Shown here in pieces: positions 1 to 64,000 of a stretch of DNA of 64,000 nucleotides. Position numbers and translations under genes: made by a program. The stretch is from contig NZ_KE356561.1 of NCBI RefSeq assembly GCF_000415985.1, positions 915,860 to 979,859 of the forward strand. Reading direction: 5' to 3'. This DNA comes from Haloquadratum walsbyi J07HQW2. Its GTDB lineage: Archaea > Halobacteriota > Halobacteria > Halobacteriales > Haloferacaceae. Numbering within the stretch: position 1 is the stretch's first letter; each line of letters opens with the position of its first letter. Under the pieces are notes generated by a model, which made no database searches, was not told the origin of the DNA, and saw only the letters and a program-made list of their open reading frames with translations.

Positions 1-119
1 GTGAAAATAACGCTTGGACGATCAGCCTCAATATTTCTAAACGCATCTGAATCGAATGCAGCGGCACCGACGCCAGCAATGATAAGCAGAATCGCGGTGC
101 GACGTGTATATGTCCCCAA
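1..119 (-). CDS. Partial secreted-protein gene (N-terminus only)
   Basis: The minus strand is open from a TTG at 119 to the window edge. The visible 39 codons read like a haloarchaeal export signal: a double arginine (YTRRTA), a hydrophobic stretch (ILLIIAGVGAAAF), then FDSDAF and ADRPSV, a style I associate with small secreted surface proteins. The TTG lies 8 bases after the stop of the upstream rdfA-like gene, which suggests translational coupling. No ATG or GTG is available in frame. The family cannot be named from this fragment, and the start codon is inferred. Confidence 0.45.
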   Translation of the reverse strand, partial: MGTYTRRTAILLIIAGVGAAAFDSDAFRNIEADRPSVIF

Positions 120-127
120 ACAGTAAT

Positions 128-832
128 TTACACGGTTTCAGTATCTGAAGAGGTCACGTCTTCGTTACCCTCTGCATGTTCGGTATCGTGGGTGCACTGA
201 CATCCATTCTGATCAAGAAATGTTGTTGGTGACCACCGCTCACCACAGTGCTGACACGTAACCCGTAGAGCGACATCTACATTGTATGAGCCATCTGTGA
301 CGACATCGTTTCGAACCCACTGTTCAATATTATTTGTTACAATAGCTCGGAGGCGATTTGCGAGCTTCTGGATTGATTCAAGACTTGCCTCTGGGCGATT
401 AGTTGTTTCCTGAGACTCTCGAGATATGTCTCTATCGCGTTTGAAGTAATTATAGACTGATTGATATGATATCAAACTTGACTCGAGATTATCGATTTTA
501 ATCCCTTTATTCTTGAGATTCTGCCGAGTCTCAGTTCGCATTCCTGCAGTGACATCATTATCAGTGAGAAGTCGACGAATATTTTCAGCCTCGCCATCAA
601 GTAATGTGAATGAATCATCAACCGCAGCGTGAATAAGGCGATTATTTACTCGATCGGCTAAATCTCGAAGACTTTCGCGTTCATACCCATCTTCTCCAAG
701 CCATCGAGAGACCAACTCATCACCCAAGCCTTGAAGATCATACTCATTGGCTATCCGTTTGATCTTTGATCCTTGACCGCCGCGGCGAGATGCGGATGAA
801 TGGTTTTTTCGAATTTGCTTGCTCATCTTCAT
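128..832 (-). CDS. RdfA-like (rod-determining factor family) protein
   Basis: The protein resembles the haloarchaeal rod-determining factor RdfA family, one member of which affects cell shape in Haloferax. The family-like core begins SKIKRIANEYDL, followed by LGDELVSRWLG and the block RRLLTDNDVTAGMRTETR. A predicted hinge with YNYFKRDRD follows, and near the C-terminus a CxxC pair (TCQHCGERW) and a CQC suggest a zinc-binding tail. ATG codons at 832 (MKMSKQ) and 826 (MSKQ) fit better than the first ATG at 880, whose 16 extra residues are hydrophobic and atypical. It precedes a secreted-protein gene by a few bases. RdfA paralogues are numerous in haloarchaea, so a role in morphology is not established for this copy. 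Confidence 0.7.
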   Translation of the reverse strand: MKMSKQIRKNHSSASRRGGQGSKIKRIANEYDLQGLGDELVSRWLGEDGYERESLRDLADRVNNRLIHAAVDDSFTLLDGEAENIRRLLTDNDVTAGMRTETRQNLKNKGIKIDNLESSLISYQSVYNYFKRDRDISRESQETTNRPEASLESIQKLANRLRAIVTNNIEQWVRNDVVTDGSYNVDVALRVTCQHCGERWSPTTFLDQNGCQCTHDTEHAEGNEDVTSSDTETV

Positions 833-880
833 GAAACATATATACAACAAATAATGGGGTTGGTGTGGACATATGACCAT

Positions 881-1348
881 AGTATAACATATTTTATACT
901 AACTCGAGCTTTCACCATAATAAATAGGGACCATGATCAGATATCGGAATATTCAATTTAAGATGATTTTGATTAACTGACCTCAGGTACACCAATATGT
1001 GAATAATAACCATGTTTTCACATTGATTGTGACTTTTCTACGGCTTATCAATTGAAAATATAATTAGATCTTCTAAATATGTCCCCGAGCGTTGATTATA
1101 CCTCTTTTATCAAACTCATTTGGCGACTAAGCAAGGGTATTTGCTTCATATTTGTATAAAATAAATCTATATTAGATCATGAATCTATATTTCTTTGGAT
1201 ACAATGATACTTGATCTATTAAATTGAAAATAAAACAATATATTAGCGATAATACTAATCGGAAACTATGATTATTTAGATATTAATATCAAATGTAAAA
1301 ATATCAGTACTAGGATTTATTTATGATGTAAATCATAACAAAATTGTA
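881..1348. other. Long AT-rich intergenic region
   Basis: These 468 bases separate the divergent rdfA-like and formamidase genes. No ORF looks coding and no strong hairpin is visible. A TATA-like stretch (TTTATTTATG) at about 1316-1325 sits 24-33 bases before the formamidase ATG, suitable for a leaderless archaeal promoter. The rest is simple AT-rich sequence. Confidence 0.5.
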
Positions 1349-2620
1349 ATGCCTGAGACTAAATTTGAGGTTGATGTTGACAAGCCCCCTGATGAACAGC
1401 CGGGTCCAAACCCATTCAATAGATGGCATCCAGATATCCCGGCAGCTGTCGAGGCAGATCCAGGCGAGACGATGCGCTTGGAGGCGCTTGACTGGACTGG
1501 TGGGCAAATAACCGATAATGACAATGCCAATGAAGTTCGCGATGTTGATCTCAGTCAGGTTCACTATTTGGCAGGTCCGGTACAGGTGAATGGTGCAGAG
1601 CCAGGGGATCTACTAAAGGTCGATTTTCACGACATGGGTCCGCTTAATAACCGATGGGAGTACGGGTTCACTGGAACGTTCTCACAGCAAAATGGTGGCG
1701 GGTTCCTGACAGATCACTTCCCGAGAGCAGCTAAGTCCATCTGGGATATCAATGGATATCAGGTGTCCTCCCGACACATTCCAGATGTGAAGTATGAAGG
1801 AAAAATCCATCCAGGCTTAGCCGGCTGTGCACCAAGTGAGGAGCTACTTGCGGCGTGGAATGAGCGTGAACAAGAGTTGATTGACAAACACGAAGCAGAC
1901 CCTGAGTCAATTCAAAATCACCCAACCGGAGAGCAAGAACCCGGAGTTGCCAACCCACCGACGCCAGAAGGAGCTTTGATGGGAGAGATGGAATCAGACA
2001 AAGCTGAGGTAGCCGCAGAGGAAGCAGCACGGACGGTACCGCCCCGTGAGCATGGGGGTAATCACGATATTAAAGACCTCTCGATTGGTTCAACAGTGTA
2101 CTTCCCGGTGTATGTTGAGGGAGCCAACTTCGGCATTGGTGACTTCCACGCATCACAGGGTGATGGTGAGATTTCATTCTGTGGTGCAATCGAGATGGCT
2201 GCGTATGTCGACGTCGAATTCGATCTTGTAAAGAATGGAATGGAAAAGTTTGGAGTTGAACATCCGATCTTCGAACCGGGTCACCGAGGTCCAAACTTTG
2301 AGAATTACGTTACTTTCTGTGGCTATTCAGTTACTGAGGATGGAGAGCAGCGGTACATGGACTCACACACAGCCTACCGTCGTGCCTGCTTGCAGGCAAT
2401 TGATTATCTTAAAGAATTTGGGTATAGTGGTCAGCAGGCTCTGCATATTCTTGGCACTGTGCCTGTTGAGGGTCGACAGAGTGGTGTCGTAGACGTACCC
2501 AATGCGTGCTCAACGCTTGCACTTCCGACCGGTGCTTTTGAGTTTGATGCATCACCAGCGGGTCTTGAAGAGAATCGAGCTGATCGAGAGGATCTCTGTA
2601 TCACTGATGACCCGTTGTAG
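1349..2620 (+). CDS. fmdA: Formamidase (acetamidase/formamidase family)
   Basis: Predicted cytoplasmic amidohydrolase of the FmdA/AmdA family, which hydrolyses formamide or short amides to ammonia and the acid. At 423 residues it has formamidase length. Family features are an N-terminal GETMRLEALDWTGGQI-like segment, AGPVQVNGAEPGDLL, the central KIHPGLAGCAPS, and GDFHASQGDGEISFCGAIE with the conserved acidic/Cys core, ending VVDVPNACSTLALPTGAFEFD. It lies 55 bases upstream of a thermosome gene on the same strand, so the two may be co-transcribed. Substrate preference (formamide versus acetamide) cannot be decided from sequence. A nitrogen-scavenging role is inferred. Confidence 0.9.
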   Translation: MPETKFEVDVDKPPDEQPGPNPFNRWHPDIPAAVEADPGETMRLEALDWTGGQITDNDNANEVRDVDLSQVHYLAGPVQVNGAEPGDLLKVDFHDMGPLNNRWEYGFTGTFSQQNGGGFLTDHFPRAAKSIWDINGYQVSSRHIPDVKYEGKIHPGLAGCAPSEELLAAWNEREQELIDKHEADPESIQNHPTGEQEPGVANPPTPEGALMGEMESDKAEVAAEEAARTVPPREHGGNHDIKDLSIGSTVYFPVYVEGANFGIGDFHASQGDGEISFCGAIEMAAYVDVEFDLVKNGMEKFGVEHPIFEPGHRGPNFENYVTFCGYSVTEDGEQRYMDSHTAYRRACLQAIDYLKEFGYSGQQALHILGTVPVEGRQSGVVDVPNACSTLALPTGAFEFDASPAGLEENRADREDLCITDDPL

Positions 2621-2675
2621 GTTCTAACTATACACCTGACCAGCGATTAACTCATATAATTTTATTATATTTCAA

Positions 2676-4322
2676 ATGTCATCACACACAACACAGCAAA
2701 TTGGCGATTACTCGAGGGTTGAATCTCCGAGTGAGATGATTCTCTCGGCTACTAGTGCTCTTTCCTCGGCGGTTCAGACAACGCTTGGTCCAAACGGTAT
2801 GGATAAGATGATAATCAATGATACTGGTACAGTCGTTGTCACGAACGATGGGTCATATATCCTCAAGCAGGTGGATATCGAAAATCCAGTAGGTCGAATG
2901 CTGAAGCAAGTCGCTGAGACACAGGCTGATACAATTGGGGATGGGACTACAACGGCAGTTATCTTAGCCGGTGAGTTGCTTCAAACAGCAAAATCACTCC
3001 ACAACGATGGTATACATCCAACGAAAATCATCGATGGATACACAAAAGCAGTCAATCATGCCAGTCAACAACTTCGTAATTATGGAATAAAAGCTGACAG
3101 TGGAGACAAAGCACGGCTCAGACAGGTTGCTGAGACTGCTGTCACCGGAAGGTGGGATAGTAACCATACCAGGCAGTTCGCGGGTCTGGCGGTTGAGGCG
3201 CTTCAGCATATCGACTTTGACACATCACGTTTAACGCTCAAATCCTATCCTGGAGGTGAACTTCAGGAATCTGAGCAGATTGATGGACTACTTGTCGATA
3301 TTGATACTTCCTCAACATCTATTGAATCAGTTGGAACGACGACTGGAGGATCTCTCATAGAGCCGGCTGTTGCGATGGTCAACGATGAGATCGGCATCGA
3401 AGTCCCAGATTGTATTGAAGTGACCAAGTTACAGAGCACTGAGCAGTTGAGTGAATTGCAATCACATGAGGAAAGTCAGCGAACGGCAGTTATCAAGCAG
3501 ATAATTGATCTGGACGTTGATATCCTCGTGTGTCAGAAATCGATTAATGAACGAATTCGCAATCGGCTCGTTAATTACGGTGTGCTCGCAGTCGAACGAA
3601 CTCGACAAGACGAGTTTGATACGATCGCGCGCGTGACTGGGAGTTCACCAACACAATCGGTGAGTGCTCTTGAGCAGGATCGGGTCGGTCATGCAGAAGT
3701 GGTTGAGCAGCGAGCGATTGGACCCACCTCGGGAGTTATTATTCGTGGCTCAACGAATGAAGCTCAGAGTTCATTATTACTTAGAGGTGGAACAGACCAT
3801 GTTTCCGGAGAAATCCGACGAATTATCAATGATTGCATTGATGTTGTTCGGCTCACAGCTCAAAATGAGCTTTTGATTCCTAGTGGTGGTGCTGCCGCGG
3901 TAGCGCTTGCCAGCGATATTTCAGATTATGCTGTAAGCGTCTCTGATCGGGCGCAGATTGTGGTCGAGGGTTTTGCAGAAGCGATTGAACTCATTCCAGG
4001 TGTGCTCGCACAGAACGCCGGCAGAAACCCGATTGATACTATACCAACGCTCCGGCGAAGACACCACGCTGGTGAGCACATGATTGGCGTTGGTCCGGAT
4101 GGTCGTCCAAAAAATATGATCGATGCCGGTGCTGTAGAGCCGGCGATTGTGTTCTATAGCGCATTAAAAAGAGCAACCGAGGCGGCATTGATGATGCTCC
4201 GTATCGATGATATGTTCATGACGGAAGGTTCGGATACTCACGGTGAGCGAGGCTCTCCTCATGGGGAATATAACCATAGTGGACAAACTGGTGGTGGATA
4301 TCCCTGGACTATCAGTCATTGA
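2676..4322 (+). CDS. Divergent thermosome (group II chaperonin) subunit
   Basis: Group II chaperonin subunit, an ATP-driven double-ring foldase. The equatorial ATP-binding elements are intact: LGPNGMDKM near residue 40, TNDGSYIL, and [15 protein letters not shown] near residues 90-105. The C-terminal equatorial half has [13 protein letters not shown] followed by a conserved Asp, and NAGRNPIDT. The apical domain is unusual: the canonical LDK...MP...AKIAL segment is replaced by a Ser/Thr-rich stretch ([18 protein letters not shown]). The usual Gly-Gly-Met tail is absent; the protein ends [15 protein letters not shown]. It is therefore probably a third-type or accessory subunit with altered substrate binding, not the main thermosome chain. 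Confidence 0.88.
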
Positions 4323-4420
4323 TCAGACATATGTGAAATTTAGTGGCAAATATTCACCTTGTCCTACTTGGGTAGATGTGGATTATGAATCCTCTAATTA
4401 AAACGGGCAGTGGATCGCAC

Positions 4421-4615
4421 GTAGTGAAGTGCCTCGGGGACAAGCCCAAGCCCCGACTCCGACGGCTTCCTGGTTCAACGACGGAATTTACAAGAGGAAG
4501 TCTCGGTGAATCAGTCCCAGAGCGGTTCGAGTCTCCACAGGCGTCTCTGTGGAGGCTCCCACTCTGGGTGAGAGATGATCCTTCGAGGGCCTGACCGTCC
4601 GTGTGTTTGGACTGT
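4421..4615 (-). repeat. IS200/IS605-type right-end remnant with hairpins, no transposase
   Basis: Read on the minus strand, a GC-rich block ends in a hairpin (CCCCGAGG region) and the pentamer TTCAC at about 4424-4428. This matches other transposon ends in the window. Inside it is a strong palindrome: CTCCACAG at 4533-4540 pairs with CTGTGGAG at 4547-4554 around a 6-base loop, flanked by CCCAGAG/CTCTGGG. No tnpA or tnpB is nearby. It is read as a solo transposon end or a guide-RNA-like (omega/re RNA) scaffold. The surrounding 4323-5198 contains no other recognisable gene. Confidence 0.6.
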
Positions 4616-5198
4616 AAGCCAGGACAAGTGGTCATCATATTATGATGGGGTGATCGGTTATTCTTACCTGTTGTGGTTTGGAAAATAGTGTCGGCTTCAT
4701 TCACGATCACGTGGCATTCACCTTTGTATTTCTGTAAATTAAATGTGTGTGATTAATATGGATCGCTCATTCTAATTCATAAGTTAACAGCATCAATTTC
4801 TGATTAGTCTGTTGAACTGGTGATATATCTTGCCTGTCAACATAACCCTCCTATTTCAGATATTGGAGAAATACTATTAGAGTTCGCGAACCCCGGTATG
4901 TCCTCTTTTGAATGCAAAAAGTATCAGTGTACAGATATCATGCAGATAAGATGATACACGGTATCTAAGTTTAGAAGCGCATGCAAGTATAGATGAGTTC
5001 CACGTTATTGGCTCCATCTATAGTTTCAACAGTAGGATTTCGTCTTGAGACTGCTGTAACTATGCTTATATTAAGATGAGTGAATACGGTGATGTAGGCT
5101 ATTTTGTAATGACCGGTTAGTCGCCATCGGCTCACTGAGCGTGTTCAGAGGGGTTCAACAGATATCTTAATGACTTAGCCGGTGAATAAACGGGCAGC

Positions 5199-5399
5199 TC
5201 ACGCGTCAAATCCGTTTCGCCTGAGAGCCGCTGCCAACTCACCGTCAGGGTCTGCAGAGAACTCAACTAGTGATGACTCTGGTCGTGTTGTTGTATATAG
5301 GTCAGCGTCAATATTATCCGGGATTTCATTTGCGTGCGTCTCTTCAACCACAGCAACTGTTATTGTCCGTTTTGTCTCCGCATCATCTGTCTCACTCAT
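5199..5399 (-). CDS. Short conserved-looking hypothetical protein
   Basis: A 66-residue acidic protein, MSETDDAETKRTITVAVVEE onward, with no family recognised. An in-frame extension to 5489 (30 more residues, MSNSKELDQLF...) is possible. The shorter start is preferred because acid-rich sequence begins there and an AT-rich TATATATA stretch lies directly upstream. It has a beta-strand-like TITVAVVEE, an acidic centre and a C-terminal GELAAALRRNGFDA helix. Its low pI fits a haloarchaeal cytosolic protein. It stands alone between a transposon remnant and tRNA-Glu. Confidence 0.5.
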   Translation of the reverse strand: MSETDDAETKRTITVAVVEETHANEIPDNIDADLYTTTRPESSLVEFSADPDGELAAALRRNGFDA

Positions 5400-5612
5400 T
5401 ATACTATATATATGAGAAAGCAGGGTATTACTTTTTGCATCTTTCCCCAGGAAATTAAACAGCTGGTCCAGTTCCTTCGAGTTAGACATGTAGATGTAGA
5501 TACATCCATGATATCATCTCAATCATAATCCAGCACAAGTATGTAAAATCATTACTAGATATGATAGTCAAACTGTGTCAGCTGAGATCATCGCATGAAC
5601 TAAAGGCAATAT

Positions 5613-5687
5613 TGCTCCGTTTGGGATTTGAACCCAAGTCCTTGCCGTGAGAGGGCAAGATGATTGGCCGGACTACACCAACGGAGC
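5613..5687 (-). tRNA. tRNA-Glu (anticodon CTC)
   Basis: On the minus strand the acceptor arms GCTCCGT and ACGGAGC pair fully. The D-arm has GTGTAGTCCGGCCAATC, the anticodon arm is TTGCC-CTCTCAC-GGCAA with anticodon CTC in the 7-base loop, and the T-arm is TTGGG-TTCAAAT-CCCAA. The discriminator is A at 5613 and CCA is not encoded. The arrangement matches haloarchaeal tRNA-Glu reading GAG. No intron is seen. Confidence 0.95.
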
Positions 5688-5789
5688 TTGGTATATGAAA
5701 GAAATTGTTGGGATAAATAAAACCATTCCGTTTTAAGAAAATCGCATACGCAAAGAGCGTCACATTACGACTTCGCTGGAAAGATACAT

Positions 5790-6560
5790 ATGAGTCCTAC
5801 ACCACCTGCAATGCGAACCATGCCACTTGAGATGACACTCGAAAACCGGACAGCAGTAATTACTGGTGGAAGTTCAGGAATCGGTGCAGCAACGGCGAGA
5901 CGCTTTGCTGCAGCTGGTGCCGATGTTGCATTACTTGCCAGACGCAAAGACCGCCTCAGTGAGCTTGCCGAAGAACTAACAGCTAAGCATAATACTGAGA
6001 CGCTTACCATGCCGACAGATGTTCGAGAGGTAACCGCGGTTGAGGCGGCGATTGAGGCAACTGTCGAGCGATTCGGTGGGATTGATATTGCTGTTGCCAA
6101 TGCAGGACTTGCCCGCGGGAGTGACGTTGAGTCAATGTCGACAGAGTCATATCGAGCAATGATGGACACAAACGTTGATGGAGCATTTTTTCTCACAAGA
6201 GCAGTGCTCAATCATCTTCGCGATAGTGAGGGAACACTTGTCTTTGTTGGGAGTTTCGCGGGTGAGTATCCGCGACCATTCAATCCAGTGTACGCTGCTT
6301 CAAAATGGTGGATCCGAGGGTTTGCAAAAAGCGTCGCTGCGCAAGTTGGTGACACAGGAGTCGGAGTTAGTGTTATCAATCCCTCTGAGGTTCGCACAGA
6401 ATTCGATGTCGAAGGAAAACAGTTTAGTGATCGATTCGAACAAGGTGAGGTGACAGAACCCGAGGAAGTCGCAGAAGCTATTACTTTTGCCGCCGCACAA
6501 GAATATTCAACCGTTCAAGAACTGGATATCTATCGTCGTGACAAATATACTGAATGGTGA
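5790..6560 (+). CDS. Short-chain dehydrogenase/reductase (SDR)
   Basis: Classical SDR oxidoreductase using NAD(P)H. The Rossmann motif TGGSSGIG is at residues 25-32, and NAG is at 104-106. The tetrad is complete: Asn128 (MDTNVDG), Ser155 (VGSFAG), Tyr168 and Lys172 (YAASK). The basic RRK after the second strand (residues 51-53) favours NADP(H). The 256-residue length is typical. ATGs at residues 8, 11 and 15 leave the start uncertain, and homology begins near LENRTAVIT. The substrate cannot be predicted. It lies alone downstream of the divergent tRNA-Glu. Confidence 0.88.
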   Translation: MSPTPPAMRTMPLEMTLENRTAVITGGSSGIGAATARRFAAAGADVALLARRKDRLSELAEELTAKHNTETLTMPTDVREVTAVEAAIEATVERFGGIDIAVANAGLARGSDVESMSTESYRAMMDTNVDGAFFLTRAVLNHLRDSEGTLVFVGSFAGEYPRPFNPVYAASKWWIRGFAKSVAAQVGDTGVGVSVINPSEVRTEFDVEGKQFSDRFEQGEVTEPEEVAEAITFAAAQEYSTVQELDIYRRDKYTEW

Positions 6561-6713
6561 GCCGTCTCAGGATTTAAACAGAGTCTTCGTTGGAATTAGA
6601 TAGCAGTATTATCTTTCTTGTCAGTCAGATATCAGACAAGCACGATCGTAGAAGAGTTACGTCATAGAGCCGATATGTAGTATAGATACGACTCTTGTTG
6701 CTTTTCAGTATTG

Positions 6714-7451
6714 TTAAGATTCGTCGTTACCCTCATATTCCGCGAGAATAGGCTCGATATCGCTGTCACTGCGGACCCGGTATCCATCCGCATCAACAAT
6801 GCCGACGCATACCTCAGACGCAGTCAATTCTGCATCAGTCTCTAATAATGTTCGGACGGCGACATCAACACCATCACCAACAGTAAGATCCTGATTCCAT
6901 TCTTCCTCAAGGAACGTTTGCAGTTCATCACGACCATTGCCGATTGCCACTGCTTTCCATTCTTGTGGCGCACCAGATGGGTCCGTCTCAAAGAGCCGTG
7001 GGTCTGGGTCAGATTTACTTCCGTCGATACCCGCAATAAGCAGTGCCGCACCGAATGGACGTTTTCCACCGATTTGTGTACTCTCTTGAATCTCATCAGA
7101 GAGTTCACGCGTCAGTGCCTGAACATCCATCGGTTCACCGTAGCGAAGGCGATTCCGCTGTGCAGCTGTTTGCGCATCATCGATGAGTTTCCGCGCATCT
7201 GCCACATGACCTGCGGATGCAGCTCCGATATATTCATCAAGTTTATGTAACTTCTCAACGCTCTCGGCTTCCATCAATGAAGAACTCGTTCGTCGTTGCG
7301 CTGCGATAACAACCCCATCGGTCGTTCGGACACCAATACTTGGCGCTCCTCGATTGATTGCTTCACGCGCGTACTCAACCTGATATATTCGTCCATCGGG
7401 AGAAAACAGCGATGTACCACGGTCATACGCCTGCTTATCATTACGGTTCAT
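6714..7451 (-). CDS. psmA: 20S proteasome alpha subunit
   Basis: Alpha subunit of the archaeal 20S proteasome, forming the outer gating rings of the cytoplasmic protease. The diagnostic N-terminal gate helix is present (YDRGTSLFSPDGRIYQVEYAREA). It is followed by GVRTTDGVVIAAQRR, YIGAASAGHVADARKLID and KRPFGAALLIAGID. The 245 residues match the family. A TATA-like box (CTTTATTTG on the minus strand) is placed for a leaderless transcript. It is monocistronic by spacing. The acidic tail (SDSDIEPILAEYEGNDES) is typical of halophiles. Confidence 0.97.
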   Translation of the reverse strand: MNRNDKQAYDRGTSLFSPDGRIYQVEYAREAINRGAPSIGVRTTDGVVIAAQRRTSSSLMEAESVEKLHKLDEYIGAASAGHVADARKLIDDAQTAAQRNRLRYGEPMDVQALTRELSDEIQESTQIGGKRPFGAALLIAGIDGSKSDPDPRLFETDPSGAPQEWKAVAIGNGRDELQTFLEEEWNQDLTVGDGVDVAVRTLLETDAELTASEVCVGIVDADGYRVRSDSDIEPILAEYEGNDES

Positions 7452-7474
7452 AATGGATTATTAATATCCCCGGA

Positions 7475-7483
7475 CAAATAAAG
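7475..7483 (-). promoter_or_regulatory. TATA box of psmA
   Basis: CTTTATTTG on the minus strand lies about 24-32 bases before the psmA ATG at 7451. This is the spacing expected for transcription starting at or near the start codon, as is common in haloarchaea. No Shine-Dalgarno sequence is evident. Confidence 0.55.
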
Positions 7484-7620
7484 CCACCACCGTCACACGA
7501 TGTTACCGGAATCGGTGGTGAATCTCAGTTAATGAGCCTATCTTATCTTAGTACTTGAGGAGTAAACAAAACGGTGGCTCATAATCATATGTATCAAAAA
7601 ATAATAATTTCCTCTATGTC

Positions 7621-8241
7621 CTATTGCATGTTACTTTCCGCTGACGTAGATCGTTCATATGTTACAAAATCAAATTTCTCGTGACTTTCACGGGTTACTT
7701 CTTTCCATGTATTGTGATCCCACGATGGGAATCTCGTGTCTCCATCATATTCCTCATGTAGCTCTGTCAGGCGTAATCGGTCTGCAACTGAAAGAAACTG
7801 CTCGTAAACACCACCGCCGCCTGCAATATAGACAGTCCTAACACCACGCTCACGAGCATCTTCTGATGCTTCATGAATTGCGCTTTGGATAGAGTGTGTG
7901 AGGATCGCACCAGGCGGCATATCACGTGACTGAGATGAAAGAACAATACTAGTACGCCCGGGAAATGGTTCACCAAGCGCATCGACGATCGCCTCGTACG
8001 TTCGACGACCAAGTATAACGGGATGATCCATTGTTCGCTGTTTGAACTGTTGAAGATCGGCTGGGATGTGCCATGGCATCCCTCCATCTCGACCAATAAC
8101 GCCGTTTGCTGCAACAGCAGCAATGAGTTCAATATCAATATCAGCGTTGACTTCAATCGCAGTGTCACGGTTGGTATCTTCGTTATTTTGTGAATTTGAT
8201 TCGCACATGTGCGAGTGGTTACTTGAGTTGAGATCACTCAT
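7621..8241 (-). CDS. folA: Dihydrofolate reductase
   Basis: Reduces dihydrofolate to tetrahydrofolate with NADPH and recycles the dihydrofolate made by thymidylate synthase. The DHFR core starts near residue 37: ELIAAVAANGVIGRDGGMPW, then IPADLQQFK, ILGRRTYEAI and TVYIAGGGGVYEQFL. The Asp that protonates substrate is within PADL. An Asn/Ser/Asp-rich N-terminal extension of about 36 residues precedes the fold. The ATG overlaps the thyA stop by one base (TAATG), and this coupling supports the long start. Part of a two-gene thyA-folA operon. Confidence 0.95.
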   Translation of the reverse strand: MSDLNSSNHSHMCESNSQNNEDTNRDTAIEVNADIDIELIAAVAANGVIGRDGGMPWHIPADLQQFKQRTMDHPVILGRRTYEAIVDALGEPFPGRTSIVLSSQSRDMPPGAILTHSIQSAIHEASEDARERGVRTVYIAGGGGVYEQFLSVADRLRLTELHEEYDGDTRFPSWDHNTWKEVTRESHEKFDFVTYERSTSAESNMQ

Positions 8242-9251
8242 TATTCAGCCACCGCAAATCGAATCGCTGGCTCAGGATCATATCCACTAAGCTGAATATG
8301 TTCAACCCCAAGATTATCTAACGAGACATCATCAATCTCAATCCGTGGTTTTGATCGTGGTTCACGTGCACACTGTTCGAGTAATCCGGGAGTATGATCA
8401 TATCCCGATCCATCCGATGGCTCTGAGGGCGCGGACTCAATGAGCCATTCACGAATATCGCGATATTCAGCTGGGTCATCAACAGCATCTAGACGCGCTT
8501 GGAGAGATTTAATTGTATCTTCCTCACTGTACCATGCGCCGCGATTACCCGTTCCGCAGTAAATGTGTGCATCAACAATAGAGTGTGCAAATGTTCCTGG
8601 AGTAAGTCCAGTTTGCTTTGCAACGACCGTGGCAAGTAGGGAGTACGCGGCAATATTGAACGGTATTCCAAGAGCAATGTCGCCAGACCGCTGTGTGAGA
8701 TGAACGTTTAATCGATTATTTTGAACATTAAATACAAACGTATAATGACACGGTGGAAGCGTTGAAACAGCAGCATTCGCGGGATGCCACGCTGAAACGA
8801 CAATTCGTCGAGAGTGTGGGTTCTTTTGTAATTGGTCGATTGCATATGCAAGTTGATCGAAGGTTCCATCATCGTTCTGCCAACGATGATCTTCAACTGG
8901 CCATGCTTCACCAGGTAACTGTGAGTCCGCTGACGGAATGGGATACCGTCGCCAAAACCGACCATAAGCAGTCTCAAGACGTCCATCATCGTCCGCCCAC
9001 GCATCCCAGATGCTTGTGTCCTCACGGAGTGAGCGGATATGTTCTTCACCAGAAAGATACCAAATAAATTCAGAGAGAAGTGAGTTCCACCGAGACCCAG
9101 AGAGATCCTTTGTCGTCAATAATGGGAACCCATCGCGAAGGTTGACTGTATAATGTTGACTAAACGAGGAGATGGTATCGACACCGGTGCGATTCGGTTT
9201 ATACTCACCAGAGCGGAGAACATCAGTGACGAGGTCGCGATACTGGTACAT
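8241..9251 (-). CDS. thyA: Thymidylate synthase
   Basis: Methylates dUMP to dTMP using methylenetetrahydrofolate. The catalytic Cys168 is in TLPPCHYTF. Phosphate-binding Arg148-Arg149 lie in HSRRIVVSAWHP, and QRSGDIALGIPFNIAAYSLL follows. At 336 residues it is longer than bacterial ThyA because of haloarchaeal insertions: PSADSQLPGEAWPVEDHRWQ and a C-terminal stretch around PSEPSDGSGYDHTPG. The first gene of the thyA-folA operon. An AGTTATAGAT stretch upstream may be the TATA box. The gene diverges from the MBL hydrolase at 9430. Confidence 0.96.
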   Translation of the reverse strand: MYQYRDLVTDVLRSGEYKPNRTGVDTISSFSQHYTVNLRDGFPLLTTKDLSGSRWNSLLSEFIWYLSGEEHIRSLREDTSIWDAWADDDGRLETAYGRFWRRYPIPSADSQLPGEAWPVEDHRWQNDDGTFDQLAYAIDQLQKNPHSRRIVVSAWHPANAAVSTLPPCHYTFVFNVQNNRLNVHLTQRSGDIALGIPFNIAAYSLLATVVAKQTGLTPGTFAHSIVDAHIYCGTGNRGAWYSEEDTIKSLQARLDAVDDPAEYRDIREWLIESAPSEPSDGSGYDHTPGLLEQCAREPRSKPRIEIDDVSLDNLGVEHIQLSGYDPEPAIRFAVAE

Positions 9252-9429
9252 AAGCTATCTATAACTATGGCTTTCAGTTATCTGTGTTGATTGTTGCGAT
9301 GTATAATCCATCGATGATAATCACAGTTGACGGTGCTAGTTTTAATTAAATGTGATAGAATAATTACTCAACGATATCTAATAACCCTCATGTTATGTGA
9401 ACAGAAAAACCGAAACCATCAGCGATTAG

Positions 9430-10017
9430 ATGTGTAGTATGATACAAAATATAGCCAATAATATTCAAGCATTTACTTCAAACGTGTTTCTCGTCACCGG
9501 AGAGACGACTGCACTTATCGATACAGGGGCGAATTTTGATGTTATTTCCCGGATAGAAGAGTATACCGAACACATTGATCGGGTGTATCTTACACATACG
9601 CATGCTGATCATATCGAGAACGTCCCGTCAGTCCGTGGTGCATTTGATGTTGAGACATGGGGATATGATACAACACAAGATGTCGTCGACCATGCGATTC
9701 AGGACGAAGAGACACTTCCGATCGGGGATGAGACATACATGGCACTTCACACGCCAGGACACAAACCTGATCATCTTTGTTTATACGCCGCTGATGTTGG
9801 TGTTTGCTTCGCTGGTGATCTCATTTTCGCTAACGGTAGTTTCGGACGAACCGATCTTGAAGGAGGGAACCGCAAAACACTAATTCAAAGTATCAACCGA
9901 TTAGCGGACACAGTGACCGATGATCTCACTGCGATTTACACTGGACATGGTCCGGCGATCACATCACACCCACAGGAAGATATCAATATGGCAGCACAGG
10001 CTGCCCAAATGCAGTAA
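9430..10017 (+). CDS. Metallo-beta-lactamase-fold hydrolase
   Basis: MBL-fold metal hydrolase related to glyoxalase II-like enzymes. The metal-binding HxHxDH motif is His56-Thr-His58-Ala-Asp60-His61. A third ligand is likely in TPGH (His111), followed by FAGDLIF and a late YTGHGP. The 195 residues form a single domain. Two starts are possible, at 9430 and at 9439 (MIQNIANN); the second fits the family better. The substrate is not predictable; a glutathione-type thioester is unlikely because haloarchaea lack glutathione (known biology). It is transcribed away from thyA. Confidence 0.88.
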   Translation: MCSMIQNIANNIQAFTSNVFLVTGETTALIDTGANFDVISRIEEYTEHIDRVYLTHTHADHIENVPSVRGAFDVETWGYDTTQDVVDHAIQDEETLPIGDETYMALHTPGHKPDHLCLYAADVGVCFAGDLIFANGSFGRTDLEGGNRKTLIQSINRLADTVTDDLTAIYTGHGPAITSHPQEDINMAAQAAQMQ

Positions 10018-10088
10018 GGTGTCTTCATATTTTTAATCATATTACCGATTAATAAATACTTCAGTAGAACATGAATTATGTTCAATAA

Positions 10089-10391
10089 TTAGGTGTCTGC
10101 ATTGTCAGGAACTGATGCGGTTTCTGTTTCACGCCTGAGTCCAAAATAGCCTGGTTCATCACCAACAGGATCATTGATGACAAGCTCATCAGCATGCTCC
10201 ATGAGCCATGGAATTGTCCATGCGACAACACGCTCCTCGGTTTCAGATGGAAGGTCAGCGCCTGGGTCTAATCCTTGTAACAGGCGAGCTATCTCATCAA
10301 CTGTATACATCAATTCAGCATCCAGTATCTCTGCGGGTTCGTATAATTGATATGGATACAGTGTCTCAAATGCATCCTTTGGTCTGGGCAT
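10089..10391 (-). CDS. DUF5827-like haloarchaeal protein
   Basis: A 100-residue acidic cytosolic protein, MPRPKDAFETLYPYQLYEPAEILD then MYTVDEIARLLQGLDPGADLPSETEERVVAW, with a central TIPWLMEHADELVI helix and DEPGYFGLRR near the end. It matches my recollection of the haloarchaea-restricted family DUF5827, whose function is unknown. No catalytic motif is visible. It is convergent with the MBL hydrolase and about 300 bases from the divergent zinc-finger gene at 10687. Confidence 0.75.
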   Translation of the reverse strand: MPRPKDAFETLYPYQLYEPAEILDAELMYTVDEIARLLQGLDPGADLPSETEERVVAWTIPWLMEHADELVINDPVGDEPGYFGLRRETETASVPDNADT

Positions 10392-10686
10392 ATGGACACT
10401 TACTTCTGAATTAACGTGAATACCTGGGGTGACGTAGTCGGTGGGTTTTCAATGGCTAGATAATACGAAAGATAATAATTGTTTCATTCCACCCGTTCGT
10501 CCTGACCGCTAGCACAGGTCACTTGTAGGAGTGTGTGAATCAGGATACGAGCTATTATCACAATGAAGATACAGCGACAGTTCAGCGCTACCATACTACC
10601 CACAGCCGTTTATGAGCATGCGGGCACAAGCTATGAATAGATATGTTGAGCTCTCTAATTCAAAAATTTCAGTATAAACGTATCGT

Positions 10687-10830
10687 ATGACTGACTCAGC
10701 ATCGATTATTGATGACTACATTGGGTATTATGAGTGTCAATGCGGCAAGGGATTTCTATCCGAAGCAGACGCCCGAGATCATATCCAGCAATGTTCAGCA
10801 ATGCCACACGTTGGTACAACGCAGAAGTAA
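10687..10830 (+). CDS. 47-residue C2HC zinc-finger microprotein
   Basis: ATG at 10687 to TAA at 10828-10830 encodes a 47-residue protein. It has a compact metal-binding pattern: Cys17-x-Cys19, then His32 and Cys36 (ECQCGKGF...RDHIQQC). This resembles one C2H2-type finger with the final His replaced by Cys. The acidic start MTDSASIIDDY and the sensible codon use support a real gene. Such single-finger microproteins are common in haloarchaea and several affect stress or biofilm behaviour; no role is assigned here. It lies between the DUF5827-like gene and convergent sod. Confidence 0.7.
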   Translation: MTDSASIIDDYIGYYECQCGKGFLSEADARDHIQQCSAMPHVGTTQK

Positions 10831-10986
10831 TATAATAAGTCGTGAAATAACGAGACGTTAGTTAATTTTCTGTAGATATTGTTATGTTTGTGGATATGTC
10901 ACTCTCAGAGTGACACGGATACAGCAAAAAAATATAGGATGTTATTCGTCGACGGGCTCCAGCTTTGACGTCAATATAGCCGCGAC

Positions 10987-11586
10987 TTATTCGAAGAGCT
11001 CAGTAGCTTGTGCGTACCGTTGGCTTGGCTCTTCCCAATCAACAACCTCGAAGAATGCATCAACGAAGTCACCACGAGCTGGACCGTAATCATGGTAGTA
11101 TGAATGTTCCCAGACATCCAGCGAGAGGACCGGGTGGGCACCCCAAAAGGCACCTTCATCATGATTATCAACAACAACGTTTCGCAGTTGGTTTGAGAAC
11201 GAATCGTACACTAAGAGTGCCCAACCGCTTGCATCGCCCGCAGCAGCTTCAAATTCGCCTCTCCAAGCGTCATATGATCCGAAATCCTCCTCAATTCGGT
11301 CTCCAAGGTCGCCCGTCGGCTCATCGCCACCTTCCGGTGACATACATTGCCAGAACAAGTCATGGAGAAGATGACCAGAACTGTTATGAGTGACATCGCG
11401 AATGGCACCTGCAGACGATGAGAAATCGTTCGAGTCACGATTCTCTTCAAGTTTCGCCTCAGCGTCATTCCACCCGTTTACATACCCTTGTTGATGGGTA
11501 TCGTGATGCCACGTCAGTACCTGTTCAGACAACTGTGGTTCGAGCGCATCGTATTCATATGGTAATGGATCAAGTTCATAACTCAT
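10987..11586 (-). CDS. sod: Superoxide dismutase (Mn/Fe family)
   Basis: Converts superoxide to oxygen and peroxide. The Mn/Fe-SOD fold is clear. Metal ligands are His in VLTWHHDTHQQGYV, His in SSGHLLHDLFW, and the C-terminal Asp and His of SLDVWEHSYYHDYG. GDASGWALLVYD is the family WxL(V) region. About 200 residues is usual. The ATG at 11586 (MSYELDPLPYEYD) fits the family better than the ATG at 11592. Haloarchaeal SODs are mostly Mn-dependent, but the metal is inferred. A TACTATATAT stretch upstream probably serves as TATA box. Confidence 0.96.
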   Translation of the reverse strand: MSYELDPLPYEYDALEPQLSEQVLTWHHDTHQQGYVNGWNDAEAKLEENRDSNDFSSSAGAIRDVTHNSSGHLLHDLFWQCMSPEGGDEPTGDLGDRIEEDFGSYDAWRGEFEAAAGDASGWALLVYDSFSNQLRNVVVDNHDEGAFWGAHPVLSLDVWEHSYYHDYGPARGDFVDAFFEVVDWEEPSQRYAQATELFE

Positions 11587-11698
11587 AATCAATCAGCCTC
11601 TACTATATATTGTGTGGTGGTTAGAGTTAAATCTTGAGAGTCACGTGTTAACATACTTCTAAATAGATACCGTTACCATACCGATCAAAGGGTGATAC

Positions 11699-12360
11699 CT
11701 GACATCCTCCTCCGCGTAAACGCGGAGGAATCCTGAGCGTGAGCGTGAGCAGTAGCAGTGGAGAGGAGATTGCAGGGTTGCAGTTCAATCCCATTCCACC
11801 GAACCGAGCCTCAACCCGGACCCGGCACGGTGAGATGAGAATCCATGTGCATGTAGGATTCACGGACTGTGGCGAGTAGAGTGGGACTGCTGGCGATGGG
11901 AGTGCCAAGCCCCGTCCCCGGTACTCCTCTCCTCTCGTCCATCGTGTTCGGACTCCCACAGTTGGTTGTGCCGTTGGGAGTCCGGCAGACTTCGACAGAC
12001 TTGGAGTGACTGTCTGTGCTGTGTGCAAGCAGTCGGGCAGGGCACTGCATCGATTCAGTCTCGGACCGGACCCGACCCGACCCGACCCGACCGGTCACCT
12101 GAGTGGGTCCGATTATTGTCTCATTGCTTGGGGCCGACAGGCCGCCATCGGAGGATTGACTGGAATCGCTCGGTTCCCAGCCTAATTCCTACCCATACGC
12201 GGAACTGCCTGTCACTTTCAGTGACGGATTGTGAACTCTCAGAGTGGCTCTCGGAGCGGAGATTGACTCCGACTCCGAGTTCGAACTGTCGGATCCATCT
12301 ATCCTATCCTATCCTATCCTATCCTGTCCTGTCCTGCGGCTGAAGTCGCAGAGATTCTGC
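11699..12360 (-). mobile_element. PATE-like non-autonomous element with pentamer repeats
   Basis: A GC-rich non-coding block in an AT-rich setting. On the minus strand its right end at 11699-11735 is a perfect hairpin (CCTCCGCG/CGCGGAGG) ending in the GGATGTCA motif shared with 34.8 kb and 45.1 kb. Its left end at 12331-12360 is another hairpin (CTGCG...CGCAG) followed by GGACA-type repeats, as at 44.55 kb. Tandem repeats are CCCGA x4 (12071-12090) and ATCCT x5 plus GTCCT x2 (12301-12335). No transposase is present. It fits the palindrome-associated transposable elements (PATEs) described from Haloquadratum, which borrow IS200/IS605 ends. Confidence 0.65.
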
Positions 12361-12427
12361 TTGAGTCTGTATAATTCCCTTAACCGTTCCGAGCAGTGTT
12401 TTTGATGCTTGGGCATCTTACTCTAAT

Positions 12428-12856
12428 ATGAGCGATCACGAAGCAACCGAAGAATCATCTCAGGAATCAACTGATCTGCGGGATCGGAACGTACACGGCA
12501 AACCGCTCCAACCATGTGGGCGGGATCCCGATACAGGATATCTTCGGGATGGGCACTGTCGAAGTCTCCGCCGGGATCCTGGTCGACATGAAGTGTGTGC
12601 AGTGCTCACACAGGAGTTTCTTGAATACAGCAAATCACAGGGAAATGATCTCACCACACCACGTCCATCATTGAATTTTCCCGGACTCAATCCTGGCGAC
12701 CGGTGGTGTCTGTGTGTGCCCCGATGGGCTGAGGCACACGAAGCGGACTGCGCACCACCTGTTGTTTTAGATGCAACGAGTGAGGATGTTACCGATGATA
12801 TTTCACTTTCAACCCTCGAATCATATGCTGCTGAAGAATGGGGAGATCTACCATAA
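12428..12856 (+). CDS. DUF2237 family protein
   Basis: A 142-residue protein of the widespread DUF2237 (COG3651-like) family. Hallmarks are NVHGKPLQPCGRDPDTGYLRDG, HEVCAVLTQEFLEYSKSQGND, STPRP-like TTPRPSLNFPGL, and GDRWCLCVPRW followed by APPVVLDAT. Several conserved Cys (PCG, HCR, VCAV, WCLC) could bind metal. The function of the family is unknown. The N-terminal 20 residues are an acidic Glu/Ser tail. It is convergent with the photolyase gene and separated from the PATE-like element by about 70 bases. Confidence 0.9.
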   Translation: MSDHEATEESSQESTDLRDRNVHGKPLQPCGRDPDTGYLRDGHCRSLRRDPGRHEVCAVLTQEFLEYSKSQGNDLTTPRPSLNFPGLNPGDRWCLCVPRWAEAHEADCAPPVVLDATSEDVTDDISLSTLESYAAEEWGDLP

Positions 12857-12934
12857 TAGCGATTCGGCAGATGATCTGTTGAGTGCTGACTAGTAATCAG
12901 CATATCTATACCGATCGGCTTTCACTTGCAGCGA

Positions 12935-14371
12935 TTATGCATCACCGCGGGCGGTTTCAAACATCTCAAGTGCCTTCTCACGCTGTTCGCTATGATCAAC
13001 AATCGGCGCAGGATAATCCGTATCAAGCCGTGCGCGCTCAGTTGGTGAGAGTTCATGCCACTCATGAATTGTTTCAGCAGAGACTTCTCGCAATTCTGGC
13101 ACGTGCTGTTTGATATATTCTGCGTCAGGATCATATCGCTCACCCTGGGTCATTGGATTGAAGATTCGGAAGTATGGTTGAGCATCTGTGCCGGTTGAGG
13201 CTGCCCACTGCCACCCACCATTATTATTCGCGATATTATGATCAGCGAGATGTTGTCGAAAGTGACCATACCCCTCGCGCCAGTCAATGAGGAGATCTTT
13301 CGTCAAGAATGATGCAACAATCATGCGAAGTCGGTTATGCATATACGCTTCAGATTTTAGTTGTCGCATTCCAGCATCAACGATTGGATATCCAGTCTTC
13401 CCCTCTTTCCATGCCTGTAGTGCTGCTGGATCATCGGCCCACTGTATTTCGTTCTCATATGTCTTGTAGTTCTCAGTGACGACTTCTGGATTGAAATACA
13501 ACACATGTGTGTAGAACTCCCGCCAGGCTAGTTGTGACTGAAACTCCTCAACTGATTCAGCTTCAGCATCCGTTATTCCATCAGCTTCTGCGGCAGCAAC
13601 AGTAGCAGCATACACATCACGAACACCGATAGTTCCAAGTGATAAGTCCGCAGAGAGCCGCGAGACCGCATTGCGCGATGGGTAATCACGGTCATCATCG
13701 TATCGGTAGATTCCATCATCGCAAAACGTCGACAATCGGTCATGAGCCGCATTTGTTCCTGCTGGTTGAATGTCTGCAGTTGGCTCCTCAAACCCGAGCG
13801 AATCGATTGTCGGAAGTGAATCTCCTGTCGCTTCATCAGGCATCAAAACATCAGCCGCCGGTGCATCAATCGGCGTATCCTTGTCTCGGTCACGCCACTT
13901 CTTCCAGAAGTACGTATAGACTGAGTATGGCTCACCCTTGTTTGTTGTAATTGACCCGGGTTCGAAGAAGATTGCATCACGGACCGACTGGTGTGCAATA
14001 TCACGTTCTGTGAGTGCATCCGCAACCTGTTCATCTCTAGATTGTGCAAACCCAGAGTACTCACGACTCCATACGACTCGGTCAACGTCATATTTGATTG
14101 CGAGCTCCGGAAGTACTGATGCAGGATCACCACGCGCAATCAGAAGATCAGAACCACGGTCACGATACCATGAACGCAGTTCAGCTATTGAATCAAGCAT
14201 GTACTGAACGCGTGCATTTCCATCACGCTCAAGCTCATCATCGTCAAAGATGAAGACAGGAATGACTCCATCCTCATCGGATGATGACTCATGTGACACA
14301 GCGCTCGCAGCCTCAGCCAGTCCACGGTTGTCGACACCACGAAGATCACTTCGGTGCCAATAAAGTTGCAT
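12935..14371 (-). CDS. phr: Deoxyribodipyrimidine photolyase
   Basis: Light-driven repair of cyclobutane pyrimidine dimers. The N-terminal alpha/beta antenna domain starts MQLYWHRSDLRGVDN. The C-terminal FAD domain has QLAWREFYTHVLYF, TGYPIVDAGMRQL, HNRLRMIVASFLTKDLLIDWREG and NGGWQWAASTGTDAQPYFRIFNP. The Trp-rich electron-transfer segment and the Asn of the class I flavin site are visible. Length (478) and motifs indicate a class I CPD photolyase. It is the last gene of a folP-mptE-phr run, starting 25 bases after mptE, a context that hints at a pterin or folate antenna. Confidence 0.95.
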   Translation of the reverse strand: MQLYWHRSDLRGVDNRGLAEAASAVSHESSSDEDGVIPVFIFDDDELERDGNARVQYMLDSIAELRSWYRDRGSDLLIARGDPASVLPELAIKYDVDRVVWSREYSGFAQSRDEQVADALTERDIAHQSVRDAIFFEPGSITTNKGEPYSVYTYFWKKWRDRDKDTPIDAPAADVLMPDEATGDSLPTIDSLGFEEPTADIQPAGTNAAHDRLSTFCDDGIYRYDDDRDYPSRNAVSRLSADLSLGTIGVRDVYAATVAAAEADGITDAEAESVEEFQSQLAWREFYTHVLYFNPEVVTENYKTYENEIQWADDPAALQAWKEGKTGYPIVDAGMRQLKSEAYMHNRLRMIVASFLTKDLLIDWREGYGHFRQHLADHNIANNNGGWQWAASTGTDAQPYFRIFNPMTQGERYDPDAEYIKQHVPELREVSAETIHEWHELSPTERARLDTDYPAPIVDHSEQREKALEMFETARGDA

Positions 14372-14396
14372 AGTTGTTTAATGGATGTCAGCGGAT

Positions 14397-15107
14397 TCAA
14401 CGTGTCGGTATTGGAATTGTCTCGATTGCCCCCCGACGGTTATCTAATATAGCGAATTTCTCTCCACGACGGCGTTCAAGTAGCTCAAGTAATCGCTCAG
14501 CCCACACGAGCTTTGCCGATTTTTGTTCAGTTACGGTTGTATCATCAAAATCCCAGCCGACAAATTGGAGTGATTCTGCGTGCAGTGCATCAGCAAGGAA
14601 TGCGGCTCGATCACCATCGGTGAATCCACCAGGGTTGCTGACTCCATTGGATGGTGCTGCTTGTGTTGTTGGGATCACAGCATCTCCAGCGAATGTTGGC
14701 ACCAGATTGCGTATTGCATCGACATTATCTCCATGTGCATGCACAGCGACTGGAGTTCCTTCATGTGTTAGTGTTCGAGCGGTGATTGGATTTTTATCAA
14801 GATCAGTTACCATTAAATCAACATCGTACCCTGCTGTGCGGATTGTGTCCGCAGCGGTCGATGCAGCGATAATACGATCCGCAGATTCGACATGCTCGAC
14901 TGTCTCATCCAGACAGGGTGCTGCGCCGACAATTGCGACCGTGTCACCACTAAATCTCAGCTGGTCAAATGAGTATGGTGAGGATACTGTTGCAAGGATA
15001 TCTCGAGCCTGCTGGTCTGCTGTCCGGTCGTATCCAAAAGCAGCCAGTATAGACTCATAGATTGGCTCCCACGTGTCGAATGACAGCCCGATATCTACAG
15101 TGGGCAT
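14397..15107 (-). CDS. mptE: 6-hydroxymethylpterin diphosphokinase, MptE-like
   Basis: Predicted archaeal 6-hydroxymethyl-7,8-dihydropterin diphosphokinase (MptE, DUF115 fold), which activates the pterin for the step catalysed by dihydropteroate synthase. Motifs are VAIVGAAPCLDETV (residues 57-71), DRIIAASTAA, VDLMVTDLDKNP and VAVHAHGDN, then GFTDGDRAAFLADAL and FVGWDFDD. The 236 residues match archaeal members. Neighbouring folP 192 bases upstream supports the pathway assignment. A short inverted repeat (ACAGCA...TGCTGT) at about 15217-15245 in that gap may attenuate or separate expression. Confidence 0.88.
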   Translation of the reverse strand: MPTVDIGLSFDTWEPIYESILAAFGYDRTADQQARDILATVSSPYSFDQLRFSGDTVAIVGAAPCLDETVEHVESADRIIAASTAADTIRTAGYDVDLMVTDLDKNPITARTLTHEGTPVAVHAHGDNVDAIRNLVPTFAGDAVIPTTQAAPSNGVSNPGGFTDGDRAAFLADALHAESLQFVGWDFDDTTVTEQKSAKLVWAERLLELLERRRGEKFAILDNRRGAIETIPIPTR

Positions 15108-15299
15108 GGATTTCTCAATAAAAAATATGGACTAGAGTGGCAACAAGTACCCCTACCCGACTGCCCCTCCAGTACCCAATTCGTTGATTCCAATCGTCGT
15201 GATATAAGCTTTCTCGTACAGCACAGCAGTAATTGCTGTGTTCTACGTAGACGTTGTTTTCTCTCAATCATCCACATAATCACGATTATCATCACACAC

Positions 15300-16508
15300 T
15301 TACTGGCTAATCTGTCGTGTGATATTTGTGAGTATCTTTGTGAGTGCTGAATCATCGATTGTAGTGGCAATTGTACGCAATGCAGCAGTCGTTCCGGTGA
15401 GAAAGACAGCAGCTGGTGCGGAGTCAGCATCCGCGCTCGTTTCCATATTGGCGGTGGACTCAGTTGCAGCGAGGACAATCGCCTCTGACTCTGTTGTGGC
15501 GGTATTGAGCTCAGTCATCGCGGATTCTGATAGCCCGACGATTTCGAACGTATGGATGGCTGATGTATTAATAATGTCAGCAGTGTGGTCAATATCAAGT
15601 CGATTTAGATGACGAGTTGCTTCCGATGATGTCGTCACATCAAGTTCTTCAGCGGTGATACGGGAGCCATCGTCAGTGGTGATACGGTGACACGCACGCT
15701 CAGGCGTGAATGTATCCCCAATCAATGCTGCGTCACGTGTTTCTGCGACATCATGTGTTCGAATAACGTGTGCACCACGTTCAACTGCCAATGAGGTGGC
15801 TGCCAATGATACTGAAAGTGCCTCCTCAGTTGAGCGGTCAGCAATAGAGCGAAGGAAATTTTTTCGATTAATCGAGACAAGCATAGGTCGACCATGTCCC
15901 CGAAATTCACGAAGCCGTCGAAATGTTTCACGGTCATCTGCAAGGGTCTTTTCTTCAGACCATCCTCCGAAGGCAGGGTCAATAATAGTTTTTTCAGTGA
16001 ACCCATTCTGCGTAAGCGCCTCATATATCTCATCGACATCCTCAATTGCGCCCGGTCGTGTCAAATCAGGTGGTGACGCCATCTTTCCGACGGCGACATC
16101 GTATTCTGAGCAGACTTGCGGCATTTTTGGGTCGGCAAACCCACAGATATCATTCACCATATCAAACCCTTGAGAAAGCGCTGCATCTGCAACTTCATGA
16201 TATCGGGTTTCAATCGAGAATACAGCATCCCCAGAAACACTTTTGATTGTCTCAATAGCCGTATCAAGTCGTGTTAGTTCCTGTTCAGCAGAGAGGACAT
16301 CAAATCGTTTATTTGCAGACTCAAGCCCGATATCGACAATGTCAGCACCCTCATCAATCAGTTCAGTATCAACATAACTGGCTGCTGCATCTGGTTCGTG
16401 AAACACACTTGGATCATATGGCGACTCCTCAGATATATTGAGAACACCCATGATCCGTGGAGGAGACTCATCACCAATCGACAATCCAGCTGCGTCGACT
16501 GATCGCAT
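15300..16508 (-). CDS. folP: Dihydropteroate synthase
   Basis: Condenses the activated pterin with p-aminobenzoate to form dihydropteroate. It has the TIM-barrel DHPS signatures in their haloarchaeal form: PPRIMGVLNISEESPYD, EGADIVDIGLESANKR, FSIETRYHEVADAAL, GFDMVNDICGF, TIIDPAFGGW, RPMLVSINRKNFLR and AHVIRTHDVAETRDAALIG. At 402 residues it exceeds the usual 270-290; the extra C-terminal 110 residues are Thr/Ser/Ala-rich with a possible alpha/beta segment. Unlike the FolC-FolP fusion known in Haloferax, no dihydrofolate synthase domain is attached. It diverges from the 16651 gene. Confidence 0.93.
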   Translation of the reverse strand: MRSVDAAGLSIGDESPPRIMGVLNISEESPYDPSVFHEPDAAASYVDTELIDEGADIVDIGLESANKRFDVLSAEQELTRLDTAIETIKSVSGDAVFSIETRYHEVADAALSQGFDMVNDICGFADPKMPQVCSEYDVAVGKMASPPDLTRPGAIEDVDEIYEALTQNGFTEKTIIDPAFGGWSEEKTLADDRETFRRLREFRGHGRPMLVSINRKNFLRSIADRSTEEALSVSLAATSLAVERGAHVIRTHDVAETRDAALIGDTFTPERACHRITTDDGSRITAEELDVTTSSEATRHLNRLDIDHTADIINTSAIHTFEIVGLSESAMTELNTATTESEAIVLAATESTANMETSADADSAPAAVFLTGTTAALRTIATTIDDSALTKILTNITRQISQ

Positions 16509-16620
16509 ACATATATCTCGAATGGTAGCTACATATCAGTTGTTACGATATCGCCGACAGCTCGAAGAATAAATATTAACAGACTATGCCAGAATGTGGT
16601 TCTGAATCAATTGACGCTGT

Positions 16621-16629
16621 TTTTATTTG
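16621..16629 (+). promoter_or_regulatory. TATA-like box for the 16651-trmJ operon
   Basis: TTTTATTTG ends 21 bases before the ATG at 16651. This placement supports that ATG (MSKVSIGL) over the in-frame ATG at 16627, which overlaps the box. Confidence 0.5.
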
Positions 16630-16650
16630 TGGGTATGTTATACGAGTTTA

Positions 16651-17235
16651 ATGAGCAAGGTCAGCATCGGACTCCGAGGGTGGCGCTTTGAGGAGTCGGA
16701 GATATTCACTGAAGAGGGTGAATTCCGATCACTTTCTGAGATTCCCGATGATACACGACAACGACTTGTTCGGTTGACCTATCTTCAGGGTGAGCCATGT
16801 ATGGCGTGTCATTCTGTCTACGGCGATGAGGAGAAACACCGATCCAAAGAAGCGACGATTGTCTACGGTGAGCCAACGTCAGAGGTACTTCTATGTGGCG
16901 AGCATGAGGCTGACTTTCTTTATTGGTTCCGCGAGATTAACAATGCAGACACTGCTGGAATAGACGACGTTCAAATGGTGTTTATGCAGTGGTTTGAGAA
17001 CGGAAACCGATCTCCCGATGGCTATGGTGGGCTCGAGCATGTTGTCACAGACCCAGATTCGCTTCCATCACCACCAGATGCTGATGAATTAACACGAAGG
17101 TTGAATGAAGAATATGATGGAAAGCGAAAGCGAATTGATCTCCAGACCGGTGAAATCTCATGGATCGATGAAACTGCCGATACGACTGATGATGAATCTG
17201 ATCTTGATTTCAGTCGCGACTATCCAACCACATAA
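16651..17235 (+). CDS. Haloarchaeal hypothetical protein with Cys/His sites
   Basis: A 194-residue protein, MSKVSIGLRGWRFEESEIFTEE onward. I do not recognise a named family. It has a CMAC pair (residues near 50) and a distal Cys and His (LLCGEHEADFLYWFREI) spaced as in a treble-clef or zinc-ribbon site, suggesting metal binding. A helical segment follows, then PDADELTRRLNEEYDGKRKRIDLQTGE. The tail is acidic. It ends 8 bases before trmJ, so the two are probably one operon, and a role connected to tRNA modification is possible but unproven. The start is set by the promoter-like box upstream. Confidence 0.75.
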   Translation: MSKVSIGLRGWRFEESEIFTEEGEFRSLSEIPDDTRQRLVRLTYLQGEPCMACHSVYGDEEKHRSKEATIVYGEPTSEVLLCGEHEADFLYWFREINNADTAGIDDVQMVFMQWFENGNRSPDGYGGLEHVVTDPDSLPSPPDADELTRRLNEEYDGKRKRIDLQTGEISWIDETADTTDDESDLDFSRDYPTT

Positions 17236-17243
17236 CCGTTTGT

Positions 17244-18233
17244 ATGCCATCAGAATCGCAGAATATTGTGGTTGTTGTCGTTGAGCCAGAAACACCGGGC
17301 AATATTGGAACAATCGCCCGTGCAATGAAGAATTTTGGACTAACTGAGTTATTACTCGTCGACCCTCCACCGATTCCGGACGGAAGCGAAGCGTACGGAT
17401 TTGCAGGGCATGCACGGGAGGACATCCTTCCGAACGCAAAAACAGTGTCGTTTGATACTGTTGTCAATCAATACCATACAATTGGGACAACCGCAATTAC
17501 CGCAGAGGATAGCCGCCATCATATCCGATTTCCATACAAAACTCCGTCTGAAGTGTGTGAGGATCTTCAAACTGTCAAAACAGAGACTGCATTGATTTTC
17601 GGACGGGAGGGAACTGGACTCACTAATGATGAACTGGCTCGTGTAGATGAAGTATGTTCAATCCCAGCAAGTCAGTCATATCCGGTGTTGAATCTCGGGC
17701 AGGCGGCAACAGTGCTATTGTATGAACTGCGATCAGTGACACTTACAGAAACACAGCTCCCTGATATTGAGCGTGAGCGTGCTGATGAAGCTGATATTGA
17801 CCGATTTTATGAGTTCTTTACTGACTTTCTTCACTCCGTTGAAGGGCGTGAGCACAAACGAGAGAAAACAGCACTAATGCTTCGACGTCTGATCGCTCGG
17901 GCACACCCAACAAATCGAGAGATATCAACGCTGCTTGGACTGTTTCGGCGAGCAAATGTCCTTCTGGGAGAGCAGACGTACGGCGGGTCAGACCAAACAG
18001 ACAGTAAAGACGATGCTACCGATATTAACTCGATACCAGAAGATATCATCAATGCGGCTGTTGAATTAACCTCATCACAGCAGAAGGAGAGTAAAACCCA
18101 AGATGGTAGTGATAGTTCAATAATCAGGACTAGTTCAGGTTCAGGTTCAGATTCAGATTCAGACTCAATCGATAATGTGAGCGGAGAGTCGAATGCAGAA
18201 ACGTCTGCGGATACTGATACTGATAATGTTTAA
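17244..18233 (+). CDS. trmJ: TrmJ-type RNA 2'-O-methyltransferase
   Basis: SPOUT-class AdoMet methyltransferase of the TrmH group 1/TrmJ type, predicted to 2'-O-methylate tRNA (position 32 in known members). Motif 1 is PGNIGTIARAMKNFGL (residues 14-30). Motif 2 is ALIFGREGTGLTNDEL. Motif 3 is IPASQSYPVLNLGQAATVLLYEL, which forms the trefoil knot AdoMet site. A helical C-terminal domain follows (EKTALMLRRLIARAHPTNREI). The last 90 residues are a Ser/Asp/Thr low-complexity tail encoded by hexamer-like GGTTCA/GATTCA repeats at 18135-18165. It follows the 16651 gene by 8 bases. Confidence 0.93.
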   Translation: MPSESQNIVVVVVEPETPGNIGTIARAMKNFGLTELLLVDPPPIPDGSEAYGFAGHAREDILPNAKTVSFDTVVNQYHTIGTTAITAEDSRHHIRFPYKTPSEVCEDLQTVKTETALIFGREGTGLTNDELARVDEVCSIPASQSYPVLNLGQAATVLLYELRSVTLTETQLPDIERERADEADIDRFYEFFTDFLHSVEGREHKREKTALMLRRLIARAHPTNREISTLLGLFRRANVLLGEQTYGGSDQTDSKDDATDINSIPEDIINAAVELTSSQQKESKTQDGSDSSIIRTSSGSGSDSDSDSIDNVSGESNAETSADTDTDNV

Positions 18234-18312
18234 TCTCAAGTTATACACTCATTGTATCGTCGAATCATGTTGATTAAGAGTTTTTGAATAATCTGTTGAT
18301 ATATCGAATATC

Positions 18313-20241
18313 TCACATTTTATTTTGGATCGTCTCACGAAGCACATCACTGACGATTTCGCCATCAGCTTTCCCTCTTAATGCACCCATTGCCTCGCCC
18401 ATGAGTGCTGAGAATGCAGCCATGCCTTCCTCATCAACCTGCTCAGCGTTTCGTTCAACGACATCTGTGACGGCTGCACGGACTTCTGATTCGGAGACCC
18501 CAGAGAGTCCGGCTGCTTCGACCGCGTCTTCTGCTGAACGGGTTGGGTCCTCTGTAAGCTTTGTAAGCACCGGTCTAACGCCTTCTTTTGCGAGTTCACC
18601 ATCCGAGACAAGTTGCATCAGAGAAAGAAGGCTATCATCATCCAGTGTCTCAACTGCGACTCCATCTCGACGAAGTTCAGTAAGTGTTGCAGTCAATAAC
18701 CCAGCGGTGAATGTTGGGTCAATGCCCATCTCAACAGCAGTTTCAAATAGCGGCATTCGGCGTCCATAAGCAATCTGCTCTGCAAGCCCTGAATCAAGAT
18801 CAAGCTCAGACTGATAACGCTCAACGCGTTCAGTTAGCAGTTCTGGAGTTTCAATCTCATCAACATCAAATGTTACTGGCGGAACGTCAGTCTCTGGGTA
18901 CATACGTGCTGCTCCCGGTAGCGGTCGAAGGTATCGTGTGGTTCCGTCATCGTTCGCATCGCGTGTTTCTTCAGGGACGCCAGATATTGCGTCTGTAGCC
19001 CGTTCGGCAACCGCTACTGCTGCTTGCTCAGCCGTTTCAGGATCTGCAGCAACCATTGCAACGGCATCGTCTTCTCCAGCATCGACTGCTGAATAAAGCG
19101 CATCAAGTTCAGATTCACTGATACCATATGCAGGTAGCTCATCCGTATGGAATATTCCACCAGCACCATGGCGACCAGCATGGTCTGAAAGCTCCGTTCC
19201 AAGCCGCCGATCTGGTTGGAGTTCCCGACCGACAAGCTCATCAAATCCATATAGCGGTACCGCAGCAACTATGCCATCATCAGCAAGTGTACTCGTGATT
19301 ACTCCCGAGTCAGTGTCCGTAAACACCGCTGAAACATCCTGTATCTCACCAACATTGGCATCACGACGGGTCAGTTCCGCTTGAATATCAACGAGCGCAA
19401 CCTGTCGAGCGACTTCTTGACGGACAATCTCATCAATCTGATCAAGTGCCTGTACTCCTTTGATCTCAACACGGGCTCCATCAGCAATCGAAACGTTCAC
19501 GTCCTGTCGAATTGTGCCAAGCCCACGCTTGACAGACCCGGTTGACCGAAGTAACATACCAATCTGTTCGGCAGCATCTTGCGCCTGTTCAGGGGTTGCG
19601 ATGTCAGGACGTGTACCAATCTCAACAAGTGGAATACCGAGTCGGTCCAATGAAAAAGTCACCGCATCATCACGCTCCTCAATACGCTGAGCAGATTCTT
19701 CCTCAAGTAAAAGATCCTCGATCCCCACTGCTCCAGCGTCAGTCTGAATCTCCCCATCTTGGGCTATAAGTGTCGAGCGCTGGAACCCGGACGTGTTTGA
19801 CCCATCGATGACGAGTTTTCGCATCACATGCGCTTGATCAACCGGTTCCATCCCGAGAAGGTCAGCAATCTGAAGAGCGACGTGTTGTGCTTCCGTGTCA
19901 AGCCGGTGAGGCGGCTCTTCATCTGCCTCAACAAGACACGTCGAATCGTAACCAAGATACTCAAATTCGCGCTTTACTTGACTCTCCTCAAGTGCCGCCT
20001 CATCAAGCTCACCAAGTTCACTCGTTGTTGGGTGGAGATACCGAGTGAATGAATAACTCGCTGTCTCAGGTTCACGACTCCGTGTTGGACACCCACAAAA
20101 TAACTTTGTTTCAGTATCGAGCTGTTGATGAATCTCTAACCCCGCAACAAGACCAAGATCGGCGTAATCATACTCAGCGTCATCATCACCAGTAGTGGTC
20201 TTCTGAGAATCCATATCACTATCAGCTGAGCTGGCAGTCAT
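18313..20241 (-). CDS. gatE: Glu-tRNA(Gln) amidotransferase subunit E
   Basis: tRNA-binding subunit of the archaeal GatDE complex, which converts Glu-tRNA(Gln) to Gln-tRNA(Gln) for translation. Diagnostic segments are AGLEIHQQLDTETKLFCGC near the N-terminus, then ETASYSFTRYLHP, DGSNTSGFQRS, GLGTIRQDVNVSI, RVEIKGVQALDQI, the inserted AspRS-like GAD domain (about residues 270-400), RPLPGAARMYPETDVPP and the helical YqeY-like tail. The start at 20241 (MTASSADSD) is preferred over the ATG at 20328 because the longer N-terminus is hydrophobic and atypical. gatD is not in the window. Confidence 0.95.
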   Translation of the reverse strand: MTASSADSDMDSQKTTTGDDDAEYDYADLGLVAGLEIHQQLDTETKLFCGCPTRSREPETASYSFTRYLHPTTSELGELDEAALEESQVKREFEYLGYDSTCLVEADEEPPHRLDTEAQHVALQIADLLGMEPVDQAHVMRKLVIDGSNTSGFQRSTLIAQDGEIQTDAGAVGIEDLLLEEESAQRIEERDDAVTFSLDRLGIPLVEIGTRPDIATPEQAQDAAEQIGMLLRSTGSVKRGLGTIRQDVNVSIADGARVEIKGVQALDQIDEIVRQEVARQVALVDIQAELTRRDANVGEIQDVSAVFTDTDSGVITSTLADDGIVAAVPLYGFDELVGRELQPDRRLGTELSDHAGRHGAGGIFHTDELPAYGISESELDALYSAVDAGEDDAVAMVAADPETAEQAAVAVAERATDAISGVPEETRDANDDGTTRYLRPLPGAARMYPETDVPPVTFDVDEIETPELLTERVERYQSELDLDSGLAEQIAYGRRMPLFETAVEMGIDPTFTAGLLTATLTELRRDGVAVETLDDDSLLSLMQLVSDGELAKEGVRPVLTKLTEDPTRSAEDAVEAAGLSGVSESEVRAAVTDVVERNAEQVDEEGMAAFSALMGEAMGALRGKADGEIVSDVLRETIQNKM

Positions 20242-20353
20242 TGTTTGTCTATCTACACTAGTAGAATAAAAAGGTTCAATTGGAGCGATTGGGATACGTA
20301 GGACTAATTCAATAAAGAATATTCCCAATAAAACCGCCAGATAAATTATCTAT

Positions 20354-20518
20354 TCAACAAACACGAAGTCCATCGCCAATGCCACTGCCCTGTTCACACT
20401 CGGGGCAGACATAATGCCAGCCGTCATCAGTTGCCTGACCCTCAGGAAACTCCGCTCCGCATCGTCGACACTCTAACTTATCCCGTCCAGTCTTGCGTTC
20501 ATGCTGTAATACAGGCAT
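20354..20518 (-). CDS. 54-residue zinc-ribbon microprotein
   Basis: An ATG at 20518 opens a 54-codon frame ending in TGA at 20354-20356. The product begins MPVLQHERKTGRDKLECRRC and has two knuckles, CRRCG (residues 17-21) and CPEC (38-41), a classic zinc ribbon. A final Cys54 follows. It belongs to the haloarchaeal CPxCG-type microprotein class in style; function unknown. It lies 112 bases upstream of gatE on the same strand and may share its transcript. Confidence 0.75.
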   Translation of the reverse strand: MPVLQHERKTGRDKLECRRCGAEFPEGQATDDGWHYVCPECEQGSGIGDGLRVC

Positions 20519-20647
20519 AACTCAGATGAGTGAAACAGCCAATATTAATGCGTCGGTATCTAGCCGCATAGCGTCATGTGAGCATGTAACAGTATAATTT
20601 GTGATGCACAATCAGCGTGTTCTGATATTTTTTACAAGCTGACACGG

Positions 20648-20686
20648 CGAATGCCATGGGGCTTGACCCCGAGGCGGTTCACTGCG
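20648..20686 (+). repeat. Solo IS200/IS605-type right end (TTCAC-ended hairpin)
   Basis: GAATGCCATGGGGCTTGACC continues into CCGAGGCGGTTCAC, forming a stem (GGGG/CCCC extended by CATGG/CGAGG mismatches) and ending in TTCAC at 20677-20682. The same form sits downstream of the tnpB relic at 56.1 kb and at four other sites. No transposase is adjacent. The flank after TTCAC begins TGCGTGTAGTAG. Confidence 0.6.
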
Positions 20687-20753
20687 TGTAGTAGATATTA
20701 CACTATTCCATCATATATCATGATCTTATAATTTTCAGTACCACTGATAACCA

Positions 20754-22202
20754 TCAGGTGTCCGTGGCATCCTCATTGTCAGTATCTGGCTGATTATCAT
20801 CTTCCCCAAGAATTCCGCGATGTGTCATGGTTTCTGGGTCAAGTACCGTATCGGCTTCTGCGGGTGAGAGGTACCCTTCTTCAATGACAATATCGCGGAC
20901 TGTAGCGTTCTCTTTGAGCGCTTTTTTTGCGACTTTGCTTGCTTTATCATAGCCAATCGTTGGATTCAATGCCGTGACAAGTGCTAGCGATTGATTAACC
21001 TGTGTCTCACAAACCGTCTCATTTGCTTCAAGCTCAGCGATGAAACGCTCGGCAAATACGGTTGACACATTTGAAAGTAACATCGCTGACTGTAGGAAAT
21101 TGTGCGCAATAACAGGCTTGTATAGGTTCAAATCAAGTTGACCTTCAGCAGCGCCGGCAGCGACAGCAGCATCATTGCCGACAACTTGTTTATGAGCCTG
21201 ACTAACTGCTTCCGCGATGACAGGATTGATTTTTCCAGGCATGATCGAACTTCCGGGCTGATTTTCTGGCTGATCAATTTCACCAAGCCCATTGCGTGGA
21301 CCTGATGCCAGCAATCGGAGGTCATTAGCAATTTTATTCAATGAACCTGCAACAGTCCGTAATGCACTATGTGCTTCAGTCATTGCATCATGTGCTGCTT
21401 GTGCTTCGAAATGACTGTCTGCTGGTCGAAATGAAATCCCTGTTTCGGTGCTGATATACTCAGCTGCTCGCGTCGGGAACTCAGGGTGTGTATTTAATCC
21501 TGTCCCGACAGCGGTCCCGCCAAGTGCAAGTTCGCTAAGATGATCAGTGACTGCTTCAATCCGTGATATCCCTTTCTGCATCTGGGTCTGGTACCCACTA
21601 AATTCCTGACCAAGACTAATTGGTGTTGCATCCTGTAGATGCGTCCGACCAGTTTTAATCACATCATTAAATACCTCAGCTTGTGAGGCAAGCTCCGATT
21701 CAAGTATTTTTAGAGCCGGAAGTAAATCTTTCTCGACTGCCTCATATGCAGCCACATGCATCGCTGTCGGGATGACATCATTTGAGGATTGTCCAAAGTT
21801 AACATCATCATTCGGATGAACGGCACGTTCACCGACTGATTTATCAAGGATCTCCGCAGCACGGTTCGCAATGACCTCGTTTGCATTCATATTAGAGGAA
21901 GTTCCTGACCCAGTTTGAAAGATATCGACAGGGAATTGATCATCGAACTCCCCCGCAATAACTTCGTCTGCTGCTGCGATGATTGCATCGGCAGTGTCAG
22001 TATCGATTAGGTCAAGATCGCGATTTGCTTGCGCTGCTGCTTTCTTAACGATGCCGAGTGCACGAATGAATCGTCGACCAAATGTAATCCCTGATAAGGG
22101 GAAATTCTCGATTGCTCGTTGTGTCTGTGCCCCCCAGTAAGCGTCAGCTGGAACTTGTATTTCTCCAAGACTGTCTCGTTCGACTCGATGATCGTCTGCC
22201 AT
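20754..22202 (-). CDS. fumC: Fumarate hydratase class II
   Basis: Interconverts fumarate and malate in the citric acid cycle; homotetramer. The superfamily signature GSSIMPGKINP is at residues 317-327, with catalytic Ser318 in the flexible loop and His188 in TGRTHLQDATP. Other conserved blocks are TGSGTSSNMNANEV (97-110) and HPNDDVNFGQSSNDVIPTAMH. The 482 residues are slightly longer than usual because of an acidic tail rich in Asp and Asn (EDDNQPDTDNEDATDT). It stands alone between solo transposon ends. Confidence 0.97.
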   Translation of the reverse strand: MADDHRVERDSLGEIQVPADAYWGAQTQRAIENFPLSGITFGRRFIRALGIVKKAAAQANRDLDLIDTDTADAIIAAADEVIAGEFDDQFPVDIFQTGSGTSSNMNANEVIANRAAEILDKSVGERAVHPNDDVNFGQSSNDVIPTAMHVAAYEAVEKDLLPALKILESELASQAEVFNDVIKTGRTHLQDATPISLGQEFSGYQTQMQKGISRIEAVTDHLSELALGGTAVGTGLNTHPEFPTRAAEYISTETGISFRPADSHFEAQAAHDAMTEAHSALRTVAGSLNKIANDLRLLASGPRNGLGEIDQPENQPGSSIMPGKINPVIAEAVSQAHKQVVGNDAAVAAGAAEGQLDLNLYKPVIAHNFLQSAMLLSNVSTVFAERFIAELEANETVCETQVNQSLALVTALNPTIGYDKASKVAKKALKENATVRDIVIEEGYLSPAEADTVLDPETMTHRGILGEDDNQPDTDNEDATDT

Positions 22203-22317
22203 CGGTCGTTCCGAGGGAAGCCGAGCGCGTAAAACCCGTCGATGTTCACTCGTCCCCGAAATATCATGTGTGAAGAATCTATTATTTTCTTATATGTGAA
22301 ATTAATCGATAAACGTC

Positions 22318-22396
22318 CGAGTGAACTACCCCGACCTACTCAGCCGTCAAAGACGGCTTTCTTGAGGAAGGGGTCTTACCCTCGAATTTAGATAAA
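22318..22396 (-). repeat. Transposon-end hairpin, copy 1 of an inverted pair
   Basis: The block GTGAACTACCCCGACCTACT is followed by a perfect AGCCGTC/GACGGCT hairpin, then GAGGAAGGGGTCTTACCCTC and GAATTTAGAT. ACCCC and GGGGT close an outer stem. The same sequence, with only the inner hairpin replaced, occurs inverted at 24795-24877. Read on the minus strand it ends GGGGTAGTTCAC, like the other TTCAC-type ends. Confidence 0.65.
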
Positions 22397-22459
22397 ACGA
22401 TTATAATTAGACTGCAGGAACAGTGAGATAGTATGACTCAAGTCTCGCCAACAATCGGT

Positions 22460-22729
22460 TTACTCAACGGATGCCGTCTGGTCATACTCCTCTGGCGTGT
22501 ATGTCTTCATTTCGAGTGCATGAATTTCGGTTGTCATCGCGTCATCAAGTGCGTCATAAACTAACTCATGTTGCTCAACAAGTGATTTATTCTCAAATGT
22601 CGGTGATATGATAACTGCCGCAAAGTGTGCGTCCTCATGATTTTCATCCGGGGTCCGCGGTAATGTGACGGTTGCTGTTGCGTCTGGTATCTCCGATTCA
22701 ATCTGCGCTTCAACTTCAGTTGAATCCAT
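22460..22729 (-). CDS. BolA family protein
   Basis: A small BolA/IbaG-type protein of 89 residues, starting MDSTEVEAQIESEIPDATAT. The BolA-like core has HFAAVIISPTFENKSLVEQHELVYDAL, where the conserved His before the xxAVIISP strand and the LVEQHxLVYxAL helix are characteristic. It ends AMTTEIHALEMKTYTPEEY. In other organisms BolA proteins work with monothiol glutaredoxins on Fe-S clusters; here this is inference. The start at 22729 is preferred over the ATG at 22744 (MYLID). It lies between two transposon ends. Confidence 0.88.
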   Translation of the reverse strand: MDSTEVEAQIESEIPDATATVTLPRTPDENHEDAHFAAVIISPTFENKSLVEQHELVYDALDDAMTTEIHALEMKTYTPEEYDQTASVE

Positions 22730-22805
22730 ATCTATAAGATACACAATCCCCGTGAATAAATACCACTCCTGAGGACGTTGAATAACTAATACTTCTATGA
22801 CAACT

Positions 22806-24300
22806 CATTGACCTCCTCCACACGGCTGAACGTGGGATTCCCCGTTCCCGATGGGGATATTACGGTTGCGCGTTTCCTCGGCGGCTCAAATACGCTTTCG
22901 CGTGGCCAGCCTCACAGGTTGCCGCCCAATTATGACCGATGGCGTGCGTTCCAGCGCGTGTAGCCCGGTCAAGCGGGCCTTCCAATCTGCACATGACAGA
23001 CACGCATAATGTGGATGGTTGGTTCTTCAACCGACTGGGTCACACGGTTCGCGTCACCCAAACTGTTACGCCGTGCATGGTTCTCCCTCTCGGTGACTGA
23101 TGTTTTCTGCCGCGTTTAAATCCGCGTGTCGAACGTATCCACACGATGGACACTCGAAGCAACTCCCATCACGTCCAGCGTATTCACCGCACTGACTGCA
23201 CTCTTGACTCGTATTTTGTGGGTCGATTTTCTCGACACGAATGCCCGCTTTCTCAGCCTTGTAGATGATAAACTGCTGAAGTTCATAGAACGGTCACGAG
23301 TGAACACCATGCCACTCACTGCCGTCTCGGATACCTTCCAAGTCTTCGAGCTTGATGACTGGATTGGTGAATTGGCTGGCGTACTCTACAACTCGGTTTG
23401 AGAGGGTGTGATTTGCGTCTTGGATACGGCGATACTCCTTGTTACCAACGTGGTTCCGTGCGCGAAGCGCACCCGCTTCCTGTAGCGAATCACGAAGGGA
23501 ACGGTAGTATCGCCGCACGAATGTGTATTCGTTGCCACTGACGAGGAACGATTGAGCACTCCCATCGTCTGGCGTAGCGGCGAGAATGTAGTTATGACCA
23601 ACATCGACACCAACGTGAGTTTCCTCACCACTGGTATCGCCACTGTCGGTGACAGTAAACGACACTTTCCACTCGGGTCCTTCTCGCCACACGCTCAACT
23701 GCGTCTTCGCTGCATCACCGGTGAGCAATGCGTCAATTGGGTCTTTGATGCCGTCATAGACGAGACGTGGATTGGCGTGTCCCACAGTCTGTGATACACG
23801 GGAATCCGATAACGACAGACCCAGTCTCAGTGGTGTGGATTTCCCAGTTCTGATTGTTGACTTCGATGGGTTGCTCACTCGTGTACTCAACAGACTCATC
23901 ATCGGAGTCACTTTTCGCTGCTCGTATTGCTCGATTTTGGAGTGCTGAGTACAGCGGGTTCTCAATGTTACCAGTCGTGATGGATGAGGAGAGCGACCCG
24001 TCATGCCAGCCATCGACAAGCCACCGTTTGCACTCCCGCAGAATATGGGTGGCCCGTTGCCACTCTTTCTGACGGATGTGGCTTGGATTTCGGAACGTCG
24101 TTTCAACGCTCACCTCAATCATCAAATGTGTAATCAATTATCGAGCGTTGATACAAATATCGCTTCTTGGCTGGTGGAATATCCAGCCGTGGCTACGAGC
24201 GTGGAGAGATTCCCAGTAGTCGGCTTCATCCACTGTAAACGGGTGGGCTTTCGCCTTGCTACTGCTGTAATCGTCTATGATCTAACCCAGCGTATGCAAG
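22806..24300 (-). mobile_element. Degraded tnpB-only IS200/IS605 (IS1341-type) element 1
   Basis: A minus-strand tnpB relic (23066-24137) is followed by a non-coding right-end region of about 220 bases. That region terminates in a hairpin (22806-22844) read on the minus strand as GGGAATCCCACGTTCAGCC to GGAGGAGGTCAA. This is where the guide-type RNA (omega/re RNA, known to overlap tnpB 3' ends) would be encoded. No tnpA is seen. The left boundary near 24300 is a guess based on where base composition changes. Confidence 0.7.
23066..24137 (-). pseudogene. TnpB pseudogene 1 (frameshifted RNA-guided nuclease)
   Basis: The tnpB reading is split over three frames. Frame one (from 24137) covers ETTFRNPSHIRQKEWQRATH to NWEIHTTETGSVVIGFPCIT. 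Frame two covers NPRLVYDGIKDPIDALL to EWHGVHS with the RuvC-I Asp (HVGVDVGHNYILA) and RuvC-II Glu (VIKLEDLEGIR). Frame three, after a shift near 23290-23305, carries the zinc ribbon (ECSQCG, ECPSCG) and the RuvC-III Asp ([10 protein letters not shown]), ending EGEPCTA at 23066. All three catalytic acids survive, so inactivation looks recent. Known TnpB proteins cut DNA guided by an RNA from the element end. Confidence 0.85.
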
Positions 24301-24352
24301 TTTAGTTGATATGTCATGTCCGTGAGTCCTGTACAAACTGTAATGGCGGCGA

Positions 24353-24703
24353 TTAATTATACCCAAAAATCACTCCAACTACAATCGCGGCAGTCATGAC
24401 ACCCACGCCGAAGCTGCTGATACGAGCCATCGCTCGGCGTGAGTCAGCCTCATTCCAGTCAGTCGCAGTTTCAAGATGGGTCTGCATTGCTTTTATTCCC
24501 GGACCAGCGATGATCGATGCTGACCACCCAAGCGTTCCAAATCCAAGTGCAAGCGTCCCAGCGAGGAAAACGGTATCAGCGGCCGTTGGAATACCGATAA
24601 CAGATGCACTCACAGAGACACAAATGACGCCGAACACACAGCCAACAAATAACGCGCTTCCAACGAGCCGACTTCGAGCAGTAACTAATGGGTGTATTGA
24701 CAT
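24353..24703 (-). CDS. Small haloarchaeal membrane protein
   Basis: A 116-residue protein with three predicted membrane segments: about 12-34 (VGSALFVGCVFGVICVSVSA), 43-66 (TVFLAGTLALGFGTLGWSAS) and 93-113 (ISSFGVGVMTAAIVVGVIFG). A charged loop (ETATDWNEADSRRAM) lies between the second and third. I do not recognise a named family. It lies between the tnpB relic and an inverted transposon-end copy, with no operon partner. Confidence 0.7.
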   Translation of the reverse strand: MSIHPLVTARSRLVGSALFVGCVFGVICVSVSASVIGIPTAADTVFLAGTLALGFGTLGWSASIIAGPGIKAMQTHLETATDWNEADSRRAMARISSFGVGVMTAAIVVGVIFGYN

Positions 24704-24794
24704 TATTGGGCTGATTTGAGAATGAATCTAAATAATATGAAATAGTATTACATACAGAGGTACTCATATGCGTCGTTGAGTCTACGGATTTTTT

Positions 24795-24877
24795 ATCTAA
24801 ATTCGAGGGCAAGACCCCTTCCTCAAGAAAAGAACGGAATAGCGTGGAGTGAGCGAGTAGGTCGGGGTAGTTCACTC
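24795..24877 (+). repeat. Transposon-end hairpin, copy 2 of an inverted pair
   Basis: Inverted copy of the 22318-22396 block. The shared arms are ATCTAAATTCGAGGG, AAGACCCCTTCCTCAAGAAA and GTAGGTCGGGGTAGTTCAC. The inner hairpin differs (AACGGAATAGCGTGGAGTGA instead of the AGCCGTC palindrome), so only the conserved outer stem is maintained. It ends in TTCAC on the plus strand, with flank TCTATCTCGTAT. Confidence 0.65.
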
Positions 24878-24918
24878 TATCTCGTATAATGAAATTGTCA
24901 TTGTTCCGGTAATACTCA

Positions 24919-25857
24919 TCAGTCAATTGCTTCGCGCATCCGTGGGTCAAGCGCATCACGCATCCCATCGCCAAGTAAATTAAATCCAAGCACAGTAATG
25001 GCAAGAAACAATCCTGGGAAGAAAGACATCCACCACTTTCCTGTCAATAATCCATTTTCAACTCCTCGAGAGAGCATCAGCCCCCATGAAGGAGCGCCTG
25101 CCTGTGCGCCGAATCCAAGAAACGAAAGGGCAGCAAGGTCAATGATTGCAAGTCCAAAATTTAGCGTTGATTGAACAGTAATTGGTGCGATACAATTTGG
25201 TAGAATATGTCGAATGAGAACCCGAGGGTCGTGTGCACCGAGTGCAACTGTTGCATCGACGTATTCATCCTCAAGAACTTTCAGTGCCGCGCCACGAACA
25301 ACGCGCGCAAATCGTGGCGTGTACACGAGTGTGAGTGCGAGGACGGCTTTCCAAAGACCAGCACCAAAGATAGCGACGAGTGCAAGCGCAAGAAGTAATG
25401 ATGGAAATGCAAGGAGCATGTCCATTGTTCGCATAATGATATTATCAGTAACATCATCATAATATGCGGCGATGATTCCTAACCCAACCCCTAGTGCTGT
25501 CGAGGCACCGACCGCGATAGTTCCGAATTTCAACGCCAACCACGATCCATATAGCGTTCGTTTAAATATATCTCTGGCAGCGACATCGGTTCCAAAAATA
25601 TACTGATTCCAGGCAGCTGGACCGGTCCATCCAGGCGGGTGCCTATCGGGAACTGAGCCTCCAAGACGGGAGCCAGTCAAAATATTCAAATCGAGCGTAA
25701 CTCGCGCAATGATGGCGATAACGAAGACACCGAGAATAATACTTAATCCGACAATAGCAAGTCGGTTTGACAAAAGACTTGAAATAAACGGCGACGCCAA
25801 TAATTTATCAATAAAACTTCGTGTGTCAGCGTCGGATGAATGCTTATCAGTCGTCAT
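24919..25857 (-). CDS. dppC: Dipeptide/oligopeptide ABC transporter permease (DppC type)
   Basis: Inner permease of a peptide/opine/nickel-type ABC importer. It has the extended N-terminus of DppC/OppC proteins (LLSNRLAIVGLSIILGVFVI), about six membrane helices and the EAA loop that contacts the ATPase (EYVDATVALGAHDPRVLIRHILPN). The motifs FGTDVAARDIFKRTLYGSWLAL and LDPRMREAID are typical of DppC. It is the last gene of the dppDF-A-B-C run, 136 bases after dppB. The substrate is inferred from family only. Confidence 0.92.
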   Translation of the reverse strand: MTTDKHSSDADTRSFIDKLLASPFISSLLSNRLAIVGLSIILGVFVIAIIARVTLDLNILTGSRLGGSVPDRHPPGWTGPAAWNQYIFGTDVAARDIFKRTLYGSWLALKFGTIAVGASTALGVGLGIIAAYYDDVTDNIIMRTMDMLLAFPSLLLALALVAIFGAGLWKAVLALTLVYTPRFARVVRGAALKVLEDEYVDATVALGAHDPRVLIRHILPNCIAPITVQSTLNFGLAIIDLAALSFLGFGAQAGAPSWGLMLSRGVENGLLTGKWWMSFFPGLFLAITVLGFNLLGDGMRDALDPRMREAID

Positions 25858-25993
25858 AGATGGATCGTAATGAATGAGTTATTCGCATGGATGAGCGTAT
25901 AAGTAAACGCGAGGACAATTGGATGATAACCATTGAATTCATCGCGTATGCCCGTAGCTGTGAAGCGATGGCAATGAGATGGTATTGAGTGAA

Positions 25994-27037
25994 TCATTGA
26001 TCAATTCGAGGGTCAAGGTAACTGTATGTAATATCAACGCCAAAGTTGACAAATGTGAAGAGCAAGGCAAAGGTGAGTACCGTCCCCTGGACGAGTGGAT
26101 AATCGGAAGCGCCAATCGCACTAACAAGCATTGTACCTATACCACCAATCCCAAACACAGTCTCAGTCAGAACTGCACCGCCCAACAGCGTCCCGAATTG
26201 AATACCAATCACTGTTACAACCGGAATTAACGCGTTTTGAAATCCGTGTTTTAAAATTGTTATTTTTGTGCCCTGCCCCTTTGCCCGAGCTGTCCGCATG
26301 TAATCTTGTCTGACGACCTCAAGCATTGATGAGCGCATCATTCGAGATAATAACGCCATCTGATAGATTCCGAGAACAAGCACCGGTAATAACAGATGTC
26401 TTACTGCTGAGACAAATGCATCAAACTCACCAAGCAACAATGTATCAACTGTGACCATTCCAGTGAGTGGAAGCTCAGTTCCGAACAGTGTCCATTGCTC
26501 TGGAAGAAAAATGGTTGAGCCAATACGTCCACTTGTTGGAAGGATACCCAAAAAGGTCGCAAACAACAGAATAAGGAGTGGTCCAGACCAAAATATTGGA
26601 ACTGAAATACCAGTAAGTGCACCTACTCGTGTGAGATGATCTGTGAGCGAGTCCTGCTTTACAGCTGATATTACACCAAGAGGAATGCCAAGAAAAATAC
26701 CAGTTATTTGTCCATAAATTGCTAACTCAAGCGTAACAGGAAGACGACCAGCGAGAACTCCCTGAACTGATTCTCCTTGGGCGATTTTGTATGATTGACC
26801 GAAATCAAATGTTGCTGCATCGATCAAAAAGCGTACATATTGTATCCAGAGTGGGTCATTGAGCCCGAGTTCACTTCGAACCTGTGCGACCTGCTGTGCG
26901 GAGGCACGCTGACCGACAATAATTCGTGCTGGATCACCTGGAGCAAGCTGGAGAATCGAAAACACGAGCGTTGCAACACCAAATAAAACTGGCACAAGCA
27001 ATAGAACACGTCGGAAGAGGAACCGTTTTGATACCAT
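25994..27037 (-). CDS. dppB: Dipeptide/oligopeptide ABC transporter permease (DppB type)
   Basis: Partner permease of the peptide importer. The family N-terminus is clear (FLFRRVLLLVPVLFGVATLVF), with PGDPARIIVGQRAS and LGLNDPLWIQYVRFL, then about six membrane helices. The EAA loop is DYMRTARAKGQGTKITILKHGFQNALIPVVTV, and the C-terminus YPLVQGTVLTFALLFTFVNFGVDITYSYLDPR is typical. It starts 129 bases after dppA and precedes dppC. Confidence 0.93.
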   Translation of the reverse strand: MVSKRFLFRRVLLLVPVLFGVATLVFSILQLAPGDPARIIVGQRASAQQVAQVRSELGLNDPLWIQYVRFLIDAATFDFGQSYKIAQGESVQGVLAGRLPVTLELAIYGQITGIFLGIPLGVISAVKQDSLTDHLTRVGALTGISVPIFWSGPLLILLFATFLGILPTSGRIGSTIFLPEQWTLFGTELPLTGMVTVDTLLLGEFDAFVSAVRHLLLPVLVLGIYQMALLSRMMRSSMLEVVRQDYMRTARAKGQGTKITILKHGFQNALIPVVTVIGIQFGTLLGGAVLTETVFGIGGIGTMLVSAIGASDYPLVQGTVLTFALLFTFVNFGVDITYSYLDPRIDQ

Positions 27038-27166
27038 ATTAGCGTAATTGAAGATTCAGGTGGATTCAACTGGATATTTTGTACATGTAGATTCGTATAA
27101 CACATTATGAACTTCACCACAGACATTTGATGTAGATACCACAACCGCAGTGGTAATCTAAGATAG

Positions 27167-28882
27167 CTACTGTAATTCAACCATATTGAGGAATGGACCG
27201 CCAACAGATGTGGCGGTATAACTATCGGAGACAACAGCTTCATTGACGCCACGGAGTGTCTGTGCATAATCAATGAACACCCATGGTGCTTCTTCGCGTG
27301 CAATTTGATTTGCCTCAAGATACAGCTCTTCACGCTCCGCATCATCGTAACTTCGCTGTGCCTCACGGACTAGCGACATGTATTCAGAATGTGCCCATCC
27401 GGCGACATTCAATGGACTGTATCCTTCGGTGTCGAAACTGACCCAGTTTTGATCTTCTGGAACAGCATTCATAGGGACTTTCGGGTCAAGCAGCACATAC
27501 ATGAAATTATCAGGATCCGCATTATCAGTGTACCATCCGAGGAAACAGGCGTCATGCCTCCCCTGGTCTGTGTAGCTGAGATATGATGAGAATGTCGAGA
27601 ACTGATTTATTTCAACAGTGAGTCCAATTTCCTCGAGGTCCGAACGGACCTGATTTGCTGTCTCAACCGGACTCGGGTTGTACCCACGTGGATTTGAAAA
27701 TGTGGCAAGTTCAAACTCAAATCCATCACCATAGCCGGCTTCTTGAAGTAGACGGCGGGCTTCATCCTTATCAGTTGGATATGGCTCAAGATCCTCATTA
27801 TGTCCAAGAACGTCCGGTGGGAGTGGTTGGTCAGCTGTCGTTGCGAACCCTTGGTAGATGCTATCGACAATGGCTTGGGTATTAATTGCGTACGAAATAG
27901 CTTGACGGACTTGTCGGTTTCGGAACTCCTCGCGGCGAGACTGATTCATCGCCATATAACCGACATTGATTCCATTCTTCGAGGCGAGACGTGCAGACCC
28001 AGCACTTTCGAGTTGCTGGGAAGATTGCGAATCAAGATTATCAGTGATATGTGAACTCCCGTTGATTACATCCTGCACCCGCGTTGAGTTCTGACCAATC
28101 GTTTTGAATACTACTTGTTCGACGTTTGGTCCGTTCCCCCAATAATCAGCGTTAGCCGAGAGAAGCACCCGCTGGTTACCGTTGTCAAGCTGCGAAAACT
28201 GGAAACCACCGGTTCCCTGTGGCTCTGTCCCGAGTTGTACCTGATCGTCAAGTGACTCAATTTGTGCTTTCGACAAAATAGCAGCCGCAAACATCGCAAG
28301 GTTACGTAAAAACGGTGCATATTGCTGTGTGAGCTCAATCGTGACCTCGTATTCTCCGGTCGCTTCAATGGTATCTACCCAGTTGCCAAACGTAAACGGT
28401 CCATATCCCGAACGATTTTCATCGCCGAGGTAATACTCGTACTCACTATCAGTGAATCGACGAATTGTGGCGCGAACGTCGGCTGCAGTGAATGATTCAC
28501 CATTGTGAAATGTAACATCTTCACGAAGTGTCAGCGTCGCTGTTGTTCCCTCAAGTGAGTACTCTGTTGCGAGTCCATCTCGAAGCTGTCCACCACTTCC
28601 CGGAGTAAAGCCAACTAATTGATCATATATTTGGTTTGAAACCTTTGCGACCTCACCACTCGTTGTTTGCTGTGGGTCATAATTTTGTGGATGGTCACCA
28701 CGGGCATACACAAGCGTTCCGCTCAAGTTAGATTCCTCTCCGTTATCGTCCGCTACGTCCGTACCCGCTGTCTCATCACCTGCACTTTCATCATCGCCTC
28801 CAGAACATCCTGCAATAGTTGCTGCTGCCGCAGCACTTCCAGCGGTCGTGAGAAAGGTTCGTCGGTCCATATCAGAAGTCAT
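27167..28882 (-). CDS. dppA: Peptide-type ABC transporter substrate-binding lipoprotein
   Basis: Extracytoplasmic solute receptor of the SBP_bac_5 family. The N-terminus MDRRTFLTTAGSAAAAATIAGC is a Tat signal with twin Arg (7-8) and a lipobox Cys26, so the protein should be exported folded and lipid-anchored. An acidic linker follows. The core has LVYARGDHPQNYDPQQT, LREDVTFHNGESFTAADVRATI, VRQAISYAINTQAIV and GWYTDNADPDNFMY. At 571 residues it has family length. The true start may be M5 (28870). The ligand, peptide or other, is not deducible. Confidence 0.93.
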   Translation of the reverse strand: MTSDMDRRTFLTTAGSAAAAATIAGCSGGDDESAGDETAGTDVADDNGEESNLSGTLVYARGDHPQNYDPQQTTSGEVAKVSNQIYDQLVGFTPGSGGQLRDGLATEYSLEGTTATLTLREDVTFHNGESFTAADVRATIRRFTDSEYEYYLGDENRSGYGPFTFGNWVDTIEATGEYEVTIELTQQYAPFLRNLAMFAAAILSKAQIESLDDQVQLGTEPQGTGGFQFSQLDNGNQRVLLSANADYWGNGPNVEQVVFKTIGQNSTRVQDVINGSSHITDNLDSQSSQQLESAGSARLASKNGINVGYMAMNQSRREEFRNRQVRQAISYAINTQAIVDSIYQGFATTADQPLPPDVLGHNEDLEPYPTDKDEARRLLQEAGYGDGFEFELATFSNPRGYNPSPVETANQVRSDLEEIGLTVEINQFSTFSSYLSYTDQGRHDACFLGWYTDNADPDNFMYVLLDPKVPMNAVPEDQNWVSFDTEGYSPLNVAGWAHSEYMSLVREAQRSYDDAEREELYLEANQIAREEAPWVFIDYAQTLRGVNEAVVSDSYTATSVGGPFLNMVELQ

Positions 28883-29009
28883 AGTTGTTTTGATACACGC
28901 CGAGAGAGTCTGTTAAATGTTACGTTAGTTACTATTTCTGATGGCGGTGATATGGTTATGATCAGTTCCTCTCAACATATGATACGCGTTGGTTGCGGAT
29001 GCGGAGTTG

Positions 29010-31553
29010 TCAGTCTGTGTTCGGCTGTCGAGCACCGGCATGTGTTGATGTATCGGTATTGGTATCTGTGTCTGCTGTACTAAGTGGCTCAGTGTTCATG
29101 TCTTCGTCATATCGATGACAGGCAGTTAGATGCATGTCTCTCAGGGTCGATGTATTGGATAACGACGATGCACTTTCCTCAGACGTGTCAAATACTGGAG
29201 ATTGTTGCTCACATACACTTGCAAAACGGTCATGTAGTTGCGCTGTAGCTGTCTCAAAATCACCGTTCACAACCGATTTGAGCGCAGTAGTCACCACACG
29301 ACGGTTTTCCTTGCTGAGTGAATCATCAATGTACCGCTCATAGAGAGCATTGATGAGTGCATCTTCATCCGTTATATCCGTTTCTCTTTGAATCGCATCA
29401 ACATCGATGGCTGCATCAGACACACGTTCACGTAGTGTCATTATGCTACGATATGTTGATTGATCGATCTCAATGTCATCAGGAGGAATGACCTCAGGAC
29501 ATCTAGTCCGGAAATAACAGCCCGACGGTGGGTCAATCGGAGACGGCACGTCGCCATCAAGAATAACTCGGTCTGTCTGTGCTGTTGGGTCAGGGACAGG
29601 AATTGCAGACAGCAGTGCGCGGGTGTATGGGTGCTGTGGCGTCGAAAAGAGTGTTTCCGTTGGTGCAATCTCAACAATCTCGCCAAGATACATTACAGCG
29701 ATACGATCACAAATATGTCTGACAACACTGAGATCATGTGCGATGAAGAGGAAGGTGAGTCCGAATTCAGATTGTAGATTTTTGAGTAGATTGAGTATCT
29801 GAGCTTGCACAGACACATCAAGCGCTGACACAGGTTCATCACAGACGATGAAATCTGGGTCAACAGCGATTGCACGGGCTATTCCAACACGTTGTCGCTG
29901 TCCACCTGAGAGTTCATGAGGATATCGATCACGTTGGTCTGGGTCCAACCCAACAGCTTCCAATAATTCCATGACACGTTGTCTGCGTGTACTTTGATTT
30001 GACACATCGACATCTGTAGGAAGGTTGTGAATGCGTAGTGGCTCAGCGATAATCTGCTCGACTCTCATTCGTGGGTCAAGCGACGACATCGGATCCTGAA
30101 AGATCATTTGGAGATCGCGTCGGTGGGTTCGCAACGCGCTTTTCGATAGATTTGTTAAATCATCGCCAGCAAAGACCACGCGTCCCTCCGTCGGTTCGAC
30201 TAGTTGAAGAATACTTTGTCCGGTTGTTGACTTCCCACAACCTGACTCACCGACCAATCCAACCGTTTCTCCCTCGTATACCGTCAAATCAACACCGTCG
30301 ACGGCTTTGACACGCTCAGTGTCGAGTCCAAGATACTCATCAAAAACGCTCTCTGACCGCTGGAAATGTTTCTGAAGTCCTTCGACCTCAAGGATTGGAT
30401 CACTGGTCTGCGTTGTCGTCTCAGCTGTAACATCTGTGTTCGTTCCATACTCGTCTTCATTAAAATCATCAAGAATACACTTTGCCTGATGATCGATATC
30501 TGCGTGACCATGCTGGCGAGACGGAATCTCGCCATTGCGGCACGCTGGTTCTGCCCACGGGCATCGTGAGGCGAAATTACATCCCTCCGGCATATCGATG
30601 AGATCCGGGACATTCCCGTCAATCGGCGTCAGGCGATCACTTTTTGCTGTGGGAATGGACTCAAGTAGGGCATATGTGTATGGATGTGATGGATTTGCAA
30701 AAATCTCCTCAACAGGACCCTCTTCAACAATCTCACCGGCATACATCACAGCAACACGATCACACGTCTCAGCAACAACCCCCAGATCATGTGTGATGAA
30801 TAATACACCCATACCGAGGTCAGTCTGAAGATCATTTATTAATTCAAGAATCTGTGCTTGGATTGTTACATCAAGCGCCGTTGTTGGCTCATCTGCAATG
30901 AGAATATTCGGTTGACATGCAAGTGCAATTGCGATGAGAACCCGCTGGCGCATCCCCCCAGAGAACTCATGTGGATACTCATTAATTCGCGAGGCAGGCT
31001 CTGAGATTCCTACCTGTGAAAGAACATCGATGGTGCGCTCGACGATGGCATTATTTGGATTAGATCTGACACGAGCAAGCATCTCACGAATCGCATTAAT
31101 CCATGTGTCTTTTTTTCGGTTACCAAACTGATGTAGTTGGAGAGACTCAGCTACCTGTTCGCCAACGGTAAGCGCCGGATTAAGAGATGTCATTGGATCT
31201 TGGAAGATCATACTCATCTCTGCACCACGAACCGACCGAAGTGCCTCCTCAGGTGCTTCAGTAAGTAGAATTTGATCATCATCAACAAATGATGAATTCG
31301 TATATCGATCCCGAAATGTCTCTGCTAGTGATGCAGACTGCAGTGTTACTTCACCCCCACTAATCTGACCGGGGTCGTCTATCAGCCCCATTGCCGAGAG
31401 GGCGGTGACACTTTTTCCGCTACCGGATTCGCCAACAAGTCCGACAGTCTCACCAGCATGAATATCGAGTGACACATCATCAACTGCTTTGACTTGCCCG
31501 CGTTCAGTAGAAAATTGCGTGCGGAGTTCTGAAAGTGAGAGAACCGGAGACAT
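29010..31553 (-). CDS. dppDF: Fused DppD-DppF peptide ABC transporter ATPases
   Basis: Two complete ABC ATPases in one 847-residue chain. Domain 1 (1-370): Walker A GESGSGKS 41-48, signature FSGGMRQ 197-203, Walker B ILIADE, and the oligopeptide C-terminal motif [15 protein letters not shown] Thr-rich linker (371-384) leads to domain 2: Walker A GESGCGKS 435-442, signature LSGGQRQ 548-554, Walker B IVCDE. In domain 2 the terminal RCP...ACH motif is interrupted by about 115 inserted residues (690-805) before ACHRYDED. Fusion fixes a 1:1 pairing of the two ATPases. It is first in a minus-strand run followed by dppA, dppB and dppC, with gaps of 127-136 bases. Confidence 0.95.
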
Positions 31554-31700
31554 ATCTCCATCGTCGTCGTTTCGGCGGAAAGTATCTTTTCACCCTTTCT
31601 CTAACCACTTGTGTCGGTATAATTGAATAATTCGGAGCCATATGCTGAGTGAACGCGTTTTGAGCGAACGTTTACTTGCCTCCCGAGGTCGAACAATAAT

Positions 31701-32330
31701 ATGGATGATGGACGACCAGATTCAGACTCAAACATCGAAACAGTAACAGAAAATATGAGTGACAGCACTGATGACCCGATGACTGGTCATAATGGTCGCT
31801 GGGAAGCCGTAATCGATGATATGTCGGCTACAGCAACCGAATACCGCGATGCGGGATGGGAAGCTCTTGAACTGCACCCAGGTGATATATTCCCGATTCC
31901 GCCGGTAGATGGGGCTGATCAAACAGGTCTAAGTTCCTCAGACGGGGTCAACAATACATCAACAAAAGGTAGCATTGCTCAAGACAGTTCTAAGTCACAC
32001 TCACGCGTGGGTCTCGATGTTATTATTCCTGATAACGAATTCACCCAACTTATCGAAATAGCAAGCGCTAGAACATTTGATGAATGTGAAGCCTTCCGAG
32101 CAGAGGTAGGAAGTATATTATTTGTTATTGCTGGAATCAAAGCATCGACTACTGATGTTGTCGTATTTGTGCCATTATATTATCGAGCGAATGATGCACA
32201 ACGAATGGCTCAGCGCGCAGTTGCACGCGGTGAAATTAAACTATTTGTCCGACCGCTTAGCGATGACCGTCAGGTCGTGTTTTCACAATCAACTCCGGAG
32301 CTGTTGCTCCCGAGTGAGTTCGCAAGGTAA
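31701..32330 (+). CDS. Haloarchaeal hypothetical protein
   Basis: A 209-residue acidic protein of unrecognised family. A disordered acidic N-terminus (about 30 residues) precedes GRWEAVIDDMSATATEYRDAGWEALELHPGD. A Ser/Asn-rich insertion lies near 75-95, and the C-terminal half is alpha/beta (SRVGLDVIIPDNEFTQLIEIA, ILFVIAGIKASTTDVVVFVPLYY). It ends in VFSQSTPELLLPSEFA. No catalytic motif is apparent. It diverges from dppDF across a 147-base promoter region. An alternative start is the second in-frame Met near residue 19. Confidence 0.75.
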   Translation: MDDGRPDSDSNIETVTENMSDSTDDPMTGHNGRWEAVIDDMSATATEYRDAGWEALELHPGDIFPIPPVDGADQTGLSSSDGVNNTSTKGSIAQDSSKSHSRVGLDVIIPDNEFTQLIEIASARTFDECEAFRAEVGSILFVIAGIKASTTDVVVFVPLYYRANDAQRMAQRAVARGEIKLFVRPLSDDRQVVFSQSTPELLLPSEFAR

Positions 32331-32383
32331 TGTCAGATGCTCACAGATAATTCTCAAAGTCAAGCTACGCAGGTGTGACAGTA

Positions 32384-32812
32384 CTATTTATCATTATGAC
32401 TGAGGCGGCGTGATCGCATTCCCAGTATGAGTCCTCCAATAATTGCCCCACCCCCAACGCTACCATATGCTGCCCACTGACCGAAATTGAATGGTGTTGT
32501 TCGCATCGACTGCACCCGCCGTTGGTGATACTCAGTATATGTTGTGCTTTGACATGTAGCGACTGCCGTCTGATTCAGTGACTGCCGCATCAGACCAACT
32601 CCACCATCAACGAGACGGCTACTATTAGCAAGTTCGCCACAGTCATTCTGAAACTCCTCATAGTTTGTTTCTGTTGTAGTCGTCATATTCGCATACGTGA
32701 TGCCAATGAGGACACTGACCCCAAAGAGAATAATAAACAAACAAATAATAATTGATTCCCAGTCAGTGCTCGTCTCTGTATCCATCTCTGGGTCTGACTG
32801 ATCATCATTCAT
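32384..32812 (-). CDS. Two-helix membrane protein with extracytoplasmic loop
   Basis: A 142-residue protein with membrane segments at about 19-41 (SIIICLFIILFGVSVLIGIT) and 114-133 (WAAYGSVGGGAIIGGLILGM). The intervening loop of about 70 residues has two Cys (NDCGE, ATCQS) that could form a disulphide outside the cell, and several N-x-S/T sites. The C-terminus is RSRRLSHND. No family is recognised. It is convergent with the 31701 gene. Confidence 0.65.
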   Translation of the reverse strand: MNDDQSDPEMDTETSTDWESIIICLFIILFGVSVLIGITYANMTTTTETNYEEFQNDCGELANSSRLVDGGVGLMRQSLNQTAVATCQSTTYTEYHQRRVQSMRTTPFNFGQWAAYGSVGGGAIIGGLILGMRSRRLSHNDK

Positions 32813-33033
32813 AGCATACTGTATATCGTGAGTATATCAGTGACGGCTATTTGTTGACATCGGTTTATCCAATGTAGATTACATCTATTAGACGAGGCAA
32901 AACGGAAAATTACGCCAAGGAGACAAAATAAAGATCAATTATCGTTTGATTCACCCAATACAATGCGTTAGCTGATATGACATAGCACAACACACAAATC
33001 TGTCCCGGTTGAGTAACTGATGATAAGTGATGA

Positions 33034-34062
33034 GTGATGAGTGATGGGGAGGATTCAAATGCCGAGACATCGGGAGGGAATGTCGGTGAGGATATTGATA
33101 TTGACGCGCTCCGCGGTCAATTGATCTCATGGTATGAGAGTGACCATCGAGAGTTTCCGTGGCGAGAGATTAATGACCCGTACGCCATCCTTGTTTCAGA
33201 GGTAATGAGCCATCAGACACAGATTGATCGCGTTATTGAAGCTTGGGAGGACTTCATTGATCGATGGCCGACAGTCGAAACACTTGCTGCGGATAATCGA
33301 TCTGCGGTTATTACATTCTGGAGTGAACACGCACTTGGATATAATAACCGTGCCAAATATCTACACGAAGCGGCGACTCAAATTGTCGATGAGTACGATG
33401 GGACATTCCCAGCCGATCCTGATGAGTTGACGTCACTGATGGGTGTTGGACCATACACAGCAAATGCTGTTGCCTCATTTGCGTTTAATAACGGCGATGC
33501 TGTTGTTGATACGAACGTTGAACGGGTTTTATATCGTGTCTTCAAGCAGGTTCGACAGGCAGATGACCCACCATATGAGCCGATTGCGAGTACGTTACTA
33601 CCAACAGGGAAATCACGGATTTGGAATAATGCGATTATGGAACTTGGCGGGGTTGCCTGCGAGAAAACACCACAGTGTGATGAAGCTAGCTGTCCGTGGC
33701 GGCAACAATGTCATGCGTATCAAACAGGCGATTTTACTGCACCTGATGTGCCAACACAGCCATCATTTGAGGGAAGTCGTCGGCAGTTTCGTGGTCGTAT
33801 CGTGCGAACGCTCGGAGAACACGGACGATTATCAATTGATACACTCGGTCATCGAATCCGTGTTGATTATGTTCCAGACGGAACACACGGTCGTGAGTGG
33901 ATTTATGATATTGTTACAGATCTAGCGAATGACGGACTTGTTAATGTCGAAACTGAGACTGAAGCTGGAACTGCTGAGACGGCTGAATCGAAATCAGCCA
34001 GTGTAACTCAAAATGATGAGGATGAGGTTGACTCATCAGTTTGTGTTAGTCTACAGTCATAG
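33034..34062 (+). CDS. mutY: A/G-specific adenine glycosylase
   Basis: Removes adenine mispaired with 8-oxoguanine. The HhH-GPD fold is clear: ISWYESDHREFPWRE, SEVMSHQTQIDRVI (catalytic Glu in SEV), LTSLMGVGPYTANAVASFAF hairpin-helix-hairpin, and the catalytic Asp in VVDTNVERVLYRV. A 4Fe-4S motif is present as CEKTPQCDEASCPWRQQC, with spacing x5-x4-x5 instead of the textbook x6-x2-x5. The C-terminal NUDIX-like recognition domain of bacterial MutY is replaced by a winged-helix-like region (RGRIVRTLGEHGRLSIDTLG). The acidic tail is rich in Glu and Thr. Several ATGs within 33034-33042 leave the start uncertain by a few residues. Confidence 0.92.
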   Translation: MMSDGEDSNAETSGGNVGEDIDIDALRGQLISWYESDHREFPWREINDPYAILVSEVMSHQTQIDRVIEAWEDFIDRWPTVETLAADNRSAVITFWSEHALGYNNRAKYLHEAATQIVDEYDGTFPADPDELTSLMGVGPYTANAVASFAFNNGDAVVDTNVERVLYRVFKQVRQADDPPYEPIASTLLPTGKSRIWNNAIMELGGVACEKTPQCDEASCPWRQQCHAYQTGDFTAPDVPTQPSFEGSRRQFRGRIVRTLGEHGRLSIDTLGHRIRVDYVPDGTHGREWIYDIVTDLANDGLVNVETETEAGTAETAESKSASVTQNDEDEVDSSVCVSLQS

Positions 34063-34215
34063 ATTGTGAGAACTAACAGTCGACAGAGTATCATTTATGA
34101 TTTATTATAATGATAGTTACTCTTTGCCTATTAAGATATTATAATCCTGTCGACAGTTCCCGTATCAGTGCGATTTAGATTATACACAGTAGAATTATAT
34201 TGCATGTTTATACTT

Positions 34216-34813
34216 GAGATGACAGGTGAACCACTCCCAATCGCAGAGACTGGCAGCGAACAGGCGCAATCCTACGCCGTTTCCAACGTTGCGTGGTGTA
34301 GGTACGCGTCGTCAGACGGGGACGGGAGCAAGGGAATTCCCGAGCTGTTTTCTGCTCCAATATCGTATACTGATGTCTCGGCACATTGGTTACGACCTCA
34401 CTGCAGCCGCATGCCCGACAATTGTGGGTTCAACTGTGAGTGTCCACCTAGACTGGAAACAGGATCTGTCCTTCGGGGGAGTCAGCTAACAATCGACGGG
34501 CAATCATCAACATAAGTAACTCGAACTCCGAGCCTAAATCTGATGAACCCGACCCCCGACCACCGCTCCTGTGGCACACAGAACACGACACAACACAGGA
34601 CCGCGTTCTTGGGTGGGGAGAGGATACGAGAGGAGTCCCGCGGTCGGAGGTTTGGCTGCCCCGCCCCTTGCCTTGCCCGGCTGCACACCGATTCGAACGG
34701 TGTGTGAGCTTGGCAGTCTGTGAACCTGCAACTCAACTCAACTCAACTCAACTCAACTCAGCGGTGTGGTACCATGAGATTCCCGTCTCTTTAGCCGCGG
34801 GAGGATGTCAATA
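34216..34813 (+). mobile_element. PATE-like non-autonomous element with ACTCA repeats
   Basis: A GC-rich non-coding block between mutY and cinA. The right end (34776-34813) is a hairpin read as GATTCCCG...CGCGGGAGGATGTCAA, the same terminal form as at 11.7 and 45.1 kb. Six perfect ACTCA units (34731-34760) lie just inside it, and a palindrome CACACCG/CGGTGTG with a 7-base loop lies at 34684-34704. Towards the left, CCTACGCC and GGTGTAGG (34271-34302) form another hairpin. No transposase ORF is present, and the short ORFs crossing the block do not resemble proteins. The left boundary is approximate. Confidence 0.6.
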
Positions 34814-34822
34814 ACTGACCAT

Positions 34823-35530
34823 TCACGGTGTCTCATCGTCGGTATCTGCCAGTGAAACGCGTGCTGTAAGCCATTGTCGAGCGGCAGCAACTGCCTCAGG
34901 ATCAGTGCTTGTCAGTTTCACGCGAACATATTCACCTGGATAACTTCCAACGGTTACTGCAAACTGCTCTCGTAGATCGGCAATTCGGTCAATTAATTCA
35001 CTTTCATATTCGTCAATAGCAACGGTTTCGGTCACTGTCTGCTCACCTGTGAACTCTGTCGCAACAGAATTGAACATGGCTTGCATCTCTGGTGGGACTC
35101 CCGGGAAAGCATATATCTCTTCGACGACTGCTCCAGGGGCAACACCGACTTCATTTGGTAACATTCGTGCATGAGCCGGGAGCGCAGTTGTTCCGTCAGC
35201 AAGGTCGTCAGCAGCGTATCCCTTCTGAGAGGTCAGCCACTCTTTAGCAGCGGCGTGTGGTTCGACTGATTGACCAACAGCAGCGGCGATTCCCTCCATT
35301 GTGACATCATCATGCGTTGGTCCCAACCCACCAGTGACTATCACTGCATCATATTCTGCATGATATTCGTTTACAACACGAGCGATATCGCTGACAGTAT
35401 CAGGAACAGTTGTTATCCGACCAACAGTAACACCACGGGCTGTCAGTTGTTCGCAAAGCCATGTAGCGTTCGTGTTGACAGTATCTCCGGCTAGAATCTC
35501 GTCTCCAACTGTGACGACTGCCACGCGCAT
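34823..35530 (-). CDS. CinA/MoeA-type molybdopterin-binding domain protein
   Basis: Single-domain MoCF-biosynthesis fold protein, like the N-terminal half of CinA (NMN deamidase/ADP-ribose pyrophosphatase family) without the C-terminal deamidase domain. Motifs are VAVVTVGDEILAGDTVNTNATWL and VIVTGGLGPTHDDVT, then GVAPGAVVEEIYAFPGVPPEMQAMF. Start 35530 (MRVAVVTVGDE) is set by homology; the track-long form adds nine residues. It is last in the tfe run, 65 bases after the DUF5803-like gene. Whether it acts on nucleotides or pterins cannot be decided. Confidence 0.88.
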   Translation of the reverse strand: MRVAVVTVGDEILAGDTVNTNATWLCEQLTARGVTVGRITTVPDTVSDIARVVNEYHAEYDAVIVTGGLGPTHDDVTMEGIAAAVGQSVEPHAAAKEWLTSQKGYAADDLADGTTALPAHARMLPNEVGVAPGAVVEEIYAFPGVPPEMQAMFNSVATEFTGEQTVTETVAIDEYESELIDRIADLREQFAVTVGSYPGEYVRVKLTSTDPEAVAAARQWLTARVSLADTDDETP

Positions 35531-35595
35531 GGTCTTAGATAATGATGAGATGCACAAAAGAGACTCGGGATTCGAAGCTTGTGTCTGGGATGTCG

Positions 35596-36402
35596 TTATC
35601 CCATTCCAGGTGGAGGACCGTCGTCAAATTCATCATCATCATCGGCTTCGACATCAAGACCCATTTCAGTTCGCTGAGTGCGTAGCTGCTGGATTTGTTG
35701 TCGATATCGTAGTAATCCGCCAACACCAACAAGTAAGACAAACCCGGCAACTCCACCAAATACAAAGATATCTCGCTGAAGATAAAATCGGACAGAGATA
35801 ATTTCAGTGCTTTGATCGATATTAGTCCATCTAAGGTGCAATTGATCTTCAGCATCAATTTCTGAATTATATCCACCGGGAGAAGCAGTCCCGAAGATAG
35901 GGATATCAATACGGCGGTTTGGAGGTAACACAATCTCATAACTACCGTCGACATATGTCGGGAGGCTGAATCGCTTGCGGTTGCCACCGCTTGTAAACGC
36001 AACTTTTCCTGTCTCAGTAGGGGAATCTGTCGGCAGTTTGATTATCGTTTCATCTTGTGTCTGTCGGATTTCCCCACCTCGTTCACGGATTTCTGTACCA
36101 GTAATTATCTCCCCACTAGGATATTGATAACGTACAGCAGAGACTGATAATGGATTTGTTCCACCAAATCCATCATTACGGAATAGTTGGATCGATGAAT
36201 CATTGACCGCAATCACAGTTTGAAATTTTGTATTTTCTTGGATCGTGATATGCGTACTGCGGTCGTTTGTCCACTCATAAGATTCCGCTGGCTCAGTGTC
36301 AATTTCCTCAGCAGGAACAGGACCGGTCGTGATTCCGAGACACCCACTTAGAGCACCAAGGAATGCAAGTGCACAAACCGCAAGAAGAAGTCGTCGGTTC
36401 AT
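35596..36402 (-). CDS. DUF5803-like membrane-anchored lipoprotein
   Basis: A 268-residue exported protein. The N-terminus MNRRLLLAVCALAFLGALSGC is a lipoprotein signal with lipobox LSGC (Cys21). The ectodomain (about 22-208) is beta-rich, with SYEWTNDRSTHITIQEN and a late LHLRWTNIDQSTEIISVRFYLQ. A C-terminal membrane helix (DIFVFGGVAGFVLLVGVGGLL) is followed by a basic then acidic tail ending PPPGMG. This layout fits what I recall of DUF5803, a haloarchaeal family without known function. It lies 133 bases downstream of the DUF2110-like gene. Confidence 0.75.
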   Translation of the reverse strand: MNRRLLLAVCALAFLGALSGCLGITTGPVPAEEIDTEPAESYEWTNDRSTHITIQENTKFQTVIAVNDSSIQLFRNDGFGGTNPLSVSAVRYQYPSGEIITGTEIRERGGEIRQTQDETIIKLPTDSPTETGKVAFTSGGNRKRFSLPTYVDGSYEIVLPPNRRIDIPIFGTASPGGYNSEIDAEDQLHLRWTNIDQSTEIISVRFYLQRDIFVFGGVAGFVLLVGVGGLLRYRQQIQQLRTQRTEMGLDVEADDDDEFDDGPPPGMG

Positions 36403-36535
36403 GATATCAGTCTCACTCTATTCATACTGTATTGACACACTCAAATATGCAATTAAACCAAGGCATGTCGGTATGCGGAGAGTTTATAGTATTAATCCTC
36501 CGTTTGAATCCGACTCGATGTAGCACACATTACAT

Positions 36536-37414
36536 TTAGGTAAGGACGCATTTCAATTCTGCGCGTAGATATGACCCGATGCTCGCGATTAAGCCGGGCG
36601 GATCAGTATCTTCTGTACAGATAACACTTTGTTCAAGTAATCCAAGTCGATCTACAGTTACAATATCGTCGGCATGACCAGCACGATTGACCGTTGCTCG
36701 AACTTCCCCACGCGTTGCACTGTTTACATTCACACGACCCGAACCTGCTTCTCGCGTCCACTCATACAGTTGATCACGGGTCGAATCAGCCAGCTGTGGT
36801 GTTTCACCAGCGATAAACTGAACTGGCGTGTGCTGGACAACTCCGAATCGCTCGCGAATCTGTGTTGGTGAGCCCTGTCCAAGTCCAAGTTCGGAAGCTG
36901 GGATCATAACGTGCTCATCACCGACATCAAGTGTCCATCCATTTTCGTCCCATGAACTGAGTGTCCCAGTGTAAATTTCTCCGTCTGTTCGCTCTGTGGA
37001 TGGGTAAATTTCTCCCCATGTCTCCGCAAGGAGATTTGATGCAACTGTTGCATCTGATCCAGTTAGTGTGACAGTGATAAATTCATCATCACGGATATCA
37101 ACACTCCAGGAGACAGTGAGTTCATCAATGTCGTTTCTGATCAATGAGCCCATACTGTCGAGTGCACGATCACGGGCATCACCGCCGACATAGCACTTCG
37201 TCCCAAGAATAACGTCAGCAGTGTCACTATCGGTGTCAGCATCAAGATGGCCGCGTGTTTTGGTATTACTGCGCTGTTCTGTTTGTGCAGTGTTCTTTGG
37301 ATCATCTATAGATGACTCATCGGAGTCAAGATCAGAACCAGCCTTGATGATACAGTTGGGCGGGGATGCAAGCTGAGCTACGTCAACGCTTGAAATGTGG
37401 TCTTCGTATCCCAT
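36536..37414 (-). CDS. DUF2110-like archaeal protein
   Basis: Archaeal protein that usually neighbours TFE. Core motifs are ILGTKCYVGGDARDRALDSMGSLI, ETWGEIYPSTERTDGEIYTG, IPASELGLGQGSPTQIRERFG and the conserved C-terminal RVNVNSATRGEVRATVNRAGHADDIVTVDRLGLLEQS. The ATG overlaps the tfe stop by one base (TGATG), so the pair is translationally coupled. Uniquely long N-terminus: about 68 acidic, Ser/Asp/Thr-rich residues precede the core. The coupling with TFE and the KOW/S1-like strands around GTLSSWDENGWTLDVGDE suggest nucleic-acid work, by inference only. Confidence 0.82.
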   Translation of the reverse strand: MGYEDHISSVDVAQLASPPNCIIKAGSDLDSDESSIDDPKNTAQTEQRSNTKTRGHLDADTDSDTADVILGTKCYVGGDARDRALDSMGSLIRNDIDELTVSWSVDIRDDEFITVTLTGSDATVASNLLAETWGEIYPSTERTDGEIYTGTLSSWDENGWTLDVGDEHVMIPASELGLGQGSPTQIRERFGVVQHTPVQFIAGETPQLADSTRDQLYEWTREAGSGRVNVNSATRGEVRATVNRAGHADDIVTVDRLGLLEQSVICTEDTDPPGLIASIGSYLRAELKCVLT

Positions 37415-37944
37415 CAGGCGGGTTGTGTCACGCCAACGTTGAGTTCACTCCTGAGTGAATCAATCCGGCGTTCCATCGCATCAATCATCTCTTGATTCTC
37501 GATCGGTTCAAGTGGTGCTCCGGTCTCAGGGCATTGGAATCCAAGTTCCATTGCTTCAGAGAATTCAAACCGAATTCCAGCCGGTTCTGACAAATAAAAC
37601 TCGTGACTGCGTTCATATTCAAGCCGTTCTTCAAGCGTGTCAAGTAACCGATACATCTCAGATTGAAGATTCTCTGGAATATTTTCATAATGAAATGTCC
37701 ATAGATACGTGAGCCACCCAGAGTCTTCATCACGGACTCGGCGATATGAGGCAAGATCATTCTCATATAGAATGAATAATGCCCGTCGAACATCATTGAG
37801 TTCAAGCCCAAGATCTTCAGCAAGTTCCTCATCTGTCACTTCTCCATCCGGCGGAGCTGCCGCGACCGGCATCCCGGTTGGTCCAACCAGTTCATGGAGG
37901 TACTTCTGAATAACAGGGTCGTTTAATAACTCCTCAAAAACCAT
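37414..37944 (-). CDS. tfe: Transcription initiation factor TFE (alpha subunit)
   Basis: General transcription factor that helps promoter opening by archaeal RNA polymerase. The N-terminal extended winged helix is intact (FEELLNDPVIQKYLHELVG, DEELAEDLGLELNDVRRALFILYENDLASYRR). The C-terminal zinc ribbon is degenerate: where two CxxC pairs are expected, residues 119-122 are Ser-Glu-Pro-Ala and 138-141 are Cys-Pro-Glu-Thr, leaving a single Cys138. Zinc binding is therefore unlikely, although surrounding residues (GIRFEFSEAMELGF) are conserved. The gene is coupled to the DUF2110-like gene and lies 150 bases after trm56. Confidence 0.95.
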   Translation of the reverse strand: MVFEELLNDPVIQKYLHELVGPTGMPVAAAPPDGEVTDEELAEDLGLELNDVRRALFILYENDLASYRRVRDEDSGWLTYLWTFHYENIPENLQSEMYRLLDTLEERLEYERSHEFYLSEPAGIRFEFSEAMELGFQCPETGAPLEPIENQEMIDAMERRIDSLRSELNVGVTQPA

Positions 37945-38094
37945 TATGTGAATGTGCGCTATTCAGTCTTTTTAACCTTATGGATATTCGCATGACTGGT
38001 ATAAACTTACTGTTAATCCGTTCATATCCACGGTAGGTGAGATAGCGTTATCCGGTATGTCAGTGGGGTGTACGCCATTTGATTATGAAAGCAA

Positions 38095-38709
38095 TCAAAA
38101 CCTCTTTTCAGATTGGCTTTCAGTATTCACTTCATCCGACTCCGTTTCTGTTAGTTCAGTATCAACTACGCGCTTGCCACTTGCCTGTGGAATAACGACA
38201 TGTTCGGCGTCAGTCCACTCTTCATCGAGTTCTTGACCTCTAAATAACCGGTCAAGGAAAACGGCTAGCCCCGCAACTTCTGAGTGTGGTTGATTTGTCA
38301 CAGCAACATTCCAGTCCGCCCACTCATACACGTCAGATGGGACTTTTTCACCACCAATAATAATCAGTAATGACTCTTTGTGAAGACATGTATCACGAAT
38401 TCTTTCCGTCACATCCTGTACACGCTCTCCATACATCGTGAGATGGACAACGGTCCCTGACCACTCGCGAATAACTCTGTTCAGTGCATCCGTCCGCTTG
38501 ACGTCGAATGGACCACCAAATCGAGTAACAATATCTGTAACTGTTTCCACAGATTGTGTCGCGTTGTCCGGAAATATCACTTGATCAGCACCAAGTGCAC
38601 GTGCGGTGAGTCCAACATGCGTCGTCATCCGGTCATCTCGACCAGGGCGGTGTCCATACCGGAGGACAGACACCTCATTTTTACGGGACTGTTGCATATC
38701 CTGACACAA
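38095..38709 (-). CDS. trm56: tRNA (cytidine-56-2'-O)-methyltransferase (aTrm56)
   Basis: SPOUT methyltransferase that 2'-O-methylates C56 in the T-loop of archaeal tRNA. Diagnostic motifs: VSVLRYGHRPGRDDRMTTHVGLTARALGA near the N-terminus, VVHLTMYGERV, LLIIIGGEKVPSDVYEWADWNVAVTNQPHSEVAGLAVFLDRLF at the knot. The 204 residues include an acidic tail. The start may be M5 (38697), since the family begins close to EVSVLRYG. It is upstream of tfe on the same strand. Confidence 0.94.
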   Translation of the reverse strand: MCQDMQQSRKNEVSVLRYGHRPGRDDRMTTHVGLTARALGADQVIFPDNATQSVETVTDIVTRFGGPFDVKRTDALNRVIREWSGTVVHLTMYGERVQDVTERIRDTCLHKESLLIIIGGEKVPSDVYEWADWNVAVTNQPHSEVAGLAVFLDRLFRGQELDEEWTDAEHVVIPQASGKRVVDTELTETESDEVNTESQSEKRF

Positions 38710-39088
38710 TCATGACAGAGGTTAACCGCTGTCGGTCGGAAGCTAAATACCTCGATCAAGGATATTAGAGTCCATTCAATAAATCGCATACATCAAAATC
38801 ATATGCAGAAATAATCATGAATAATATCCCTTGATATGAGATTGAACCATTACATAATATCAATATCAATATCAGTGCCAGAGTTTGACCGACTCAATCA
38901 TCAATTTCGTTGAGCCCGTAATATCAGTATTATTGTATTTTCTGTGAATTTATCTACGCTGTGAGCGTTCAATGCCATTCAGCAGTGTATTATTACCATA
39001 TTTATACTATAGAGTAAAGCTCTATTCGTATATTATATCTGGTATATTCAACAGAATACTTAGTAATGTGTATAATCACAGGTTAGAT
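38710..39088. other. AT-rich intergenic region
   Basis: These 379 bases separate trm56 from the flavoenzyme gene. Only simple repeats (ATCAATATCAATATCA at about 38858-38873) and AT-rich stretches are seen. An in-frame upstream extension of the flavoenzyme (from 38972) is hydrophobic and aromatic-rich and is judged non-coding. A TATA-like GTATAATC lies at about 39068-39075. Confidence 0.4.
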
Positions 39089-40183
39089 ATGAGATGTACA
39101 ATTATTGGTGGTGGGATCCAAGGCGTTTCTACTGGAATTATTCTCGAATATCTTGGTCATGACACAACAATTGTGAGTGATTCATTCGCGTATCTTGATG
39201 GACCAGATATCCCAACAGTTGCCACAGATTATGCAGCCGCGTCAATTTATCCAGTCCAAATTGCTTCAGAGTATTCTGAGGATGAACTTATCAGACGGGC
39301 GGAGTCAACTTTTGAGCCATTTTATAATGTTGAGGGGGTTCCAGTACGAAAACACAGACATTTCTACATTTATGAGGACTCACACGATGAGCCACTACCA
39401 GACCGAATGGGAGTGCAATCAATCGAAAACTATAATAAATATATACCATCACGGGAGGGCTACGATATTCGGGGGGGATACACATGTGAGGAATACTTTG
39501 TTGAAATGCCAGAGTATATTCCACAACTATTCAACACGTATGAGCAACTTGGAGGGACGCTGACTGAACAAACGCTTACTACGGGGGATATACCTGATCT
39601 CCGTGGCACGATTTTTAATTGTGCAGGATATGGAAGTTTAGAACTTTTCGACGACAGTTCAATGCGTGCGATCAGAGGTCACATTCTCACAGTGCCATAT
39701 GACGATGATTCCCCACTCTCATTCTCATATACGTATACACCTACCACCGATGAATATGGTCATTACGCATATATGTATCCGCGAGAGGAGACAGTTCTTT
39801 TCGGTGGATCCTATTTGGAAGGAGATATTATCAACGGCGAGTGGACAGGCGAAACACCTGAAAAGCCGATGAATATTGATGGTGAGATAATCCCTGAGCG
39901 GGTATATGAGGTCAACGCCGCTATTATGAACGAACATAGCTCTGTCTCTCTAGATACGTCTCAAATAAGTGCAAAACAGGGATATCGTCCATATCGAGCT
40001 GATGGAATGCGTATCGAAGAAGATGCAAATGGAATTATTCATAATTATGGTCACGGTGGCAGCGGTGTATCACTGTCATGGTGGTCAGCAATTCAAGCGA
40101 TCAACTACGCTGTCGATGTTGATGTCGATACTTCCATATTATCTTCAATCGCGACCACTGTCGGACAGGTGGCTGCGCGATGA
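39089..40183 (+). CDS. FAD-dependent oxidoreductase (D-amino-acid-oxidase-like)
   Basis: A 364-residue DAO-family flavoprotein. The FAD dinucleotide motif is at the very N-terminus (CTIIGGGIQGVSTGIILEYLGH). The acidic end of the second strand, YAAASIYPVQIA, a mid-protein substrate domain and the C-terminal FAD signature GYRPYRADGMRIEEDANGIIHNYGHGGSGVSLSWWSA follow. The oxidised substrate (D-amino acid, glycine or another amine) cannot be assigned. The start at 39089 places the Rossmann strand directly after Met. It precedes a sugar-nucleotide epimerase gene by 212 bases. Confidence 0.85.
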   Translation: MRCTIIGGGIQGVSTGIILEYLGHDTTIVSDSFAYLDGPDIPTVATDYAAASIYPVQIASEYSEDELIRRAESTFEPFYNVEGVPVRKHRHFYIYEDSHDEPLPDRMGVQSIENYNKYIPSREGYDIRGGYTCEEYFVEMPEYIPQLFNTYEQLGGTLTEQTLTTGDIPDLRGTIFNCAGYGSLELFDDSSMRAIRGHILTVPYDDDSPLSFSYTYTPTTDEYGHYAYMYPREETVLFGGSYLEGDIINGEWTGETPEKPMNIDGEIIPERVYEVNAAIMNEHSSVSLDTSQISAKQGYRPYRADGMRIEEDANGIIHNYGHGGSGVSLSWWSAIQAINYAVDVDVDTSILSSIATTVGQVAAR

Positions 40184-40395
40184 ATAGCTGAGATGGTAAC
40201 AAATTCGAAGATGCCCTCATCACTCATCTACAGAATTAGTGTTAACTGATTTTCATATGCTGAGCTCACTTCAAACAGCGAATGGTTCAATCCGTGAGCA
40301 ATGTGTCAGTCTATGAAGGGCTCCAATCCACTTCAGTTGTGATGAGGGTTAACATAAGCAATCTGCTCAGAAACGGTACTTAGAGGAGAACACAC

Positions 40396-41469
40396 TTGAA
40401 TATCGTTACCAGACAGAGACACAGACTTATGAAAGCTGAGACTGGGACAAAGGCAGAATCAGACTCGGAGTCAGATACACATCCTAACGTTGGTAATGAC
40501 ACTAATGTCTCGAAATCGCTCACCCTCCGCAATCAAACGATTGTTGTGACCGGTGGAGCTGGACTTGTTGGGTCACACCTCGCTGACCATCTAAGTGAAG
40601 CGAATGATGTGATCATTGCAGATGACCTCTCGAAAGGGACTCGCGACCAAGTCCCAGATAATACAGCATTTGTTGAAGCCGATATGACAAACCCAAGTGA
40701 TGTTGAGTCGGTAATTACCTCAGATGTCGATATTGTCTTTCATCTCGCTGCATATACAGACACAAACTTCGCAGAGCCACGGCGATTGTTTGAGGAAAAT
40801 AGTGACATGACGTATAATATTCTTGAACAAGCCGCAGCGGTTGGTGTTGAGGGCGTTGCGTTCACCTCATCATCAACGGTATATGGAGAAGCCCCACGAC
40901 CAACCCCTGAAGATTATGCTCCTCTTGAACCAATCAGTGTGTATGGAGCGTCAAAACTCGCTGATGAAGGACTTCTATCAACATATGCATACACAGAATC
41001 ATTGACAGTGTGGTGTTTTCGATTTGCGAACATCGTTGGACCGAAACAGCGTGGAAATGTAATTCCTGATTTTATTGAAAAGCTCCTGACGGATCCTGAA
41101 TCGCTCACAATACTGGGTGATGGTCGTCAAGAAAAGTCATATTTGTATGTAACTGAGTGTGTTGATGCAATATGTCATATCGTTGAATATACTGACGAGC
41201 CAATGAACATCTATAATATTGGGACAGAGACGACAACCTCAGTCACAACAATCGCAGATATTGTTTCAGACGTTATGTGTCTTGACCCAACATACAATTA
41301 TACAGGCGGTGATCGTGGGTGGGATGGCGATGTTCCACGGATGCGTCTTTCAGTTGAAAAGCTTCAGACAATTGGGTGGAGTGCCAATACCGAGAGTGAT
41401 GCCGCTGTTCGACGCGCTGCTGAGGAATTATACGATGAGCTAAAGCCATCAAATACTGATTCGAAGTAA
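40396..41469 (+). CDS. NAD-dependent sugar-nucleotide epimerase/dehydratase
   Basis: Extended SDR resembling UDP-glucose 4-epimerase. The NAD-binding TGGAGLVGS is at residues 52-60, DDLSKG at the ribose-binding strand, DIVFHLAA at 112-119, Ser159/160, and catalytic Tyr183-x3-Lys187 (YGASK). A GNVIPDFIEKLL region and the LTILGDGRQEKSYLYVTE block are typical of GalE-like and dTDP-glucose dehydratase-like enzymes. About 44 acidic low-complexity residues precede the fold; an alternative start is Met12 (40429). It probably makes a sugar donor for surface glycans, with GT4 genes nearby at 45-48 kb, but the sugar is unknown. Confidence 0.88.
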   Translation: MNIVTRQRHRLMKAETGTKAESDSESDTHPNVGNDTNVSKSLTLRNQTIVVTGGAGLVGSHLADHLSEANDVIIADDLSKGTRDQVPDNTAFVEADMTNPSDVESVITSDVDIVFHLAAYTDTNFAEPRRLFEENSDMTYNILEQAAAVGVEGVAFTSSSTVYGEAPRPTPEDYAPLEPISVYGASKLADEGLLSTYAYTESLTVWCFRFANIVGPKQRGNVIPDFIEKLLTDPESLTILGDGRQEKSYLYVTECVDAICHIVEYTDEPMNIYNIGTETTTSVTTIADIVSDVMCLDPTYNYTGGDRGWDGDVPRMRLSVEKLQTIGWSANTESDAAVRRAAEELYDELKPSNTDSK

Positions 41470-41523
41470 CTAATTATCGATTCAAATATTCTTCCTAATG
41501 ATTGAATCAAATTTCATTCACGA

Positions 41524-41566
41524 TTGATATCCACCTACGACTGCAGTCGTTGGCTTTCTCCTTGAA
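41524..41566 (-). repeat. Solo degenerate transposon end (family 3 hairpin)
   Basis: A perfect 14-base palindrome, ACGACTGCAGTCGT, sits in CCTACGACTGCAGTCGTTGG. Read on the minus strand, AAAGCCAACGACTGCAGTCG and the following GGTGGATATCAA match the right end of the tnpB relic at 50.7 kb (GAAGCCAACGAGTTTAGTCG). No transposase is nearby. Confidence 0.5.
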
Positions 41567-41614
41567 TCTCTGTAATCACGTCATGTCTGTGTGTTCAGTT
41601 TTGATATATAAATA

Positions 41615-42601
41615 ATGAATGACATAAGCAAAGAGCGGTATCGCTTTGCATACTCATATCATAGACCAATTGTGCAAATCGTCGGGTATGACGCGAGTGC
41701 GCCGGGGATGTACATAACTCGTGCTGAGACACAGACAGGTTCACCAGATGAATCAAGCGAGGTTGAGTTTATATCGCTTGCTCCCGGAAGTGAGCTTGCA
41801 TATACTCTTGGACAACGTCACTGTGCAGGCGTTATAACCGATAACGGTCACCATGCCTGTACAAATACATCGGCACCATACTGTCAGGAGCATCATTCAA
41901 CATGGGTCTGCGCAAAATGTACTGGTACCTGTCTCAAAGATGAAATGGATTGTTATGAGTCACACGCAATCTATCTTGCTGTTTTCGCCCCGGATATACA
42001 CAAAATAGGGGTTACAAAGCAATGGCGACTGACGCGACGTCTCGCTGAGCAGGGCGCAGATTATGGAATTCATTTACAAACAGTTTCCAACGGTCGTATT
42101 GCCCGTGAGCATGAGGCAGCGATTGCAACAGCTGCATCAATCACTGATCGGATTCGCGCTGTGACAAAGCATACGAGCTTGTATCAAGATGTCGACGAAT
42201 CTGCGATAGCCGCTCAATTGGCTAACATTAACGCTGAGTCAGCAATCGAATTACACACTGGATCTCAACTTGAAATTGGTGAATATATTGAGAGTCTCCC
42301 AAAGGTTGATGTATCTGTTTCTGAGTCGATGACGGATACTGGGGAAAATAATATAACCGAGCTAAAGAAAAATCCTGACCCACCCGCTATCTATCGATTA
42401 GCGTATGGATTCGAACTCAGTGACCGCCCTGTATCTGAAACAATCATTACCGGGACGGTCCGCGGTATAAAAGGTCGATTAATAATACTTGATTATGCTG
42501 GGAGCACATATACAGTTGATATGCGTGACCTCGTTGGTTATACTATCGCCTCAGGAGCGACTACACGCAATCTCCAAGCAAGTCTCGGTGCGTGGGAATA
42601 G
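41615..42601 (+). CDS. DUF2797 family protein
   Basis: A 328-residue protein of the DUF2797 family. Features include ERYRFAYSYHRPIVQIVGYD, GQRHCAGVITDNGHHACTNTSAPYCQEH with Cys/His clusters, a CAKCTGTC zinc-knuckle, and ESHAIYLAVFAPDIHKIGVTKQWRLTRRLAEQGADYG, the family core with similarity to GIY-YIG-like small folds. The Cys pattern predicts metal binding. Function unknown. A Ser/Thr-rich insertion (residues 235-255) is unlike family members I recall. It is alone on its strand with about 145 bases on each side. Confidence 0.85.
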   Translation: MNDISKERYRFAYSYHRPIVQIVGYDASAPGMYITRAETQTGSPDESSEVEFISLAPGSELAYTLGQRHCAGVITDNGHHACTNTSAPYCQEHHSTWVCAKCTGTCLKDEMDCYESHAIYLAVFAPDIHKIGVTKQWRLTRRLAEQGADYGIHLQTVSNGRIAREHEAAIATAASITDRIRAVTKHTSLYQDVDESAIAAQLANINAESAIELHTGSQLEIGEYIESLPKVDVSVSESMTDTGENNITELKKNPDPPAIYRLAYGFELSDRPVSETIITGTVRGIKGRLIILDYAGSTYTVDMRDLVGYTIASGATTRNLQASLGAWE

Positions 42602-42736
42602 TCTTCACTGTGTTTTATTATTGAACTGAGTATCAATCATTTGTTTTCGTCTGTCAGTATAGCATAATGATTGTGATATCTAATCTGACGCTTAGAATAT
42701 CAACAACCATTTCCAATCTGGGGGAAAAATAGTGGC

Positions 42737-43222
42737 ATGGCTGACGATTCAGAGGAATCCGTTGACGCAGACCCTGAAACTAACACCGATACTGAACCAG
42801 GAAGTGATACCACAGACAACACAAATGCTGATACCGCGGACGCTGATGAAGATGAAAAGTCATTTCGTGAACGGGTCGAAGAAATCCGTCAGCGGCGGGC
42901 TGAAGAGCGTGAGTCGGGAGAACGACCAGAACCTGATGAGATGATGGGTGGTGGCGACGGTCCAGGCGGTGCCCCAGGCGGGATGGGTGGAATGGGCGGC
43001 GGTGGTGGTGGCGGTAATCCATTCGCGCAGATGATGAGCGGAATGATGGGCGGCGGTGGACCAGGAGCAGATGCTGGTGGACCAGGTGGAATGGGCGACA
43101 GTGGTGATGATGGTAATGAAGAGGTTGTTCGTGAGATACGACAACTCCGCGATGAAGTCCGAGATGCAACCCGACAGTTACAACGAATTGCTCAGGCTGT
43201 TGAAGATATCACTGATAAATAA
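42737..43222 (+). CDS. Gly/Met-rich low-complexity protein with coiled-coil end
   Basis: A 161-residue protein in three parts: an acidic Asp/Thr N-terminus (1-45), a charged helix (FRERVEEIRQRRAEERESGE), a Gly/Met/Pro-rich middle of about 65 residues (PGGAPGGMGGMGGGGGGGNP and MMSGMMGGGG segments), and a C-terminal heptad-like helix (REIRQLRDEVRDATRQLQRI). The helix could trimerise or tetramerise the disordered part. Codons in the Gly tract are GC-rich compared with neighbours. No family is recognised. Methionine-rich disorder could bind metal or be redox-sensitive; that is speculation. Confidence 0.7.
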   Translation: MADDSEESVDADPETNTDTEPGSDTTDNTNADTADADEDEKSFRERVEEIRQRRAEERESGERPEPDEMMGGGDGPGGAPGGMGGMGGGGGGGNPFAQMMSGMMGGGGPGADAGGPGGMGDSGDDGNEEVVREIRQLRDEVRDATRQLQRIAQAVEDITDK

Positions 43223-43500
43223 AAAGTATACGGTAAAAAGTCGATATAGAAACGCGTACCTGATATCTCTCTAACTGTAGAATATATGAGAACTATGCGA
43301 CGTAGTGTCGTTCCTTTTTGTTCGCTTACACAGTTATGTCATGTATCCATTGAGAATGAGGACATGGCATTCAAGCGTTGGGTCGTATCTCTTCTTCATA
43401 ATTTGGATTTCACACAGCTGGGGTAATTTTTTCACTGTATCAGTTCCTATGTTTTTGTTACAATCAACGTACGACAGAATGCTATTGTGATTAGATTCAC

Positions 43501-44520
43501 TCAATATGTGTCGTGTGGGTCAGCGTGTTCAAGCGCATCAACGAGGACTGTTCGGAATCGATCAGTATCTATCGATTTAATGATACGTACGTTCGGTGGA
43601 TGTGGTAACACATCATGTTCATCAGCAAGGCTATACCCACGGGTTGGACCGCTTCGAGAGTCAACGGTCATATAACACTGCATTGTGTCCTCAATTATTC
43701 CCGGGTCAAGGACTGTTGCCATGGTAAGCGAGTCCGGATGCGTTGCAACATCATCGTGATCATCAATATCAGCTGAACCACCCCCTGATTCGTTACTAAA
43801 TTGCCGCACTGGTTCTATGATGGTCGTATAAAATGAGGCTAATTCGGTGTCTATCTGTGCTATCTGTTCAAAGATGTCTGGACCAAGCTTTGCATCTCTT
43901 GTTGTAACTCCCCAGTCGACGAGCGTGATTTCGAATACATTAAGAACGATTGCTGCTGCATCAGGGTCAACCCAGAAATTATACTCTGCTGCGGGAGTAA
44001 TATTACCAAGTGTATTAACAGCACCTCCCATGCACACGACCTGATCAAGTAACTCAGGTAGCTCCGGTTCGAGTTGTAGTGCAAGTGCAAGATTCGTCAG
44101 TGGTGCAATAGCGACAATTGTTATCTCATCAGGATTTGCTCGAGCCATTTGAACAATATATCTGGCTGCGTGTATATCTCCGGATGAAACACCTGTCTCC
44201 GGAAACATCGACCCACCTAGTCCACCTTCGCCATGCACGTTGTCAGCGTGATCATGGGTTTTCTGCAATGGACTCTGTGCACCCTCATAGACAGTAATTT
44301 CATCAGCAACGCCTACAGTTTGAAGAGTATATTTTGCGTTTTCGACCTGGCGATTAAATTCAACATTCCCAGCACAAATTGTCACACCCTCAAGTTCGAT
44401 CCGGTCAGAAACTGCAGCAAGAACTAACGCTTGTGTGTCATCACCTGCGGTATCTGTATCAATAATCACTCGAGTTCGATTTGTGTCGTCCATTAACGGA
44501 TATGCTGTCTCAAAATACAA
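43501..44520 (-). CDS. Inosine/uridine-preferring nucleoside hydrolase family protein
   Basis: Cleaves the N-glycosidic bond of ribonucleosides for salvage. The calcium-binding N-terminal motif is DTDTAGDD (residues 21-28), a variant of DTDxxxDD. VTICAGNVEFNRQVENAKYTLQ, QMARANPDEITIVAIAPLTNLALAL, VCMGGAV and AAEYNFWVDPDAAAIVL match the family. Near the C-terminus GYSLADEHDV contains the expected Asp. At 339 residues it is normal length. The start may be Met10 (44493). A role in purine/pyrimidine salvage is likely; base preference is unknown. Confidence 0.9.
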   Translation of the reverse strand: MYFETAYPLMDDTNRTRVIIDTDTAGDDTQALVLAAVSDRIELEGVTICAGNVEFNRQVENAKYTLQTVGVADEITVYEGAQSPLQKTHDHADNVHGEGGLGGSMFPETGVSSGDIHAARYIVQMARANPDEITIVAIAPLTNLALALQLEPELPELLDQVVCMGGAVNTLGNITPAAEYNFWVDPDAAAIVLNVFEITLVDWGVTTRDAKLGPDIFEQIAQIDTELASFYTTIIEPVRQFSNESGGGSADIDDHDDVATHPDSLTMATVLDPGIIEDTMQCYMTVDSRSGPTRGYSLADEHDVLPHPPNVRIIKSIDTDRFRTVLVDALEHADPHDTY

Positions 44521-44544
44521 ACCGACACTGATATTATACAGATT

Positions 44545-45090
44545 CGAGGAGAATGCCTGCGTCTGTCGGCGCAGGACAGGACAGGACGGAAGGATAGGCT
44601 GAATCCATTATGCAATACAGCTAAGAAACTAGATAACATGTATTGGAGCAAGGTCAGGTCGGAACGGAGCGATTCCGACCGACCTTCGGAGGCGGTCTCT
44701 CCGCTAGTAATGAGACAGCATCCGAAACGCTCACTGATGAATCACACAGGCTAAAAGCCTGTGTCTGTGTCTGTGTCCGTGTCAGTGAGTTGAGTTGAAA
44801 ACACAACGATACCTCTACCTCTGAGTCTGCCGACGTGTCACTGACTCGCTGTTGGCAAACCAAACATAACAGCACTGAATCAGTGACACTGACGCTGACG
44901 ATAGGAGAGGGGTAACGGTAGTTTGGCACCGCCAGTCAGCCACTGAACTTGAACTTGAACTTGAACTGATCACGATGGCTGGGTGAGACGGATTCCCGTA
45001 CAGTGACAGCAACCATGGTTGCAAACCCGAAACTCTCAACGCTCGGGATTCCTGCGTCTTCAGTTCAGGCGCAGGAGGATGTCAATAAAT
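44545..45090 (+). mobile_element. PATE-like non-autonomous element with hexamer repeats
   Basis: A GC-rich non-coding block between the nucleoside hydrolase and GT4 genes. Left hairpin CCTGCG/CGCAGG at 44556-44575 is followed by GGACA-type repeats (44572-44589). Right hairpin at 45043-45085 has the same stem (CCTGCGTC...GGCGCAGG) and ends GGAGGATGTCAA. Inside are a perfect 9-base-pair hairpin ACACAGGCT/AGCCTGTGT (44744-44764), TGTGTC repeats after it, and GAACTT x3.8 (44945-44967). No transposase is present. Its left end closely resembles that of the element at 11.7-12.4 kb. Confidence 0.65.
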
Positions 45091-45220
45091 CATGTACAGT
45101 TCAAATTATTGAATATTCGCTTCGCCATGTCAAGATAACCCATAGAAGGGTAATTTCTCTACATTTTCATCCCTCATGGACATTTTATCCAAAATGATGC
45201 TACAACCGGATTTAAGAGAT

Positions 45221-46498
45221 TTAATTGGCAGCTTGTTGGTATAATGATAAGATATCATCAACAACGCGGGTAACGCTCAATTTTGAGCGATGATCTAGGC
45301 ATGCACTCATAAATCGATCGTAATCTGTGAGTATCTCAATGACTTTTGCCCCACATGCTGCTGGATTATCAGGTTGATAATGTCGCCCAGTAGTTCCATC
45401 GTCAATTGTCGATGAGAGTGCACCGGCGTCGACTCCAACAACAGGAGTCCCACATGCGATTGCTTCCATAGCAACAAGCCCTTGTGTCTCGACGGGGCTT
45501 GGAAAGACGAACACGTCAAGTGCAGAATAAAATACCGGAAGTTCCTCACGTGAGAGAAATCCAAGGAAATGAACGCTTAATCCCAAGTTATCAGCTAACG
45601 TTTCCATTTCCTCTCGTGCTGGACCATCGCCGCCAAGCACGACTGTTGGCTCTCTATCTAGAGAGTCAAAATTAGAGTCATCAATCGAATTCTGCTGATC
45701 ATATCCGTTTTGTGCGTCTGAAGCCAAAGTTGAATGAAGTGCGTCAATATTTTCAGTCGATTCTGTAGTTCGCGGTTCAGTGTTCAAAGAATCAATATTC
45801 TGCTTGATCCACGCAGCTGCATGGAGAATTTCTGTGAGATTTTTTTCATACCCATGACGACCGGTGTATCCAATAAGTGGACCAGCAGGGAGGTTATATT
45901 GATCACGGAATGCAGTGGTGTCTAATTCATTAACTGGATGGAAAAAGTCAGTGTCAACCCCATTAGAAATCACTGTTAGTCTCGCATCAGGATCAATTGA
46001 TGATTTGAGCCGATCACGAGCATCGTGTGTCGGACAGATGACCGCGTCTGCACGCGAGAGGAACCATTGTTCGTATTTGTCAGCAATTGCACTGACGATT
46101 CGCCCGACCTGCGGTTGTGAGGTGAGATAATCAGTGTACTCTCCTGTTGGAGTGTGATATGAGGCGATAAGTGGTACATCTACGCGGCGGGCTAATCGGA
46201 CGCCGCTCAGACCAAGCGCAAATGGTGTGTGCGCATGGATAATGTCAATATCGGTTATATCAAGCGCATTAGGAAGTAATGGAAGTCCGAGTCGAAACCC
46301 ATCATATAGTGGGAACGGAAAGCTGTGGATACCGAACTCTCCTGTCGTCGAGTCATATTCCTCTGTTGCCGGATATACAATCTGCATTGCTCCACCGCGA
46401 TCGCGCCAATGGTCGCGCCATGTCTGAATGGTGTATGAAACACCATTGACTGTCGGTAGATATGTATCAGTGAACGCAACAACAGTGGGGATACTCAT
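45221..46498 (-). CDS. GT4-family glycosyltransferase
   Basis: GT-B fold retaining glycosyltransferase. The acceptor-side N-terminus has FTDTYLPTVNGVSYTIQTWRDH, DIDIIHAHTPFALGLSG and SYHTPTGEYTDYL. The donor side has ISNGVDTDFFHP, LIGYTGRHGYEKNL, VVLGGDGPAREEMETLA and the catalytic E-x7-E block SPVETQGLVAMEAIACGTPVVGVDAG. An Asn/Asp/Ser/Thr-rich insertion of about 50 residues (237-287) interrupts the C-terminal domain between strands. Sequence style suggests lipid or S-layer glycan assembly. It lies 105 bases after a second GT4 gene on the same strand. Confidence 0.9.
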   Translation of the reverse strand: MSIPTVVAFTDTYLPTVNGVSYTIQTWRDHWRDRGGAMQIVYPATEEYDSTTGEFGIHSFPFPLYDGFRLGLPLLPNALDITDIDIIHAHTPFALGLSGVRLARRVDVPLIASYHTPTGEYTDYLTSQPQVGRIVSAIADKYEQWFLSRADAVICPTHDARDRLKSSIDPDARLTVISNGVDTDFFHPVNELDTTAFRDQYNLPAGPLIGYTGRHGYEKNLTEILHAAAWIKQNIDSLNTEPRTTESTENIDALHSTLASDAQNGYDQQNSIDDSNFDSLDREPTVVLGGDGPAREEMETLADNLGLSVHFLGFLSREELPVFYSALDVFVFPSPVETQGLVAMEAIACGTPVVGVDAGALSSTIDDGTTGRHYQPDNPAACGAKVIEILTDYDRFMSACLDHRSKLSVTRVVDDILSLYQQAAN

Positions 46499-46603
46499 CG
46501 AGTGTGATTCACGGAGTGTCGGTTAATCGGTTATGGATTCAGGTTGAAAATATCAATACCTATGCTATGATACCTCTCGCTTCTATTGGTGAGTACTGCT
46601 GTA

Positions 46604-47881
46604 TTATTCAACATCGTCAGATGCAATCTGGTGACCAGTCTTAGTAGCTGCAATGACCGCTTGGTATGTTTCAGCAAGTTGATCCCCCACACGTTCGAGA
46701 TTATGACTACGGGCGGTTTCTCTTGCATTCTCACCTAGACGGGTCCGTAAACTCGAGTCATTAGCCAGCCGATTAATTGCATCACGAAACTCTTCTTCAG
46801 TATCACATTTTAGACAATCCTCGCCATGAGTGTAGAACTCCTCAAAGACAGGGATATCGCGGAGAATAACTGCTTTTCCACAGGCCATTGCCTCAAGTAC
46901 TGCAATCCCTTGATTTTCATTTTTTGTTGGAAAGAAGTAGATGTCTCCGGCAGCGTATGCACCGCGAATATCATCGATCCATCCGGTGAATGTGACGTTT
47001 GATGGTGGATTATTTATCCATCGTCGGACTGTCTTGGAGGCTTGAGGACCGGTATCATATGGACCAAACCATGCAAAGTCATGAGATGTTTTTTTAGCCA
47101 CCTGACAAAAAGTTGTTAATCCTTTTCTTTCGAAAACATTTCCAACGCCAAAGACGACCGTGCCGGAAAGATCATACTGATCACGGTAATTCTCACGATA
47201 TGATTCGAATCCAGATAATGAATCTATATCAACACCATTTGTTATTGCCCGAACGGGTGCCTCAACGGGATATGATCGCAGCAGACTCCGCGTATACTTT
47301 GATGGGCACAACAGGAGGTCTGCCTGTGAGTAAAACCACCTGAGGTATCGTTCGACGGTCGGAGCAATCGTTGTTGACCCGCGAAATGATTCTGCAAAAT
47401 CTTCGCGTGTGACGTGTGCATGAAGGATCAGTGGGATTCCGGCACGAAGTGCATATTGAGCAACGACAACTGATCCCGGTCCAACAATATTGCAGTGAAC
47501 GATGTCATATGCGTGCTCAGAGTCTGTTGTCGCACCCATCGAATCAACAGCAGAAACAGAAGTATGAGTGGTATTCGCGTTTGATTCAGTGTTACTGTCA
47601 AACTCAACGCTAGAGTTATTCCCAGGATTAGTATTTGCATCAGGTCGTTTGTTCGACACATGTTGGTTCCCCGGGTTGAAACCAACTCTATACGCCTGAG
47701 ACCAGAGTGTGTCCGCAATCCATTTTCGCGGAGAGATCACATCTCGTAATGAGGTATATAGCTCAACATTCGCTACATCGGTCAGTTCAAGTGCCGCACG
47801 CTGATGATTGACCGCTGTCCCAATCCCACTGCGATCAAGTTGGGATTCAAGCTCAAGATAATGCAATACGCGAAGGGTCAC
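46604..47881 (-). CDS. GT4-family glycosyltransferase
   Basis: Second GT4 enzyme, same length (425) but clearly different from its neighbour. N-terminal YLELESQLDRSGIGTAVNHQRAAL is a GT4 acceptor-binding start. HAHVTREDFAESFRG, CPSKYTRSLLRSYP, AITNGVDIDSL, VFGVGNVFERKGL and the donor-binding ENQGIAVLEAMACGKAVILRD follow. An Asn/Thr/Ser-rich insertion (about residues 73-118) has no counterpart in the fold. The pair at 45.2-47.9 kb presumably works on the same glycan. Confidence 0.9.
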   Translation of the reverse strand: MTLRVLHYLELESQLDRSGIGTAVNHQRAALELTDVANVELYTSLRDVISPRKWIADTLWSQAYRVGFNPGNQHVSNKRPDANTNPGNNSSVEFDSNTESNANTTHTSVSAVDSMGATTDSEHAYDIVHCNIVGPGSVVVAQYALRAGIPLILHAHVTREDFAESFRGSTTIAPTVERYLRWFYSQADLLLCPSKYTRSLLRSYPVEAPVRAITNGVDIDSLSGFESYRENYRDQYDLSGTVVFGVGNVFERKGLTTFCQVAKKTSHDFAWFGPYDTGPQASKTVRRWINNPPSNVTFTGWIDDIRGAYAAGDIYFFPTKNENQGIAVLEAMACGKAVILRDIPVFEEFYTHGEDCLKCDTEEEFRDAINRLANDSSLRTRLGENARETARSHNLERVGDQLAETYQAVIAATKTGHQIASDDVE

Positions 47882-48027
47882 GTCAGCGCCGGGTTTGATT
47901 GCGGCGTACTTATATGTCTGTTATTTGCTACACATTATGTCATATTAGTATTATTTATCGGATCTGTCCCTGATATAAAAGCACAATCTCAGTTTAGATA
48001 CATCGTGAAAAGTTGGATCGAAATGGG

Positions 48028-48037
48028 TTTTTTATTA
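48028..48037 (+). promoter_or_regulatory. TATA-like box of rnp4
   Basis: TTTTTTATTA lies about 25-34 bases before the rnp4 ATG at 48062, the spacing used by leaderless haloarchaeal promoters. Confidence 0.45.
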
Positions 48038-48061
48038 CACTGTTGATATTCAATCATACTC

Positions 48062-48340
48062 ATGGACATTCCCGCAGAACGGATTGAGCGACTACATGCT
48101 CTTGCCCGTGAGGCAATGGCTACCGGGAAGAAGGCGCGAGCACGGTCATATGTCCAACTCGCTAAGCGGATTGGTGAGCGAAATCGTATCAGTCTCCCAC
48201 ATCAGTTCCGTCGTTTTAGCTGTGATAGTTGTGATATCTATCTCCGACCAGGCAAAACAGCACGCGTTCGACTGCAACCTGGTCGTGTTGTCATCCGGTG
48301 TTTAGAGTGCGGTTCAACGAAACGCTATCCACATGAGTGA
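48062..48340 (+). CDS. rnp4: Ribonuclease P protein component 4
   Basis: Rpr2/Rpp21-type protein subunit of archaeal RNase P, which trims tRNA 5' leaders. Basic N-terminal helices (RIERLHALAREAMATGKKAR) are followed by a zinc ribbon with two CxxC pairs, CDSC and CLEC. The 92-residue length is typical. A TATA-like TTTTTTATTA at 48028-48037 lies about 25-34 bases ahead of the ATG, fitting a leaderless transcript. It may be expressed with the YhbY-type gene 143 bases downstream. Confidence 0.95.
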   Translation: MDIPAERIERLHALAREAMATGKKARARSYVQLAKRIGERNRISLPHQFRRFSCDSCDIYLRPGKTARVRLQPGRVVIRCLECGSTKRYPHE

Positions 48341-48483
48341 ACTTCACCACAATCACAAAATTGTAGTTAATCCTCCAGCGGTGTAAAGTCATCAAATAGC
48401 AACAGCCACGCTATTCGGAGGTTATCTAGAAGTCGACAATGTATTATCACTTGAAATAAAATGTAATTCAGGCGTTTATTTAT

Positions 48484-48735
48484 ATGGATACACAGGCACT
48501 TCGAAAGAGAGCACACGATTTAGATGTAACCGTATGGGTTGGTAAGAGTGGAATCGACCCAGTCGAACCGGAGTTGGACGATCAATTAAAAGATACCGAC
48601 CTAGTGAAAATAAAGTTTCTCCGTGCAGCACAGGGTGGCACAACAGTCACACAGCTTGCAGCTAATCTCGCGGACCGAGTGGGCGCCAAGGTCATTGAGA
48701 CACGTGGGAATACAGGTGTCCTGTATCGACGATGA
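48484..48735 (+). CDS. YhbY/CRM-domain RNA-binding protein
   Basis: An 83-residue CRS1-YhbY (CRM) domain protein. These small alpha/beta proteins bind RNA and associate with ribosome assembly in other organisms. LRKRAHDLDVTVWVGKSGID is the first helix-strand, with the conserved GKxG turn, and VKIKFLRAAQG plus VGAKVIETRGNTGVLYRR is the family end. Its stop overlaps the next gene by four bases (ATGA), so it is coupled to mscS. Confidence 0.88.
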   Translation: MDTQALRKRAHDLDVTVWVGKSGIDPVEPELDDQLKDTDLVKIKFLRAAQGGTTVTQLAANLADRVGAKVIETRGNTGVLYRR

Positions 48736-49646
48736 GTGTCATATTTAATCCGGTAGCTACCTTATTGCAAGTTGGTGTTGACTTTTCTGGATCAATTGCA
48801 CGCTTGTTAAGTCGTGTTGGTCTCCCTGAGACAATTGCAGGATTGGCTGGACAGGCAATTGCATTTGCCATTGTGTTTGCTGCGATTTTCATCGCCGGTC
48901 GAGCCATTATCATTCGGCTTCTTGAGCGAGTATTAGATGCTCGCGATGTCGAAGCACATGCACGAAAACCTCTTCGTCGGCTTGTTGTTGTCGCTATTGC
49001 GTTCGTTGCACTGACAATCGGCTTTGGAGCAGCAGGATATGGAAACTTTCTCCAGTCGCTTGCAACCGTGGCTGCCGCGGCAACGCTTGCAGTCGGATTT
49101 GCACTTCAAGATGTATTAAAGAACTTTGTTTCTGGTATATTCATCTATACTGACCGACCGTTCAAAATTGGGGATTGGATTGAATGGGATGACTACACTG
49201 GAGTTGTCCAAGACATCAGCTTTCGAGTAACGCGGGTTCGAACATTTGATAATGAGCTACTGACAGTTCCAAACTCAACACTTACTGATGGAGTAATCAA
49301 GAATCCAGTCGCAAATAATCAATTGCGAATGCAAGTTCCGTTCGGTATTAGCTACGATGATGACATTGACTCCGCTTCAAAGATCATTCATGAAGCGGCT
49401 AACGAGCACACAGAAATCCTCACAAACCCTGAACCGACTGTCCGACTCTCTGAACTAGGTGATTCTGCCGTGACTCTTAAATCACAGGTCTGGATCGATA
49501 ATCCAAACCGTGGTCGTGTCGCCAAAACACGCGCAGATTATGTGCAAATGGTAAAAGAACAGTTTGACGATCACGGAATTGACATGCCATATCCAAATCG
49601 AACACTCGAGGGTGAATTCACCATTGCAGGAGGTAGTATTGAATAA
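48732..49646 (+). CDS. MscS-family mechanosensitive channel
   Basis: A 304-residue small-conductance mechanosensitive channel. Three N-terminal membrane helices are visible (about 30-55, 78-100, 103-130), the third being the Gly/Ala-rich pore-lining helix (AAGYGNFLQSLATVAAAATLAVGFALQDVLKNFVSG). The beta domain contains PFKIGDWIEWDDYTGVVQDISFRVTRVRTFDNELLTVPNS, the MscS signature. The C-terminal alpha/beta domain ends PYPNRTLEGEF. It releases solutes on hypo-osmotic shock in known members. It starts within the stop of the YhbY-type gene. Confidence 0.93.
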   Translation: MSVIFNPVATLLQVGVDFSGSIARLLSRVGLPETIAGLAGQAIAFAIVFAAIFIAGRAIIIRLLERVLDARDVEAHARKPLRRLVVVAIAFVALTIGFGAAGYGNFLQSLATVAAAATLAVGFALQDVLKNFVSGIFIYTDRPFKIGDWIEWDDYTGVVQDISFRVTRVRTFDNELLTVPNSTLTDGVIKNPVANNQLRMQVPFGISYDDDIDSASKIIHEAANEHTEILTNPEPTVRLSELGDSAVTLKSQVWIDNPNRGRVAKTRADYVQMVKEQFDDHGIDMPYPNRTLEGEFTIAGGSIE

Positions 49647-49685
49647 GTTACTGTTTTTAAACCATTAGAAGCACAATCTGCTCTC

Positions 49686-49724
49686 AGTGAACACCCTCGG
49701 GGGCAAGTCCCGGGGCACTCTCTC
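49686..49724 (-). repeat. Solo IS200/IS605-type right end (TTCAC-ended hairpin)
   Basis: Read on the minus strand, GTGCCCCGGGACTTGCCCCC and GAGGGTGTTCAC form the same stem-loop and TTCAC terminus as at 4.4, 20.6, 52.3 and 56.0 kb. The flank after TTCAC reads TGAGAGCAGATTG. No transposase gene is adjacent: mscS and the HD gene lie on either side. Confidence 0.6.
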
Positions 49725-49815
49725 TAAGTCTGTGAGCACCTGTAGATTAATTATATCAAATATAGTCTTTCGTAGGTGATACTAATGAGGGGTATGTTAA
49801 TCCCTATAGTGGCAG

Positions 49816-50634
49816 TCATAACTCGATTTGCTCGACAAGCTGATCGCCACTACGAGTGTTGACTGCAACAATTCGAACATGCTCCTGTAGTCCAGAATCA
49901 CGGAGTTTCGCTTTCAGTAGATTATCGACCTGATACACTCCAGCAGCATTAATCATCTCGATTTTGACCAGAACAGGGCATTCTGATCCGGGTTTCAGTG
50001 AGACACGATCGATTGCCTGACTTGAAAGTGTATCAATTCCTCGGCCACCTTTCTTATACGGAATCCGTGATCTGCCACGCTCCATGTCTAATGCATCAGC
50101 AACGCGGATAGTGCCTGCCTCTGTTGTAAGTGGATCCTCTGCTGTATGATGACAAAGGATTGCATGTAATATTTCAGCCTTCATCCGAACTTGCTGTTCG
50201 ATATCGTAGAAGTCAAATTGTGGAAGAAGCCGATCCAGAATATCAGCAGCAAGTGGGATTGAGTAATACGGGTGCCTGTCTCGGTGGACAACATGACCGA
50301 CGTCATGTAATGTAGCAGCAAGAGCAATGATGACTGGTTCGTCAGCATCACATAGTCCCTGCTCTGTTGCACCATTAAATTCGATATCATTGGCTTTCAA
50401 CAGCTCATACAGGCGAAGGGCACGGTTGCGAACAATTTTGATATGTTCCGGTCCGTGGTCGTTGTACTCTTTTCGGGTAACTGCATTGACATTTTGAGCC
50501 TCCAAATATGCCGTGATCTCAGGGTCTGAGAGAATTTCCGGAAGAACAGTATCGAGACGTTCTGTCGGAAACTCATGATCATCATCTGGGTCATATTGAC
50601 GACCCTCAACATCAACCGAGCCTGATTCATCCAT
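49816..50634 (-). CDS. HD-domain metal-dependent phosphohydrolase
   Basis: A 272-residue HD-domain protein. The metal-binding set is present: His in DHGPEHIKIVRNRALRLYELL, the HD pair in ATLHDVGHVVHRDRHPYYS, a further His in EILHAILCHH, and the distal Asp in RVADALDMERGRSRIPY. HD-family proteins usually act on nucleotides or cyclic nucleotides. An N-terminal acidic extension and TDR-like PEITAYLEAQNV precede the domain. The substrate is unknown. It stands between a solo transposon end and an IS relic. Confidence 0.85.
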   Translation of the reverse strand: MDESGSVDVEGRQYDPDDDHEFPTERLDTVLPEILSDPEITAYLEAQNVNAVTRKEYNDHGPEHIKIVRNRALRLYELLKANDIEFNGATEQGLCDADEPVIIALAATLHDVGHVVHRDRHPYYSIPLAADILDRLLPQFDFYDIEQQVRMKAEILHAILCHHTAEDPLTTEAGTIRVADALDMERGRSRIPYKKGGRGIDTLSSQAIDRVSLKPGSECPVLVKIEMINAAGVYQVDNLLKAKLRDSGLQEHVRIVAVNTRSGDQLVEQIEL

Positions 50635-50899
50635 TACATTATATATGCGATACTGAGTATCAAATATTTAGGGGACAATCAGCTATGTCATTAGAAATGT
50701 ATTTGAGCAAAGTATCTGGTGGACTTCACAGTTTGTGACTTCTCCCACGACTAAACTCGTTGGCTTCCCTTACTGAGGGATCCAGGTCGTCTGGGGGAGT
50801 TCGCAGGTTCTATCTCACCGGTGGGTCCTTTGAGTATGACCTGCGTTTCGGGCTGAGCCACAACAGCCCCCACCCCACCCCCACCGTCGAGAGCGGACT

Positions 50900-51997
50900 C
50901 TAGATGTTCGTCGCGCCATTCTTCTCGCCGTTGTTGTCCAGTCCACAGTTGTGACACTCGACACGCCCCTGTGCTTCCCGTGATGTGTTCTGCGACCCAC
51001 ACACCGCCAACACGTCACATACGTGTCGGACTCCTTCTCTGGAATGCACTCCCACTCCTGTCCACCGAGGTGAGCCTTGTACGTGAAGATGTTCGCCATC
51101 TTCGCATACGGCATCTTGTGGGTCTTGTCGGTCACGCACCGGAGCTTGTCGTTGTCGAAGCGCAACCCCGTCATATCACCGAACACGATGACGACCTTAT
51201 GCTTTCGAGCGCGAGCGACGAGTTCGTTCGCCACCTGATGCAGTTCGTGTTCGACCGTTCAGGATTCCTTGCCCCCGAGGCGTTCGATGACCTGCGCTCC
51301 CAAACGCACCTTCGCCTTTCCTAATGGCCTTGAGCATGCAAAGTTGCTTGTAGTGTTCACGGACTTGACGGATTTCCCCGCCGTGGAACTGTGTATCTCG
51401 GTCGGAGAGGAACGTACAACGTGCTGACGGCGATCCACTTTGCTCCCATGTCGACGGCGAGTACGTCGTCGTACTCGTCTGCGACGGCCACAGACCGCTT
51501 GCAGACGAGATGGACATACCACTCGCCGTCTCGGTGGACGAGTTTGGAGTCGCGGATGTACTCGTCGGTGAGCAGGTTTGTGTCCTTCTCGGGGACGTGG
51601 ACGGGCACCCAGATGCTATCACCTTTCTCTTTCTCAGGGTTGTAGACGGGGAGTTTGAACCACCACGACGAGAGAACCGTGTCCTCGTCGTCGTCCTCGT
51701 CGTGGTCAATGGTGATGCAGCCGTTGCGGAGGATCGTTGCTCGGTGTCCGCTCGCGGGTTCTTATTCGACCGGACTTTGCCCGCTTGTTGCTTGGTGGCA
51801 GAGTAGAGGTTCGCGTCGTCATCATGAACGGCGTCTTGGAACGCTTTGTACTCGCGTTCGACGAGTCGGGCTTTTCGCTCGGTGAGCGAGTGGAGTAGAG
51901 TTTGACCCGTACCCTGGTGGTGACTTCTCTGTGCATTGTTATCGCCCAGTTTGTGCTTCGATGTGCTCTTCGATGAGTCGTTCGAGGCGGTCTGCAA
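50900..51997 (-). pseudogene. TnpB pseudogene 2 (multiple frameshifts)
   Basis: TnpB homology is spread over several frames. LTERKARLVEREYKAFQDAV begins near 51890. A second frame carries IWVPVHVPEKDTNLLTDEYI, HRDGEWYVHLVCKRSV and the RuvC-I Asp (VLAVDMGAKWIAVST). A third has VVIVFGDMTGLRFDND (RuvC-II region) and KEKESDTYVTCWRC-like sequence. The ribbon end (ECHNCG, NNGEKNGATNI) comes in yet another frame and terminates at 50900. The position of the last catalytic Asp reads Glu (GEKNGATN). It is certainly non-functional. Confidence 0.8.
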
Positions 51998-52103
51998 CCT
52001 CGTCGGTCAGCACCGGTTTGCGGTACTTCGGGCACCACACGAAGTGGTAGTGGAGATTGTGAACCGACGTTCGCTGTTGACTGTACCCCCGCCCCGTCCC
52101 GTG
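51939..52103 (-). pseudogene. TnpA (IS200 Y1 transposase) N-terminal fragment
   Basis: In the minus-strand frame ending at 51939, the sequence SVHNLHYHFVWCPKYRKPVL followed by TDEVADRLERLIEEHIEA is the N-terminus of an IS200-type Y1 transposase. It stops (TAA) before the HUH motif and the catalytic Tyr, so only about a third remains. It directly precedes the tnpB relic, the usual order in IS605-type elements. Confidence 0.75.
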
Positions 52104-52315
52104 GCATACGATCAGAGAAAAGCCAAATATTATATGTTAACTTTGTATCAACCCTCGGTCGGCTATCGAGGATGTTTTGTGTCGCGTGTGGTCGGATTCA
52201 TCCCACGAGTGAAGTCGTGGACCTTCTCCTCGATTTCGTGTGATTTTTCTAAAGTAACATGAATAAAGAATTAGATTGTGAGCCAGCGCATATAATATAT
52301 GACCCTCATATAATC

Positions 52316-52762
52316 AGTGAAGTACCTCGGGGGCAAGCCCCAAGCCGAGGCTTCCCTGTGTTGACCGCACTACCCCAGCAAAGGAATTTTAGTCGATTCC
52401 TCCCGACCTCTCCTTTCTCTGTAAGGAATCGGCTGGAAGTCACACCCGAACACACTGCACCACACCGCAGCGTCCGCGGGAATGGGAGTCGATCACTGTC
52501 ACTCCACACTCCACCATGACCATGACCCGGTGAAACCCCCGCCCCCGTCCCCGTCGCACCGCCAGTGGCGAATGGTGACAGGGACTACGTTTCCAGACTG
52601 TCGCAGCCAGCAGTAGATGAAGATCGGTAATCCGTCTGTGAGATTTTCTGACTATACATTTATAACTCATGTAGCGTCATCACCGTGTGTATCGGGTTCA
52701 CCCTCGGAGTCACGTCAGTACAGTATCAAAGCCCCGACTCCCGACCCCGAGGCACTCGCCTT
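52316..52762. mobile_element. Mini-element bounded by two inverted transposon-end hairpins
   Basis: A GC-rich non-coding block of 447 bases. The left copy (52316-52360, GTACCTCGGGGGCAAGCCCC) and the right copy (52727-52762, CCCCGACTCCCGACCCCGAG, inverted) are of the TTCAC-type hairpin family; the left one ends in TTCAC on the minus strand, the right one in the variant CTCGCC. Internal sequence is rich in CCCC runs (52540-52552). No ORF looks real. It may be a non-autonomous derivative or two solo ends close together. tatA starts 80 bases further on. Confidence 0.45.
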
Positions 52763-52841
52763 GTTTATCTGTATATTTGTGCAATTATACCATTGAGTCT
52801 CCGAAAAGACTATAATTGCCACTAGATTACTGCAGATAACG

Positions 52842-53117
52842 ATGATTGGAACCATCACTCCGTTGTTCCCAGGGCTACCAGGCGGGCCAGAACTCCTTAT
52901 CGTTCTACTTGTGCTCGTTTTGTTATTCGGAGCAAATAAGATTCCAAAGCTAGCCCGCTCAACGGGGCAGGCGATGGGTGAATTTAGACGAGGAAGAGAA
53001 GAGATTGAAGAGGAACTAAGCGAAATTGAGGATGGTGATGAAGATGAAGAATCTGCCCCGACTTCCACCTCATCATCAACCGAATCTGAGACAGGAAAAG
53101 CGACTGAAACGAATTGA
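52842..53117 (+). CDS. tatA: Twin-arginine translocase TatA-type protein
   Basis: Pore-forming component of the Tat exporter, important in haloarchaea where most exported proteins use Tat (known biology); DppA in this window is a predicted client. A short extracellular start with a Gly/Pro stretch (PGLPGGPE), one membrane helix (LLIVLLVLVLLFGANKIPKLA, residues 18-38) with the FGxxKIP hinge, then an amphipathic helix (GQAMGEFRRGREEIEEEL) and an acidic Ser/Thr tail. The 91 residues are typical. tatC is not in the window. Confidence 0.95.
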   Translation: MIGTITPLFPGLPGGPELLIVLLVLVLLFGANKIPKLARSTGQAMGEFRRGREEIEEELSEIEDGDEDEESAPTSTSSSTESETGKATETN

Positions 53118-53343
53118 TGCCAATTAACTAATTGATATTGGGTATCGCAGTGGAGTTTTATCCACCCAATACTGGTCACATTGGGTGTAATCAAACCACG
53201 ACCGATTAGTTACAAGCCAATTTGACCGTCTATGTCTCAATGTTTCAAGATGAATATACACAACTTGAGCTCACTCGTTTGATGTATTTGATCTGATCAA
53301 AATCATACAATCGGTGGGTGGATTGTGAGATATAGTACAAAAA

Positions 53344-53417
53344 GGACGTGTGGCCTAGCGGACAAGGGCGAGAGGTTCCTAACCTCTAGAGCGCGGGTTC
53401 AAATCCCGCCACGTCCG
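53344..53417 (+). tRNA. tRNA-Arg (anticodon CCT)
   Basis: Acceptor arms GGACGTG and CACGTCC pair fully. The D-arm is GGCCTAGCGGACAAGGGC. The anticodon arm is AGAGG-TTCCTAA-CCTCT with anticodon CCT, reading AGG. The T-arm is GCGGG-TTCAAAT-CCCGC. The discriminator is G at 53417 and CCA is not encoded. No intron is seen. Confidence 0.95.
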
Positions 53418-53632
53418 CTTGTCTCTTGATCTATATGTGTGGATGATTGTTCGGAATATAGTTTGACTCAAATTTTATAATTTCGTGATATCAAACATTA
53501 TTCTGGAGCAATTTGCGCGTAAGTGCGTGTAGTCATCTTAGCGGTAATTATCGAATAATCAGTCATGCGGCATTCTCTTCACCAGATGAATACTACGGTG
53601 GTATCAGATGATTCAAATCTGTTAATCTGATC

Positions 53633-54052
53633 TCACGCCTCTGCATCTTGTGTCTGTTCGACCGTGACGACAGGTGTGTTAGCGTTTGAAAGAACAAGTT
53701 TTGAGACACTACCTAGGAGGATTTTTCCAAGACCTGTCTGTTTGCGTGACCCGATAACGATGTAGTTGGGTTCAACGTTTTCAGCTACCCGCAGGATATT
53801 ATTCGCTGTTCGTCCGGTCGGCAGGTCTCGGCGTGCTTGCTCCGGTATAATCTGGAGGTCGACGTCGTTCAAATCATCAATTACTGAACTAACAATCCCC
53901 TCGACCTCTGCTGTGGCTGCCTCCTTACCACTTTCTTGTGGGACAACGTGGATAATCACTAATCGCATATCCAAACCTGTTGCAAGTTCGTATGCTGTCT
54001 CAACTACGCCTTTGCAGCCGGGATCTCTGTCGATAGCCGTCAGTATCGTCAT
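53633..54052 (-). CDS. Universal stress protein (UspA family)
   Basis: A 139-residue single UspA domain, starting MTILTAIDRDPGCKGVVETA. The ATP-binding motif G-x2-G-x9-G-S/T is visible as GSRKQTGLGKILLGSVSKLVLSNANTPVVTV. The first strand Asp (AIDRD) is also conserved. It lies opposite an Nramp-like transporter 280 bases away, a neighbourhood common for Usp proteins that modulate transporters. The start at 54052 is preferred over the ATG at 54061. Confidence 0.9.
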   Translation of the reverse strand: MTILTAIDRDPGCKGVVETAYELATGLDMRLVIIHVVPQESGKEAATAEVEGIVSSVIDDLNDVDLQIIPEQARRDLPTGRTANNILRVAENVEPNYIVIGSRKQTGLGKILLGSVSKLVLSNANTPVVTVEQTQDAEA

Positions 54053-54342
54053 GCTAGTCACCGTTCCTAGCTAGAATATAATAAACTTTTGACCTAATTA
54101 TCAGTTTGTCATCCTGTCATGAGGGTAGAACACATTTAATGAATCTTAAGAGTATAAATCCAATGATAAATCATGCAAAATATGTGCCTTCCCGACTTTA
54201 TATATCTATCATGTTCTTTAATGTAGTTAGGCATGTGGAGAAAATCTCCTTGGCTTACGTCTTGGTCAACCAGCTGTGGCGTGAGAGGGCGAATCGATGG
54301 TTCCCAGTTTTCTGAGTGTAGACACAGAGAGTCCAAACTAAC

Positions 54343-55800
54343 ATGAGCACAGAAACTGCAGATACGGCTCAAGTCAATGTGAACCCAGAAAGTGTAGATG
54401 CAACCACAGGAGCTCGTATTTCTGAGCCGCCAGCGTCGTTGAAAGAGTTTTTCAGCTACATGGGTCCAGCGTGGGTGTTCACTGCCTCACAGATTGGTGG
54501 TGGTGAGGCACTGAGTGTTCCCGTAGGTGGTGCATACTTGGGAATGCAGGCTATCTGGCTGATTCCGTTAATCACATTCACCAAAATCTTCGGTCAGTAC
54601 TATCTTGTCCGCTATGGAGTGATGAGCGGTAATACGTTCTTAGACGCGCTGTATGATCAGCCTAAGTGGCTGAAATGGATTTTTTATTATGTGTTCTTAG
54701 GTGGGTTGGTGTACGCTATCGGTCTTTCTGGACATCTTGGTGAAACTGCTGGTGCCGCTCAAAGTCTTATTCCAATTGGCACTATTGGTGGGCTCACTGG
54801 GACCAACTTCTGGATGATCACAGCGGTAATCGCTGGGCTCGGGATTGTCATGTTACGATCATATCAAGTAATCGAGAGGATTTCAACAGTGCTATTGTGG
54901 GCGTTTCTTGGCTTAATCGCATTTGTCTCTTTGTTCACCGCCGATCAATGGATTGGTGGACTAGCAAGCGGATTGATTCCTTCTATCCCAGGCTATGTTG
55001 ATGGTCTTGGTGTTGGTGGACTAGCGTTCGTTGCGACCATGTTCGGTTGGATCGGAGCGGGCTTTGGTCCCACCGTCGCCTATGTTTGGTTTGCGAAAGA
55101 CAAGACAATGGGTATGTTTGAGCCAAAAGCTGACGGTATTGATGTTAATAAATCGGATCTATCCGACGAGGAAGTTTCGCGACTCAAAGGTTGGGGTGAC
55201 ATGGTCCTCTGGCAGAACATGATTTCATCGGTCATTTTGGCTGTGTTTTCCTTTTTCATGTGGACAGCCGCAGCCGCAACCCTACATGGAACCGAAATCG
55301 TTGCATCTGGAGAACTCGGCGGATTTGAAGTTGTTCCGCAGATGGCAGTCATTTTCACTACTGTGTACGGCGAGTGGTCTGCGTCTATTTTCCTACTATC
55401 AGTGATGGCAGCACTATTCTCAACGCTAATCGGTCCACTATATGGCATGTCACGACTGTGGGAGGACGCATTTGCCATCCATGGCGTGTTTGATAAGTAC
55501 GATATTACACGTGAAACCATGTTTCGGCTGACGGTTGTCCTCTTTGCATTGATCCCGCTAAGTCTGAACATTCTATTTGAGGCGCCACTGTTCTTGTTTG
55601 CTATTTCGGGAATTCTCTTTGCCCCCGCAGTCGGTCTTATGTATCTTGCAGCACTGTATATGTCGTATACGGATATTGATCAGCCAGGGTTAGCACCGGT
55701 TCGACGCTGGGCGGTCGCGCTTGCTGTCTTCGCTGGCGTTGCTCTCATTACCACGACGATGTATGACGTCTATCCCACTATAATGGACCTCATCGGGTGA
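54343..55800 (+). CDS. Nramp-like (APC superfamily) transporter
   Basis: A 485-residue membrane protein with about eleven helices. The N-terminal GPAWVFTASQIGGGEALSVP and KIFGQYYLVRYGVMSGNTFLDAL, plus later MFGWIGAGFGPTVAYVWFAKDK, resemble the Nramp divalent-metal fold. The canonical DPGN metal motif of helix 1 is replaced by an SQIGGGEA segment, so the ligand may not be Mn/Fe. The soluble loop EPKADGIDVNKSDLSDEEVSRLKGWGD is acidic. The N-terminal 35 residues are a disordered acidic tail. Probably regulated with the divergent Usp gene, by inference. Confidence 0.75.
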   Translation: MSTETADTAQVNVNPESVDATTGARISEPPASLKEFFSYMGPAWVFTASQIGGGEALSVPVGGAYLGMQAIWLIPLITFTKIFGQYYLVRYGVMSGNTFLDALYDQPKWLKWIFYYVFLGGLVYAIGLSGHLGETAGAAQSLIPIGTIGGLTGTNFWMITAVIAGLGIVMLRSYQVIERISTVLLWAFLGLIAFVSLFTADQWIGGLASGLIPSIPGYVDGLGVGGLAFVATMFGWIGAGFGPTVAYVWFAKDKTMGMFEPKADGIDVNKSDLSDEEVSRLKGWGDMVLWQNMISSVILAVFSFFMWTAAAATLHGTEIVASGELGGFEVVPQMAVIFTTVYGEWSASIFLLSVMAALFSTLIGPLYGMSRLWEDAFAIHGVFDKYDITRETMFRLTVVLFALIPLSLNILFEAPLFLFAISGILFAPAVGLMYLAALYMSYTDIDQPGLAPVRRWAVALAVFAGVALITTTMYDVYPTIMDLIG

Positions 55801-56003
55801 TAAATCTAAACTAAACAGCTTTTTGATATATCAATTACATGTACTCACCATCAAAGAAAATAGGTCATCGATGGAAACTATCTAAGGTGATATTGTAACA
55901 TTATTCAGTTCTCATGATCGAAACCTTTCCCCACGAGAAGCCGAAGGGACGTCAGCCATACGCAAAGTATGATCCAAGTCAACTACCTCACCGTACTTCG
56001 CTC

Positions 56004-57310
56004 AGTGAACCACCTCGAGGTCAAGTCCCGTGGCATTCGCCGTGTTCAGCCGGTAAACCCTCGCTCGATAGAGGCTGGGGTAGGACTTGTCAGTGGTCTC
56101 TTCGTTTCATCGAATCCGACCTTGTTGACGGAACAGTGTGAGAGTGTTTCTCTCAACTCGGTGTCTTCAACCCTGAGTTGAAAGCGTATTGACTGATGCT
56201 TCTCCCACGAAACGGCTGATGACCTCGTGGGAGATATAGTTCTGCGACATTCTTTGCTGCATTGTAATCGGCGTGATTGTTTTTCCCGCATCGCTGACAC
56301 TCGAACTCGTCTTGACAACGGTTGTCATCTCGAACGTTCCCACACTCGTTACACCGTTTCGAAGTGTTCTGTGGATTCACCGTATCCACGAACACCCAAC
56401 GCAATTAGCCTTATATAATTGTCCTCGCAACAGTGTGCAGGAGATGCTTCACGTACTCATCTTCCCGACCACTCACCTGCTAAGGCGTTTGATGGGCTGA
56501 TTGAGTACCACACTCTTGCAGGTTTCCACGCGTATTTTCGAACTCTTTGCGAGCGTGACTGAGATTACCTGCAGTAAAAAAGCGAGCCTTGCTGATGACA
56601 CCGATTCGGTTCACGTCGAGGTCAATACCAGAACCGTTCCGTTTTGCGTCGTTACCTCTTTACTAGCTTCTCCTTTCGGTACCCAAGATGCAGGTACCAT
56701 TTGCCGTCTCGGTAGTGGGGCGTGCTTTCCGTGTGCTCCCAGTCTTCGTCGTCCAAATACTGGTACTGGTGTCTTCCTTCGTCGCTTGGCGGTGCAAATT
56801 GCCCTCGCGCGAGAATGGTTGCCAAACACAGTGAGCGACACCTGCTATCTCTCAGAGAACATGGTGAGTGTTCGTATATCGTATGTAATAGAGCTTGAAC
56901 TGAACTGAGGTTGTGTTGCTCTTTTTCTGTTTTTCGGCCTTTCAATACAGGATTGTATACTACTGGCGACTTCGTGGTAGGCGAGAATCAAGTGCTGGCT
57001 ACCCAGCTCTGTTTCTCCTTGCACCGTGTCTTTCGCTGTGTTTTTGACACTAGCCTGAGTATGTTTGTTTCCCCACGCCAGGTTGTATGCGATATTGCAT
57101 CCATCAAGCCACTCTTAAATGGTGAGTTGGAGTAGCTCGTGGTCTTGCGTGGAAAGCCCGTCAAGCCGTGTGATAGCGATTACTCATCATCTGATGCCAT
57201 TATACTATCATGGAAGTACTGATGCTTCTCAAATATTGTGCTTATTCATATTTCTGATAGTTGTCGGTTTCCTCCCCTCCCTACTTATTTGTCTTCGGCT
57301 TGCTGCTTGA
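56004..57310 (-). mobile_element. Degraded tnpB-only IS200/IS605 element 3
   Basis: A minus-strand tnpB relic (56153-56945) is followed by a non-coding 3' region. The right-end hairpin at 56004-56040 is read as GAATGCCACGGGACTTGACC then TCGAGGTGGTTCAC. It links the TTCAC-type ends elsewhere in the window to a tnpB element. The flank after TTCAC is TGAGCGAAGTACGG. The left boundary is uncertain; 57119-57310 shows only remnants. Confidence 0.65.
56153..56945 (-). pseudogene. TnpB pseudogene 3 (heavily decayed)
   Basis: Pieces in different frames: HQYQYLDDEDWEHTESTPHY and DGKWYLHLGYRKEKLVKR (N-terminal beta domain), then NDAKRNGSGIDLDVNRIGV with the RuvC-I Asp, and the C-terminal DTVNPQNTSKRCNECGNVRD, CQRCGK and HADYNAAKNVAELYLPRG with the RuvC-III Asp. 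The middle, including RuvC-II, is missing between about 56404 and 56500. It ends at 56153. The downstream region would hold the guide RNA scaffold. Confidence 0.75.
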
Positions 57311-57731
57311 GGAAGGAGACTCCATTAACAAAATTTTGACATCTAATAAGACGAACGGCTAAGACGATGTTTTGTCACACCACGAATCATATACTGAGTG
57401 CTTCGAATGTTGTTTGTGAAGAGTGTTCTCTATGGAAATAGCTGCATAGAATGAGATAAGCAGACTGTAGAATCGATGAGGATTGCCTGTTTAATCTGAA
57501 TTTATCAAAGCGTCTAAATTAGGCTATTCCCACACAGGATGGATTGTGACTCTTGGACTTCGCTGTCCGATGATCACAAGTCAATCGAAAGCCACCGAGG
57601 TCTGTCCTGTAAGTTCTGGAAAAGTGGGTAGCCGTGATACAGTCGTTACCGAGACCGAAATCAGGAGTGAGAGCGAGGTTTGATAATAGCGATAATGAAG
57701 GTCGTAATAGCTAATGATTTTTATTCGATTT
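57311..57731. other. Non-coding region after IS relic
   Basis: 421 bases without a believable ORF or hairpin. The composition is mixed, with the part from about 57540 slightly richer in GC (TGTGACTCTTGGACTTCGCT), possibly residual transposon sequence. The minus-strand PEP-enzyme gene stops at 57732. Confidence 0.35.
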
Positions 57732-59141
57732 TTACTCTAGGAGTGTTGAATCATCAGACGCGTCGCGGGCTGCGTTGAGAAGAAGTTCCTGCTCAGCACG
57801 GGCAACAACGCGACGAACATCATCGACAGCATCGATATTCGAAGAGAGAGAACTAATTCCTTGTTCAGCAAGGAACTTCGCCATCTCAGGGTCTGAGCCG
57901 GATTGTCCTGTGATGGTAGTATCAACATCATGCTCGTTGCACGCTTCAATAACTTCTGCCATCGCTTCGAGTATTGTTGGATGATAGTTATCAAAGCGGT
58001 CTGCAACCATTGCATTGTTTCGGTCAACTGCGAGCATGAACTGGACGATATCATTGGTACCGAGCGCAACGAAATCAACACCCTCATCAATAATCTCATC
58101 AATTGACCGGATACTAGCCGGCGTTTCAATCATTGCTCCCCAATCATATGCATCTCGATCAATGCCCACTTTATCCATCAGCTCTCGCGCTCGGCGCACA
58201 TCTTCTGCGTCATTAGGAAGCGGAAACATAACTTCAAGATTGTCATAGCCCATATCGTGTAAGCGTTTAAACGCCCGCAGTTCGAGCTTGACCATTTCTG
58301 GTTCCTGCAGACTCCGCCGAATCCCACGGTATCCCAGCATCGGATTATGTTCAATAGGTTCAGATTCCCCTCCCTCGAGTTCAGCAAGTTCGTCTGTTGG
58401 TGCATCAAGTGTGCGAGCCCGCACTGGGCGGGGGTAGAAGGCGTCTGCGACCTTCCGGATCTCCTCTGAAATCTCCTTGACGAAGGCTTCCTCGCCGTGG
58501 TCTGCGACGTACTGGTCCGGTGTCTTCCCCGTTGAAAGGAGAATATGCTCTAATCGGAGTAATCCAACACCATCGGCGTTCGTATCAGCAGCCCGTTGAG
58601 CTGCTCCGGGAATAGAGACATTCACCTTCACTTCTGTGGCTGTTGTCGGGACGTATTCAGCTGAGTCATCAATAGAACCATTAGTCCGGTCAGTTTCTGC
58701 GGTTCTCTCTGGTGTTGACTCTGAATCCAGCGTCGACTCTGATTCGGATTTCGGCTCTCCAATGACAACTGTTCCCTTCTCACCGTCAAGTGTGACTCGT
58801 TGACCGTCAGAAAGCGCTTCCGTTGCATCCCCACAGCCAACAATAGCTGGGACCCCGAGTTCGCGTGAGACGATGGCTGCATGTGACGTCATTCCGCCAT
58901 TGTCGGTTATAATCCCAGTTGAGCGCTGCATTGCGGGTACCATGTCAGGGGCGGTCATCTCAGTGACAATTACGTCACCCTCAGTAATCTGCCCTGCATC
59001 GTCGATATCCTTGATGACCCGTGCCGGTCCCGTCGCGACCCCTGGACTTGCTCCATATCCACGAGCTAATTCTGTCCCTGGTTCGGGGTTATGCTCTGAT
59101 TCTGTTTCTTCACTGATCGCTTCGGTCTTTTTTTGTGTCAT
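57732..59141 (-). CDS. PEP synthase-like protein lacking the ATP-grasp domain and catalytic Cys
   Basis: A 469-residue protein equal to the C-terminal two-thirds of PEP synthase. The swivelling phospho-His domain is present (GGMTSHAAIVSRELGVPAIVG, His87), as is the PEP-binding TIM barrel (RTLDAPTDELAELEGGESEP, GAMIETPASIRSI, ALGTNDIVQFMLAVDRNNAM). The N-terminal ATP-grasp domain is absent. The barrel Cys that acts as general acid in PpsA/PPDK is Thr411 (TITGQSGSDPE). A Ser/Glu-rich linker (130-165) joins the domains. The ATG is 6 bases after gapII, so they are one operon. Full PEP synthesis is unlikely; a regulatory or phosphotransfer role is possible. Confidence 0.85.
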   Translation of the reverse strand: MTQKKTEAISEETESEHNPEPGTELARGYGASPGVATGPARVIKDIDDAGQITEGDVIVTEMTAPDMVPAMQRSTGIITDNGGMTSHAAIVSRELGVPAIVGCGDATEALSDGQRVTLDGEKGTVVIGEPKSESESTLDSESTPERTAETDRTNGSIDDSAEYVPTTATEVKVNVSIPGAAQRAADTNADGVGLLRLEHILLSTGKTPDQYVADHGEEAFVKEISEEIRKVADAFYPRPVRARTLDAPTDELAELEGGESEPIEHNPMLGYRGIRRSLQEPEMVKLELRAFKRLHDMGYDNLEVMFPLPNDAEDVRRARELMDKVGIDRDAYDWGAMIETPASIRSIDEIIDEGVDFVALGTNDIVQFMLAVDRNNAMVADRFDNYHPTILEAMAEVIEACNEHDVDTTITGQSGSDPEMAKFLAEQGISSLSSNIDAVDDVRRVVARAEQELLLNAARDASDDSTLLE

Positions 59142-59147
59142 TTGAAA

Positions 59148-60140
59148 CTATATATCGCCGATTCCCAGCACGTCATTTGTCAGCTCAATACTTTCAACAG
59201 CGTCCGCATCACCTAACATCGCGCGGATAGCGTCGATACTTTCAGGCACTACATCGCTCTCACGATGGATACATTGGAATAAATGGAGTTGATTATTATC
59301 CATCGTAATGGACTCTTCGAAAATCTGGTTCTCATAGAGATTCATACGGTCACGACCGCGATCAAGAGCAAACTCCTGCAGTTCCCATCCCGAGTCAATA
59401 CCAAGGTCACCGTCGATAACGTGGATTCGTGACTCAGAAGCCAATAGATCGCGAATTTCTGTAGCCGTTGGTTCTGCACCAAGCGTTACATTGATACCAT
59501 GGAAATGGTGTCGCACTGAGGGTACTTTCATTCCCATCGTTGTGATAGTCCCCATATCCGGGATTACTTCACGTGCATCTATACCATGATAGGATGGTAT
59601 TGTCATGGGATCAGCTGAAGTAACAGCGTGCTCACCACGACATCGGACCAGCGTAGCACTCGCCCGTTCGACGCCGTATTCCTCATGCAGCGGCGCAAAC
59701 ATCCGATTCAACCCTGTTGTGTTACAGGAGACAATTCGAACGTAATCTTTGTTGGTAGCCTCTGAGTAATTAGCGCGGGCAGTGAAGCTAGCCTCGACCG
59801 CATCTGCACTTTCCCCGCCTTGAAGCAGCGCAGGTGTGTCATGCTCTTCATAAATTGGACGATACTCTTCACCCATGCCCGGTGGCGTCGTATCAGCAAC
59901 GATGTCACTAACTTCAATCAAATCGTGAACATCACCAGCGACCGTCATTCCGGTATCAGCCCACCGATCATGGCGACCCTCGGGAACGTAGATATCGTAA
60001 CCTCGATCTGCAGCTGCATCTGCTGTGTGGTTTGGACTTGCCTTGCTCACACCCGATAGTTTCATATCGGGCATCATCTCAACTGCATCAGCCACTCGTT
60101 TGCCGATAGTACCATACCCGTTGACGCCTACATGTATCAT
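59148..60140 (-). CDS. gap: Type II glyceraldehyde-3-phosphate dehydrogenase
   Basis: Archaeal type II GAPDH (330 residues), linked in haloarchaea to gluconeogenesis. The Rossmann start HVGVNGYGTIGKRVADAV is clear. The catalytic Cys139 is in VSCNTTGLNRM. DTTPPGMGEEYRPIYE, TIPSYHGIDAREVIPD and MKVPSVRHHFHGINVTL are family blocks. A TATA box at 60161-60170 supports the ATG at 60140 and a leaderless transcript. It heads an operon with the PEP synthase-like gene. Cofactor preference was not determined. Confidence 0.95.
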   Translation of the reverse strand: MIHVGVNGYGTIGKRVADAVEMMPDMKLSGVSKASPNHTADAAADRGYDIYVPEGRHDRWADTGMTVAGDVHDLIEVSDIVADTTPPGMGEEYRPIYEEHDTPALLQGGESADAVEASFTARANYSEATNKDYVRIVSCNTTGLNRMFAPLHEEYGVERASATLVRCRGEHAVTSADPMTIPSYHGIDAREVIPDMGTITTMGMKVPSVRHHFHGINVTLGAEPTATEIRDLLASESRIHVIDGDLGIDSGWELQEFALDRGRDRMNLYENQIFEESITMDNNQLHLFQCIHRESDVVPESIDAIRAMLGDADAVESIELTNDVLGIGDI

Positions 60141-60160
60141 AATCTAACATGAACTTAGTC

Positions 60161-60170
60161 TTATATAATA
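60161..60170 (-). promoter_or_regulatory. TATA box of the gap operon
   Basis: TATTATATAA on the minus strand lies 21-30 bases before the gap ATG, as expected for a leaderless archaeal promoter. No TACT-N7-GAGTA-type TrmB sugar-regulator site was recognised nearby. Confidence 0.55.
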
Positions 60171-60255
60171 CCAGTGCCTGCATCATATTTTGCATTATTT
60201 TTTATGTTTAAATACCCCTCCAATGAGATATTAATCTAGAAATAAATTCAAGACG

Positions 60256-60462
60256 ATGGTTAATCCAAAACAACAAGTTTCATCAAGAGGGATTCGTGTT
60301 CTCGGGTTATTTGTCCTAGTATACTTGCTGATAGGGTCATATATGCACTTCTATATGAGTCTCCCCGTTGTCGTGTATGCCGGATATGGTGTTCTCAGTT
60401 GGGCTGCCGGAATGGGGCTATTTTATTGGCTTCATAAGAACTACATGTCACAACTTGGTTGA
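60256..60462 (+). CDS. Small two-helix membrane protein
   Basis: A 68-residue protein with membrane segments at about 14-36 (VLGLFVLVYLLIGSYMHFYM) and 39-58 (VVVYAGYGVLSWAAGMGLFY). A short basic start (NPKQQVSSRGIR) and end (HKNYMSQLG) suggest both termini are cytoplasmic. It is divergent from gap across 115 bases. No family is recognised. Confidence 0.6.
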   Translation: MVNPKQQVSSRGIRVLGLFVLVYLLIGSYMHFYMSLPVVVYAGYGVLSWAAGMGLFYWLHKNYMSQLG

Positions 60463-60548
60463 AATAACGTGTCTAAATATTCATTATAATATTTTATGAT
60501 ATCGGATAGAGTTAATATTGGCTAGTACCTACTATATGCAAGCTGTAT

Positions 60549-60791
60549 ATGAGCGCGATAGATGGCTTTCATGACGACCCAAACGGATGTGAATCAACAG
60601 ATACCACATCTGAGCCACGGATCACACTCGGCGTATTGATGTTTGCTACAATCGCTGTTCCTGGAGTCTCATTACGATATTTCGATCCAGAAACCGCCGC
60701 AAAATTGCTAACGACGATGATTCCGTTTCTGTTAGTTGCTATCTCTCGTACCTCAATCAGATCATACACTGTGTATGACTCAGAGAGATAA
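60549..60791 (+). CDS. Small hypothetical membrane protein
   Basis: An 80-residue protein with an acidic 25-residue start (DDPNGCESTDTTSEP), then two hydrophobic segments (ITLGVLMFATIAVPGVSL and LLTTMIPFLLVAISRTSI). It ends SYTVYDSER. Composition and size fit a haloarchaeal membrane microprotein, but no homologue is recognised. It is 86 bases after another small membrane protein and may be co-transcribed. Confidence 0.5.
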   Translation: MSAIDGFHDDPNGCESTDTTSEPRITLGVLMFATIAVPGVSLRYFDPETAAKLLTTMIPFLLVAISRTSIRSYTVYDSER

Positions 60792-61160
60792 TGTCGGGGC
60801 TGATAAGATTAACAGAAGCTATATCCTCTATTTATAATTGGTTATTTTCTTGCATATATTACCGTACGTCTGCGGAATGCAATCGTCTTTGGACGCTTGA
60901 TAACACTATACTAACGGTCAAAAATAACATTTCTACGAATGGATGCGTGTTAATATATCCACTAGAATCGATTATATAATTGTGTTCTTATTTTTTATCC
61001 AGGCTCACTGTCGCAGTGTGTATAATCGAACAATTGGATTTATAATCGCCACGACATAATTACGTCTAGTGCATTTTCTACGCAGTTCTATAGAATATCA
61101 ATTTGAGGGTATCTATGGTGATAACGCATTCCTAGGCATTGCTGCTTGGGAGTATGACAT

Positions 61161-62666
61161 ATGAGTATTGATATCCGATCAGCAGCGAGACGGGTATTCA
61201 AGAAACCTGAAGATTTAGACTTAACTGAGGGACCAATTGGGCGGTCATTATTTTTTCTTTCACTCCCAATCGTTATTACAAATCTCCTGCAGGTTGCATA
61301 TAACTTTGCAGATACGTTTTGGTTAGGTCAATATAGTACCGACGCTTTGGCAGCCATTAGCCTCGGGTTTCCACTCGTATATCTGTTTATCTCACTTGGA
61401 CTAGGTTTGACTGTCGCAGGAAGTGTATTAGTTGCACAACACACTGGTGCAACACAAACAGCACAGGCAGACTACGCTGCCTCACAGACTGTCGTATTTA
61501 CGATGATTATTGGGATAGCACTTGGTGCAGCTGGTGTAATATTTGTTGATGAAGTACTCAGCGTCTTCGGCGCTGATCCAGTCGTACTCACACTCGCAAC
61601 AGATTACATGCGAATCATTTCATTTGGTCTCCCGTTCATATTCGGATTTATCGTATTTGTTGCGTTGATGCGTGGTTCCGGTGATACGTTGACACCGATG
61701 CTCGTGATGCTTGGAACTGTTGTCATAAACGTCATTCTCGACCCGATACTTATCTTTGGAGTTGGACCGATTCCACAGTTGGGCGTCGATGGGGCTGCAA
61801 TAGCAACCGTGTTCTCACGGGGATCTGCAGCAGTTGCTGGGCTATGGATTCTCTTACGCGGAAGTCATGGTGTGCAAATCACAGTGACCGACATGTGGCC
61901 TGATCGTGAGTATATGGCGAAACTGCTTCGTATTGGGGCGCCTGCCTCACTTGAGAACACTGGACGTGCCATTTCAATTAATGCTATTTTGATTATCGTT
62001 ACGCTGTTTTCTACACCCGTTGTCGCTGCATTTGGTGTTGGGATTCGAGTATTTTCGATGATTTTCATGCCTGCAATTGCGATTGACCGAGGAGTTGAAA
62101 CGATGACTGGGCAGAATATTGGTGCTGGAAATCGAGATCGAGTCTCGAAGACAAATCGATTTGCTGCAATAACATCATTCAGCATCTTGTCGCTGCTTGG
62201 GGTCGTAACGTTCGTTTTCGCTCCCGAGATTATCAGAGTGTTTGATAATTCACCTGCGGTTGTTGAACAAGGTGCAACATTTCTCCGGTGGATTGCACCG
62301 ACATTTGGGTTCGTTGGTATATTACGAGCTTATAGCGGCGGATTTCGTGGAGCTGGAAAAACGCTTACTGCTGCAGTAATTACGATTGTGTTATTCGGAT
62401 TTATTCGTCTACCAGTCGCATACATTGTCTCACAGGGATTAGTTCCGTTTGATCTATGGATATTTGGCACACGAACACCGGAAGGAATCTGGTTTTCATT
62501 CGCTATCTCAGGCATCGTTGCAGCACTTGTTGCAGCTGGGTGGTTTGAACGGGGGACGTGGCGAGATGGGGATTTGACTGAACAGGCGGATCCAACCACG
62601 GATACGAAGCGAACGGTCGAACCGGATTCGGATTCGGATCCAGATCCATCGGCATCAGAGACATAA
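61161..62666 (+). CDS. MATE-family efflux transporter
   Basis: A 501-residue MATE exporter with twelve predicted helices in two six-helix halves. The first half starts GRSLFFLSLPIVITNLLQVAYNFADTFWLGQY, the characteristic MATE helix 1. Conserved GLGLTVAGSVLVAQHTGA and LPFIFGFIVFVALMRGSGDTLTPM follow. The second half has KLLRIGAPASLENTGRAISINAIL and ETMTGQNIGAGNRDRV. MATE proteins expel drugs or toxic organics using ion gradients; in halophiles probably Na+-coupled, by inference. The C-terminal tail is an Asp/Ser/Pro repeat (PDSDSDPDPSASET). Confidence 0.93.
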   Translation: MSIDIRSAARRVFKKPEDLDLTEGPIGRSLFFLSLPIVITNLLQVAYNFADTFWLGQYSTDALAAISLGFPLVYLFISLGLGLTVAGSVLVAQHTGATQTAQADYAASQTVVFTMIIGIALGAAGVIFVDEVLSVFGADPVVLTLATDYMRIISFGLPFIFGFIVFVALMRGSGDTLTPMLVMLGTVVINVILDPILIFGVGPIPQLGVDGAAIATVFSRGSAAVAGLWILLRGSHGVQITVTDMWPDREYMAKLLRIGAPASLENTGRAISINAILIIVTLFSTPVVAAFGVGIRVFSMIFMPAIAIDRGVETMTGQNIGAGNRDRVSKTNRFAAITSFSILSLLGVVTFVFAPEIIRVFDNSPAVVEQGATFLRWIAPTFGFVGILRAYSGGFRGAGKTLTAAVITIVLFGFIRLPVAYIVSQGLVPFDLWIFGTRTPEGIWFSFAISGIVAALVAAGWFERGTWRDGDLTEQADPTTDTKRTVEPDSDSDPDPSASET

Positions 62667-62850
62667 TTCTAAATATAATATATTTCCCGAAATCGGAGTT
62701 ACAAATTCTCGTTTGACCTATGATAAAGCAATGATGTGGTCAAGGTGAATGTGAATACCCTTTGAAATTAAATATGAGCATATGATTATACCGTGGTATC
62801 ATGGCATCATGGCATCAATGAATAAGTACACTCAGTATCGTCATTGATGT

Positions 62851-63321
62851 ATGGAATACACCGAATTAATTACACTACGAACAGACGGGGGCAAGACAAA
62901 TGATAATATGGACTCAAATGGGGCATATGACAAGAACGAGCCAGTCGAATTCAGTATGACGATTGAGGATGGGGAAACGATAATTAAAATGCATGGTGAC
63001 AGAGATACAGCAGTGATTGTGCAATCAGCGTCGGGAGAGCGCGTGTATCTACCTCCAGAGGATTTTGAACGGGCTGCTCCGACCTCAAAACAAAATGAGA
63101 GTGCATATCAGTCTGCCTCTACTGATAGTCCATATCAATCTGCAGCGACTGATAGCCCGTATCAGTCTGCCTCCACCGACAGCCCATATCAATCTTCGGG
63201 GACCGACAGTCCGTATCAGTCCGCACGACAACACTCAGATGAAGAGGGACTAGTATCGACAACAGAAGGCTACTGTATCTATCATCCCGAACCAGCAACA
63301 GACGTACGAGTCCTCCGATAG
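62851..63321 (+). CDS. Acidic protein with five tandem 9-residue SPYQSxxTD repeats
   Basis: A 156-residue protein. The globular part (about 30-75) has EFSMTIEDGETIIKMHGDRDTAVIVQSASGERVYLPPEDF, a compact beta fold with a haloarchaeal look. Residues 84-128 contain five consecutive 9-mers of form S-P-Y-Q-S-x-x-T-D. The conserved end YCIYHPEPATDVRVLR follows. The second in-frame ATG (62908) is an alternative start. No enzyme motif is seen. The repeat resembles a tether or low-affinity binding tail. A T7 run at 63323-63329 may terminate transcription. Confidence 0.75.
   Translation: MEYTELITLRTDGGKTNDNMDSNGAYDKNEPVEFSMTIEDGETIIKMHGDRDTAVIVQSASGERVYLPPEDFERAAPTSKQNESAYQSASTDSPYQSAATDSPYQSASTDSPYQSSGTDSPYQSARQHSDEEGLVSTTEGYCIYHPEPATDVRVLR
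63100..63234 (+). repeat. 27-bp coding tandem repeat, five units
   Basis: Five in-frame 27-base units encode SPYQS(A/S)(S/A/G)TD. Codons for the Tyr-Gln-Ser core are nearly constant (TATCAGTCT/TATCAATCT), while third positions elsewhere vary. Mixed synonymous changes point to an established, not freshly duplicated, array. Confidence 0.8.
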
Positions 63322-63332
63322 GTTTTTTTCAA
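63322..63332 (+). terminator. Poly-T terminator candidate after the repeat-protein gene
   Basis: GTTTTTTTC directly follows the TAG at 63319-63321. A T-rich tract just after a stop is a common archaeal termination signal. Confidence 0.45.
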
Positions 63333-63356
63333 TGAATCTTAGTTTATATCCAATAA

Positions 63357-64000
63357 TTATATAACTGAACTATAGAGCGTAAGCGTTTGATCAACTACCT
63401 CATTCCAGGTAACAGGGTCATACTCTGGGTTACCCTCAAGTGTTAATCCGCGTTCGATGCCTCTTGCAATCGATTCTGACTCAGGGGCGACTTCAATAAC
63501 GCAATCACTCGGAAGAACTTCATTTACACCACTTTCGGTTGCAATAACATGGGTACCGGCAGAAAGAGCTTCTGTTATCGTGATTCCGAACGGTTCTGAA
63601 AGCGATGGAGAGATAAATAAATCTGCGGCGGCGTAGTAGTCGCCCAACTCTTCCTCTGGCACATATCCAACCCACTCGATTGAATCATCAACATTGAGTA
63701 GTTCTGCAAACCGTTTGAGCTGGTCAGTGAGATGACCGGAACCACCAATAACAAGAGTCACATCGTCACGCTGGAGCTGATCCATCGCATACACAAGATG
63801 TGAGATTCCTTTTTGATTTGTATGTCGCCCGACAAAAAACAGCATTGACCCACTGATATTGAGTTCAGCTTTGAAATCTCGATCCGTCGTCTCACACGTT
63901 GAAAATCCATTGTAGATAACCGTCGGGTCACCACCATACTGTGTTTGGACATCGTTTGCAGTGAGTTCACTGACAGCAATGAGGTGGTCTGCACGGTTTG
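63357..64000 (-). CDS. GT4-family glycosyltransferase, cut by the window edge
   Basis: The minus-strand frame is open from 63357 to the window end, so the N-terminus is missing. Visible parts are ADHLIAVSELTANDVQTQYG, VIYNGFSTCE, then MLFFVGRHTNQKGISHLVYAMDQL, LVIGGSGHLTDQL, WVGYVPEEELGDYYAAADLFISPSLSEPFGITITEALSAGTHVIATESGV. This is the GT4 donor-binding half with the E-x7-E motif (EPFGITITE). It belongs to a glycosyltransferase gene continuing beyond the window. Confidence 0.9.
   Translation of the reverse strand, partial: NRADHLIAVSELTANDVQTQYGGDPTVIYNGFSTCETTDRDFKAELNISGSMLFFVGRHTNQKGISHLVYAMDQLQRDDVTLVIGGSGHLTDQLKRFAELLNVDDSIEWVGYVPEEELGDYYAAADLFISPSLSEPFGITITEALSAGTHVIATESGVNEVLPSDCVIEVAPESESIARGIERGLTLEGNPEYDPVTWNEVVDQTLTLYSSVI

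Follow-up and report, generated by a model that had tools for sequence, protein, structure and literature searches.

A short PEP synthase paralog with a fixed Cys-to-Thr change forms a tight gene pair with a diverged type II GAPDH in haloarchaea

In the 64,000-nucleotide stretch of Haloquadratum walsbyi J07HQW2 DNA analyzed here (the window), a short relative of archaeal PEP synthase, which we call PPS', is encoded next to a paralog of type II GAPDH, GAPDH' (Table 1). The locus raises the question of what a PEP synthase relative can do without the part of the enzyme that handles ATP and why it should be paired with a GAPDH. By name alone the pair would be assigned as PEP synthase and GAPDH and thus to gluconeogenesis, despite concerted changes in the active sites and the presence of normal copies of each in the genome. 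Our literature search found no paper on the PPS' gene or on the PPS'-GAPDH' pair. From sequence comparisons, we tentatively favor the reading that PPS' is an old, specialized PEP synthase paralog and the dedicated partner of GAPDH' in an accessory module, which would make no PEP alone and would move phosphate via His87, a proposal that we consider plausible but short of probable.

Table 1. Positions of PPS', its domains and key codons, and the neighboring module genes in the window
Feature	Positions	Strand	Evidence
Usp (universal stress protein), 142 aa	53633..54061	-	Pfam Usp; 15/15 module genomes (one partial), 0/26 controls
Non-canonical Nramp-like transporter, 485 aa	54343..55800	+	NCBIfam Nramp_1, 73 bits; 14/15 module genomes
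PPS', short PEP synthase paralog, 469 aa	57732..59141	-	Mobile phospho-His and PEP-binding domains, no ATP-grasp; ATG to stop; 16 orthologs
PEP-binding TIM-barrel domain of PPS', residues 161-450	57792..58661	-	Pfam PF02896 (PEP-utilizers_C), E 8e-70; Foldseek 8a8e, E 1.6e-26 on medium-confidence model
Thr411 codon of PPS', replacing catalytic Cys of PpsA	57909..57911	-	Thr in 16/16 short forms, Cys in 56/56 full-length
Acidic linker of PPS', residues 128-163, fast-evolving	58653..58760	-	dN/dS 0.07-1.5 vs 0-0.11 in domains
Mobile (swivel) phospho-His domain of PPS', residues 53-123	58773..58985	-	Pfam PF00391 (PEP-utilizers), E 6e-29
His87 codon of PPS', expected phosphorylated histidine	58881..58883	-	Invariant, 16 short and 56 full-length proteins
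GAPDH', diverged type II GAPDH paralog, 330 aa	59148..60140	-	6 bp upstream of PPS'; retains Cys139, lacks the Arg-Arg loop
Small membrane-type protein, 68 aa	60256..60462	+	Divergent from GAPDH'; no Pfam/NCBIfam match; 15/15 module genomes of family, 0/26 controls
Small membrane-type protein, 80 aa	60549..60791	+	15/15 module genomes of family, 0/26 controls

The initial annotation had described a protein that keeps the phospho-His and PEP-binding domains and lacks ATP-grasp, and the domain searches agree. Only PEP-utilizers and PEP-utilizers_C scored above the Pfam cut-offs, next to a subthreshold Radical_SAM match; no ATP-grasp domain was found with Pfam, the protein beginning at the linker that precedes the swivel domain. 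PPS' aligns with residues 361-805 of the archaeal PEP synthase 8a8e (E 2e-128), and its best solved relatives are the PEP synthases 8a8e and 9dae, the latter from Staphylothermus marinus. Because the N-terminal half is missing, it falls below the cut-offs of the PEP synthase models (465.8 bits against 739.75 for TIGR01418 and 483.8 against 598 for PRK06464), and it scores far higher on these than on models of PTS Enzyme I (EI) or PPDK, with 195.4 bits on the EI model TIGR01417 (cut-off of 341.7). An AlphaFold model of medium confidence (pLDDT 67) was used for the fold and the placement of Thr411 only.

The alignment to 8a8e sets the motif SICGQAGS of PpsA opposite TITGQSGS in PPS' and bears out the earlier proposal that a Thr stands where the general-acid Cys is expected: all 16 short forms have Thr at position 411, where all 56 full-length PpsA proteins have Cys. 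In the medium-confidence predicted structure, this Thr appears to terminate the last barrel strand. We also examined whether the catalytic Cys might lie elsewhere. Cys401, although conserved, was rejected: it belongs to the helix that comes before, and in the genome's own PpsA a Cys at that position accompanies the catalytic one. In PPDK and EI, the catalytic Cys protonates or deprotonates C3 of the enol/pyruvate, and its loss is expected to block the interconversion of PEP and pyruvate; our literature search found no EI or PPDK mutants in which this Cys was altered. By itself, PPS' would be unable to form PEP from ATP and pyruvate.

The rest of the active site has been kept. His87, Arg196, Arg243, Arg272, Arg276, Glu339, Asn363, Asp364, and Arg374 are unchanged in the 16 short forms and the 56 PpsA proteins, and Arg275 is constant across all short forms. 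Glu339 and Asp364 are the Mg ligands and the Arg residues form the PEP site. Further concerted changes relative to PpsA, including L345R and T369M, lie near the active site. On the reading that we favor, PEP or a related 2-oxo acid or enol phosphate would still be bound with Mg at Arg196, Arg243, Glu339, Asn363, Asp364, and Arg374, and a phosphoryl group would shuttle between this ligand site and His87. The conserved ligand residues are suited to a sensor as well: PPS' could be a pseudoenzyme that senses PEP or pyruvate, with a phosphate held on His87 perhaps serving as a signal, and that controls GAPDH' or the transporter of the module. The loss of ATP-grasp and of the catalytic Cys with retention of the ligand residues would fit such a role, as would the neighboring Usp gene, and a sensor acting by protein contact needs no output or DNA-binding domain. 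However, the full swivel motif around His87 is kept as strictly as the ligand site, which exceeds what simple binding needs, and we regard a sensor as somewhat unlikely.

In its combination of a swivel His domain with a PEP-binding barrel and no ATP-grasp, PPS' resembles EI, the PEP-protein phosphotransferase of the PTS, and an EI-like protein is encoded in the same genome (C1:1201889). PPS' might thus exchange phosphate with the PTS proteins of the cell as an EI without its HPr-binding part. However, the sequence is of the PpsA type and only 34% identical to the genome's own EI, the HPr-binding part was not found (no match to the PEP-utilisers N-terminal domain at E 0.1), and the module contains no PTS gene. 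The Cys that PPS' has lost takes part in EI chemistry too, and we consider this role very unlikely.

The closest known system is archaeal PEP synthase itself (PpsA; pyruvate, water dikinase, EC 2.7.9.2), with which PPS' shares about 60% identity across its two domains and the active-site His, Arg, Glu, Asn, and Asp residues. It differs in the absence of ATP-grasp, the Thr in place of the catalytic Cys, class-specific changes such as those at positions 345 and 369, and an operon of its own with a GAPDH paralog. A separate full-length PpsA, for which the initial annotation had advised a check, is present at C1:2781923; it has 791 residues, retains the Cys, and is 62% identical to PPS' over 456 residues. 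In Haloferax volcanii, growth on acetate requires PpsA (PMC7746861), and gluconeogenesis in a haloarchaeon can therefore do without PPS'. Given the similarity between the two proteins in this genome, PPS' might also assemble with full-length PpsA, either inactive or with a regulatory role in the complex; contact would be made by the C-terminal domain, which builds octahedral 24-mers in archaea. PEP synthase of Staphylothermus is a 24-mer in an octahedral arrangement (PMC8100219), and PPS' is ∼50% identical to the archaeal C-terminal octahedral core of 8a8e. Against such a subunit, the operon partner of PPS' is GAPDH' and not ppsA. In addition, nearly all genomes of the class have a PpsA-like match but few have PPS', and the arrangement seems quite unlikely to us. 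Separately, ∼5 kb from full-length ppsA, we observed a pyruvate kinase gene with a C-terminal swivel-like extension (C1:2787931; L004:61-1824).

PPS' had been described as remnant-like, a view that its phylogeny does not support. The 16 short forms come from 15 of 170 genomes of the family and from one genome of another haloarchaeal family (G250). Within the family, the carriers are the source genome, Haloquadratum walsbyi J07HQW1 (G100), A07HR60 (G156), LUM.70 (G157), and 11 of the 12 members of genus g18, which includes Haloplanus ruber; the sole g18 member without the GAPDH'-PPS' pair is G072. Among the matches listed for a 393-genome sample of the phylum, there was no additional complete short form, and the only other frames there near the length of PPS', in G450 and G467, begin within ∼220 bases of contig position 1. 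In a maximum-likelihood tree under a mixture model, all 16 short forms make up one clade with 100/99 support. A quick tree places this clade beside all haloarchaeal PpsA proteins (support of 91), which argues that the paralog is old and has often been lost or moved horizontally, although its exact attachment is unsure because the tree program flagged long branches.

Pairwise dN/dS was 0 to 0.08 for the mobile domain, 0.015 to 0.11 for the PEP-binding domain, and 0.07 to 1.5 for the linker. Both domains are therefore under strong purifying selection, with the linker as an unconstrained tether. The initial annotation had taken the intact frame and the acidic linker as signs of selection; selection holds for the domains, but the linker, being nearly free to change, is no evidence for it. 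These values and the deep conservation led us to reject a pseudogene. A functionless, decaying fragment of a ppsA duplicate would explain why the N-terminal half of PpsA is missing, but given the purifying selection, the clean ATG-to-stop frames in 16 genomes, the invariant active-site residues, and the old single origin, its probability is negligible.

The proposed coupling to a gluconeogenic GapII stood in part. At all 16 loci, 0 to 10 nucleotides separate the GAPDH' stop codon from the PPS' start codon, and within the family GAPDH' is restricted to the 15 genomes with PPS', so the coupling is tight. The partner is not GapII, however, but a diverged paralog, 52% identical to the conventional copy located ∼1.5 Mb away at C1:2512557. 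Each genome with PPS' carries two type II GAPDH genes, and other family members have the conventional kind only. GAPDH' resembles the phosphorylating type II archaeal enzyme in passing the NCBIfam equivalog cut-offs (407.5 bits on NF003251, with a cut-off of 185) and in retaining the catalytic Cys139 in the motif SCNTTG. Unlike it, GAPDH' has lost the RRGGDP loop after the catalytic strand, which is deleted in 16 of 16 GAPDH' proteins and present in 17 of 17 conventional haloarchaeal copies, has RHHFH in place of LMHxH, and carries some 40 fixed, concerted differences. The Arg pair lost with the loop is presumably the one that binds phosphate in archaeal structures. This pattern of substitution suggests an altered substrate.

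The pair is accompanied by four more genes, for Usp, the Nramp-like transporter, and the two small membrane-type proteins (Table 1); for Usp and the small proteins, the controls were a chosen subset of 26 family genomes that included G072. Among the 170 family genomes, the transporter was found in 14 of the 15 module genomes and otherwise only as a fragment in the draft genome G002. Its annotation as a divalent metal transporter is doubtful, since it matches the NCBIfam Nramp model but no Pfam Nramp model and has IGGGE where Nramp proteins have DPGN. Inherited as a unit with GAPDH' and these four genes, PPS' looks like a working part of a module rather than a decaying remnant, and its occurrence together with the transporter and the small membrane proteins suggests that Haloquadratum and Haloplanus have a metabolic module not described before. 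A linked island inherited as a whole may account for part of this co-distribution within one family, and only two cases argue against simple linkage. One is G073, which retains the transporter and Usp even though they are ∼48 kb away from the pair. The other is the distant copy in G250, where consecutive genes encode GAPDH', PPS', and a DHDPS-family aldolase, and a Nramp-like transporter and Usp lie upstream; the latter two are only ∼21 to 32% identical to the family versions, so that this neighborhood may be a coincidence. The aldolase was considered as a further core enzyme and rejected, as relatives occur in 42 of 42 genomes tested, whether or not these carry the module.

The favored reading of PPS' as the dedicated partner of GAPDH' has the support of the invariant site residues including Thr411, the single clade, the low domain dN/dS, the adjacency to GAPDH' at 16 of 16 loci, and the co-distribution. 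A conserved phospho-His and ligand site, with no ATP domain or general acid and fixed to a respecialized GAPDH, argues for a phosphate-handling unit of the two proteins, which would act on a compound that the module takes into the cell. A separate partner would substitute for the ATP-grasp site, most simply through the acyl-phosphate chemistry of GAPDH'. One specific form of this proposal is a split phosphotransfer in which GAPDH' makes or reduces the acyl phosphate of a new aldehyde and His87 of PPS' carries the phosphate in either direction between GAPDH' and a PEP-like 2-oxo acid. We find this version improbable as it stands; if true, it would connect the oxidation of an aldehyde to enol-phosphate chemistry independently of ATP, and the Nramp-like transporter would bring in the compound. 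PPS' would also show what becomes of a PEP-utilizing site that has lost its proton donor and ATP domain.

Two further genes were noted near these loci. In G250, the module is followed ∼3 kb downstream by a gene for an aldehyde ferredoxin oxidoreductase (L154:13376-15040), and the window encodes a DUF7510 protein with tandem DSPYQSA repeats on the plus strand at positions 62851-63321.
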